A stretch of 42,760 nt of DNA from Thermoplasmata archaeon (GTDB lineage Archaea > Thermoplasmatota > Thermoplasmata > Methanomassiliicoccales > Methanomethylophilaceae): assembly GCA_015063285.1 (NCBI GenBank), contig SUST01000011.1, positions 1 through 42,760 of the forward strand. Reading direction: 5' to 3'. Below, in pieces: positions 1 through 42,760 of this stretch (its first letter is position 1; every line of letters begins with the position of its first letter). A program made the translations under genes and the position numbers. The notes below the pieces were generated by a model. That model saw only the letters and a list, made by a program, of their open reading frames with translations, was not told the origin of the DNA and ran no database searches.

Positions 1-156
1 ATAAGAAAGGTTGCGATACCATATAGCTGACCGTCTTCCTGTTATTCACGAGCGATATATGACGGTTTTTATCGATGCCACGGATAAGCGATTGTTTCAA
101 TAAGGGCTACATGAAAATAGTATGTTATCGGACAAAAGTCTAGAACGCTTTTATCC

Positions 157-840
157 ATGATGCGATATTTCTACAATATGTACTCCGGTTCGGATATGAT
201 GGAGCCTCTCGAGAAGGCAAAATTCATCATACGTAACAATACCGAATCGGGCTATTTGGACGCTTATAACATCCTGATGCGCGAGTCCAAGAAGGACAGT
301 GCAGAAGCGGATTACTACCTCGGACTCATGTATGCTCGCGGACAGGGAGTCCCGAAGAATTATGAATCTGCCTGCGCTTGGTTCGAGAAGGGCTTCGAAG
401 GCGGACATCCTGGATGCGCATACTATCTTGGTATGATTTATCTCAAAGGCCTAAGTGTGGATCGCGATTCGCAGAAGGCAAAGGAATACTTCCTTATGGC
501 TGCCGGAAGAGGCGATGTGCGCGCAGAGTATGAACTTGGGCTTCTTCATTTCAAGAATGATGAGATCCCTCGCGACTTGGAAGTATCGGCAAGCTGGATG
601 AAACAGGCCGCGGAACACGGCCATGTGGAAGCACAGTTCGTTCTTGGACAATACTACAAGACCGGAGCCGGGGTCAAAGAGGACATACCTATGGCCGTAA
701 GATGGCTGATGACGGCTGCTCTCAACGGGCATCAAGGGGCTCAGGTGCTTCTCGGTAACATGTACAGGACCGGTGACGGGGTACCTCAGAATAATGACGA
801 GGCTGACCGCTGGTACGACATGGCCGACAGCAACAGATGA
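157..840 (+). CDS. Sel1-repeat (TPR-like) protein
   Basis: The protein is built of about five tandem Sel1-like repeats, each about 36 residues, with the usual A-x-x-x-L-G-x-x-Y-x-x-G-x-G-V pattern (for example YYLGLMYARGQGV and YYLGLMYARGQG-like copies through YLGMIYLKGL, FVLGQYYKTGAGV and LLGNMYRTGDGV). Such solenoids act as protein-protein interaction scaffolds; no enzymatic domain, signal peptide or membrane segment is visible. The longest start is used, but ATGs at 178, 196 and 199 are also possible. A TATA-like TTTTATC just before 157 would place the transcript start near 178, so a leaderless start there is plausible. The gene converges with fhs across a short hairpin. A second Sel1 protein lies near 10.3-11.2 kb. 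The specific partner is unknown. Confidence 0.8.
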   Translation: MMRYFYNMYSGSDMMEPLEKAKFIIRNNTESGYLDAYNILMRESKKDSAEADYYLGLMYARGQGVPKNYESACAWFEKGFEGGHPGCAYYLGMIYLKGLSVDRDSQKAKEYFLMAAGRGDVRAEYELGLLHFKNDEIPRDLEVSASWMKQAAEHGHVEAQFVLGQYYKTGAGVKEDIPMAVRWLMTAALNGHQGAQVLLGNMYRTGDGVPQNNDEADRWYDMADSNR

Positions 841-859
841 TTATTACCAAGAAAAGAAG

Positions 860-878
860 AGGAGGGCCGTACCCTCCT
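860..878 (-). terminator. Hairpin between convergent sel1 gene and fhs
   Basis: AGGAGGG and CCCTCCT form a perfect 7-bp stem around a 5-nt loop in the 46-nt gap between two convergent stop codons. Read on the minus strand it is followed by the pyrimidine-rich TCTTTTCTTGG, which suits termination of fhs. Confidence 0.5.
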
Positions 879-886
879 GAATTGTT

Positions 887-2563
887 TCACTTCAGTCCGA
901 CGATCTTTCCGTCGTCCTTCAGATCCATTCTCATGGCTGCAGGTACCTTGGGAAGACCGGGCATCAGGGTCAGCGTACCGCATTCGGGAACTATGAATCC
1001 TGCTCCAGCGGAGATGTTGATCTCTCTGACATGCAGCTTCCATCCCTTAGGCACACCCTTCAGAGTCGAGACATCAGACAGAGAGGCCTGTGTCTTGGCG
1101 ATACAGATAGGGAGCTTTCCGAATCCATCCTTCTCGTAGCCTTCTATTCTCTTGTCCACGAGCGGATCGTATGTGACTCCGTCGGCTCCGTAGATGCTCT
1201 TCGCAATGATCTCGATCTTGTTTTTGATAGGCTGATCCAGGTCATAGAGGAACTTGAAGTCAGTCTTCGCACTGTCGATGGTATCAACGACAGTCTGGGC
1301 GAGAGCCTTGGAGCCCTCTCCTCCCTTCATGAAACCGTCATTGAATGCTACGGGAACACCCAACTTCATGCAGTGATCGCGGATGTAATCCATCTGCTCC
1401 TGCGTATCCTGAGCGAAGTGGTTGATTCCTACGACAACAGGCACTCCGTATGAACTCATGTTCTGGATGTGCTTGTCAAGGTTGCACATACCTTTCTCGA
1501 GGGCTTCGATGGTGAGTGTCGACTCATCCTCCAAAACTCCTCCTCCGTGAGTCATGAGCGCTTTGACTGTGGCGACTATGACAACGCATGAAGGCCTGAG
1601 ACCAGATTCCCTGCATACGATGTCCATAAACTTCTCTCCTCCCAGATCGGAAGCGAAACCGGATTCCGTTACAACGTAGTCTGCGAGTTTCAGTGCAGTC
1701 TTGGTCGCAATTATGGAGTTATTTCCGTGGGCGATGTTTGCGAACGGGAATCCGTGAACGAAGACGGGTTGTCCTTCCAGTGTCTGAACAAGGTTGGGGT
1801 TGATGGCGTCCTTCAAAAGGACCATCATGGCTCCGACGCATTTGAGGTCCTTGACGGTGACAGGTTTGTTGTCATAAGTGTATGCAACGACGATTCTCTC
1901 GAGCCTTGCCCTGAGGTCTGCACGATCCTTAGCGAGACAGAGGATGGCAGCTATCTCGGAAGCGGATGTGATGATGAATCCAGATTCATGAGGCACACCT
2001 CCTTTGATCTTGTCTTTTCCGAGTCCGGTCACGATGTTCCTCAGTTCACGGACGTTCATGTCGACGGTCTTTCTCCAGACGACGCGGGCGGGATCGATGT
2101 TGTATGGGTTGTCCCTGACGAGTTCGTTGTCAACGATAGCGGACAGCAGATTGTGTGCGGCGGCGACGGCATGGATGTCGCCTGTGAAATGGAGATCGAT
2201 ATCCCACATGGGATAGACCTGGGCATATCCTCCTCCGGTCGCTCCTCCCTTGATACCGAAAGTTGGTCCGAGAGAGGGTTCCCTCAACGCACCGACGACA
2301 TTCTTTCCCAGTGCTCCGAGACCTTCCATGAGTCCGATAGACGTGACGGTCTTTCCCTCACCAGCAGGTGTAGGTGTGATGGCAGTGACCATGATGAGCT
2401 TACCGTCCTGTTTGTCCTTGAGCCTCTCAAGGTTCTCGATAGGTACCTTCGCGATGTACTTTCCGTAGGGACTGATGTCATCCTCTGTAAGCCCGAGTTT
2501 GGCAGCAATCTCTTTGATAGGTTTCGGATTTGCCTCGTACGCAATCTCGATGTCAGTCAACAT
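887..2563 (-). CDS. fhs: Formate-tetrahydrofolate ligase
   Basis: This enzyme makes 10-formyltetrahydrofolate from formate, ATP and tetrahydrofolate in the cytoplasm. The 558-residue product has the family's usual length and its nucleotide-binding loop TPTPAGEGKTV about 65 residues in, followed by the conserved GLGKNVVGALREPSLGP-type segment. The ATG at 2563 (MLTDIEIAYEA) is chosen because family members begin there; an upstream TTG at 2575 adds only four residues. In an archaeon this implies a folate-type C1 pool, for example for purine or serine/glycine metabolism, beside any methanopterin-like chemistry. DtxR-like palindromes lie 40-110 bp upstream, so metal control is possible, though the promoter orientation there is ambiguous. 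Confidence 0.95.
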   Translation of the reverse strand: MLTDIEIAYEANPKPIKEIAAKLGLTEDDISPYGKYIAKVPIENLERLKDKQDGKLIMVTAITPTPAGEGKTVTSIGLMEGLGALGKNVVGALREPSLGPTFGIKGGATGGGYAQVYPMWDIDLHFTGDIHAVAAAHNLLSAIVDNELVRDNPYNIDPARVVWRKTVDMNVRELRNIVTGLGKDKIKGGVPHESGFIITSASEIAAILCLAKDRADLRARLERIVVAYTYDNKPVTVKDLKCVGAMMVLLKDAINPNLVQTLEGQPVFVHGFPFANIAHGNNSIIATKTALKLADYVVTESGFASDLGGEKFMDIVCRESGLRPSCVVIVATVKALMTHGGGVLEDESTLTIEALEKGMCNLDKHIQNMSSYGVPVVVGINHFAQDTQEQMDYIRDHCMKLGVPVAFNDGFMKGGEGSKALAQTVVDTIDSAKTDFKFLYDLDQPIKNKIEIIAKSIYGADGVTYDPLVDKRIEGYEKDGFGKLPICIAKTQASLSDVSTLKGVPKGWKLHVREINISAGAGFIVPECGTLTLMPGLPKVPAAMRMDLKDDGKIVGLK

Positions 2564-2604
2564 GAGTGGTGCCAATCATTGTGCGTAGATAATATTAGTC
2601 ACTG

Positions 2605-2672
2605 TTAGGACCCTAATTGATAAAATTCTTAGGAGTGCCTAAATGTTTAAATATAATTTAGTCATTCCTAAA
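2605..2672. promoter_or_regulatory. Three DtxR-like palindromes around a TATA box
   Basis: Three inverted repeats share the TTAGG...CCTAA arms known for the DtxR/IdeR/MntR family: TTAGGACCCTAA (2605-2616), TTAGGAGTGCCTAAA (2629-2643) and TTTAGTCATTCCTAAA (2657-2672). TTTAAATATAA lies between the last two. The layout and much of the sequence match the cluster upstream of the second Feo module at 7308-7351, which reads rightwards, so a rightward promoter into the ORF-free stretch is favoured. A leftward promoter for fhs is equally possible on geometry. Iron or manganese responsiveness is inferred from the box sequence. Confidence 0.65.
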
Positions 2673-2674
2673 TC

Positions 2675-2916
2675 TGTGAACGAATGATGCAATACATCAT
2701 CGGTCAGAAACGGAATCGGCGTCAATGCTGATTCCGATAAACTGTTTAGTACCACTATCCGGGGATCGGGGGATCTCCGGACCTTCAAACGTCTTAGGGC
2801 ATTAGGAAACAAAAGAACCGCCAACCTCTGTAGGATGTAGCCGATAATCAATTGGTTCTGTTGGTTCCTAGTACAAAATTAGTAACCTCGGCCGGAGGCG
2901 GTAGGGCGCCTCCGGC
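2675..2916 (+). ncRNA. Possible metal-regulated small RNA (candidate)
   Basis: The 435-bp gap between fhs and feoA holds no credible ORF; the longest ATG frame at its left end is 15 codons. It starts about 25 nt after a TATA box framed by DtxR-like operators and ends in a strong 10-bp hairpin, so the geometry fits a short untranslated transcript of about 240 nt. It could instead be a long 5' leader of feoA. The evidence is positional only and no known RNA family is recognised. Confidence 0.25.
2891..2916 (+). terminator. GC-rich hairpin before the first Feo operon
   Basis: GCCGGAGGCG pairs perfectly with CGCCTCCGGC over 10 bp around the loop GTAGGG and is followed by AATATTTCCC. It sits upstream of the feoA promoter and could end a transcript started near 2675. 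Confidence 0.45.
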
Positions 2917-2958
2917 AATATTTCCCATACATCTGTTATAAACAACTGCTAACAATTA

Positions 2959-2997
2959 TTAGGCAACCTTAAATACATAGTTTAGGATAGCCTTAAA
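2959..2997 (+). promoter_or_regulatory. Promoter of feo operon 1 with paired DtxR-like boxes
   Basis: TTAGGCAACCTTAA (2959-2972) and TTTAGGATAGCCTTAAA (2981-2997) flank TTAAATACATAG. The second palindrome ends one base before the feoA start codon. The TATA-like element would put the transcript start at or just after the ATG, so the mRNA may be leaderless and directly blocked by a bound metalloregulator. Confidence 0.65.
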
Positions 2998-2998
2998 C

Positions 2999-3280
2999 AT
3001 GAACATGGAGGTCACACAATCCGCAGGTTTCAACTCTGTTAGTGAAAACACCAGCGGACCTTTGGTTCCTATTTCATTTCTTAAGAGTGGGGAATCGGGG
3101 AAGGTTGTGAAGATCTCGGGTAAAAAGGAAGTCAAAAGCTTCCTTGAGGGTCTGGGATTCATTCCTGGAACGCCTGTTAAGATAGTTAATCGTGACAACT
3201 CTGGCCGCATACTTGAAATAAGAGGTTCGAGAATAGCTATCGATGACGGTATGGCCATGAAGATCATGGTCACCCAATGA
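2999..3280 (+). CDS. feoA: FeoA domain protein, N-terminally extended
   Basis: This is an SH3-like FeoA protein that supports Fe(II) import by FeoB. Residues 25-93 match FeoA, with the LGFIPGTPVKIVNRD turn and the DDGMAMKIMV C-terminal strand. The first 20 or so residues are a Ser/Asn-rich extension that its neighbour lacks. An alternative ATG at 3005 would remove two residues. It is the first of two feoA genes before feoB, 9 bp apart, in one operon. It is much more divergent than the two 73-residue FeoA proteins in the window, so it may have a distinct regulatory role; that is inference. Confidence 0.9.
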   Translation: MNMEVTQSAGFNSVSENTSGPLVPISFLKSGESGKVVKISGKKEVKSFLEGLGFIPGTPVKIVNRDNSGRILEIRGSRIAIDDGMAMKIMVTQ

Positions 3281-3289
3281 GAGATCGCC

Positions 3290-3511
3290 ATGAAGACCCT
3301 CAGTGACATCCCTATAGGCGGAACTGCCAAAGTAAAGAAGCTTTACGGGGAAGGAGCTGTAAGAAGACATATTATGGATATGGGCATCACCAAGGGCGTA
3401 AGTATCGAAATAAGAAAAGTTGCCCCTTTGGGAGATCCCATCGAAATAACTGTGCGCGGGTACCAACTCACGCTCAGGAAAGCCGATGCCGAGCTCATCG
3501 AAGTCGAGTGA
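3290..3511 (+). CDS. feoA: FeoA, ferrous iron transport accessory protein
   Basis: This 73-residue cytoplasmic SH3-like protein has the usual size of FeoA. Conserved features are HIMDMGITKGVSIEIRKVAP followed by GDPIEITVRGYQLTLRK. FeoA interacts with FeoB in known systems. It lies 19 bp before feoB and is a close paralogue of the FeoA at 7481, with which it shares the whole central motif. Confidence 0.95.
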   Translation: MKTLSDIPIGGTAKVKKLYGEGAVRRHIMDMGITKGVSIEIRKVAPLGDPIEITVRGYQLTLRKADAELIEVE

Positions 3512-3530
3512 CTTTGAATGAGGGCTCTGA

Positions 3531-5672
3531 ATGACACTGACTATCGCACTGGCGGGTAATCCAAACTGCGGAAAAACCACACTTTTCAATGCATTGACAG
3601 GGTCATCTCAGCGCGTAGGAAACTGGCCTGGCGTAACGATTGACAGAAAAGTCGGAAAGATCAGAGGGACCGATGCTGAGTTGGTTGACCTTCCCGGGAT
3701 ATACTCTCTATCGCCATATTCACCCGAGGAAATTGTTTCCAGGGATTATATCGTCCATGAAAAACCGGATGCCATCATAAACATCGTCGATGCAACAAAC
3801 CTTGAGAGGAACCTGTACCTGACCATGCAGATCATAGACATGGGCATACCGATGGTATTGGCCATGAACATGATGGATGAAGTTGAGAAACGGGGCGACC
3901 ACATCGACGTCAGCTTCATCTCAGATTCGATCGGCATTCCAGTCATCCCTATCTCCGCAGCAAAGAAAGATAACATCGACAAACTTGTTGAGAAGATTAT
4001 CGAAGTTGCTGAAAAGAGAGAGTGTCCCCCGGAAATCGTATATGACGTTTCTGTGGAAAAAACAGTGAAGGCTGCTGAAAAAGCACTCGAAGGCAAGGTC
4101 CCGACAGAGAACATCAGATTCTATGCGTTCAAATTGATCGACGGGGACCCTCTTGTCAATAAGGAATTCCCAGGCGCCAGAGACGAGATCAAAGAGGAAA
4201 TATGTGCTCTGGAGAAAGAGCATGATGACCTAGCGGATTCCATAATTGCAGACTGCAGATACACCAAAATCGTAGAGATCGTCCACAAGGCGATTACCAA
4301 AGCTCCGCGCGACGAACGCGGAACCCTATCCGACCGTATCGACAGAATAGTCACTCATAAAATCGTCGGCATCCCAATTTTCATTGTCATTATCGCTATC
4401 GTTTATTTCGTAGCACTCTACGACGGTCCGCTGATGACATCACCAGGTGCTTGGGCCACCGGGGCGTTGAATGACTGGTTCGACTCTTTCAGGGAGGATG
4501 TCGCCGACTGGTGTCTGAGCAATGACGTGAGTGAGATTACCACAGGCATACTGACGGACGGAATAATGGCCGGAGTAGGTGCTGTCCTTGGATTCTTGCC
4601 ACAAATCGCTATCATGTTCACGTGCCTGATCATCTTGGAAGAAATCGGGTATATGGCCCGTGTCGCTTTCGTCATGGACCGTATCTTCAGATACTTCAAC
4701 CTCTCAGGAAAATCCTTCATCCCTCTTCTTGTTGGTACCGGCTGCGGAGTACCCGGCGTTATGTCCTCTAGGACCATAGAGAGCGAATCGGACCGCCGCA
4801 TCACCGCTATGACGGTGACATTTATGCCCTGCAGCGCTAAACTCCCCATCATCTCAGCAATCGCAGGAGCCATGGCCGGGAACATGTGGGTGGCAGTCTA
4901 CGCATACTTCATGGGGATCATGCTTGTGATCCTGTCCGGTATCGTCCTGAAGAAATTCCAAAAACTGTCCGGCAATCCAGCACCGTTCATAATGGAACTC
5001 CCGCCATATCATGTACCTAAGCTGTACGGTGTCCTCAAAGGAATCTTTGACAGATGCTGGTCATTCGTGAAGAAGGCATTCACTGTTGTCCTCCTTGCAT
5101 CCGTTATCGTCTGGTTCCTCTGCCACTTCAACTTCACATTCGATTATCTGGATTCGGACGAATTGATGAATGAATCCATCCTCGCCACCATTGGAAACTA
5201 CCTTGCATACATCTTCGTTCCGCTAGGATGGGGTGACAACTGGGAGCTCGCAGCATCCACCGTAACCGGACTGATGGCAAAGGAGAACATTGTCGCCACA
5301 TTAGGAGTGCTTCTTGTAGGCGATTCTGAGGCTTCAGTAACATCCGTGTCAGAGGCGCTTGCGGCCATGCTCGGAAACCAAGCGGCAATCCTCTCATTCT
5401 TCAGCTTCAACATATTCTGCGCACCGTGCGTTGCCGCGATAGGCGCCATACACAGAGAACTCGGTACATGGAAGGCCACCGGACTTGGAGTGCTCTATCA
5501 ATGCACGGTTTCTTATCTTATCGCATTGATTGTCTTTGTGGTATACGGAACGATTCTCGGGGTGGACATCGACTGGTTCTCATACGTATTGGCCGTATTG
5601 AGTGTTGTCGCCCTGGTCTACGTTTTGTTGTCCAAGGATCCGTTCAGACAGAGAAGGGAGGTCGATGCATGA
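3531..5672 (+). CDS. feoB: FeoB ferrous iron transporter, copy 1
   Basis: This polytopic inner-membrane Fe(II) transporter has a cytosolic GTPase domain. The 713 residues begin with G1 GNPNCGKTT (9-17), then the switch region NWPGVTIDRK, G3 DLPG (53-56) and G4 NMMD (113-116). The membrane part carries the two Gate-type cysteine motifs, GTGCGVPGVMSSRTI and FCAPCVAAIGAIHRELG. The start ATG follows a GAGGG. The stop overlaps the next gene by ATGA. A stretch at 4653-4723 is identical to feoB copy 2, although the surrounding DNA is diverged. Confidence 0.97.
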   Translation: MTLTIALAGNPNCGKTTLFNALTGSSQRVGNWPGVTIDRKVGKIRGTDAELVDLPGIYSLSPYSPEEIVSRDYIVHEKPDAIINIVDATNLERNLYLTMQIIDMGIPMVLAMNMMDEVEKRGDHIDVSFISDSIGIPVIPISAAKKDNIDKLVEKIIEVAEKRECPPEIVYDVSVEKTVKAAEKALEGKVPTENIRFYAFKLIDGDPLVNKEFPGARDEIKEEICALEKEHDDLADSIIADCRYTKIVEIVHKAITKAPRDERGTLSDRIDRIVTHKIVGIPIFIVIIAIVYFVALYDGPLMTSPGAWATGALNDWFDSFREDVADWCLSNDVSEITTGILTDGIMAGVGAVLGFLPQIAIMFTCLIILEEIGYMARVAFVMDRIFRYFNLSGKSFIPLLVGTGCGVPGVMSSRTIESESDRRITAMTVTFMPCSAKLPIISAIAGAMAGNMWVAVYAYFMGIMLVILSGIVLKKFQKLSGNPAPFIMELPPYHVPKLYGVLKGIFDRCWSFVKKAFTVVLLASVIVWFLCHFNFTFDYLDSDELMNESILATIGNYLAYIFVPLGWGDNWELAASTVTGLMAKENIVATLGVLLVGDSEASVTSVSEALAAMLGNQAAILSFFSFNIFCAPCVAAIGAIHRELGTWKATGLGVLYQCTVSYLIALIVFVVYGTILGVDIDWFSYVLAVLSVVALVYVLLSKDPFRQRREVDA

Positions 5673-5851
5673 ACGTATATGAATTGATCATAATCGCAGT
5701 GGTAGCGTTATTGGTCATCAACGCCATAGTTTTCTTGATCAGAAGCAGACGCAGGGGAAAGAACGGTTGCAGTTGTGAAAGGTCATGCAGCAACTGCACT
5801 GGATGTTCCGGACCCAATGTGACTATAGAGGATGATTCCAAGAAGGAATGA
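5669..5851 (+). CDS. FeoB-associated Cys-rich membrane protein
   Basis: This 60-residue protein has one N-terminal membrane helix (residues 4-26), a basic stop-transfer RSRRRGK, then a cysteine cluster CSCERSCSNCTGCSG and an acidic tail. It overlaps feoB by ATGA and has an AGGGAGG ribosome site inside feoB. The layout matches the small Cys-rich proteins known downstream of feoB in many bacteria, thought to act in iron transfer (FeoC-like). A parallel copy follows the second feoB. The metal-handling role is inference. Confidence 0.85.
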   Translation: MNVYELIIIAVVALLVINAIVFLIRSRRRGKNGCSCERSCSNCTGCSGPNVTIEDDSKKE

Positions 5852-5881
5852 TCGATTCTTTATCTTTGCCAGTTTCCTGCA

Positions 5882-5900
5882 TTGAGGAAACCCTCGGTTT
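5882..5900 (+). repeat. Left 19-bp inverted repeat of the tnpB element
   Basis: TTGAGGAAACCCTCGGTTT is the exact reverse complement of the sequence at 7255-7273. It contains a small internal hairpin (AAACC/GGTTT). Confidence 0.8.
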
Positions 5901-6062
5901 AGTGTCAGAATTGATGACTCAACAGAATTATCTAGGAACCTTAGACACAGAACCGAAAGTGGAAGGGAGATGTCTGGGTAGGGGTGTTTTGGATTGCACT
6001 TTCGGGGACCCCTGTCTTAACTTAATATAGTAACCATACGGTGTGTTCCATGGAGGCATTCC

Positions 6063-7217
6063 ATGGACAGGACGATGAGGACCTTGGTCGTAAGATTATA
6101 TCCCAACAGAGAGCAGGAGCGCCAGCTTAACGATTGTCTGGATGTCTGCCATGATCTGTACAACAACCTCCTTGAACACTGCATACAGATTCATAAGGAC
6201 GGCGGGAAGCATCCGTCCGCCTATGATTTGGAGAAACTTCTGCCTGACATGAAGAAGGCAGATCCGAAGCTGAAGATGGTGTACTCCCAGGTATTATACG
6301 ATGTCTGTGTCCGTTTGAGCAGGGCGTTCGACGGATTCTTCAGGCGTGTGAAGGAGGATCCCGAGCATGCGGGCTTCCCGAGATTCAAGTCATGGAAGAG
6401 GTACGATTCGTTCACCTATCCGCAATTTGGATTCAAGCTGTCTTCGAATCATATCAGGCTGAGTCCATGGAAGACGGATGTGAGGATCAGGGGATACCGC
6501 AAGATCGGCGGCACCGTGAAGACGTGCACTGTCATCAGAAAAGGTGCGGGGCCCAAATACCGCTGGGAGGCTGCGCTGACGTTCGAGATGGATTCCAAGG
6601 GTGGCGGAACGGCCGTACAGACCCTCATCGAACCGACCAGGCCCATAGGCATAGACCTCGGTCTGAAGAACATGGTGGTGACATCGGATGGTGCAACCTA
6701 TCCCAACAGGAAGAACTACATACAAGCGGAAAGACAGGTATCGAAGATCCTCAGGAAGATGTCCAAATACGAGAAAGGATCCAAAGAGAGGGAGAGATAC
6801 CGCCAGAGGCTGTTCCATGCCTTCGAGAGACTGAACAACGTCAACAAGGGATATATCCACGAGGTCGTGAACGGCCTTCTGGAGAATCATGATATGATAG
6901 TGACGGAGGACATCCGCATCAAGGACCTTACCGACAAGAGCAGATCCAAAGGGATGAGGAAGTCCTTCAGGGATGCGAACTGGGGGAAGTTCATCTTCAC
7001 ACTTGGATACAAAGCGGCAGAGGCTGGTATCCAGATGGTGAAGGTGGATCCGGCGTACACGTCCCAACAGTGTTCCAAGTGCGGATTGCTTGTGCCCAAG
7101 GACCTCTCGGTCCGCAGGCATGTCTGTCCGCATTGCGGTCTGGATGTCGACCGCGACTAGAACGCTGCCTGCAACATCCTCACCTTGGGCATGCAAGGTG
7201 TTCAGTCTCCGAGCTGA
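6063..7217 (+). CDS. tnpB: TnpB RNA-guided nuclease with in-frame amber codon
   Basis: TnpB is the RNA-guided DNA endonuclease of IS200/IS605 elements. The RuvC-like residues are visible: D198 in GIDLG, E282 in VTEDI and D365 in DRD. A four-cysteine zinc finger (C337, C340, C355, C358) lies in between. Codon 366 is TAG (7158-7160), directly after the catalytic DRD. The same frame continues with NAACNIL, the conserved end of the family, to TGA at 7215-7217. Reading TAG as pyrrolysine therefore restores a normal 384-residue protein; stopping there removes the last 18 residues. The start ATG follows GGAGG by 7 nt. A downstream guide-RNA scaffold probably overlaps the 3' end and the right repeat. 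Confidence 0.9.
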
Positions 7218-7254
7218 TGGATGGAGAGCAGAGGGATCTGCGATCACATAGAGG

Positions 7255-7273
7255 AAACCGAGGGTTTCCTCAA
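7255..7273 (-). repeat. Right 19-bp inverted repeat of the tnpB element
   Basis: AAACCGAGGGTTTCCTCAA is the reverse complement of 5882-5900. Together with the preceding GAGG it forms an 8-bp hairpin, the kind of structure found at the right end of IS605 elements and at the 3' end of TnpB guide RNAs. Confidence 0.75.
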
Positions 7274-7307
7274 AGCCCAGTTACCGATAGTCAATTTTTG
7301 TAAATTC

Positions 7308-7351
7308 TTAGTCTTCCCTAAATTTATAAATATAATTTAGATATACCTAAA
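7308..7351 (+). promoter_or_regulatory. Promoter of feo operon 2 with paired DtxR-like boxes
   Basis: TTAGTCTTCCCTAAA (7308-7322) and TTTAGATATACCTAAA (7336-7351) flank the TATA element TTTATAAATATAA. The arrangement is nearly the same as at 2629-2672. It lies 130 bp before feoA, so the message would have a leader of roughly 120 nt. Confidence 0.65.
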
Positions 7352-7359
7352 TATTAAGA

Positions 7360-7480
7360 ATCTGAGCATCTGCGGCTCCCCCCACCTTATTGGCGGCAGA
7401 TAATGCGCCAGATTGTCTGGCGCGACCTCAGGACATATAGATTGCGGCGTTAAGCGTCTCGATCTAACGGATATGATAGA
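7360..7480 (+). other. Structured 5' leader of feo operon 2
   Basis: This ORF-free leader between the TATA region and feoA contains at least two possible stem-loops, including TGCGCCAGA-TTG-TCTGGCGCG (near 7408-7430) and GCGGCGTTAAGCGTC. The first is a strong 9-bp hairpin. Its function is unknown; no riboswitch class is recognised. Confidence 0.4.
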
Positions 7481-7702
7481 ATGAGCACATTGAAAGATAC
7501 TGCCGTTGGTTCCACTGTCAAAGTGAAGAAACTTAACGGCGATGGCGTCCTGAAGAGGCACATCATGGATATGGGCATCACCAAAGGTGTCGAGATCTAT
7601 GTTCGCAAAGTGGCCCCGCTCGGAGATCCCGTTGAGATCACTGTTCGCGGTTATGAACTCAGCCTCAGGAAGGAATATGCGGAGCTGATAGAGCTCGAAT
7701 GA
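7481..7702 (+). CDS. feoA: FeoA, ferrous iron transport accessory protein
   Basis: This 73-residue SH3-like FeoA is a close paralogue of the product at 3290, sharing HIMDMGITKGV and KVAPLGDP-EITVRGYEL. It is the first gene of the second Feo operon and lies 29 bp before the preferred feoB start. Its role is to support FeoB-mediated Fe(II) uptake in the cytoplasm. Confidence 0.95.
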   Translation: MSTLKDTAVGSTVKVKKLNGDGVLKRHIMDMGITKGVEIYVRKVAPLGDPVEITVRGYELSLRKEYAELIELE

Positions 7703-7731
7703 GCATCTATCGCAACTTTTGGAGGAATGAA

Positions 7732-9873
7732 ATGAGTTTTACAATAGCATTAGCCGGAAACCCGAATTGCGGTAAGACCACCCTGTTCAACGCTTTGACG
7801 GGTGCTTCTCAGCGTGTCGGTAACTGGCCTGGTGTAACCATAGACAAGAAAGTGGGAAAGATCAAAGGGACCGATGCGCACTTGGTCGACCTTCCCGGAA
7901 TCTACTCGCTCTCCCCCTATTCGCCCGAGGAGATCGTGTCAAGGAACTTCATAGTCAATGAGAACCCTGATGCGATCATCAACATCGTGGATGCCACCAA
8001 CCTTGAGAGGAACCTGTTCCTGACACTACAGCTGATCGACATGGACAGACCTCTGGTCATCGCACTGAACATGATGGACGAGATCGAGAAGCAGAATGAC
8101 AGTATCGATGTGGAAAAACTATCAGAAGGGTTGGGGGTACCCGTCGTTCCTATTTCCGCCAAGGAGAAGAGGAACATAGACGAGCTCATAAACAAAGTCG
8201 AAGAAGCGGCATCACAAAAGAAAGAGCCGAAGATTATCAGATATGATGACAGGATAGAACATGCCGTATCTGAGGCCACAAAGGCCCTCCAATCCAAGAT
8301 TCCAGTAGATTGCTCGAGATTCTACGCTTTCAAGCTGATCGAAGGGGATTCTGCGATCGAGGAACTCGCTCCAGGATCGAGGCAGTCCATATCATCTGTG
8401 ATAGAGGACCTTGAAAAGTCGTTTGACGACGATGCCGATTCAATCATTGCAGACAGCAGATATACCAAGATCTCGGAGATCGTAGGTAGTGCCTATACGA
8501 AAGCTCCGAGGGACGAGAGGGGAACACTGTCCGACCGTATCGACAGGATAGTTACCAACAGGATCCTCGGTCTGCCAATCTTCATAGGAGTCATCACTTT
8601 AGTGTATTTCATCGCCATGTACGACGGTGACCTTGGAACATCACCTGGTGCCTGGGCTACAGGTTGGTTGAATGACTTCATTGGTGAAACAGTCATACCT
8701 GCAGTAGAGGAATGGTGCGTAGACAACGGAGTGAGCGATGCCCTTACTGGATTGCTATGTGACGGTATCCTATCCGGAGTTGGAGCCGTTATCGGTTTCC
8801 TCCCCCAGATGATAGTCCTTTTCACATGTCTCGTCATCCTTGAGGAGATTGGTTACATGGCCCGTGTCGCTTTCGTCATGGACCGTATCTTCAGATACTT
8901 CAACCTCTCAGGAAAATCCTTCATCCCCCTTATCGTCAGTACCGGATGTGGTGTCCCCGGAGTCATGTCCACAAGGACCATTGAATCCGAGGCTGACCGC
9001 CGTATCACGGCAATGACGTGTACTTTCATGCCCTGCGGTGCCAAACTGCCTGTCATCTCCGCTATCGCCGGAGCACTTGCAGGAAGTGTCTGGGTGGCAG
9101 TTTTCGCCTATGTCATGGGTATCGTACTGGTCATCATCTCCGGTATCATCCTGAGGAAATTCAAGAAAATGGCAGGAACTCCCGCACCGTTCATCATGGA
9201 GCTGCCTCCCTACCACGCACCTGGATTCGTAAGCAGCGTCAAAACAATCTTTGACAGAACCTGGGCATTCGTCAAGAAGGCAGGTACGATCATTCTGTTA
9301 GCAATGATTCTCGTCTGGTTCCTCAAATCGTTCGACTGGTCGCTTAATCTGCTCGCTGAGGACGAGATGGACAACTCCATCTTGGCAGGAATCGGAGGGG
9401 TGCTGAACTACCTGTTCCTTCCCTTAGGATGGGGTGAAAACTGGGAACTGCCGGCCGCATCCCTTACCGGACTCATTGCCAAGGAAGACCTCATAGGAAC
9501 ACTTGAACAGCTCATCGCAGAACCCTTCGATCTGGAGATCTCAGAAGCACTGGCGGCAATGCTGTCGCCAGCAGCCATCCTGTCATTCTTCACATTCAAC
9601 ATGTTCTGTGCACCTTGCTTCGCAGCCATGGGTGCCATACACAGGGAACTCGGCGATTGGAAATCCACTGGATTCGCATTCCTCTATCAGTGCTTGCTCG
9701 CATACTTCGTATCGGTCATCGTCTACGTCGTGTACTCTGCAATCAACGGGGATATCGGTAACATCGAGATGTATTCCATAATCTTCGCTGTCATCGACTT
9801 TGTGATCCTTGTCTATTTCTTGGTTGTCAAGGATCCGCTAAAGCCGTTCCGCAAGAAAGAGGTGGCAGAATGA
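7732..9873 (+). CDS. feoB: FeoB ferrous iron transporter, copy 2
   Basis: This second Fe(II) transporter is 713 residues, exactly the length of copy 1 when started at 7732. That ATG is preferred over the one at 7699 because TTTTGGAGGAATGAA gives a good ribosome site and the protein then begins MSFTIALAGNPNCGKTT like its paralogue. G3 DLPG and G4 NMMD are present. The membrane motifs STGCGVPGVMSTRTI and FCAPCFAAMGAIHRELG keep the cysteines. It overlaps the downstream Cys-rich gene by ATGA. The two FeoBs may differ in affinity or metal; the sequence does not show which. Confidence 0.97.
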   Translation: MSFTIALAGNPNCGKTTLFNALTGASQRVGNWPGVTIDKKVGKIKGTDAHLVDLPGIYSLSPYSPEEIVSRNFIVNENPDAIINIVDATNLERNLFLTLQLIDMDRPLVIALNMMDEIEKQNDSIDVEKLSEGLGVPVVPISAKEKRNIDELINKVEEAASQKKEPKIIRYDDRIEHAVSEATKALQSKIPVDCSRFYAFKLIEGDSAIEELAPGSRQSISSVIEDLEKSFDDDADSIIADSRYTKISEIVGSAYTKAPRDERGTLSDRIDRIVTNRILGLPIFIGVITLVYFIAMYDGDLGTSPGAWATGWLNDFIGETVIPAVEEWCVDNGVSDALTGLLCDGILSGVGAVIGFLPQMIVLFTCLVILEEIGYMARVAFVMDRIFRYFNLSGKSFIPLIVSTGCGVPGVMSTRTIESEADRRITAMTCTFMPCGAKLPVISAIAGALAGSVWVAVFAYVMGIVLVIISGIILRKFKKMAGTPAPFIMELPPYHAPGFVSSVKTIFDRTWAFVKKAGTIILLAMILVWFLKSFDWSLNLLAEDEMDNSILAGIGGVLNYLFLPLGWGENWELPAASLTGLIAKEDLIGTLEQLIAEPFDLEISEALAAMLSPAAILSFFTFNMFCAPCFAAMGAIHRELGDWKSTGFAFLYQCLLAYFVSVIVYVVYSAINGDIGNIEMYSIIFAVIDFVILVYFLVVKDPLKPFRKKEVAE

Positions 9874-10070
9874 GCTCAGGTGACCTGATCGTATTAGCAA
9901 TCGTCATCGCCTTGGCGGCCGGTGCCGTATTCGTACTATGGAACAACCACCGCAAAGGGAAGAGCAGCTGCGGTTGCAACTGTTCCGGATGTTCGGGTTC
10001 GAAGACGTGCGGGTCACCCATAGTTCCTTCCGACGAGGAGAGAACCTGCGATTGCTGCAAAAAGGAATGA
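9870..10070 (+). CDS. FeoB-associated Cys-rich membrane protein, copy 2
   Basis: This 66-residue protein has an N-terminal membrane helix (residues 6-24), a basic NHRKGK segment and eight cysteines, in CGCNCSGCSG, KTCG and CDCCKKE. It overlaps feoB by ATGA, as the first module's copy does. It probably receives or buffers iron at the membrane next to FeoB (inference from context). Confidence 0.85.
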   Translation: MSSGDLIVLAIVIALAAGAVFVLWNNHRKGKSSCGCNCSGCSGSKTCGSPIVPSDEERTCDCCKKE

Positions 10071-10075
10071 AAACT

Positions 10076-10098
10076 AAAGGGGGAGCAATCCCCCTTTT
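10076..10098 (+). terminator. Terminator of feo operon 2
   Basis: AAAGGGGGA and TCCCCCTTT form a 9-bp stem with a GCAA loop, followed by TCC and a pyrimidine-rich stretch, 6 bp after the last gene of the operon. Confidence 0.75.
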
Positions 10099-10162
10099 CC
10101 ATTATACATTGATTCTCTAACCCTACACTCGCATTTTATAGATTGAATGTGTAACTCAACCT

Positions 10163-10300
10163 ATGAAATACAGATGCCCAATGTGCGGTTATATCTACGA
10201 TGAAGAGGAGACTGGAGTCAAATTCGCGGACCTTCCCGATGACTGGGAGTGCCCCGTCTGCGGTGAGCCCAAGTCCGAATTTGTTCCTATGGATGACTGA
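10163..10300 (+). CDS. Rubredoxin
   Basis: This 45-residue protein has two CxxCG knuckles, CPMCG (5-9) and CPVCG (31-35). They hold one Fe(Cys)4 centre, and the family's Y-x-Y-D-E-E and DLPDDWECP signatures are intact. It is a small cytoplasmic electron carrier, often used for oxygen or peroxide detoxification in anaerobes. It is slightly shorter than the usual 52 residues. A TATA-like TTTTATAG lies 22-28 bp upstream. Its stop abuts the stop of the convergent Sel1 gene with no gap. Confidence 0.95.
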
Positions 10301-11230
10301 TCACAGACCATCTATCTTGATGAATTGGGTGTTCTGCTTCCTGCGAAGATCATCCAGGAACTGTATCGCCAACTGGTTTCCCAGGTTAGCCGAACGCCCG
10401 AACCTTTCCATCGCTTTCTCAACATCCTGCTTGACACCTAACCCTTCGAAAAGCATCCTGGCGGTCATGAACAGTGCATCTGCATCCCCGATCTCCGCAA
10501 GCTTATCATACAATTCAAAGGCCTTTACGAAATCCTGCTGGACCGCCCTGCCTTCATAATACATGGTACCGAGATTGAACATTGCTGGTTCGAATCCTTG
10601 ATCGACAGCTTTTTGATACCATTCCAATGCAGCCTTATCTCCTCCGGGGATCTTTCCCTCCTCTATCAATCTGGCGACCCTGAATTGGGCTTCGGGAATG
10701 CCTCCTTCAGCAGATTTCTGGAACCATTTGATTGATTCTCCTTCGTTCTTCTGAGCACCGACACCTTCTGACAGCATGTAGCCCATCATGAACATAGATT
10801 GTGCATCTCCGCTATCCGCAGAAAGACGGTAATAATGCATAGCTTTCTCCGGATTGGCATCGGTTCCGTACCCGTAGAGATAGATTGCAGCGATCTCAGG
10901 ATAGGCAAGTTCTATCCCGCAATCTGCGGCCTTTTCGAACCAGATCCTGCATTGTTCTTTATCTTCAGGATAACCGTAGGATCCCGTATACATACTCCCC
11001 AGTCTGAACATGGCCGGAGAATTGCCTGCCTCGGCAGACTTCCTGTACAACTCAACAGCTCCTTCGATATCCACGGGTGTCCCCAGGCCGTTGATCTTCA
11101 TCTCGGCCAATCCGAACCACCCCTCTGGCGACCCTAGCTCGCCTGCACGGGTAAACAACGCCACTGCCCTCTCGGGATTGGATTGATAACAGTTGACCGC
11201 CTGCATACAGTATTCTGAAGGGTCTTCCAT
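10301..11230 (-). CDS. Sel1-repeat (TPR-like) protein
   Basis: This solenoid protein of 309 residues has about seven Sel1-like repeats (FRLGSMYTGSYG, MFMMGYMLSEGVG, MFNLGTMYYEGRAV, LFMTARMLFEGLGV and others). There is no signal peptide or membrane segment. The ATG at 11230 is chosen because TATA-like CTTTATTTC lies about 25 bp upstream, giving a leaderless mRNA; the longer frame to 11293 would run through that promoter. It probably serves as a protein-binding scaffold. It is related in type, but not closely in sequence, to the protein at 157-840. Confidence 0.8.
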   Translation of the reverse strand: MEDPSEYCMQAVNCYQSNPERAVALFTRAGELGSPEGWFGLAEMKINGLGTPVDIEGAVELYRKSAEAGNSPAMFRLGSMYTGSYGYPEDKEQCRIWFEKAADCGIELAYPEIAAIYLYGYGTDANPEKAMHYYRLSADSGDAQSMFMMGYMLSEGVGAQKNEGESIKWFQKSAEGGIPEAQFRVARLIEEGKIPGGDKAALEWYQKAVDQGFEPAMFNLGTMYYEGRAVQQDFVKAFELYDKLAEIGDADALFMTARMLFEGLGVKQDVEKAMERFGRSANLGNQLAIQFLDDLRRKQNTQFIKIDGL

Positions 11231-11298
11231 AGTTACCGTTATCGTTCTTACGAAATAAAGCCAATCGCTATATCTATTTGAAAATCTATCCACACCTC

Positions 11299-11496
11299 AT
11301 GATAAAAGGACCTCTGGTCTATGCGGCGGTGATTCTTGCTGCGATCCTCATGGTCGTATCCGCCATAGTCATTCTTGACAGGGACTTGTTTTTGGAAAAC
11401 ACTGAACTGATCATGGCAGTGTCAGGATTGGTCGCTCTAGGCGTCATTATTGTACTGATAATGATGCTGATTCGTATGAGACAAAAGGTAAACTAA
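11299..11496 (+). CDS. Small two-helix membrane protein, unknown
   Basis: This 65-residue protein has two predicted membrane helices (about residues 7-28 and 40-58) joined by a short acidic loop RDLFLENTE, and it ends in the basic RMRQKVN. The ATG at 11299 is preferred to an in-frame TTG at 11278. It diverges from the Sel1 gene and ends in TAA. No family is recognised. Confidence 0.6.
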   Translation: MIKGPLVYAAVILAAILMVVSAIVILDRDLFLENTELIMAVSGLVALGVIIVLIMMLIRMRQKVN

Positions 11497-11518
11497 GTCC
11501 ATAAATTGGCCCATTTTC

Positions 11519-11602
11519 CGGTTCTACGAAATTCGTTGTTTAGGTGATCTCACATTAACAAATTAAGCAGTCACCTTTTATAAGCTACGAATTTCGTAGA
11601 AC
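11519..11602. promoter_or_regulatory. 84-bp nested inverted repeat before the Hsp70-vWA operon
   Basis: An 18-bp perfect inverted repeat, CGGTTCTACGAAATTCGT (11519-11536) against 11585-11602, encloses a second pair, AGGTGA/TCACCT (11542-11547 and 11571-11576). Each outer arm itself holds a near-palindrome, ACGAAATTCGT on the left and CTACGAATTTCGTAG on the right. The right arm lies just before the TATA-like TTTATATTTTATAGG (11610-11624) of the operon. The geometry suits two copies of a dimeric repressor operator able to loop, or a large cruciform. It is not a simple terminator for the preceding gene. Confidence 0.6.
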
Positions 11603-11653
11603 CGAATACTTTATATTTTATAGGTTGAAAATAATCGGCTTTCCGATGGGATT

Positions 11654-13708
11654 ATGAAGGTAGGTATAGACCTCGGAACAACATACTCTGCAGTAGCTAG
11701 ATATGATAAAGCGTCGAACAAGCCGATCATGCTTAACAACGCATTCGGTAAGGAGATCACACCGTCCGTCATCTGTTTCTTGGATGACGGCGACATCCTT
11801 GTCGGCGAAGACGCAAAGGACATGCAGTCGAACGGAACAGGCGTCAACGCAGCAGCCTTCAAGCGCAACATGGGTGACGGATCTATTGTCGTCAGCTTCA
11901 ACGGAAAGGACTACACTGCTGAAGACCTCTCAGCGATGCTTCTCAAGCACCTCATAGAGGATGCAGAGAAAGCAGCAGGGGAGAAGATAGAGGAGGCAGT
12001 CATCACCGTACCTGCCTACTTCGAAGACGCTCAGAGAATAGCGACCAAGCGTGCGGGAGAATCATGCGGAATCAAGGTTCCCAAGATCATCAACGAACCC
12101 ACCGCAGCAGCTATCTCCTACGGTTACAAACATTCGGCTGATAAGACCCTCTTAGTTTACGACCTCGGAGGAGGGACCTTCGATGTCACCATCGTCAGAA
12201 TCACTAAGGGAACCATCGAGGTCATCGGTACCAACGGTAACCACATACTCGGAGGAAAGGATTGGGATGCAGCGATAGTCAAATTCGTCTGTGACAGATT
12301 CGCCAACGAGTTCGATGTCGACCCCAGAGACGACCTGCCTACCAAGAACGAACTCATCGTGGCTGCAGAAGGCTACAAGAAGACACTCTCTATCGCAGAG
12401 AGCGTCACCATCCCTGTGAACTACGAGGGCTGCAGCGAGAAATACACTCTCACAAGGGACGAGTTCGAGTCGATGACCGAACACCTGATGAACGCCACCA
12501 AGGATGTTTGTGAGGAACTGATCGACTCCCTTGGCATGCAGTGGACGGATATCGACGAGATCCTCCTGTGCGGGGGATCGACCAGGATGCCCGGTGTCGC
12601 CAAGTTCCTCAAGAGTTTCACCGGACGCGAGGTCGTGACCCACGGGGACACTGACCTGGCAGTTGCAAAGGGAGCGGCCATCACAGCAGAGCTCTACAGC
12701 AGCAACGCCACCGGAATGAGGGCCACGATGCAGGTCACGGATGTCACTGCACACAGCCTCGGTGCGCTGTCCGTCAGCCAGGACGGAAAGAAATACGTAA
12801 ACGAGATAATGATCAAGAGGAACTCCAAGGTCCCCAGCACCTGCAAGAAGCAATTCTCCATCAAACCCGGCAACATGACCGACAAGATCGAAGTCTATAC
12901 ACTGCAGGGAGAATCCAGGGTCCCCTTAGACTGTAACGTCCTTGCAAAGGTCGTCATCTCAGGATTCTACAACGACGGAAAAGGAGTCGTCTTCGATATA
13001 GAATATAACTATGATGAGAATGGAATCGTGAACATCAGGGCGTTCCAGGGCGAGGAGCCTTTGGACGTGAAGTCTGAGCCCGTCCCCGACGACATCAGAT
13101 GGATGGGAGGAAACCCCCGCGACAAGCCCTCAGATGTCAAGATCGCCAAGAACATCGCCATCTGCGTCGACCTGTCAAGGAGTATGGAGGGAGAGCCTAT
13201 AGAAGCCGCAAAGGATTCGATCCGCAGCTTCGTCCGCACCCTTTCAGAACCCAACACAAGATTCGCTCTGATCGGTTTCGGTGACAAAATCAAGGTCGTC
13301 CAGGAGCTCACTGAAGACATGGATGTCCTAATCAACTCCATCGAGGACCTTAAGGTCAAGATGCTCGGAAGAGGAACCGACGCAAGCCCACTGGACACAG
13401 CAAGGGCAGTCATCGGAGGTCAGCCCGGAGTAGGAATCATCGTTGTACTGACTGACGGAATCTGGGGTAAGAGGGACAATGCGGTGGACCAGGCGCTCGG
13501 ATGCAGAGCAGACGGAATCACCATCATCGCAGTCGGACTCGGAGAGGCCGACACATCGTTCCTCAGACAGATCGCCACGGTCGACGACGGAGCCTTGTTC
13601 ACCACCATAGACAAGCTCGGTGACACCTTCGGTACCATCGCGACCGCGATCTCATCTGGTAACATGGGACTTGCAGCCCGCGACAATATGGGTCTTGCAT
13701 CTCGCTGA
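11654..13708 (+). CDS. Hsp70 (DnaK-like) fused to a vWA domain
   Basis: Residues 1-350 are an Hsp70 nucleotide-binding domain: GIDLGTTYSAV (4-14), YDLGGGTFDVT (169-179) and LLCGGSTRMPGV (304-315). Residues 355-475 resemble the beta-sandwich substrate domain. The helical lid is absent and replaced by a vWA domain (about 500-665) with an intact MIDAS: D506-S508-S510, T575 and D601. vWA domains bind partners through a metal ion. The C-terminus ends in a short repeated NMGLAARDNMGLASR. It is the first gene of a five-gene operon, 10 bp before the next. I infer an ATP-driven chaperone that recruits its partner through the vWA domain. Confidence 0.9.
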   Translation: MKVGIDLGTTYSAVARYDKASNKPIMLNNAFGKEITPSVICFLDDGDILVGEDAKDMQSNGTGVNAAAFKRNMGDGSIVVSFNGKDYTAEDLSAMLLKHLIEDAEKAAGEKIEEAVITVPAYFEDAQRIATKRAGESCGIKVPKIINEPTAAAISYGYKHSADKTLLVYDLGGGTFDVTIVRITKGTIEVIGTNGNHILGGKDWDAAIVKFVCDRFANEFDVDPRDDLPTKNELIVAAEGYKKTLSIAESVTIPVNYEGCSEKYTLTRDEFESMTEHLMNATKDVCEELIDSLGMQWTDIDEILLCGGSTRMPGVAKFLKSFTGREVVTHGDTDLAVAKGAAITAELYSSNATGMRATMQVTDVTAHSLGALSVSQDGKKYVNEIMIKRNSKVPSTCKKQFSIKPGNMTDKIEVYTLQGESRVPLDCNVLAKVVISGFYNDGKGVVFDIEYNYDENGIVNIRAFQGEEPLDVKSEPVPDDIRWMGGNPRDKPSDVKIAKNIAICVDLSRSMEGEPIEAAKDSIRSFVRTLSEPNTRFALIGFGDKIKVVQELTEDMDVLINSIEDLKVKMLGRGTDASPLDTARAVIGGQPGVGIIVVLTDGIWGKRDNAVDQALGCRADGITIIAVGLGEADTSFLRQIATVDDGALFTTIDKLGDTFGTIATAISSGNMGLAARDNMGLASR

Positions 13709-13718
13709 AGGAGTTACC

Positions 13719-16715
13719 ATGGCTAACAAGACAGACAACTACTGTCAGTTACTGGGCCTAGATCCCTTCAATGAGAGCAAGTACACGCTTGACAAGATCA
13801 ACGAAAAGATCGACAAGATGGAAGTCAAGTGGGCCAACGAGTTCAGAAACAAGCAGAACGATACTGGCCAGCGCTTCAAATATCACAAGTTGGTGGATGA
13901 GGTCCCCGAGATCAGACGCTGCATGGCAGACCCTCTCCTCAGGAAGAGGGTGTTCGCCGAAGGCAAGAAGAGCCTCGAGGGAAAGGTCCAGAGACTGAAA
14001 CTGGACTGTATCATCCTCACCGACGGCAGATACATCATACTCCCCGGAGTCCTCGACAACTTCGTCAAGAGGCTCCACTGGGAGGGCGTCGACAAGAAGC
14101 AGGTCCTGAAGCTCGCCAACATCTCCGAAGGAGGCGTCCCCAAGATCGTGAACGAGAAGGTCATAAACGCCTTCACCAACCTCACCACCGTGGATGCTTA
14201 CACCCCTGTGGAAATGCTGAATGTATTGATCAACAACCCAGATCTGGAGATAAGGTGCGAACCCCTTACGGAGGCCAGCTCCCTCACGCAGATCAGGAAC
14301 GCATTCGACCTTTGCGAGAAGAGGGTGAACAGCGTCAGGCAGGAGATCCTGCCCGACCAGGATTCCTACATATCCGTACTGAGGAGTCTCAAACTCATCA
14401 TAGACTCCGACAAAGACATGAAGGATCTCATCAACTACGGAAGATGCAGCAAGGCCCTGGCCCCGGTCATGGAGATGATCGAGAAGGAGTACACGGGCCA
14501 GCAGATCACCAGGAATTACATAGACGATCTCCTGAACATCTATGTCAGGGGATTGGATCAGGACATGTGCCTGTACATCCTGCAGACCTTCTGCCATAAG
14601 AAGAGGATCGCTGCCAACTTCTCCAAGCTTGACAGCAGCATGATCAGATGCCCCGAGTGTAACAACATGGTTCCCGGGGGCAAGAACACCATGTACTGTC
14701 CCTTCTGCGGTAAGAACTTCAAGATAGTATGTCCGCAGTGTAACACCGCTCAGCAGTCGAGCAACTCGATCTGTATCAAGTGCGGGTTCAACTTCAAGGA
14801 CGGCGAGTCCAAGGCACAGAACCTCGCACTAAGTTTCCGCATGGACCTCCAGAAGGGAAACCTCACCAAAGCGGAAAAAGACCTGGTATCGCTGAAGGCG
14901 ACCTATGCAACGTTCTCAGGCATCGCCGGTATGGAGGTACAGCTCCGCAAGGAGCAGGGTACGATGAATACCCTGAGGAACATGGTCAGCGACAGCCACA
15001 GGAACAACAAGTACTATGCTGCCAAGAGCGCTGGCGACACCATAATGAACAGGTATCCAGGAGAGTTGCAGAACTTCCCCGACATCAAACAGAAGTACGA
15101 GGAAGCATCCCAACGCGTCCAGCATGCAGATATCTTCGTACAACAGGCTGAGGCGGCTGAGAATAAGGACGAGATGCTCGCACTCTATGTCAGTGCCGCC
15201 GAGGAATGTCCTGACCATCCGTCGGCCAAAGGGGTGCTCAAACAGTATCCTCCAGCAGGACCTGTTGACCCGGTCGCACAGATCAAGGAAGGACGTCTGC
15301 TGATCAAATACGAACCTCCTGTGGATAACAAGGGTGTGACTTATGCCATCTATAGGGAGAAGAACTCACTGCCTAACGTGACGGAAGAGACCCGTCCGAT
15401 GGCAGAGATCCCGGGAACGTTCTACACGGACAAGACCTTAGAGCCCGGTGTCGAATACTACTACTCAGTATACTCCAAACGCTGGGGCATCCTTTCCAGA
15501 GAAGCGGCCCATTTCGGACCGGTCATATTCCTGGCAGAGGTCGAGAAGGTAACCATCGATCAGATCGATGGAGGACTTCGTCTCATGTACGAGAAGCCCC
15601 GCGGAGCCACACGCGTACGCGTATGGAGGGGCGACAGCGTCACAGGGACCAATGTGGAGATTCCGCTCAACGGCGAGACCGTCTATGACGACATAGGCCT
15701 TACCGGTGGTCTGAAGTACCACTACCTGTTCGTCGCAGAATACGAGACCCGCAACAAGGTCGAGAGATCTGAGGGAATCATATTCTCGGAGGCGCCTCTG
15801 GATGCACCCAAGCCGATTCGCGACATGGGAATCCAGTGGAACAAGAATGACGGAACCTACACCGCCAGATGGAAGTCTAAGAACCCTGTCAAACTCTTCT
15901 GTTCAGAGAAGAAGTACGCCATCGCAGGCAACATGGTCAAGATGGAGGACATCAAAGCATGGATGACCGAGATCAAGACCATACAGGACTACGATGACGG
16001 GGCCAAGTTCAGCCTTCCCGACGGTACCGTGCAGTACATCTACCCCATAATCCCGCTGGGCACCATGGGTATCAAGGGAACCGAGGTCATGGTGGCCAAC
16101 CTAAAGCCGTTCAGGGATGTGGAGAAGACAGTCAACAACAAGGACTGCATCCTGACCATGAACTGGCCGGACAACGCGATCGCAGCAAAGATCGTGGTGT
16201 CGACATCCGTGGTCAAGGACTACAACGATCCCACTGCCGAGATCATCACAGTCAGCCGCGACGAGTACAACGATGACAAGCTCATCAGGATACCTATGGG
16301 CAAATCCCCCAAGAAGTGCATCAACATCTTTGCTACCTACAACATCAACAACGATATCCTGTACTCCAGGGGAATCGTCATAGACGTCTACTCCGCAGAA
16401 TGCAAGAAGATCCGCTACACACTGGATGCCAGCAAGAAGGAGGCCGTACTCGATATGTCGACTGATACGACCGTGACCAACATACCTCCGCTGGCCATCG
16501 TCCGCGTCGATGAGGGTATACCGCTGAGGAAAGAGGATGGAGAGGTGCTCTGGTCAGCCAAAGCATCCATTCCGTTCACATCAGGCAGAAGCACCCTTAG
16601 GATCACGCTCGGAGGCCATACGGATGTGGAGCACATGAGGGCGTTCTTCGTCAACGAGGAAGACTACAACCTATACAGATTCATACACCCGCTGTACAAC
16701 AGGAGGCGTGATTGA
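13719..16715 (+). CDS. J-like, zinc-ribbon and beta-repeat giant protein
   Basis: The 998-residue protein begins with a segment that follows a J domain in outline: YCQLLGLDP, two helices, then DEVPEIRRCMADPLLRKRVF. The HPD tripeptide is missing. Residues 100-300 are helical and unrecognised. Two four-cysteine zinc ribbons follow (C311, C314, C327, C330 and C338, C341, C352, C355), then a helical region (365-520). Several beta-rich modules of fibronectin-III type then follow (for example GVTYAIYREKN and TFYTDKTLEPGVEYYYSVYS). It starts at the ATG after AAGGAG. It is probably a scaffold or client adaptor for the operon's Hsp70s; that role is inference. Confidence 0.75.
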   Translation: MANKTDNYCQLLGLDPFNESKYTLDKINEKIDKMEVKWANEFRNKQNDTGQRFKYHKLVDEVPEIRRCMADPLLRKRVFAEGKKSLEGKVQRLKLDCIILTDGRYIILPGVLDNFVKRLHWEGVDKKQVLKLANISEGGVPKIVNEKVINAFTNLTTVDAYTPVEMLNVLINNPDLEIRCEPLTEASSLTQIRNAFDLCEKRVNSVRQEILPDQDSYISVLRSLKLIIDSDKDMKDLINYGRCSKALAPVMEMIEKEYTGQQITRNYIDDLLNIYVRGLDQDMCLYILQTFCHKKRIAANFSKLDSSMIRCPECNNMVPGGKNTMYCPFCGKNFKIVCPQCNTAQQSSNSICIKCGFNFKDGESKAQNLALSFRMDLQKGNLTKAEKDLVSLKATYATFSGIAGMEVQLRKEQGTMNTLRNMVSDSHRNNKYYAAKSAGDTIMNRYPGELQNFPDIKQKYEEASQRVQHADIFVQQAEAAENKDEMLALYVSAAEECPDHPSAKGVLKQYPPAGPVDPVAQIKEGRLLIKYEPPVDNKGVTYAIYREKNSLPNVTEETRPMAEIPGTFYTDKTLEPGVEYYYSVYSKRWGILSREAAHFGPVIFLAEVEKVTIDQIDGGLRLMYEKPRGATRVRVWRGDSVTGTNVEIPLNGETVYDDIGLTGGLKYHYLFVAEYETRNKVERSEGIIFSEAPLDAPKPIRDMGIQWNKNDGTYTARWKSKNPVKLFCSEKKYAIAGNMVKMEDIKAWMTEIKTIQDYDDGAKFSLPDGTVQYIYPIIPLGTMGIKGTEVMVANLKPFRDVEKTVNNKDCILTMNWPDNAIAAKIVVSTSVVKDYNDPTAEIITVSRDEYNDDKLIRIPMGKSPKKCINIFATYNINNDILYSRGIVIDVYSAECKKIRYTLDASKKEAVLDMSTDTTVTNIPPLAIVRVDEGIPLRKEDGEVLWSAKASIPFTSGRSTLRITLGGHTDVEHMRAFFVNEEDYNLYRFIHPLYNRRRD

Positions 16716-16716
16716 A

Positions 16717-17973
16717 ATGGCAAGGAAAGAGGAACCGGTCAAGAAGAGGGATTACGTCTGTCCGTACTGCTTCACCAAAGTGGACATGAACAACATCCAC
16801 TACGTATGTACCGGACCGACATGCGCCAAGACGTTCGCATCCAACGCGATTAGCACCAGGAACGAGAAGGCGATGATGTTCGTATCCAAGAACGGAGTCA
16901 ACGAGATCGACCGCGAGAAGAGCCTGGTATTCGGAAAGGATCCGTTCGGACCGGATGCCATCATCGCCAAGCAGCACATCATCAGGAACCCTTCCGGGTT
17001 CTGCGACGTATGCAGAAGGCCGGTCTATCTCCGTGTGTGCCCGACCTGTCACAACATGATCCCGCCAGGAGCCGAGGAGGAAGGGAACAAGATCTTCGTC
17101 ATCCTGGGCCCCAAAGGAGTCGGTAAGAGCCATTACATAGCAGTACTGATCAATCAGCTGAAGAACGTCATATCGACGGAATTCCACGGTGTGCTCAACG
17201 CTGCCAATGACAGTACCACCATCAAGTACAGGGATGTGTACTACCACAGACTGTTCGAGGAGAAGAGGAAGCTGCAGCCCACGCTGTCCTTCGGAAGCTC
17301 CCCTGATGCCCACGAGCCCCTCATCTTCTTCCTGAGGATACTGAACGGGGATAAGCCGCAGGTCTTCACCTTTGCCTTCTTCGACACGGCGGGAGAGGAT
17401 CTGGTGAGCACCAACAGGATGATGCAGGTGAACCTCAACGCGTTCATCTCGCTGGCCTCGGGAATAGTGTATCTGGTGGACCCCATGCAGGTCAAGTACA
17501 TCAACCAGAGGATCCACGTCGATAACAAGCCCAACGTGGGTCCGAGTGCAACGGATATCCTGAACAACATCTGTCAGATCATCCGTAATAACAAGAAGCT
17601 CAAAAGCAAGGACAAGATAGACATCCCGATAGCGGTCAGTCTGACCAAGTCGGATGTCCTGATGAAGATCCCTGAGAATGAGGAGGAGAGCAAGGTCCTG
17701 TTCGGATTGGGTTCATCCCTCCACATCCCCCGCGAATACGGAAAGTACGACGCGGAGAACTTTGCCCAGATCGATGCCGAACTGGAAGAGTACATCAGGA
17801 GGACCGTCGGGCCCGAGTTCTTACAATTGGTACGCAGCTTCAAGGACTATGCGTTCTTCGCAGTCTCTGCACTGGGATGCAACCCCACAGGCAGTACCCT
17901 GCCCAGAGGTGTTTCCCCGCAGAGGGTCGAGGATCCGTTCCTATGGCTGCTCAGCAGGGAGGGATTGAGATGA
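16717..17973 (+). CDS. Zinc-ribbon GTPase-like protein
   Basis: The 418-residue protein has an N-terminal zinc-binding part (C15, C18, C31, C36) and a second set (C96, C99, C108, C111). A P-loop GTPase-like domain follows: Walker A GPKGVGKS (131-138), DTAGED (223-228) and LTKSD (309-313) in the NKxD position. This order matches TRAFAC-type GTPases and reminds me of the double-GTPase group found with vWA proteins in prokaryotic multi-gene systems; that last assignment is uncertain. The ATG at 16717 follows AGGAGG by 10 nt; a GTG at 16708 is too close to that site. It overlaps the next gene by ATGA. A regulatory switch for the complex is likely. Confidence 0.8.
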   Translation: MARKEEPVKKRDYVCPYCFTKVDMNNIHYVCTGPTCAKTFASNAISTRNEKAMMFVSKNGVNEIDREKSLVFGKDPFGPDAIIAKQHIIRNPSGFCDVCRRPVYLRVCPTCHNMIPPGAEEEGNKIFVILGPKGVGKSHYIAVLINQLKNVISTEFHGVLNAANDSTTIKYRDVYYHRLFEEKRKLQPTLSFGSSPDAHEPLIFFLRILNGDKPQVFTFAFFDTAGEDLVSTNRMMQVNLNAFISLASGIVYLVDPMQVKYINQRIHVDNKPNVGPSATDILNNICQIIRNNKKLKSKDKIDIPIAVSLTKSDVLMKIPENEEESKVLFGLGSSLHIPREYGKYDAENFAQIDAELEEYIRRTVGPEFLQLVRSFKDYAFFAVSALGCNPTGSTLPRGVSPQRVEDPFLWLLSREGLR

Positions 17974-18833
17974 ACGAGAGATTCAGCAATTTCCTGTCCG
18001 GGAAATTCCAGCAGACCGACCCCCGCCAAGGGGTCAGTGTGAGGGTACCGGACGATTCGGAGATTGAAACACAAAGGACGGAACAGCCCAAGAACGATGA
18101 GGTCTCTGTTGCTGTCCCGAAGGACTTCAGCGAGGAATTGAAGGATGACATCGCCTCACTGAAGGCACAGATCGAGGAACTCAAAGCGGAGATATCCGCG
18201 ATGAGGGCGACTTCTCCGGAAGTCCCGGACCTTTCGTCATTCGTGACATCCAGGGAGATGATCAAGAGCCTTACCAACGCGATCGACAGACAGAACGTCG
18301 AGATCACAAACAAGGCTCTTTTGAGCTCCATGGAACAGATTGCGATAATGAGAGAGGACTTCTTCAAACTCTGTGCAGGAATGGAAAAGAAGATCGACAC
18401 CATGTCCGCCAAGGACGTACTGGCCTCGTTCCAGGCGTATGAAGTGGATATGGAGAATATCCTAACTGATGGAGGGGTGTACATCGGACACTTCCCGTAT
18501 GAGACACTGAATACGATCCATCAGCGCATCGTGGAGGTAGTACCGACAAACGACCAGGAGAAGAACGGAAAGATAGCCGAGAGGCTGTCTGACGGTTACA
18601 AACTTGGTAATAGGGTCCTTCTGAAAGAGAAGGTCACGGTTTACAAGTACGTCGAGAACATGGTGCAGGAAACGCCTACTGAGGAGCCTAAGCGGCCCGA
18701 ACCGGTACCTGAGGCCAAACCAGCCGAAGAGACCAAGGCAGAAGAAGCTCCAGCAAAACCCGTTAAGAAAACATCTTCGAGAAAGAGAAACTCTACGAAA
18801 AAGAACACCAACGTTAAGGAGGAAAAAGAATGA
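17970..18833 (+). CDS. GrpE-like nucleotide exchange factor
   Basis: The 287-residue protein has a coiled coil (about 52-82) and helices to about residue 150. A segment at 150-228 then resembles the GrpE beta head: GVYIGHFPYETLNTIHQRI, then LSDGYKLGNRVLLKEKVTVY, matching GrpE's G-Y-x-L-x-x-R-V-L-x-x-A-x-V-x-V ending. The tail (232-287) is a Lys/Glu/Pro-rich linker unlike normal GrpE. It sits directly before an Hsp70 gene with an ATGA overlap. I infer that it exchanges nucleotide on one or both Hsp70s of the operon. The overall similarity to GrpE is remote. Confidence 0.7.
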   Translation: MNERFSNFLSGKFQQTDPRQGVSVRVPDDSEIETQRTEQPKNDEVSVAVPKDFSEELKDDIASLKAQIEELKAEISAMRATSPEVPDLSSFVTSREMIKSLTNAIDRQNVEITNKALLSSMEQIAIMREDFFKLCAGMEKKIDTMSAKDVLASFQAYEVDMENILTDGGVYIGHFPYETLNTIHQRIVEVVPTNDQEKNGKIAERLSDGYKLGNRVLLKEKVTVYKYVENMVQETPTEEPKRPEPVPEAKPAEETKAEEAPAKPVKKTSSRKRNSTKKNTNVKEEKE

Positions 18834-20401
18834 CAGAGTATAGCATCGGTATTGACCTCGGTACGACCTACTCGTGCCTTGCATACATTGATGAGGATGG
18901 GGACCCGGTAGTTGAGAAGAACTTCGAGCAGGAAGACACAACACCTTCAGTCATCCTCTTCAACGAGAACGGAGAGATCATCGTAGGATCCCCTGCGAAG
19001 GACATGTCCGTCATGTACCCCCCAGAGAGGGTCATCACATCGATCAAGAGACAGATGGGAACTGACTACACCGTCAACATCGACGGCGAGACATACAACC
19101 CCATCATGCTCTCCGCAGTGATCCTCAGGAAGATGATCAACGACTTCAACGAGAACCACGGATGCGAGGTCAAGAAGGCCGTCATCACCTGTCCCGCATA
19201 CTTCGGACAGAACGAGAGGGATGCCACAAAGACCGCAGGAACCATCGCGGGACTCGAGGACGTTACAGTCATCAACGAACCCACCGCAGCAGCCATCTCC
19301 TTCGGATTCGGTAACGCTGACGGAGGAAAGAAGAGAGTGCTCGTATACGACCTTGGAGGAGGAACATTTGATGTGACCATCCTCGAGATCGACGGCACAT
19401 CGTTTACTGCAGTCGCCACCGACGGAGAGAGGTTCCTCGGAGGAAAGGACTGGGATGCAGTCATCTCCAACATCATCAAGCAGAAGATCTCCGAGGAGAC
19501 CGGAATCGACAAGGACGCTCTCGACGAGAACGAGGATGTCAAGCAGGCCCTGGTCAACGACTCAGAGACCATCAAGAAGAGGCTTTCCACCGCGGAATCC
19601 ACCAAGGGAACCCTGACAGTCGATGGCCAGAAGGTCGTCTTCACCGTCACCAGGGAGGACTTCGAGACTGCTTCCAAGGGACTCATCCAGACCACCATCG
19701 AGATCATCGACCGTGTCCTCGAGTCCAAGAACTACACCATGGCAGACATCGATGAGGTCGTCCTCGTTGGAGGATCATCCAGGATGCCCCAGGTAAAGAA
19801 CAGCATTGCGGAGAAATACCCTGCAGCGAAGATCAACATCTATGACCCTGACCAGTCCGTTGCTAAGGGAGCAGCCATCTTCTCCAAGTCCAACATGGTC
19901 ATGCCCGATGCCACCAACACTGCAGCGGCAGGAGAGGCGGCGGCCGTCGAGGGAGCCATCAACGTCCACAACGTCCTGTCCAAGACCTTCGGAATCAAGG
20001 CAGTCTACGAGGACGGATCCGAGATGATCTCCAACATCATCTTCAGGAACGAGGTCCTGCCCATCGAAGCAGTCAAGACCTACTACCCCGTCGATGACGG
20101 TCAGAACACCATCATGGTCGAGATCTATGAGGACGCAGCTTTCAACGACGACCTCGGAAAGAAGACCGAGATCATCGAGGGATCGCCTGTCGGAAACTTT
20201 ATGATGGAGCTTCCCATGGACGTTACCAAGAACACTCCGATCACCGTCAAGTTCACAGCGACCAACGAGGGTATCCTCATCGCATCCGTGGACTGCATGG
20301 AGCAGCACTCCGATTACCAGATCGAGAATGAGATGACCATGTCCGCTGACGAGATCAACAAGTCCATGGGACTCATGGACAAGGTCACCAACGCAAACTG
20401 A
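18830..20401 (+). CDS. Hsp70 (DnaK-like) without helical lid
   Basis: This 523-residue Hsp70 has GIDLGTTYSCL at residues 7-17, YDLGGGTFDVT and LVGGSSRMPQV in the nucleotide-binding domain (1-365). A beta substrate domain (about 385-495) includes FGIKAVYEDGSEM and KNTPITVKFTATNEG. The chain ends soon after with only the first turn of the lid, whereas canonical DnaK has 600-640 residues. The ribosome site AAGGAGG is strong and the ATG overlaps the GrpE-like gene. It is the last gene of the operon before a clear hairpin. It is distinct from the vWA-fused Hsp70, so the two may act as a pair. Confidence 0.9.
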   Translation: MTEYSIGIDLGTTYSCLAYIDEDGDPVVEKNFEQEDTTPSVILFNENGEIIVGSPAKDMSVMYPPERVITSIKRQMGTDYTVNIDGETYNPIMLSAVILRKMINDFNENHGCEVKKAVITCPAYFGQNERDATKTAGTIAGLEDVTVINEPTAAAISFGFGNADGGKKRVLVYDLGGGTFDVTILEIDGTSFTAVATDGERFLGGKDWDAVISNIIKQKISEETGIDKDALDENEDVKQALVNDSETIKKRLSTAESTKGTLTVDGQKVVFTVTREDFETASKGLIQTTIEIIDRVLESKNYTMADIDEVVLVGGSSRMPQVKNSIAEKYPAAKINIYDPDQSVAKGAAIFSKSNMVMPDATNTAAAGEAAAVEGAINVHNVLSKTFGIKAVYEDGSEMISNIIFRNEVLPIEAVKTYYPVDDGQNTIMVEIYEDAAFNDDLGKKTEIIEGSPVGNFMMELPMDVTKNTPITVKFTATNEGILIASVDCMEQHSDYQIENEMTMSADEINKSMGLMDKVTNAN

Positions 20402-20416
20402 TTTTATTCCCGGAAA

Positions 20417-20438
20417 GGGGAGGGCATAGCCCCTCCCC
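20417..20438 (+). terminator. Terminator of the Hsp70-vWA operon
   Basis: GGGGAGGG pairs with CCCTCCCC over 8 bp around a short loop, 15 bp after the last stop, followed within 15 nt by CTTTTGCTCTTTT. Confidence 0.75.
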
Positions 20439-20488
20439 ATATCCGAATCTTTTGCTCTTTTCAGAATTTGAAATTGTTCAGAAGAGAC

Positions 20489-20896
20489 TTATTCCTCTTC
20501 ATCGGGAGTGGGAACGATGACCACTGGACATTCGGAATTCTCCACCAGCTTCTGAGAAACACTTCCCATGACCATCCTGTCCAAACGGGATCTATCGGGC
20601 CTTCCCACAACGATGGCATCGCATTGGAACCTCTCAGCAACCTCTAGGATGACATCGTCGGGCCTTCCGACCTCAATGATGGTATGCACATCGCATAACC
20701 CGCCCTGCATGGCCTTCTGCTGTGCGGCCTGCATATACTCCTGAATCGTTGGATCGATATCCTCGGGATCCATCTGCTCCTTGGTAGCGACGGTGAGAAT
20801 GTATAGCGGTTCGTTGAGTCCTACGGATAATTTTGTGGCGTAATCCAAAGCTGCCTCCGTGTCAGCCTTGCCATCATACGCTATCAGGATAGACAT
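20489..20896 (-). CDS. Universal stress protein A family
   Basis: This 135-residue single-domain Usp has the ATP-binding signature of the family, GRPDRSRLDRMVMGSVSQKLV (about residues 102-122), followed by the CPVVIVP strand. The start ATG at 20896 gives MSILIAYDGK, the normal Usp beginning; longer frames run through the promoter. It ends in TAA. It probably binds ATP and acts in stress survival. It is transcribed divergently from the G3E GTPase gene. Confidence 0.92.
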   Translation of the reverse strand: MSILIAYDGKADTEAALDYATKLSVGLNEPLYILTVATKEQMDPEDIDPTIQEYMQAAQQKAMQGGLCDVHTIIEVGRPDDVILEVAERFQCDAIVVGRPDRSRLDRMVMGSVSQKLVENSECPVVIVPTPDEEE

Positions 20897-20935
20897 ATCA
20901 GGGTATGAATCAATGACTAAGAGTAAAAACTTTAA

Positions 20936-20947
20936 CCTCAATTGAGG
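20936..20947. promoter_or_regulatory. Palindrome upstream of the Usp gene
   Basis: CCTCAATTGAGG is a perfect 12-bp palindrome, extended to a near match AACCTCAATTGAGGGGTT, about 40 bp before the Usp start and 130 bp before the divergent G3E gene. It could be an operator; the binding protein is unknown. Confidence 0.4.
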
Positions 20948-21076
20948 GGTTTTTAACCATTTATCAAACCCAGCAGAGATTATGCCTATACCATGGATTC
21001 TTCCCTTAAAAGAAGATTGAATTATATAGAAGAACAAACGAACATTCCTTATATCAGTGTACTCTTCTCAACAATT

Positions 21077-21664
21077 ATGTTCGTATACATATTGGGCGGA
21101 TTCCTAGGAAGTGGAAAGACCACCCTTCTGATGAAACTAGCTTCCATGTACACAAAGCGTGGACTAAAAACCGCTCTCCTGGTCAACGAATCCGGAGAGA
21201 TCGGTGTGGATGGCGCCACCCTCAAAGCTGAGGGGTATGATGCGATAGAACTCCCTGACGGATGCATCTGCTGCTCCCTTTCCGGAACCCTGCAGAGTGC
21301 ACTGACGAATATCGAGGAAGATATTGACCCCGATATCATCATCATAGAGCCTACCGGATTAGCGCTTCCCCATAAGGTGAAGGAACTGGTTCGCAGCTCC
21401 GGGATCGATTCTGAAGGGACATACATCATAGGAATCTCAGACGTAGAGAGATTCGAGCTCCTTATAAGCAAGAAGGAGGAATTCATAAAGAGACAGATGA
21501 TGGGTGCGGATTTCGTGCTCATCAACAAGAAGGATCTGGCCAAACCGGGTCAGGTGGAATCCATCACCGGATGGTTCAAGAAAGAGTTCCCGGACAAAAA
21601 AGTCATGGTGATCTCTGCCAAGACCGGAGAGAATCTGGATGAAGTTTACGAGATGATGAAATGA
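21077..21664 (+). CDS. G3E (CobW/P47K) GTPase, metallochaperone type
   Basis: The 195-residue protein has GGFLGSGKTT (7-16), the metal-binding CICC motif (C63, C65, C66), IEPTGLALP and NKKDL, all typical of G3E GTPases that insert metals such as Ni, Zn or Co. It lacks the C-terminal domain of full CobW proteins. The ATG at 21077 is chosen because the family starts right at the P-loop strand; an upstream ATG at 20993 would add 28 unlike residues. It overlaps the next gene, which encodes a His/Cys-rich protein, so the pair probably handles one metal. Confidence 0.9.
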   Translation: MFVYILGGFLGSGKTTLLMKLASMYTKRGLKTALLVNESGEIGVDGATLKAEGYDAIELPDGCICCSLSGTLQSALTNIEEDIDPDIIIIEPTGLALPHKVKELVRSSGIDSEGTYIIGISDVERFELLISKKEEFIKRQMMGADFVLINKKDLAKPGQVESITGWFKKEFPDKKVMVISAKTGENLDEVYEMMK

Positions 21665-22599
21665 GCGGAGAAAAGACATCTTTGGAAGAAGCCGGCGGAG
21701 TTGCCACCGGAGTCACCGGAAGGATCGGATGCTGGAATGCCGATTCGGAAGCCAGGCTCTGCAGTGCGATGCTTGTCGTCGGCAAATGGGTACAGTCCGA
21801 AGCAGGACAACTGCTCGGCCATATCAAAGCCGCCGTCACTCTGGATGACGGTTCAGGAGTCACACTCAACCTTACAGACTTGAGCAACGGAGTCGAGAAG
21901 CATGGGGAACTCCCCCCTCAGGACAAGGTCAACTTCACATTCATGTCCGCTGTTCTCGATGTTGATGAGCACGAGCTCCATCACAAGATGCATGATGCGA
22001 TCGATGACAGCGGCCTCCTGTATGAGATCGATGAGCACGAATGCCACTGCCATCACCACCACGACCATGGTGATGAATGCCACTGCCACGATCATGATCA
22101 TCACCATGAGCATGAGCACGGAAAGACAGTAATCGTCAACAACTACTACGGCGATTACTACGCATGCTGTTGCAAATGCTGCTGCGATTGCTGCGAGGAT
22201 GATGATGAGTGCTGCTGTGAACACGAGCACCACCATCACCACGACCATGATGAGGAATGCCACTGCCACGAACATGAGCATGAGCACCATCACCATGATC
22301 ACGACCACGAGCATGACGAGTGCTGCAGCGGCCATGAACACCACCATGATCACTGCTGCAAGAGCGAGCACATCCACACCAAGTCAGGCACCGTGATCGT
22401 CAACAACTACTACGGGGACTTCCACGAGTGTAAATGCAAGTGCTGTTGCGATGATGATGAGTGCTGCTGTGAACACGAGCACCACCATCACCACGACCAT
22501 GATGAGGAATGCCACTGCCACGAACATGAGCATGAGCACCATCACCATGATCACGACCACGAGCATGACGAATGCTGCTGCGGTCACCACCACGACTGA
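21661..22599 (+). CDS. Extremely His/Cys-rich metal-binding protein
   Basis: The 312-residue protein starts with an unrecognised domain (1-118) containing GCWNADSEARLCSAM and VTLDDGSGVTLNLTDLSNG. The rest is almost entirely His, Cys, Asp and Glu. Two tandem units of 84 residues each start with VIVNNYYGD and contain CCC, HEHHHHHDHD and HEHEHEHHHHDHDHEHDE blocks. Such density can hold many Ni, Zn, Co or Cu ions. It overlaps the G3E GTPase gene by ATGA, so it may be that enzyme's metal store or donor. Which metal is bound cannot be read from the sequence. Confidence 0.85.
   Translation: MSGEKTSLEEAGGVATGVTGRIGCWNADSEARLCSAMLVVGKWVQSEAGQLLGHIKAAVTLDDGSGVTLNLTDLSNGVEKHGELPPQDKVNFTFMSAVLDVDEHELHHKMHDAIDDSGLLYEIDEHECHCHHHHDHGDECHCHDHDHHHEHEHGKTVIVNNYYGDYYACCCKCCCDCCEDDDECCCEHEHHHHHDHDEECHCHEHEHEHHHHDHDHEHDECCSGHEHHHDHCCKSEHIHTKSGTVIVNNYYGDFHECKCKCCCDDDECCCEHEHHHHHDHDEECHCHEHEHEHHHHDHDHEHDECCCGHHHD
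22198..22571 (+). repeat. Two 122-bp identical repeats inside the His-rich gene
   Basis: Positions 22198-22319 and 22450-22571 are identical over 122 nt, at an offset of 252 bp (84 codons). The first difference is a silent GAG/GAA at 22320/22572. The flanking VIVNNYYGD codons also repeat. Identity at third positions implies a recent in-frame duplication or ongoing conversion. Confidence 0.9.
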
Positions 22600-22608
22600 T
22601 TGTCAATC

Positions 22609-22628
22609 CCCTGCTTATTAAAGCAGGG
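22609..22628 (+). terminator. Terminator of the G3E/His-rich operon
   Basis: CCCTGCTT and AAGCAGGG form an 8-bp stem with an ATTA loop 9 bp after the stop, followed by TTAAACTCCTTCTTTT. Confidence 0.75.
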
Positions 22629-22681
22629 TTAAACTCCTTCTTTTATCATACATCCAAATACTTTTAGAGACAACAATTATT

Positions 22682-22724
22682 TAATTGTACAATTAGGAAA
22701 AAATTTCCCAATAAGGTTATAAAA
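22682..22724 (+). promoter_or_regulatory. ABC-operon promoter with two palindromes
   Basis: The perfect 14-bp palindrome TAATTGTACAATTA (22682-22695) is followed at once by GGAAAAAATTTCC (22696-22708) and then TTATAAAA (22717-22724). A transcript start near 22748 would leave a leader of about 30 nt. The palindromes sit where an activator or repressor would contact the TATA complex. Confidence 0.55.
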
Positions 22725-22775
22725 CAATCATGCCGTGCAATTCATAAAGGAAGTGTAACCATTAGAACAAAACAA

Positions 22776-25049
22776 ATGGTAATCATCGTTGTACTCATTG
22801 AGATAATCGCTGCCGGTGCGATTATCGCTCTGGAAAACCAAGATGAACATGAGCACACGAAGGATATATCCAAAGAACTTTCTCTGATCGCCAGAGTGAA
22901 CACAGATGGCTCGGGGATATATCTATCTGAACAATATGATGCAAGTGATTTTCTAACCGTTTCCTCCAGCGGAAAAGTAACTTTCAATAAGGAAACTTGG
23001 GGCGGAAAAGTATTTGGAACGCCTGGGGCAAGTACAATTCAACATGTTCAACTTATGGGAATTGTACAGAATGAGCTCGGGATGAAGTTTGAAAAATACA
23101 ACGAAGGAGGGAAAAAATCCTCTGATACTGTGTATTATATCGACAACATCCAGAACTACACCCATGCTATAAACAACAGAAGCATTCTAGATGGAGGCAT
23201 CCTCTGGGAGCCTCAATATCACTACATCACCTCCAGCGATTATTACGATGAAATGGTTACAACAAATATCTTATTCCCTGGCCATACCTGCTGTCTCATT
23301 ACAGGCTACCAGGATTTCCTAGACAACCACTCTGATGAAACCATTAGATTCCTCGCGGCCTATATCAAAGCAGTAGATTTCGTAAATGAAGCGAAAGAAG
23401 ACCCCAGCGGTGAAAAGTACAAGCAACTGATTCAGATATGCAAAGATAACATCCCTGGTTTAACTGAGGAAGTCATTATAGAGGCTCTTCACGGGGTTGT
23501 GTACACATACAGCGACAAAAAAGGTACTTCAAACCTTTCCGCTCTTGAGTCTGATATCGCATCCTTGACCGAGAACCTGACCAATTTGGGAGGTATCAAA
23601 GTTCAGATTTCAGAACTTGGTTTCGACAGCTATGAGGAATTTGCCAAGGCATTCATAGATGACCAATACCTGACTAAAGCTTTGAAATACAAATCTTACT
23701 CCGGAACCAAATCGACGGTGAATGTCTCGGCGATCGATGGAGATATTCACCAGATAGCAGTTCAGGTTGCTAGATCACTCGGATACTTCGGAGAATACGG
23801 ACTTGATGTTAACCTAAGGGCACTAGGAAACGGCGGAGCGGTAGCACAAGATATTCTCAGCGGTCAGTCCGACCTAGGATTCATGGGAGCACCTCCGATC
23901 ACCAGCGCTACAGTGAATGGAAAGAAAATTATCGCTCATGACACGAGCGAGGTTGTCGTTGTAAAAGATGTTTCGCTAATATCGAGAGTCAACACTGATG
24001 GTTCTGGAATCTACATTGCTTCCGAGTACAATGCGGAGGATTTCCTTACCGTATCTGCTGAAGGAAAGATCACATTCAAACCTGAAGCATGGGGAGGGAA
24101 GGTCTTCGGTACTCCTGGAGCAAGTACCATCCAACATGTTCAGCTTATGGAAATAGTACAGGATTCCCTTGGATTGAAATTCGAAAAATTCAACTCAGAA
24201 AGTACGAAGTCCTCAGATACAGTCTATTTCGTGGATAATATCCAGAACTACACTCATGCTATCAACAACAAATCCATTTTAGATGGAGGCATCCTTTGGG
24301 AACCTCAGTATCACTACATAGTGGATAGCGAATACTTCGACGAAATGATCACTACCAACCAATTGTTCCCTGGTCACACTTGCTGTTTGATTGCCGGATA
24401 TCAGAATTATCTCGACAGCCATTCGGATGAAACGGTCAGATTCCTGAGTGCCTTCGTAGAAGCTGTTGACTACATCAACGAAGCTAAATCAGATAAATCT
24501 GGAGAAAAATACGCAGAACTAATCAAGATATGCAAAGATAACATCCCTGGCCTAACCGAAGATGTAATCAAAGAAGCTCTTGACGGAGTTGTTTATACTT
24601 ATAGTGATACCGCAGGTACTGCTGATCTAGGCGAATTAAAGGTTGACATTGCAACCTTGGCTGAAAACCTGACAAAATTAGGCGGAATCAAAGTAACCTT
24701 AAAGGAACTCGGTTTCAAAACCTACAATGAATTGGCTGATGCCTTTGTCGACAACAGTTACCTGAAAAAAGCTATGGAAAAGAAAGCCTACACTGGAAAT
24801 GCAACATCAACGATCAATATTGCAGCCATTGACGGTGACATTCATCAAATTGCTGTACAGGTAGCCAAGTCTCTAGGAATCTTCGAGAAATATGGCCTCA
24901 ATGTTAACATAAAGGCATTAGCCAATGGTGGAGCTGTGGCCCAGGATCTTCTCAGTGGTCAGTCCGACCTAGGATTCATGGGGGCACCGCCAATTACCAG
25001 CGCCACCATCAACGGTAAGAAGATTATGTTGAAAGAGGTGGAGATCTGA
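22776..25049 (+). CDS. Duplicated ABC substrate-binding protein, order C-N-C-N
   Basis: This is a membrane-anchored binding protein of the nitrate/sulfonate/taurine (SsuA/TauA-like) type. A hydrophobic segment (2-19) is followed by two similar units of about 365 residues. In each, the part that is normally C-terminal (NTDGSGIY, GKVFGTPGASTIQHVQLM, GGILWEPQYHYI) comes first. The normally N-terminal part (AIDGDIHQIAVQVA, GGAVAQD, GQSDLGFMGAPPITSA) comes after. Lobes are about 34-298, 313-385, 398-661 and 677-757. The ATG has a poor ribosome site; an ATT at 22761 would add IRTKQ and give a better signal peptide. It overlaps the permease start by one base. Confidence 0.85.
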   Translation: MVIIVVLIEIIAAGAIIALENQDEHEHTKDISKELSLIARVNTDGSGIYLSEQYDASDFLTVSSSGKVTFNKETWGGKVFGTPGASTIQHVQLMGIVQNELGMKFEKYNEGGKKSSDTVYYIDNIQNYTHAINNRSILDGGILWEPQYHYITSSDYYDEMVTTNILFPGHTCCLITGYQDFLDNHSDETIRFLAAYIKAVDFVNEAKEDPSGEKYKQLIQICKDNIPGLTEEVIIEALHGVVYTYSDKKGTSNLSALESDIASLTENLTNLGGIKVQISELGFDSYEEFAKAFIDDQYLTKALKYKSYSGTKSTVNVSAIDGDIHQIAVQVARSLGYFGEYGLDVNLRALGNGGAVAQDILSGQSDLGFMGAPPITSATVNGKKIIAHDTSEVVVVKDVSLISRVNTDGSGIYIASEYNAEDFLTVSAEGKITFKPEAWGGKVFGTPGASTIQHVQLMEIVQDSLGLKFEKFNSESTKSSDTVYFVDNIQNYTHAINNKSILDGGILWEPQYHYIVDSEYFDEMITTNQLFPGHTCCLIAGYQNYLDSHSDETVRFLSAFVEAVDYINEAKSDKSGEKYAELIKICKDNIPGLTEDVIKEALDGVVYTYSDTAGTADLGELKVDIATLAENLTKLGGIKVTLKELGFKTYNELADAFVDNSYLKKAMEKKAYTGNATSTINIAAIDGDIHQIAVQVAKSLGIFEKYGLNVNIKALANGGAVAQDLLSGQSDLGFMGAPPITSATINGKKIMLKEVEI

Positions 25050-25843
25050 TGTTTAAGTACGACGAGAATAACAAATATCACAGGTTCGGAAGAACATGCA
25101 TGATAGTGTTCCTATCTCTGATTATGTTCGTAGAGATTTGGTGGCTTCTATCCATAATGGCAAACACCAATGTCTTCCCGACTCCTGCCGAAACTTTTGA
25201 GGCACTCATTGACTTCTTCAACAACGGCTACTCTCACCAGTCCGCGTGGAGCATCATCTGGTCATCATTAAGCCTGTTCATCGAAGGATTCCTTCTTGCA
25301 TTAGTCATTGCACTTCCCCTTGGACTGTTCCTCGGCTACTCCAAGATGCTTAACACGTTCGTCACACCCATGATTGAAGTTCTCAGACCAATTGCACCTA
25401 TCGCATGGGCCCCTGTTTTCATCTATGGTATAAACTATAGTGTCGGACCGATACTTGTCGTATTCATTGGTATCTTCTTCCCGCTTCTCACCAATATCAT
25501 CTTTGGTGTCAAGAAGATAGACCAGAACCTAGTAGATGCAGCAAAAACTCTTGGGGCCAACAAGACACAAGTCTTTACCAAGGTCATGGTACCAAGTGCC
25601 GTACCCTATTTAATGAATGGAGTGAAAATCGGTCTGGGTGTAGGATGGATGTGTATCGTAGCAGCAGAGATGTACTCTCCAGTATCTATTGGAGTGGGCT
25701 ACTGTCTCCAGAGCATGTGTCAGAATAGTCTCTGGCCCAGTGTATTTGCAATACTGGTAATAATCGCAATACTGGGGATCTTAACAACTAGTGTGTCCGA
25801 ATATGCTCAGAAAACAATAGCTAAAAGGATGGGGATGGAATGA
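25049..25843 (+). CDS. ABC transporter permease, SsuC/TauC type
   Basis: This 264-residue inner-membrane permease has about six hydrophobic segments and the EAA-type cytoplasmic loop AAKTLGANKTQVFTKVMVP, which docks the ATPase. It starts inside the stop of the binding-protein gene and overlaps the ATPase gene by ATGA. The family moves nitrate, sulfonates, taurine or pyrimidine precursors; the substrate here is not determined. Confidence 0.93.
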   Translation: MFKYDENNKYHRFGRTCMIVFLSLIMFVEIWWLLSIMANTNVFPTPAETFEALIDFFNNGYSHQSAWSIIWSSLSLFIEGFLLALVIALPLGLFLGYSKMLNTFVTPMIEVLRPIAPIAWAPVFIYGINYSVGPILVVFIGIFFPLLTNIIFGVKKIDQNLVDAAKTLGANKTQVFTKVMVPSAVPYLMNGVKIGLGVGWMCIVAAEMYSPVSIGVGYCLQSMCQNSLWPSVFAILVIIAILGILTTSVSEYAQKTIAKRMGME

Positions 25844-26637
25844 GCGACTCTATTATTAATGTGAAAGAAGGGGACGAATTCATCGTCATTGATGGCATAC
25901 GTAAGACATACAGGAAAGACGAAGAAGAAATAGTAGCAATTGATCGCATAGACTTGAAGATCAATAAAGGAGAGCTCGTATCGATCGTAGGACCATCAGG
26001 ATGCGGTAAAACTACGATCCTACGTATGATTGCAGGTTTGTTGGAACCTACAGAAGGCAAAATCACAATCGCTGGAAAGGAGGTCAACGAACCTGGAGCT
26101 GACAGAGGAATGGTCTTCCAGGACTTTGCACTCTTCCCTTGGCGCTCCGTAAGAAGGAATGTCGAATTCGGTATGGAAGTAGCCAAGGTCCCTAAGGAAG
26201 AACGTCGTCAGAGAGCGGAGAAATATCTCGAACTAGCAGGCCTTGGAGACTTCAAAAATGCAAAGGTCCATGAACTCTCAGGAGGAATGAAACAACGTGT
26301 AGGGATAGCACGTGCTCTTGTTAACCACCCTGATGTCATCCTTATGGACGAACCGTTCGGTGCTCTAGACGCTCAAACAAGAAACATCATGCAGGCTCAA
26401 TTAGTTGATATTCTGGCCAAGACAGAGCAGACTGTGATATTCATCACACACTCAGTGGATGAGGCTCTCTTCTTGTCAGATCGTGTTGTAATTCTTTCTA
26501 AGCGCCCTTCCGTGGTTAAAGAGATAATCACCGTTCCATGGGAAAGACCTCGTGATCGTACAACACCCGAATTTACGGCTTTGAGAAAGAGAATACTTGA
26601 AGAATTAGAGAAAGAGAACGTGATGTACAAAAAATGA
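25840..26637 (+). CDS. ABC transporter ATPase, SsuB/TauB type
   Basis: The 265-residue ATPase has Walker A GPSGCGKTT, Q-loop FQDFALFPW, signature LSGGMKQRVG, Walker B VILMDEPFGALD and the H-loop ITHSVDEAL. It powers the importer encoded by the two preceding genes. All three genes overlap, so they form one operon. Their base composition looks more AT-rich than the Hsp70 operon upstream, which may mark acquired DNA. Confidence 0.95.
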   Translation: MSDSIINVKEGDEFIVIDGIRKTYRKDEEEIVAIDRIDLKINKGELVSIVGPSGCGKTTILRMIAGLLEPTEGKITIAGKEVNEPGADRGMVFQDFALFPWRSVRRNVEFGMEVAKVPKEERRQRAEKYLELAGLGDFKNAKVHELSGGMKQRVGIARALVNHPDVILMDEPFGALDAQTRNIMQAQLVDILAKTEQTVIFITHSVDEALFLSDRVVILSKRPSVVKEIITVPWERPRDRTTPEFTALRKRILEELEKENVMYKK

Positions 26638-26641
26638 AACA

Positions 26642-26667
26642 GGGGAGGGAACCCTCCCCATTTTTTT
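26642..26667. terminator. Terminator shared by the ABC operon and ybaK-like gene
   Basis: GGGGAGGG and CCCTCCCC form an 8-bp stem with an AA centre, followed by ATTTTTTT. It ends the rightward ABC operon. The T-run abuts the stop of the convergent deacylase gene. Confidence 0.85.
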
Positions 26668-27140
26668 CAATCCAGACATTTCCGTATGTTAGCAAACTGG
26701 AACTTCATCATCTTCGGGAGATCCCCAACATTGACTTTTAGCTGACACCCGACCTTGCCTGCACTGAAATACATGTAGTCGGCATCCTTTGCAGTCTCAT
26801 CGATCGTGATCGTCACTGGACGTTTGGTACACAAAGGCGAACAACCGCCGTGGACATAGCCCATCAGTGGCAGCAGCTGATCCGATTTGAGCATGGAAAC
26901 TGACTTCTCACCCACTGCGGCAGCAGCCTTCTTCAGATCCAGTTCGCCAGTTACAGGGACAAGGAAACAATAGTAGCACTTCTCCTTCCCTACTGTCATC
27001 AGAGACTTGAATACCCTGTTGGGGTCCTGGCCATTTGCCTCTGCGATCTCCATTCCATTAAGGCCCTGCCCGTCGTAGTATATGGCCTCGTAAGGGATCT
27101 TGAGCCTATCCAAATGCCTCATAGGGTTGGTCTTCTCCAT
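26667..27140 (-). CDS. ybaK: YbaK/EbsC-type aminoacyl-tRNA deacylase
   Basis: The protein belongs to the YbaK/ProX editing family, whose members hydrolyse mischarged Cys-tRNA(Pro) or Ala-tRNA(Pro). Visible signatures are the conserved K in RVFKSLM, LVPVTGELDLKKAAAAVG and the GYVHGGCSPL loop. The ATG at 27140 gives MEKTNPMRHLDRLKIPYE, the usual beginning, and 157 residues; an ATG at 27173 would add 11 residues. It is divergent from hypF. Confidence 0.9.
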   Translation of the reverse strand: MEKTNPMRHLDRLKIPYEAIYYDGQGLNGMEIAEANGQDPNRVFKSLMTVGKEKCYYCFLVPVTGELDLKKAAAAVGEKSVSMLKSDQLLPLMGYVHGGCSPLCTKRPVTITIDETAKDADYMYFSAGKVGCQLKVNVGDLPKMMKFQFANIRKCLD

Positions 27141-27243
27141 AGTCTCACTGAGCGTTTGATTGTCCCTCTTCATAGATAATAGATGGCCTGATCAGTCACG
27201 CTCTGCCAAACCTATCTATAATGTGAATTGAGATATGCCGGCC

Positions 27244-29400
27244 ATGAGGATACTAATCCGCGGGACTGTCCAGGGTGTCGGCTTCAGACCGACCGTATAC
27301 CGTTCGGCCGTAAAGGTCGGAGCCTCTGGCAGCGTTTGGAACAACGGTTCCGATGTCGTCATAGACACTGACCGCGGATAGGAGCTGCTGAAAGCCATCA
27401 AGGAAGACCTGCCACCACTGGCCGTTATAGAATCCGTCGATTGTCAGGAATCGGATTACAGAGGCCCCAAGGGTTTCAGCATCAATATGTCCAAACAACT
27501 CGGGGAAGGGGCATCCATTCCTGCTGACAGCGCCATCTGCGACGATTGCCTGAAGGAGATGCTGTCTCCCGGAAGACGCAGGAACTACCCTTTTACGACC
27601 TGCACAAACTGCGGTCCGCGCTTCACCCTGCTGAAAGGTATGCCCTACGACCGCCCCCTTACGTCGATGGACTCGTTCCCCCTCTGTCCGGACTGCTTGA
27701 AGGAATTCAAAGATCCCGTTGACAGAAGATTCCATCATCAGACGATATGCTGTCCGAATTGCGGACCCAGATATCGTTTGGAGAACGACAAGGCACCGAT
27801 GAATACGGCGGACCCGATCGCATCTCTGGCTAAGAATCTCGACGCAGGCTGCATTGCAGTGGTCAAAGGCTGGGGAGGCATGCATATCTGCTGTACCTTG
27901 GACAATCTCGGTAAACTCAGGGAATGGTACGGCAGGAAGGAGAAACCCTTCGCCATTATGGCACGCGACATGGAGTCTCTGAAGAATTATGGAGATCCGA
28001 CACCGTTCGAAGAGATGCTCCTTGGTTCACCCAACAGGCCTATAGTACTAGTCAAGAAGAAGCCATCGGATCTGACCGAACTTGCATCTCCCGGCCTTGA
28101 CAACATAGGGATGTTCCTACCATACACAGGGATGCATCACTTGCTTTTCTCAAAACTCAATCATGATGCTCTGGTCATGACATCTGCCAATATCCCTGGA
28201 GAACCTATGATCGTCGATGATTCAAGGATTAAGGAACTCGGAGCTGACCTGTACCTGTTGCATGACCAACCTATTCTGAACCGCGCAGACGATACAGTTG
28301 TCAGAGCTATGGGGACCAATACGCAGTACATCCGCAGGTCCAGAGGGAACGTTCCATACCACCTCCCGATATCGCCGAAGGGCTGCGCGGTCGGCCTCGG
28401 CCCCCAGGAGAATCTTACTGCCGCCGTAGCTCTGGATGGTAACATCTGGCCTACACAGTATATCGGGAACGGAGAGAAGATTGGTGTACCTGAATACCTT
28501 GAAGAAGCAGTAAGGACGCAGATAGGATTCCTTAACTGCAAGCCTTTGATCTTCGCCATCGACCTTCACCCAGGATACTCCAATAGACCACTGGGAAAGA
28601 GGCTAAGCCAAGAATTCGGAGCGGAACTGATAGAAGTTCAGCATCATTGGGCCCATGCCGCATCACTTATGGTGGATTCGGGAGTCGAATCCTGTGTCGC
28701 TCTGACTCTGGACGGTACCGGCCACGGTGACGATGGGACAGCATGGGGCGGAGAGGTCCTGAAAGCCGACTTTAACTCATACAAAAGGGTCGCCCATCTG
28801 GAAACGATTCCTTTGCTGGGATCCGAGAGGGCACTTTACGACCTCAGAAGGCTCAAGTTCGCGATAGATGAGATGAACGGAGTCGAGAACAACAGTTTCA
28901 CGGATAAGGAAGCCTTCATCCTCAGAAAACTTATGGACACCAGTGTCCGCACATCCTCATTCGGGAGGATATTAGACGCTCTTTCCTACTGGCTCGGGAT
29001 CTGTGAATACAGAACATATGACGGAGAGCCCGCCATGAAGCTCGAACCACTGCTGGCCAGAGGAAAACTGGTCGAAGGTTTCGAGACAGATATCGTCGAT
29101 GGTTGCGTAAGGACTGCACACCTCTTCCATAAGACCAAGGAGAAGAAGGAGGACGTCGCGTACTCCATCGTGTACAACATCATGGAGAAGCTTGTCCAAT
29201 CAGCATCGGACGAGGCGGATTCATCGGGAATAGATTACATAGGGATCACCGGAGGAGTCTCCTACAACAGTACGATCACGAATATGTTCAAAGAGCTTGT
29301 ATCAAGCACCGAACACCAACCCATCCTGCACAACGAAGTACCCAACGGTGACGGCGGAGTTTCTATAGGCCAGGCTGCTATTGCGGCAAACCGTCTTTGA
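27244..29400 (+). CDS. hypF: HypF hydrogenase maturation protein with in-frame amber
   Basis: HypF makes the carbamoyl group that becomes the cyanide ligands of [NiFe]-hydrogenase. From 27244 the frame gives an acylphosphatase domain ([22 protein letters not shown]), then TAG at 27379-27381 (codon 46). It then continues without further interruption through two zinc fingers (CDDC/CTNC and CPDC/CPNC), the YrdC-like domain and the C-terminal carbamoyltransfer domain ([25 protein letters not shown]). The total of about 718 residues is normal. The first ATG after the TAG, at 27487, would delete the acylphosphatase. Amber readthrough as pyrrolysine is the likely explanation. An ATG at 27235 is an alternative start. 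Confidence 0.92.
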
Positions 29401-29404
29401 AAAA

Positions 29405-29418
29405 ATCTATTAATAGAT
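29405..29418. promoter_or_regulatory. Palindrome and hairpin between hypF and the cob genes
   Basis: ATCTATTAATAGAT is a perfect 14-bp palindrome 4 bp after the hypF stop. It is followed by GATGGT/ACCATC around a 7-nt loop (29416-29434). A TATA-like CTTTATCTC lies at 29442-29450, about 30 bp before the next start. The element may end hypF transcription or control the next operon. Confidence 0.4.
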
Positions 29419-29478
29419 GGTGGATACAACCATCCATATGCCTTTATCTCTGGAATACATGTCCAATTCTCAGATAAA

Positions 29479-30489
29479 ATGAGCAATGTGCTATTCGTGC
29501 TCCTCGACGGGGCTGAGGACCATCCCAATCCGCTATTGGGCGGAAAGAAGCCTTACGAGGTCGCGGATATGCCTTTCCTCAGATCCAAAGCCTGTCATAG
29601 ATACACGACGACAGGACGCGGATACACACATCTGTTCCTTAACGAATTCTTCACAGGACATCCCCCGGAGATGTCCAGAGCTGCGATCGAGGCTATGGGC
29701 GTAGGACTCTTGGATATCAAAGATCCCAAGAGAACGGCATACAGGCTCAGCCCCGCAGAGATCCATAACAACATGATCCATTGGTCATATCATGCCGAAG
29801 AGTTCAAAGAAGAATTGATTTCGACAGTGAACAAGAACCTCCACATATTGGACGAATACGACCCTCAGATAAGGTACTTCATAGGCGGAAGGGCGATCCT
29901 GACTATGGAATCGGACTATGTCCCTGAACTGCCAGGACCTCCAGTCGATGCGCCTCTGGTTAGAATTCCTGGCAAGCTCGGAGAGTTCCTCAGGGCCATA
30001 TGGGACGATATGGGAGGCATTACCGATTATCCCTGGGGATGCGGTAAGTTCGGAAAACAGTATGACATCATCCCGGGAATAAACAATATGAAAGTCGTAT
30101 CGAACAGCCCTACCGCACTAGGCGTTTGCGCCTCATTGGGATGTGCCTTCCAGCATGTAGAACAGGTGGAGGACAGGTTCCCCGTGGCCAAAGAGGCCTT
30201 GGAGCATGGGGATGTATTCCTTCACATAGATGAGGTGGATGAATACGGCCATCAGAAGGATCCGTTCAAGAAGAAAGAGATTCTCGAAAGAACGGACAGG
30301 CTCATGTCCGAATACTTCTCGGATGTCGACAATATCATCTATTTCGTGGACCACGGAACTTCGTGTGTCACGGGAGAACATATCTTAATGAATGTACCGC
30401 TATGGACCACCATTGACCTGGGCAGAAAGGAAGATGAGATCCTTCCGCTCAATAATCTGGTCAACATGCTGCTGACCAACAAAAGGTGA
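29479..30489 (+). CDS. ApgM-like AlkP-superfamily enzyme in the cob cluster
   Basis: The 336-residue protein resembles archaeal cofactor-independent phosphoglycerate mutase and other alkaline phosphatase superfamily members: FVLLDGAEDHPNPLLGGKKP at the N-terminus, then HIDEVDEYGHQKDP and DHGTSCVTGEHI with metal-ligand Asp/His residues. It is shorter than typical ApgM (about 400). The usual Ser/Thr region is altered to FFTGHPPEMSRAAIEAMGVG. It lies 5 bp before cobT. Cobamide assembly needs an alpha-ribazole-phosphate phosphatase and no CobC or CobZ is seen here, so that role is a reasonable guess. A glycolytic role is the alternative. Confidence 0.8.
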   Translation: MSNVLFVLLDGAEDHPNPLLGGKKPYEVADMPFLRSKACHRYTTTGRGYTHLFLNEFFTGHPPEMSRAAIEAMGVGLLDIKDPKRTAYRLSPAEIHNNMIHWSYHAEEFKEELISTVNKNLHILDEYDPQIRYFIGGRAILTMESDYVPELPGPPVDAPLVRIPGKLGEFLRAIWDDMGGITDYPWGCGKFGKQYDIIPGINNMKVVSNSPTALGVCASLGCAFQHVEQVEDRFPVAKEALEHGDVFLHIDEVDEYGHQKDPFKKKEILERTDRLMSEYFSDVDNIIYFVDHGTSCVTGEHILMNVPLWTTIDLGRKEDEILPLNNLVNMLLTNKR

Positions 30490-30494
30490 ATCAA

Positions 30495-31607
30495 ATGACA
30501 GAATTCGATATACCGCCATCCCTGGGATTGTACGGGGATGAGAAAATCGCAAAAGACATCCTTTCCCGCATCTGGGGAAAGAGAGGAGTATTCACCTGCA
30601 CGGTGGCCAGTACCATGACGTCCAGCATTCCGGGGGTCTCGGATGCCGGAGACACTCCCGAACTCACCCTATACACTGGTGCTGCAGATGCTGAACTGCT
30701 GGTCAACGGAAAGACGACCTGTATCAAGGGCGTCCCGATCAACCCTGGAGGAATCCCGACTCCCGCAACCCTTACCAAGGCGGCACTCGACCTCTCAGGG
30801 ATGCAATTCTTCATCGTAGACGGAGGATGCTATGTCGAACCGGACATACCACGCTTCTACCTCGGAGGAAAATGCGGCCAGAAGATCACCACAGCCCACG
30901 CAGTCGAGAATGTAAGGACCATCTATGAGAAGGGATACAGACTCGGAGAGCAACTGGCCAGGGACAATGCTTTCGTAATTATCAGCGAGAGCTGCGCAGG
31001 AGGCACGACCACCGCTCTGGCAGTGATGACTGCCATGGGAGTGCTGAAGGAGAACCTGGTAAGCAGCAGTTCTCCGAAGAACCCCAAGGAGCTCAAGAGC
31101 AAACTCGTAAAGGAGGCTCTGGAGACAGCTGGAATCTCTCCCGGAGATTATGCCGACAAACCATTGAAAGCAATAGAATGCTTCGGTGACCCGATGATGC
31201 CCGCCAACGTCGGAATCCTCTGCGGTGCAGCCAAGCATGTGCCTGTCATCGTAGGAGGAGGAACTCAGCTTGCGGCAGTCATGGCAACGGCGGTGAAACT
31301 GCACCCTGAGATCGTCGGAAACTTCATGCAGGGAACCACCAGATGGCTGATGAACGATCCCAACTCCAACATGAAGAAGATAATGGACTGCATCTCGGAC
31401 AGGATCCCGATCCTTTACGTCAATGTGGATTACACTGACAGCCCCTACGAAGGGCTCCAAGCCTATGAGTGGGGATATATCAAAGAAGGAACAGGATGCG
31501 GAGGATCCTCCGTGGGCGCAATCATAACAAGTGCTGGAAAGATCACTGCTGACGATCTGAGGGACAAGGTCCATGAGATCTACAAAGGAATAATAGAATT
31601 CGACTGA
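30495..31607 (+). CDS. cobT: Archaeal CobT, NaMN phosphoribosyltransferase
   Basis: This enzyme activates the lower-ligand base of cobamides by transfer of ribose phosphate from nicotinate mononucleotide. The 370-residue protein matches the archaeal CobT group: TGAADAELLVNGKT, GGIPTPATLTKAAL, SESCAGGTTTALAVMTAMG and FGDPMMPANVGI. The ATG at 30495 follows AAAAGGTGA. It is convergent with cobY with no intergenic gap (TGA ends at 31607; cobY stop starts at 31608). Confidence 0.93.
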   Translation: MTEFDIPPSLGLYGDEKIAKDILSRIWGKRGVFTCTVASTMTSSIPGVSDAGDTPELTLYTGAADAELLVNGKTTCIKGVPINPGGIPTPATLTKAALDLSGMQFFIVDGGCYVEPDIPRFYLGGKCGQKITTAHAVENVRTIYEKGYRLGEQLARDNAFVIISESCAGGTTTALAVMTAMGVLKENLVSSSSPKNPKELKSKLVKEALETAGISPGDYADKPLKAIECFGDPMMPANVGILCGAAKHVPVIVGGGTQLAAVMATAVKLHPEIVGNFMQGTTRWLMNDPNSNMKKIMDCISDRIPILYVNVDYTDSPYEGLQAYEWGYIKEGTGCGGSSVGAIITSAGKITADDLRDKVHEIYKGIIEFD

Positions 31608-32213
31608 TCATTCCTTGTGGAAGGAACGGGCCAGATCCAATTCCAACTGCGTGTTGACGTTGACCGATAGTTCGGGCCAGTTGGTCTCATACAAAGTCTC
31701 GGTCAAATACTCTCCAGCCAGCGTTTTCTTTCTGTCTATGACGGATACGCCTGAGAGCACCCACTTGTTCCCACGTTCCTCGCGAGTGTACGAGGGTATG
31801 ATTCCGATGCTGCGAACGACCTCCTCATCGATGACCGCCAGCAGAGAATCCATGATCCCCGGGTTGAAGTAATCGATGATACTATCGAAGATTTCTGAAG
31901 TTATCAGCGGAAGGTCTGATGGCGTGGTCAGGACATAATCTCCGCTGAGGCATTCGAGCGCCTGATGCAGATCTCCCATGAAATCATCGCCTGAGGTCCT
32001 AACAGTCTCGATCCCGATGCTCTTGAGATACTTCTCCGTCTCCAGCGTGTTATCGCTTACCGATACCAATATCCTGTCGACTTTCTTTGCGCCTTTCAGA
32101 GCATCTATCACCCTTTCAACGGTGCATTTGTCGCCGACCTTCATCATCGGTTTCTCAATTCCGCACTTGCCCATACGCGTGCCCTTTCCGCCAGCATGGA
32201 CAAGAGCCTCCAT
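31608..32213 (-). CDS. cobY: CobY, GTP:adenosylcobinamide-phosphate guanylyltransferase
   Basis: This archaeal non-orthologous replacement of bacterial CobU forms adenosylcobinamide-GDP. The 201-residue protein has the nucleotidyltransferase signature HAGGKGTRMG (6-16), EKPMMKVGDK and the TTPSDLPLI metal site. It is the last gene of the cobD-cbiB-cobS-cobY operon; its ATG is 1 bp after the cobS stop. Confidence 0.93.
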   Translation of the reverse strand: MEALVHAGGKGTRMGKCGIEKPMMKVGDKCTVERVIDALKGAKKVDRILVSVSDNTLETEKYLKSIGIETVRTSGDDFMGDLHQALECLSGDYVLTTPSDLPLITSEIFDSIIDYFNPGIMDSLLAVIDEEVVRSIGIIPSYTREERGNKWVLSGVSVIDRKKTLAGEYLTETLYETNWPELSVNVNTQLELDLARSFHKE

Positions 32214-32214
32214 T

Positions 32215-33048
32215 TCACATCACCGTTAGGTAGAGCTGGATGAAGAGCATTATGAAGAACACAAGGAATGGTCTGGACACCTCATTGGTCGCTCCGAGGA
32301 TGTCCCCGTTGACCATTCCGAAGACCCTGTTGGCCGTCCTTGCCATCACGTATCCGACTACCGCCGAGATGACCATCCCGGACACGGCTGTGATGAGCAT
32401 TACCGGCAGGATTTCATCCCATGGGATCTCCGAATAGATGTTAAGGAACAGCCCTCCCACTGCGAACAGGATAATGAGTGCGAATATACTGACGAACACG
32501 CCGAGAACAGCCGAGCGGGACGTTGTCCTCTCGACCTGTCTGGCCGCCATTCCGTTCCCTGGCTTTCCCAGAGATGCAGCTATGACCATCGCATTCTTCA
32601 CGAAGACCTCTACAGCTGGGAACACCAGTATCATCAAGGCCCTATTACCGAACATGGAATAGAACGCAACGCTGCACAGTACTGTGATCAGCGCCACGCC
32701 GATCCCTCCGGCACCGACTAGGGTATCCTTCAGGGCACGTATGTGATCGGACTGCTGTCCAGATACGATCATTCCGTCACCGAAATCCGTGAGACCGTCG
32801 AAATGAAGGAATTTGCTTCCCGCATATACTGTCAGAAGCACAAGAACTGCTGTCACGAGACCGTTACCGAAGCCTATGGTCTCCGAGAGCACGAGCATGA
32901 ATATCGAAACAAGCATCACGAGGAATCCAAATATCAGACCAACAAGAGGTGTAAGATGGAACCTTGTCTCCATATCATCCATGTCCTCCTGCGTGATATT
33001 CATGTGGAAGATCGTGTAGAATGATACCAATGCTCTCAGTGCGCCCAT
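32215..33048 (-). CDS. cobS: CobS, cobalamin-5'-phosphate synthase
   Basis: This membrane enzyme joins adenosylcobinamide-GDP to the alpha-ribazole (phosphate) lower ligand. The 277-residue protein has about six to seven membrane segments and the acidic motif HFDGLTDFGDGM, in which the Asp residues bind Mg. The substrate loop GAGGIGVALI follows. It sits between cbiB and cobY in the operon. Confidence 0.95.
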   Translation of the reverse strand: MGALRALVSFYTIFHMNITQEDMDDMETRFHLTPLVGLIFGFLVMLVSIFMLVLSETIGFGNGLVTAVLVLLTVYAGSKFLHFDGLTDFGDGMIVSGQQSDHIRALKDTLVGAGGIGVALITVLCSVAFYSMFGNRALMILVFPAVEVFVKNAMVIAASLGKPGNGMAARQVERTTSRSAVLGVFVSIFALIILFAVGGLFLNIYSEIPWDEILPVMLITAVSGMVISAVVGYVMARTANRVFGMVNGDILGATNEVSRPFLVFFIMLFIQLYLTVM

Positions 33049-33110
33049 TGAAAATCCTCGTCTTAGCTGGATGGATGTTCTGACCAGTACACATCTGATG
33101 TGTTTCTCAC

Positions 33111-34133
33111 TTATAAAGGTAATACGGAGAGGATGAGGTCCTCAAAGAACAGTTGAACATGTATCCCCAAGAATGCGTATAACGGGAAACTGATCAGGAG
33201 CATGAACAATATAGATGTCAATTCGACCAGCCTCATGCAGCGCTGGACGTCCCTTGTTGTGGGTAGCGGTCCCTTCCCCATGACGTATACGTTCCTCTTC
33301 TCCATTGATATGCCCAAAGCTGCCGATACGGCGGTCATCGGCCACCCGCTGTTAGGGCTGGGAGTCTTCGTATGCTCTTCTCTTGCAGCAGGTACTGCCG
33401 CCCTCCAATCCATACGTAGGAACAAGGCTGCCAGAGCTACAAAGAATGGCGATACCCTTGATGTGAACCAACCGAGGACATCATCGAATTTGGCAGGGAA
33501 GAATCCTAGCCTTCCATATCTGTCATTGAGATACCCCCACATCGCATCCATCAGATTGGAACACCTGAACATGATAGAACCCAGGATACCTAGAAGTCCG
33601 AAATAGAATGTGGGGGACAGTATGCTGTCCACAAGATTCTCTGATACGGTCTCACAACAGGATGATGCAATATGCTCCGCATCCATCCCTTTGGTGTTGC
33701 GACTGACGATCATCTGGACCTTGGCGGCGGCATCCTCCACCCTTCCAGCATCGAGATCCTCACAGATTGGGTTACAGTGCTTCCTGAATGAGAATATGGC
33801 GAACTGAATCTTGAAGATGAATGCGGAAATGATAATCCAAGCGGCTTCTCCCCATACATCATCATAGTCTGAGACCAGCCCATGAATGAGTGCGATCAAT
33901 AGGATCCCGATCCCACCGAATATGATGAAAACCAGCAGGTACGAGAGAAAACCGATGACGGATGTGGATATCTTGTCCCTGGTCTTGACCCTCTTATCGA
34001 TCGCATCCAGCAGATTACCCATCCATCTGAGGGGATGGATGGCGTTGGGAACATCCCCTATGAAGCGGTCTATCATTATGGCCAGAACGATTATAGCAAG
34101 CGCGTCCAGCCATAATTCCAAGGGATCACCCAT
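33111..34133 (-). CDS. cbiB: CbiB, adenosylcobinamide-phosphate synthase
   Basis: The membrane protein CbiB attaches the aminopropanol arm, or its phosphate, to adenosylcobyrate. The 340-residue sequence begins with DRFIGDVPNAIHPLRWMGNLL, the family's N-terminal signature, and contains SRNTKGMDAEHIASSCCETVSENLVD and GWPMTAVSAALGI. Its ATG lies 8 nt inside the end of cobD, implying translational coupling. It ends in TAA, unlike most genes here. Confidence 0.95.
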   Translation of the reverse strand: MGDPLELWLDALAIIVLAIMIDRFIGDVPNAIHPLRWMGNLLDAIDKRVKTRDKISTSVIGFLSYLLVFIIFGGIGILLIALIHGLVSDYDDVWGEAAWIIISAFIFKIQFAIFSFRKHCNPICEDLDAGRVEDAAAKVQMIVSRNTKGMDAEHIASSCCETVSENLVDSILSPTFYFGLLGILGSIMFRCSNLMDAMWGYLNDRYGRLGFFPAKFDDVLGWFTSRVSPFFVALAALFLRMDWRAAVPAAREEHTKTPSPNSGWPMTAVSAALGISMEKRNVYVMGKGPLPTTRDVQRCMRLVELTSILFMLLISFPLYAFLGIHVQLFFEDLILSVLPL

Positions 34134-35238
34134 TTATTACGGAATCGACTGCCGCCAAGAAACGGCAGTTACGTTCCCTGTCCTTTACGCTATATCTCAC
34201 ATAGGATGAGAATTGAGGTCCGAAGGATGAACAATCCCTCACCATGATGCCGTGGGAGAGCATCTTCTTCTGGAAAACGGCACAATCCATTTCCAGAGAG
34301 CTGATGTCGTTGAAATAGAAGAACGAATCCGATACCGGCCCTGCCGGGAAACCGATGCTGTTCAATGAAGAGTTCAATATCTCTGATTCCTCACCCATGA
34401 CTGCGGCAGCATGATCCACGTAATCGAGATAATCCCTGAGAAGGACATTGGCGACTGTCTGCTCTATCTGGCCGACATTCCAGGTCATCCTCACCTTCTC
34501 CATCTCCGATATTATATCCGGATTCGACAGACCGAAACCGATTCTGATTCCAGGGATCGCGAATGATTTCGTCAAGGAAGTGGCGACCACCAGGTTGCTG
34601 AATTTATCGACCATTCCCGACAGTGTGATGTCAGCATAACCGGGGACCAGTTCGAGCAATGTTTCATCCAGGAACACCATGATCCCGCGATCCTCGCATT
34701 CCCTCACTATGCTCATTATCTTGTCCCTGGGCTCCACCCTTCCGGTGGGATTGTTGGGATTGCATATGTAAAGGGCTTTGCTGCTGTCCCCTACGTTGTA
34801 CATCAAAGAATCCAAATCGATCCTGAAATCATCCTCAGGTTTCAGTTCGTTCCAAAGTATGTTCGCCCCGACTATCCTGCACTGTTGCGCATATTCGGCG
34901 AAACTTGGTCTATTCAGAACTACTGTGTCTCCTGGCTTGAAGAACGTGTTGGGGAAATTCCTTATGATGTCCGATGACCCCGCACCTACCGTAATGCAGT
35001 CGACATCGATGTTGAAGACCTTGGAAACGGTCTCCTTCAACTCTGCACAAGAATCATCAGGGTAATGACCGATATCCTTGACCGCTGAAGCTATTATCTC
35101 ACCTATGTTCTCCGGCGGTCCGAAAGGATTGAGGTTGTGGCTGAAGTCCTCTACACCCTCCAATCTCCATGCCTGTCCTCCGTGGACAGTCTTAGGCAGC
35201 TCTGCTAGCTCCTTCCTTGGCAGGATACGGCCCTTCAT
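34126..35238 (-). CDS. cobD: CobD-like threonine-phosphate decarboxylase
   Basis: This PLP enzyme of fold type I makes aminopropanol phosphate for the cobamide arm. Residues seen are the N-terminal DFSHNLNPFGPP, CNPNNPTG (159-166) and the PLP lysine K224 in SLTKSFAIPGIRIG. HisC (histidinol-phosphate aminotransferase) is the sister family, but direct coupling to cbiB favours CobD. The promoter is short: CTTTATTATATCG lies about 30 bp before the ATG. No cobalamin riboswitch is visible in the 44-bp leader region. Confidence 0.9.
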   Translation of the reverse strand: MKGRILPRKELAELPKTVHGGQAWRLEGVEDFSHNLNPFGPPENIGEIIASAVKDIGHYPDDSCAELKETVSKVFNIDVDCITVGAGSSDIIRNFPNTFFKPGDTVVLNRPSFAEYAQQCRIVGANILWNELKPEDDFRIDLDSLMYNVGDSSKALYICNPNNPTGRVEPRDKIMSIVRECEDRGIMVFLDETLLELVPGYADITLSGMVDKFSNLVVATSLTKSFAIPGIRIGFGLSNPDIISEMEKVRMTWNVGQIEQTVANVLLRDYLDYVDHAAAVMGEESEILNSSLNSIGFPAGPVSDSFFYFNDISSLEMDCAVFQKKMLSHGIMVRDCSSFGPQFSSYVRYSVKDRERNCRFLAAVDSVING

Positions 35239-35394
35239 AATTACGGGATATTACAATTCGATATAATAAAGAATTTAACCAGATGGCGAAGCACGCTCAT
35301 CGAAGAAACTGGAGTCGCAGTTTAATATTGCAACTCCATAGACCGAAATTCCCGATTTTGAACTACATCATGTTGTCAAGTCTTCGACAGGCAG

Positions 35395-35601
35395 TTGAGC
35401 GGGGTCCTCGACCCCGAAGAGATCGAATATCTATCTCTGACCCTCTTCGTCTTCTCGTTCCCCCAACTCCCGATGGACCCCGTCAGGGAGGGTTATCTGT
35501 TCGACGGCTGGTTCACGGAACCCGATGGAGGCAAAGAAGTTACCACCGACACCCAGTTCACATCGGATACCAAACTGTATGCGCATTGGGACAAGGCCTA
35601 A
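35395..35601 (+). pseudogene. Relic of an InlB-type B-repeat surface protein
   Basis: In this frame VREGYLFDGWFTEPDGG and TSDTKLYAHWDKA match the second half of an InlB B-repeat (Listeria-Bacteroides repeat), a module of large cell-surface adhesins. The first half of the repeat and any signal peptide are missing, and the frame opens only at a TTG with no ribosome site. The module ends in TAA. I read it as the 3' remnant of a surface protein gene; 35283-35395 shows no convincing coding. Confidence 0.55.
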
Positions 35602-35618
35602 GACAAACCGATTTAAAT

Positions 35619-35634
35619 AGGGGGGTCACCCCCT
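35619..35634 (+). terminator. Hairpin after the InlB relic
   Basis: AGGGGG and CCCCCT form a 6-bp stem with loop GTCA, followed by CCCTTACAAATTC. It was probably the terminator of the lost surface-protein gene. Confidence 0.5.
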
Positions 35635-35709
35635 CCCTTACAAATTCAGATCGGGAACATTCTTCGAAACGATCCATCGGACTCTGACCGAAATTTATGA
35701 TATCGCGTT

Positions 35710-36858
35710 TCAAATCCCGCCGGTAAGCTTTTCCTTGACCTTTGCGACCTTGTCGGCATCTATTCCGACATAATCCACAAGATACTTGGTGAATACCTCT
35801 TCGGGATAGAACTTCTCGAATTCTATTTTGTTCCAATCCACTTTCTCCGGATGTCCTATCAGTTCGGTATGATCATACAGATAGAACACACGTTTCGGAT
35901 AATACTCCGATATTATTTCGTATTCCTCGCTGCCTTCCTCGATGTTATAGCAGTTGCAGAAAGAGGTCATGAAATCTTTCAGGATCTCATCGTAGGTCGC
36001 TCCGGCGAGACCTTCGATGACAGCGCAGTAGAAACCAGTACGGTCCTTGCCGTATGAACAGAAGACCCCCGTCTTCCCTTCTGCTTCGAGGAGGGAATCG
36101 ATCAGGAATCCGATCTCGTCAGGATACGAATGGACTGCCGCATGGCATAACTGACACGACACCTTGCCTTCCCTGTACAATCTGCTCGCATATGCATCCG
36201 GCATCTTCTCCGCATATTCGGCCACTTCATCTTCATCCATGTTCAAACAGATCATGTACTCGATCCCTAGCTCTCTGTAGAATTCATCGGTGATAAGGCT
36301 GCGATTGCCGACGTTCCAAGGCGATGCTGAACGGTATATCGAATCAGATAACAGATCGCCTCCGCTGACCTCACGTATATTGGCGAACTTAACCATATCA
36401 TCATAATCATCGGGATCGTCGCTATGCCCATTCAGATAGTTCGGTAACTTGTCAACGTTCGGATTCCTTCCCTCGCGAGAAAGGGTGAGAACGTCGCCGA
36501 CCTTGAAATCCAGGGTGACGTGGTTGCAAGTGGCGTATCCTAAGGTGATCTTTCCAGATTCATCGGTGATGTACCCGCCATAAACAGGTACTGCCTTGTA
36601 TTTCGCATTGGGGGAGAGAAGGAACAGGTTCGCATCGTCATCGGTCTTCACCAGGATATCATCGCCTATCTCTGCCCCGAGACCCTTCAGATCGTCCATA
36701 CCGATATCCAGAACGATGGTGTTTCCGTGTTGGACCTCGATCACCTCTGCACGCAGCGTAGGTTCCTTATCTTTGAAAACGTCAGAGATCGCTATGGCCC
36801 CGACGATGGCCACCGCTGTGATTACGGCTACGATGATGAGCTTCGGCATCCTGTCCAT
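35710..36858 (-). CDS. Membrane-anchored tyrosine/dual-specificity-type phosphatase
   Basis: The 382-residue protein has an N-terminal hydrophobic anchor (5-25) and a beta-rich domain (about 35-130). The phosphatase domain follows, with YRSASPWN (175-182) and the CX5R active site C267-S-Y-G-K-D-R273-T-G. The CxxGKDRTG form is typical of PTP-like and phosphoinositide-type phosphatases. The anchor suggests action outside the cell or at its outer face. The ATG at 36858 is chosen because TTTTATTC lies about 25 bp upstream; the longer frame passes through that promoter. The substrate is unknown. Confidence 0.8.
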   Translation of the reverse strand: MDRMPKLIIVAVITAVAIVGAIAISDVFKDKEPTLRAEVIEVQHGNTIVLDIGMDDLKGLGAEIGDDILVKTDDDANLFLLSPNAKYKAVPVYGGYITDESGKITLGYATCNHVTLDFKVGDVLTLSREGRNPNVDKLPNYLNGHSDDPDDYDDMVKFANIREVSGGDLLSDSIYRSASPWNVGNRSLITDEFYRELGIEYMICLNMDEDEVAEYAEKMPDAYASRLYREGKVSCQLCHAAVHSYPDEIGFLIDSLLEAEGKTGVFCSYGKDRTGFYCAVIEGLAGATYDEILKDFMTSFCNCYNIEEGSEEYEIISEYYPKRVFYLYDHTELIGHPEKVDWNKIEFEKFYPEEVFTKYLVDYVGIDADKVAKVKEKLTGGI

Positions 36859-37016
36859 AAATCTTGGTATCCCTTCTGAAGAATAAAAGTTGGTGCACTT
36901 AGACATGGATCGAGAGCTTTGACAGATTCGCAATAGTCATTCGCATATGAACGATGATGCCGCTTCCTTGCACCGACAATGATAGCTTATTATTACGTGA
37001 TCCCACATCTCCAATC

Positions 37017-37616
37017 ATGGGGAAAACCAGGGCGATAACGGTCTCCGTTGCGATCGTCGTCATCATATTGGCAATCGCATACGCCATGCACCTTGATGAC
37101 GAGAGAGGAAAAGGCGAATTCTTTTTGGATTGGGGCCCCGGCACCACAATGGAGTATCGTATGAGCGGCGGGTACACCGGGAACATCGCGGGATACGACG
37201 TCTCGTATATCTTCGATGGCAGCACCCAGCATGATGAGATAATATCATCTTCAGCGACCGAGTTCACTTATGACAGGATAGCGACCATGAGAGTTACCTA
37301 CATCGATCCGAGAACGGAGGAAACCCATTCAAACACACGGTCCTTGGAAAGAACAGTTACCCAGGACAAAACGGTCAGATTCGATGACTACAAATCATCA
37401 ACGATGGAAACCAAATGGGGGACCAAGAATGTCCTGATCATCAAATCGATCATAACGGATGAAAACGGCAATAGGATTGATTCGATAGATTACAGGGATG
37501 AGAGCACCTTTATCCGCCTCAAGGCCGAACTTTCTTGCGACGATTATAGAACCAAAACGTCCGTAGTGAAGGATTGGCATATGACCTATACACTGACGGA
37601 TTATGTGTTGAAGTGA
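37017..37616 (+). CDS. Membrane-anchored protein of unknown function
   Basis: The 199-residue protein has a basic start MGKTR, one hydrophobic helix (7-25) and an outward beta-rich domain with many Thr, Asp and Tyr residues (GPGTTMEYRMSGGYTGN, SSTMETKWGTKNVLII). The ATG at 37017 is chosen because TTATTATTACG lies about 25 bp upstream; frames to 36954 include the promoter. It diverges from the phosphatase gene. No family is recognised. Confidence 0.65.
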   Translation: MGKTRAITVSVAIVVIILAIAYAMHLDDERGKGEFFLDWGPGTTMEYRMSGGYTGNIAGYDVSYIFDGSTQHDEIISSSATEFTYDRIATMRVTYIDPRTEETHSNTRSLERTVTQDKTVRFDDYKSSTMETKWGTKNVLIIKSIITDENGNRIDSIDYRDESTFIRLKAELSCDDYRTKTSVVKDWHMTYTLTDYVLK

Positions 37617-37697
37617 ACGTGGAACCACATGCCGGAAATCCCGCTCATTCGATCAAAAAATAAGTGAACGGCAAAAGAGAAAATAATTGAGGAGGCT

Positions 37698-37731
37698 GCC
37701 TCGCCCGGGAGGATGAAGATACGGGCGAGGC
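37698..37731 (-). terminator. Terminator hairpin of metY
   Basis: GCCTCGCCCG and CGGGCGAGGC form a perfect 10-bp stem with a 14-nt loop in the gap between two convergent genes. On the minus strand it lies 30 nt past the metY stop and is followed by AGCCTCCTCAATTATTTTC. Confidence 0.65.
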
Positions 37732-37761
37732 TGATTTGAGTATCGTGCTTTTTTTGTTACA

Positions 37762-39147
37762 TCACTCCTTCTTTCCAAACAGTCTTCCTAGGAATCCTTT
37801 ATTCTCAGTCTTTGTCTGTTTAGGTTCTTCGATTCGGATCTTCGCGAATGCCTGCTCCAGATCTGCAAGGATGTCGTCGATATGCTCTGTTCCTATGGAC
37901 AGCCTAATGGTGGAGGGGGATATTCCCTGTTCCTTGAGTTCTGCCTCGTTTAGCTGAGAGTGCGTGGTCGATGCAGGATGGATCACAAGGGATTTCACAT
38001 CCGCCACATTCGCCAGCAGTGAGAACAGCTCCAGATTGTCGATGAACTTCTTGGCATCATCTTCAGTTCCCTCTATATCAAATGTGAATATGGATCCGGC
38101 ACCGTTGGGGAAGTATCTCTTGTAGATCTCATGAGTCGGCTGATCCGGGAAGGAAGGGTGGCTTATGCTCCTTACCTTCTTGTTGTTCTTCAGATAGTCG
38201 AGGACCTTGAGGGTGTTCTCCACATGCCTGTCCACACGTAGCGAGAGTGTCTCCAACCCCTGGAGCAGGACGAATGCTGTCACAGGGGAGATGGATGCGC
38301 CGGTATCACGGAGGAGGACAGCTCTGATCCTGGTCACGAATGCCGCTGGGCCGAGTGCCTTGTAGAAGCTCACTCCGTGGTAGCTTTCATCAGGCTCGGT
38401 CAATCCAGGGAACTTTCCGTTATCCCAATTGAACTTTCCTCCCTCGATGATCAAACCTCCGAGCACGGTTCCGTGGCCGCCGATGAATTTGGTCGCAGAT
38501 TCCACTACTATGTCTGCCCCGTGTTCAAGGGGCCTGATGAGATAGGGGGTTGCGAATGTGTTGTCAACCACCAACGGGATGCCATGTTTGTGTGCGATCT
38601 CGGAGAGTTTCTCGAAATCGGATACATTCGAGTTGGGGTTTCCCAGAGTCTCGGTGAACAGCGCCTTCGTCTTGTCGTCGATAGCTGCATCGATCGCAGC
38701 GTAATCATCGGGCTCGACGAATTTGGTCTTGATTCCATATGTGGGGAGGGTGTGCTGGAAGAGGTTGAATGATCCTCCGTAGATGGTCTTTGACGATACG
38801 AAGTTGTCACCTGCTGCTGCAAGGTTGAGGATGGTGTACGTGATCGCGGCTGCACCCGAAGCCAAGGCCAAAGCGGCCGAACCTCCCTCCAGGGCTGCGA
38901 TACGTTTTTCGAGCACGTCTTGGGTGGTGTTCGTGAGACGGCCGTAGATGTTACCTGCATCCCTCAGCCCGAACCTGTCGGCTGCGTGCTGCGAGTTATG
39001 GAACACATACGAGGTGGTGAGGTAGATCGGGACGGCTCTCGAGTCGGTGACTGGATCTGGCTGCTCCTGACCTACATGGAGCTGGAGGGTCTCGAATCTC
39101 TGATTCTTTGCGTTGTTTGGACCGGTTGGAACGTTGTTGCTTGACAT
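37762..39147 (-). CDS. metY: O-acetylhomoserine sulfhydrylase
   Basis: This PLP enzyme makes homocysteine (or methionine) from an O-acylhomoserine and sulfide. The 461-residue length and the sequence RFETLQLHVGQEQPDP, GGSAALALASGAAA, DNTFATPYLIRP and PLP lysine K220 in ESATKFIGGHG fit the MetY group rather than MetB. The ATG at 39147 follows AAGGAAGTG by 6 nt. An unusual C-terminal tail (KTENKGFLGRLFGKKE) extends past the fold and could be an amphipathic membrane-binding helix. It is divergent from the cystathionine enzyme gene. Confidence 0.93.
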   Translation of the reverse strand: MSSNNVPTGPNNAKNQRFETLQLHVGQEQPDPVTDSRAVPIYLTTSYVFHNSQHAADRFGLRDAGNIYGRLTNTTQDVLEKRIAALEGGSAALALASGAAAITYTILNLAAAGDNFVSSKTIYGGSFNLFQHTLPTYGIKTKFVEPDDYAAIDAAIDDKTKALFTETLGNPNSNVSDFEKLSEIAHKHGIPLVVDNTFATPYLIRPLEHGADIVVESATKFIGGHGTVLGGLIIEGGKFNWDNGKFPGLTEPDESYHGVSFYKALGPAAFVTRIRAVLLRDTGASISPVTAFVLLQGLETLSLRVDRHVENTLKVLDYLKNNKKVRSISHPSFPDQPTHEIYKRYFPNGAGSIFTFDIEGTEDDAKKFIDNLELFSLLANVADVKSLVIHPASTTHSQLNEAELKEQGISPSTIRLSIGTEHIDDILADLEQAFAKIRIEEPKQTKTENKGFLGRLFGKKE

Positions 39148-39307
39148 TTTTTTCACTTCCTTTTTGGACGTCATCCTGCCAAAATATTCTGATGCGAATA
39201 TTTCGGATGCATTTGATGTCGCTTCCGAATATCGCTAACGACTAACTAGTATTTAATTAATTTCCTATATGAAAATAGTAAAATACTACAATGAGATATC
39301 ACTGGTC

Positions 39308-40480
39308 ATGAATACTACAATAGCAAGCGGGAAATACTCGCTAGAAACGACACTGATCCATGGCGGTAATCAGATTGATGAACGCACGGGTGCAGTCAAT
39401 GTGCCGATCTATCAGACTTCGACATTCAGACAGGACGGGCTTGGGAAGAACAGGGGATTCGAATACTCACGTACGGGCAATCCTACAAGGAAGGTATTGG
39501 AAGATCTAATAGCCGAACTTGAAGGCGGTGTCGCGGGATTTGCCTTCGCATCCGGAATGGCTGCCATTACTACAGTATTATCTCTTTATAAGTCGGGGGA
39601 CAGGATACTCATCTCACGCAACGTCTACGGAGGAACATTCCGTGTCCTTGATAAGGTCTTCAAGAACTTTGGAATTAATTATACTATATTAGAATCTGAA
39701 GACCCTGATGATCTCAGAAAGGCGATCACGCCTGATGTGAAGGCATTGCTGTTAGAGAGCCCGGCCAACCCGCTCATGTCAATCACCGACATCAGGGCAT
39801 TCTCCGCGGTGGCCCATGAATTGGGAGTGAAAGTGATCGTGGACAACACATTCATGACCCCGTATCTCCAGCGCCCGATAGAACTCGGTGCGGACATCGT
39901 CGTACATAGCGGAACGAAGTATCTGGGAGGTCACAGCGACCTCGTCGCAGGACTCGCTGTGGTGAACGACCAGGAGACTGCTGAAAGATTAGCTTTCCTC
40001 CAGAATGCCACAGGAGGCGTGCTGCAGCCCTTTGATTCATTCCTCCTGATCCGTGGAATCAAAACGCTTTCGGTCAGGATGGACAGACATGTGGAGAACG
40101 CGGTGAAAGTAGCCAAACATCTGGCCTCCAGCGATGATGTGTCCAAGATATTCTATCCGGGACTGAAATCCGATCCAGGATTCGAGATAAACTCCAAACA
40201 GGCAAAGAACGGAGGTGCAATGCTCTCCTTCGAGCTGAAGGAAGGACATGACCTCAACAGATTCTTCGAATCACTGGAGCTGATCTCACTCGCAGAGAGT
40301 CTCGGGGGCGTTGAATCCTTAGCATGCCATCCTTCGACCATGACTCATGCCTCCATTCCGGAGGAGATCAGGAAGGCCGTAGGTATCACAGATGGGCTGA
40401 TCCGTCTCTCGATCGGTATTGAAGATGCCGATGACATCATCCGCGACCTTGATAATGCAATCAAGGAGTCCAGATTATGA
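39308..40480 (+). CDS. Cystathionine gamma-lyase/synthase family PLP enzyme
   Basis: The 390-residue Cys/Met-metabolism PLP enzyme has YSRTGNPTRKVLE, FASGMAAI, VDNTFMTPYLQRP and the PLP lysine K204 in HSGTKYLGGH. Its length and overlap with a cysteine/cystathionine beta-synthase gene suggest MccB-type reverse transsulfuration (cystathionine to cysteine); MetB (cystathionine gamma-synthase) remains possible. The ATG at 39308 is chosen because TATTTAATTAATTT lies about 50 bp upstream; a start at 39269 would add 13 unlike residues. Confidence 0.9.
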   Translation: MNTTIASGKYSLETTLIHGGNQIDERTGAVNVPIYQTSTFRQDGLGKNRGFEYSRTGNPTRKVLEDLIAELEGGVAGFAFASGMAAITTVLSLYKSGDRILISRNVYGGTFRVLDKVFKNFGINYTILESEDPDDLRKAITPDVKALLLESPANPLMSITDIRAFSAVAHELGVKVIVDNTFMTPYLQRPIELGADIVVHSGTKYLGGHSDLVAGLAVVNDQETAERLAFLQNATGGVLQPFDSFLLIRGIKTLSVRMDRHVENAVKVAKHLASSDDVSKIFYPGLKSDPGFEINSKQAKNGGAMLSFELKEGHDLNRFFESLELISLAESLGGVESLACHPSTMTHASIPEEIRKAVGITDGLIRLSIGIEDADDIIRDLDNAIKESRL

Positions 40481-41388
40481 CATTGTATGGTTCCGTCAAA
40501 GAACTGATAGGCGAGACGCCACTCGTAGAGCTGAAGCACATGAGCTATCCTGAGGGCATCAGGGTGTTCGCCAAATTGGAGCTTAGTAACCCGGCTGGGA
40601 GCGTCAAGGACCGCGTAGGGGCGTACATGATTGCAGATGCGGAAAGGAACGGTATCCTGAAACCTGGATCCACCATCGTAGAGGCCACGGCAGGCAATAC
40701 TGGGATAGGAATCGCTTTAGCGGCTCTGAACAAGGGATACAGAGTGATATTCACAGTCCCTACGAAATTCTCCGAGGAGAAGCAGAAGATCATGAGGGCT
40801 CTAGGCGCAGAAATCGTGAACACACCGAAAGAAAAGGGAATGCTGGGAGCGGTAGCAGAAGCCGAACGCATCATATCCGAGATACCTGGTTCTATATCCC
40901 TCAAGCAATTCGATAACATGAGCAATCCACGCTGCCATTTCGAAACGACCGGTCCAGAGATCTATCGCGATCTGGAAGGGAGAATCGACTACGCCGTTAT
41001 GGGTGCAGGGAGCGGAGGTACGTTCTCCGGTGTCGTAGGCTATCTCAAAAGCAGGAACCCTGGCATCGAAGGTGTTCTTGCCGACCCGGTAGGATCCATA
41101 ATCGGCGGTGGAGAGAAATCAGAATATGCGATCGAAGGGATCGGCAATGATTTCATAGCCAAAACGATGGATGTATCCTTGATAGATCGCGTCTACAAAG
41201 TCAGCGACAGCGAGGCATATGATGTCTGCCGTAAACTGGCGAAGAACGAAGAAATACTTGCAGGACAATCTTCCGGTGCTGCCCTTGCAGCAGTCCAAAA
41301 GCTCGCTGAGGATGTCAAGGTAGGGAACATCGTCACGATCCTCCCGGACAGAGGAGACAGATATCTGAGCAAAGGACTGTTCGGATGA
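40477..41388 (+). CDS. Cysteine synthase / cystathionine beta-synthase
   Basis: This 303-residue PLP enzyme of fold type II has lysine K44 in NPAGSVKDRVG, ATAGNTGIGIALAA and the PLP phosphate loop GAGSGGTFSGV. It makes cysteine from O-acetyl- or O-phosphoserine and sulfide, or cystathionine from serine and homocysteine (MccA-like). The ATGA overlap with the preceding gene favours a transsulfuration pair. The regulatory CBS domains of eukaryotic cystathionine beta-synthase are absent. Confidence 0.9.
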   Translation: MTLYGSVKELIGETPLVELKHMSYPEGIRVFAKLELSNPAGSVKDRVGAYMIADAERNGILKPGSTIVEATAGNTGIGIALAALNKGYRVIFTVPTKFSEEKQKIMRALGAEIVNTPKEKGMLGAVAEAERIISEIPGSISLKQFDNMSNPRCHFETTGPEIYRDLEGRIDYAVMGAGSGGTFSGVVGYLKSRNPGIEGVLADPVGSIIGGGEKSEYAIEGIGNDFIAKTMDVSLIDRVYKVSDSEAYDVCRKLAKNEEILAGQSSGAALAAVQKLAEDVKVGNIVTILPDRGDRYLSKGLFG

Positions 41389-41445
41389 TTCCCACGTAGC
41401 TGAAGGCAACATTAAAGATAATAACGTAAGAGGTGATTTCCAGGC

Positions 41446-41904
41446 GTGAATGTATCGACAAAAACCCGCTATGCATTGCGCATGCTTGTGGATATCGCGG
41501 CCTTCCAGGATTCCGGAAAGGTCAAAATCAAGGACATCTCCGAGAGGCAGGGCATTTCCATCAAATACCTGGAGCAAATCGTAGCCACACTCTCCAAAGC
41601 AGATATAGTAAGAGGGGAGAGGGGCCCTCAGGGCGGATACAGGCTGACCCGTCCCGCTTCCGAGATTACCGTCGCACAGGTCGTTATAGAGATCGAGGGG
41701 GGAATCGCACCTGTACCTTGCATCAGGGACGGGAACGTGGAATGCGACAGAAAGGACCGCTGTACGACAGTGGACATGTGGATGAAGATAGAGAAGGCCG
41801 TCATGGACATCATGAACGAGACTACGATACAGGATCTACTAGACGATGCAAACGCCAAGGGCATCATCAGAATCAAAGACTCCATGCCCGAATACATTAT
41901 CTGA
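41446..41904 (+). CDS. Rrf2/IscR/CymR-type transcription regulator
   Basis: The 152-residue regulator has the Rrf2 winged helix (STKTRYALRMLVDIA, GISIKYLEQIVATLSKA, GPQGGYRLTRP). Three cysteines, C92, C100 and C106, lie where IscR holds its [2Fe-2S] cluster (C92/C98/C104), although the spacing differs. It starts at GTG 12 nt after AGAGGTGAT. Coming directly after the transsulfuration pair, it may control cysteine supply (like CymR) or Fe-S status. Confidence 0.9.
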   Translation: MNVSTKTRYALRMLVDIAAFQDSGKVKIKDISERQGISIKYLEQIVATLSKADIVRGERGPQGGYRLTRPASEITVAQVVIEIEGGIAPVPCIRDGNVECDRKDRCTTVDMWMKIEKAVMDIMNETTIQDLLDDANAKGIIRIKDSMPEYII

Positions 41905-41943
41905 TTGTCAACAGGCCCCTAGGAACTGCTTAAGACCTGTTTA

Positions 41944-41958
41944 GAAACGTGAGGTTTC
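41944..41958 (+). terminator. Hairpin after the Rrf2 gene
   Basis: GAAAC and GTTTC form a 5-bp stem with loop GTGAG followed by TTCTTTCC. A longer AACAGG/CCTGTT pair (41910-41942) lies just before it. Confidence 0.5.
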
Positions 41959-41959
41959 T

Positions 41960-42236
41960 TCTTTCCATCAACCGAAAACTTATCGGAAGAAGTAAGCCCG
42001 CTAAGACCACAAGTATAGCGGCACATGCCTGTTAGACATCAATGGCACCAGATTTGTTGACCAGATGTCAGAAGACATAGATGAATACTCATTCACCTTG
42101 GATCTGGAGAACTCATGGGTTTCAATCCCATTTTCTTGAGAGGTTTCAGCAATTATTGTACCTTCGTTAGAATCGCTTCATACAATTTTTAATTTTTATT
42201 GCCCCTTGAAAAATCGATGCTGGCTGTAAGCTTAAG
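41960..42236. other. Non-coding gap between Rrf2 gene and tRNA-Arg
   Basis: There is no convincing gene. An open frame from 42005 to about 42142 has no start except an internal ATG at 42065 (24 codons) and may be a degraded coding remnant. TGGGTTTCAATCCCA (42116-42130) resembles a tRNA T-arm, but no acceptor stem or anticodon arm could be built around it. The A-run at 42209-42213 reads as a short T-run downstream of the leftward tRNA. Confidence 0.4.
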
Positions 42237-42310
42237 CGGGCCCGTCGGGATTCGAACCCGAGTCCGGAGCTCCGGAGGCCCCTATGCTATCCAAGCTATA
42301 CTACGGGCCC
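42237..42310 (-). tRNA. tRNA-Arg (anticodon CCG)
   Basis: The minus strand folds as a cloverleaf: acceptor GGGCCCG with CGGGCCC, anticodon stem GGGGC/GCTCC enclosing loop CTCCGGA (anticodon CCG, decoding CGG), and T-arm TCGGG-TTCGAAT-CCCGA. The discriminator base is G, and the 3' CCA is not encoded, as is common in archaea. The D-stem has one A-C mismatch (12-23). There is no intron. Confidence 0.93.
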
Positions 42311-42332
42311 ATTGGAGAAAGAAAGGGTATTT

Positions 42333-42387
42333 GCCGGGGTTAGATACTCCCCGGCGATCCTGTGCCTCCTTTTGAGAGGGAGGAGGC
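42333..42387. other. Two hairpins between rps27ae and tRNA-Arg
   Basis: GCCGGGG/CCCCGGC (42333-42355, 9-nt loop) and GCCTCCT/AGGAGGC (42364-42387, 10-nt loop) lie in tandem downstream of rps27ae on the minus strand. They could end the ribosomal transcript or protect its 3' end ahead of the tRNA. Confidence 0.5.
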
Positions 42388-42407
42388 GAATGAAGAATTT
42401 ACCTTTC

Positions 42408-42593
42408 TCAGTCCTTCTTTGTGAACTCGGTGTATCCGCAGCATCCGCAGGATACACGGTCCTTGTGGACTGCCATAAATGTTCCGGGTCCGCACTTGGG
42501 ACAGAACTGTTTGGTCCTTGTGACGGTGTTTCCGTCGACCTGATATGCACTTGATTTCTTGATTGCTGCCTTGGGTGCTGCTGCTTTTGCCAT
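42408..42593 (-). CDS. rps27ae: Ribosomal protein S27ae (eS31)
   Basis: This small-subunit protein has 61 residues and one C4 zinc finger, with CPKC and CGCC pairs. The N-terminus is Lys/Ala-rich (AKAAAPKAAIKKS). The ATG at 42593 follows AGGAGTGAT, which lies inside the end of rps24e. It is an archaeal/eukaryotic-type protein absent from bacteria. Confidence 0.93.
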   Translation of the reverse strand: MAKAAAPKAAIKKSSAYQVDGNTVTRTKQFCPKCGPGTFMAVHKDRVSCGCCGYTEFTKKD

Positions 42594-42598
42594 TACAA

Positions 42599-42760
42599 TC
42601 ACTCCTCAGCTGCGGGCTCTGCTGCCTCGGGGGCCTTTGCCTCGATGCCGTTCCTCTTCAGAAGGTACTCCCTGTCGTACTCAAGTGCTGCCTCTTTGGA
42701 CTCGTAGACCTTTGCGTATCCCTTGGACATGCCCCTTCCGTAGACGGACTCGATGTTGTC
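42599..42760 (-). CDS. rps24e: Ribosomal protein S24e (eS24), C-terminal part
   Basis: The last 53 codons of an S24e gene run off the window's right edge. YGRGMSKGYAKVYESKEAALEYD-type sequence and the REYLLKRNGI segment match the family, followed by a short acidic Ala/Glu tail. Its stop lies 5 bp before the rps27ae start, the usual archaeal pairing. Confidence 0.9.
   Translation of the reverse strand, partial: DNIESVYGRGMSKGYAKVYESKEAALEYDREYLLKRNGIEAKAPEAAEPAAEE

What the first reader, a model, noticed from the sequence alone, without database searches (positions are those of the whole stretch)
6063..7217. Amber codon directly after the catalytic DRD of TnpB
TAG at 7158-7160 splits the conserved DRD-x-NAAxNIL end of TnpB. 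The downstream frame keeps NAACNIL and a TGA stop, so the gene is intact if TAG is decoded. In a pyrrolysine-decoding archaeon this would place Pyl next to a RuvC catalytic aspartate, or make TnpB activity depend on amber decoding. The codon interrupts an exact family motif, so it is not a natural end.
Basis: partly seen in the sequence, partly recalled or inferred. Interest (0 to 1): 0.72.

Follow-up and report, generated by a model that had tools for sequence, protein, structure and literature searches.

The report
TnpB nuclease gene with pyrrolysine codon
A family of jumping-gene nucleases (TnpB) in gut-type methanogens carries an amber "stop" codon right after its catalytic aspartate; the evidence indicates that the cell reads it as the 22nd amino acid, pyrrolysine, so these DNA-cutting proteins can only be made in full in a pyrrolysine-using host.

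Summary
TAG at window 7158-7160 lies between DRD and NAACNIL of an otherwise intact tnpB. It is not decay. Three diverged copies in this genome, one in each of two other species (64-65% protein identity) and two partial copies in a fourth species all carry DRD-TAG-NAACNIL. Purifying selection is clear (dN/dS about 0.1-0.3). Among TnpBs of the genus, in-frame internal stops are TAG 14, TAA 0, TGA 0. The genome has pylS (cut by a contig end)-pylB-pylC-pylD and an mttB with in-frame TAG; TAG ends only about 2% of ORFs of 150 aa or more. Published scanning of ISDra2 TnpB shows depletion of stops before residue 376; this one corresponds to residue 362. So the best reading is decoding as pyrrolysine to give full-length TnpB.

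A special role of Pyl at the active site, or gating by amber decoding, is untested and not required. The codon lies where the gene overlaps its 3'-end guide RNA (omegaRNA). There the codon is frozen to the third base in sense-codon TnpB families too, down to about 63% identity, and UAG can pair with a conserved downstream GUUCAGUC. Pyl-containing transposases and Cas1 are known; I found no report of a Pyl TnpB.

The parts
5879..5902 (+). left end of the element, GCATTGAGGAAACCCTCGGTTT (palindromic core AAACC-CTC-GGTTT; inverted match to the right end)
   Evidence: copies in the same genome start to match here and their flanks differ before it
6063..7217 (+). tnpB, 384 codons when TAG is read as sense; HTH_OrfB, OrfB_IS605 and Cas12f1-like TNB domains
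   Evidence: translation, Pfam, PDB sequence and fold matches to TnpB
6654..6656 (+). RuvC-I Asp198 (GIDLGL)
   Evidence: D198 nearly invariant in alignment; lost (G) in the G012 copy
6906..6908 (+). RuvC-II Glu282
   Evidence: invariant
7071..7136 (+). four-Cys zinc ribbon (CxxC...CxxC)
   Evidence: C337, C340, C355, C358 invariant
7155..7157 (+). RuvC-III catalytic Asp365 (equivalent of ISDra2 D361)
   Evidence: invariant; alignment to 8h1j; D361 catalytic in PMC10097598
7158..7160 (+). in-frame amber codon 366, inferred to be decoded as pyrrolysine; conserved in 7 of 7 copies
7161..7181 (+). NAACNIL, last RuvC helix, kept in frame after TAG
   Evidence: predicted helix 364-377
7215..7217 (+). 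TGA, the real end of the frame
7135..7277 (+). probable omegaRNA (reRNA) scaffold overlapping the end of tnpB and the right end; guide would start at 7278, so TAG is at -120 to -118
   Evidence: nucleotide conservation across 7 copies and folding
7155..7163 (+). GACUAGAAC, 5' strand of a candidate pseudoknot stem (A of UAG bulged)
   Evidence: pairs with 7200-7207 in 7 of 7 copies; duplex z -2.3 to -4.1; no compensatory change, so unproven
7200..7207 (+). GUUCAGUC, 3' strand of the candidate stem; invariant even in L010, where it is out of frame
7182..7199 (+). hairpin ACCUU...AAGGU just downstream, with one compensatory change (AU to GC in L010)
7251..7277 (+). right end: hairpin GAGGAAACC-GAG-GGTTTCCTC and end of the element
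   Evidence: flanks of the copies differ after 7277

Best explanation
This is a TnpB-only insertion element of a pyrrolysine-decoding methanogen. UAG at codon 366 is read by tRNA-Pyl, so the ribosome continues through NAACNIL to TGA and makes a full-length RNA-guided nuclease with Pyl directly after catalytic Asp365. Termination at UAG would give a 365-residue product without the last RuvC helix, which should not cut DNA. The codon persists because it lies in the stretch shared by the protein end and the omegaRNA. There the nucleotides are held by RNA function, and routine Pyl decoding makes UAG tolerable to the protein. Shown: the sequence, its conservation, purifying selection, the pyl genes and the scarcity of TAG as a stop. 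Inferred: decoding as Pyl, loss of activity on termination, and the RNA overlap as the reason for retention.
For: Seven copies in four species keep DRD-TAG-NAACNIL. dN/dS before TAG is 0.12-0.28 at dS 0.25-1.5; in the nine codons after TAG the few differences are synonymous except one Thr/Ala. Internal in-frame stops in genus TnpBs are TAG 14, TAA 0, TGA 0 (after leaving out stops before the start codon and natural ends). ORF ends of 150 aa or more in 443 kb: TGA 257, TAA 32, TAG 6, two of those six being tnpB and one mttB. pylS (partial)-pylB-pylC-pylD are in this genome; tRNA-Pyl(CTA) stands before pylS in relatives, including the hosts of two TAG copies, G012 and G028. mttB has the expected in-frame TAG. 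Stops before residue 376 of ISDra2 TnpB are depleted in a mutational scan (PMC11844463); the residue here aligns with 362. The predicted helix 364-377 would be cut. RNA part: codon 366 is identical to the third base in all sense-codon TnpB pairs at 63% identity or more; strong pairing of GACUAGAACGC with the downstream strand in the TAG family.
Against: No peptide or RNA data. pylT was not found in this assembly; pylS is cut by the contig end, so the gene next to it may be missing. The proposed stem has no compensatory change, and UUG, UCG or UGG would keep the same two pairs, so pairing alone does not explain the A. The G012 copy has lost RuvC-I Asp, so not every TAG copy is an active nuclease. 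No Y1 TnpA was found in this genome.
Confidence: 0.78

Rival explanations
1. Pyl366 or amber decoding has a function of its own: the Pyl side chain acts at the RuvC site, or the UAG couples nuclease production to Pyl supply and confines the element to Pyl hosts.
For: TAG is invariant in 7 copies although position 366 takes 15 different amino acids among DRD-x-NA matches in the genus, a count that includes chance matches; it immediately follows the catalytic Asp.
Against: Codon 366 is just as conserved in sense-codon TnpB families at the same divergence. A second TnpB family keeps a TAG in a variable linker, far from the active site in sequence, and L002 has a further TAG where the window copy has Gln, which suggests general tolerance.
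Confidence: 0.15
2. UAG is a true stop; the 365-residue TnpB works as an RNA-guided binder without cleavage, and the downstream sequence is kept only as omegaRNA.
For: The downstream stretch is conserved as RNA; nuclease-dead TnpB relatives that act as repressors are known (own knowledge, not checked here); the G012 copy lacks RuvC-I Asp.
Against: D198, E282 and D365 are kept in four of five full copies. The frame after TAG spells the family motif with synonymous changes. TAG is almost unused as a stop in this genome.
Confidence: 0.1
3. Pseudogene: TAG is a decay mutation multiplied by transposition.
For: No Y1 transposase was found in this genome; L002 has a second TAG.
Against: Low dN/dS at up to more than one synonymous change per site, no frameshift within the conserved domains, and no internal TAA or TGA in any genus TnpB examined.
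Confidence: 0.03

Closest known systems
ISDra2 TnpB (IS200/IS605 TnpB, RNA-guided endonuclease)
   [quoted passage not shown] PMC10097598)
   Different: ISDra2 has Glu at the position of the TAG (DRDENAA). In ISDra2 the RNA part overlapping the RuvC end is dispensable (PMC10097598), whereas here the conserved block reaches codons 359-366
[quoted passage not shown] acetivorans, M. mazei)
   Same: Insertion-element genes with conserved UAG in a Pyl-decoding archaeon (PMC2933860, PMC3639795)
   [quoted passage not shown] not named as TnpB in the passages read. There the M. burtonii homologues lack the amber codon
Predicted Pyl-containing proteins of Methanomethylophilus alvi (16 besides methyltransferases, including Cas1)
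   Same: A pyrrolysine-decoding methanogen with the same pyl gene order and the same rarity of TAG as stop (1.6% there, PMC4153887)
   Different: Table 7 of that paper lists no TnpB or transposase
[quoted passage not shown]
   Same: A precedent for Pyl that arose without need
   Different: Here the codon is kept across species and overlaps a probable guide RNA

Membership tests
TnpB (IS200/IS605-type RNA-guided nuclease) | OrfB_IS605 and Cas12f1-like TNB (zinc ribbon) domains | tested here: met
   Pfam PF01385, PF07282, PF12323 above cut-off
TnpB (IS200/IS605-type RNA-guided nuclease) | RuvC catalytic D, E, D | tested here: met
   D198, E282, D365 in the window copy; the G012 copy lacks the first D
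TnpB (IS200/IS605-type RNA-guided nuclease) | Structured RNA at the 3' end and right end | tested here: inconclusive
   Conserved nucleotides, fold z -2.7, two pairs with compensatory changes in the tested structure; no RNA data
TnpB (IS200/IS605-type RNA-guided nuclease) | RNA-guided DNA cleavage | not testable with these tools
   needs an assay
IS200/IS605 element with Y1 TnpA | Y1 transposase TnpA | tested here: not met
   PF01797 not found in this genome; controls rang
Pyrrolysine-containing protein | In-frame UAG with conserved coding frame after it | tested here: met
   7 copies
Pyrrolysine-containing protein | Pyl biosynthesis and PylS in the host | tested here: met
   pylS partial at contig end, pylB, pylC, pylD
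Pyrrolysine-containing protein | tRNA-Pyl in the host | tested here: inconclusive
   not found in this assembly; present in G006, G012, G018 and G028
Pyrrolysine-containing protein | Pyl detected in the protein | not testable with these tools
   needs mass spectrometry

The most novel reading that the evidence does not exclude
A TnpB nuclease whose production or catalysis depends on pyrrolysine: Pyl beside the RuvC-III aspartate takes part in, or tunes, DNA cleavage, or UAG decoding meters the nuclease and confines the element to Pyl-using hosts.
Probability: 0.15. Interest if true: 0.85.

Novelty: new variant of a known kind. Interest (0 to 1): 0.57.

Why it matters
It extends natural pyrrolysine use to RNA-guided nucleases, the ancestors of Cas12, and gives a case where a codon is squeezed between a protein and the guide RNA encoded in the same nucleotides. 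It also means that ordinary annotation truncates such TnpBs by one helix, and that these elements cannot make the full protein in hosts without Pyl. It makes one question directly testable: whether Pyl is merely tolerated or used.

Tried and rejected
Pseudogene reading: rejected on dN/dS and the absence of internal TAA/TGA. Reading the conservation of TAG as proof of a Pyl-specific role: rejected after the control on sense-codon families. Viral carriers: two pattern matches in IMG/VR, neither in a TnpB frame, so chance. Rfam gave nothing for the RNA. A general rule that codon 366 pairs downstream in all TnpBs: not supported; strong only in the TAG family and a few others. A sense-codon member of the same subfamily, to tell the ancestral codon: none found; the next relatives are about 40% identical and have varied codons. 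A search of Methanosarcina-type genomes for the same motif failed because the tool needs a genome handle.

Full report
Observation. The window carries a tnpB at 6063-7217 with TAG at 7158-7160 between DRD and NAACNIL, and TGA at 7215-7217. Pfam and the PDB place the protein with TnpB. An AlphaFold model (mean pLDDT 84, pTM 0.49, so domain orientation is uncertain) finds TnpB structures first.

Other copies. The genome (1.79 Mb, 33 contigs) has three full copies, 84-91% identical to each other as proteins, all with DRD-TAG-NAACNIL and a frame that goes on to TGA; a fourth is cut by a contig end before the codon. Two other species of the genus, G028 and G012, have copies at 64-65% protein identity with the same TAG. 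Contigs of the same length and content appear in the named collection as Thermoplasmata archaeon isolates SIG8 and SIG4. A fourth species, G011, has two partial copies at contig starts. Separate assemblies make a sequencing error very unlikely.

Not decay. Before TAG, dN/dS between copies is 0.12-0.28 while dS runs from 0.25 to about 1.5. After TAG the seven residues NAACNIL are identical, with third-position changes GCT/GCG and GCC/GCA and one ACC/GCC change in the next codon. I read all TnpB-like frames of the genus with every stop masked, so that TAA and TGA could show as well as TAG. Leaving out stops before the start codon and natural ends, internal stops are TAG 14, TAA 0, TGA 0; seven of the fourteen are at this site.

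Host decoding. Contig C13 starts inside pylS and continues with pylB, pylC, pylD (the last three named from their sequence and order). tRNA-Pyl with anticodon CTA stands before pylS in G006, G012 and G018 and in G028. It was not found in this assembly, where the stretch before pylS is missing. mttB has an in-frame TAG in the context AGM-TAG-TDAK. In 443 kb, ORFs of at least 150 aa end in TGA 257, TAA 32 and TAG 6 times; two of the six are tnpB and one is mttB. In the window the only selected ORF of 100 aa or more ending in TAG is this one. The literature gives 1.6% TAG stops for M. alvi and 16 predicted Pyl proteins besides methyltransferases, with Cas1 but no TnpB in Table 7 (PMC4153887). No cis element is needed for Pyl decoding according to the review PMC8211752.

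What termination would cost. In ISDra2 TnpB, D361 is catalytic and residues 360-375 belong to RuvC; removal of 376-408 is tolerated (PMC10097598). In a mutational scan, stops were depleted except after residue 376 (PMC11844463). The TAG here aligns with ISDra2 residue 362, and the model shows a helix at 364-377. So termination should abolish cleavage; this is inference from a homologue.

Why TAG stays. A conserved TAG does not by itself mean a special role. In sense-codon TnpB families of the genus the codon at this place is also identical to the third base in every pair at 63% identity or more (GTC, GTG, CTG, ATA, CAT, AGG), and differs in most pairs below 60%. Synonymous divergence falls towards the 3' end, and nucleotides are conserved from about codon 359 to the right end at 7277, also where L010 is out of frame. 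The region folds better than shuffled sequence (z -2.7), with compensatory changes in a hairpin just downstream of TAG and in one further stem. This is what an omegaRNA overlapping the gene end predicts; TAG lies at -120 to -118 from the inferred guide start, next to the -116 scaffold border of ISDra2 (PMC10097598). GACUAGAAC can pair with GUUCAGUC in all seven copies, with the A of UAG bulged, crossing another helix as a pseudoknot would. The pairing is much stronger than for shuffled downstream sequence in this family (z -2.3 to -4.1) but not in most other TnpB families. It rests on invariant pairs and one G-U wobble, so it is a proposal. UUG, UCG or UGG would keep the same pairs, so the bulged A needs another reason: RNA tertiary contact, chance, or selection on decoding.

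General tolerance. Two copies of another TnpB family, in two species and 63% identical, share a TAG in a variable linker far upstream of the omegaRNA (L091, L085). L002 has an added TAG where the window copy has CAG. So TAG seems to be used as an ordinary sense codon in TnpBs of this genus.

Verdict. The amber codon is very probably decoded as pyrrolysine and the TnpB is functional, at least in some copies; the G012 copy has lost the RuvC-I aspartate. A Pyl-specific or regulatory role remains possible but is not shown. Among known kinds it combines TnpB nucleases with Pyl-containing mobile-element proteins (PMC2933860, PMC3639795). A search of the open-access library for pyrrolysine with TnpB returned one paper, which by its title and term counts is unrelated. 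From memory and unverified: a 2025 report describes archaea that use TAG as Pyl genome-wide; it was not found in the library, and it may list such genes.

Noticed in passing
L091 (G000 C1, about 234.8-236.2 kb) and L085 (G012 C8): A second TnpB family with a TAG at the same place in two species (IQFE-TAG-ENITC, IQYG-TAG-PDEIC), 200 codons before DRD and outside the omegaRNA.
   Followed up: partly
L002, in the linker before RuvC-I: The C20 copy has an extra in-frame TAG where the window copy has CAG (Gln).
   Followed up: partly
L011 (G012 C41): TAG copy whose RuvC-I motif reads GIGMGL instead of GIDLGL: possibly a nuclease-dead TnpB.
   Followed up: no
G000 C1:135709-136554 and C1:138737-139168 (in L141): Two further ORFs that end in TAG with long coding-like extensions, one Sel1-like and one repeat protein: more candidate Pyl proteins.
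   Followed up: no
window 2999-5851 and 7481-9873: The element sits between two feoA-feoB sets, which look like a tandem duplication.
   Followed up: no
window 22776-25049: One ORF holds two similar halves that look like tandem substrate-binding domains, followed by ABC permease and ATPase genes.
   Followed up: no
window 11654-13708 and 18830-20401: Two Hsp70-like proteins in a gene cluster; the first seems to carry an added C-terminal VWA-like domain.
   Followed up: no
window 21661-22599: ORF with long His- and Cys-rich repeats next to a CobW/HypB-like GTPase: probable metal-binding protein.
   Followed up: no
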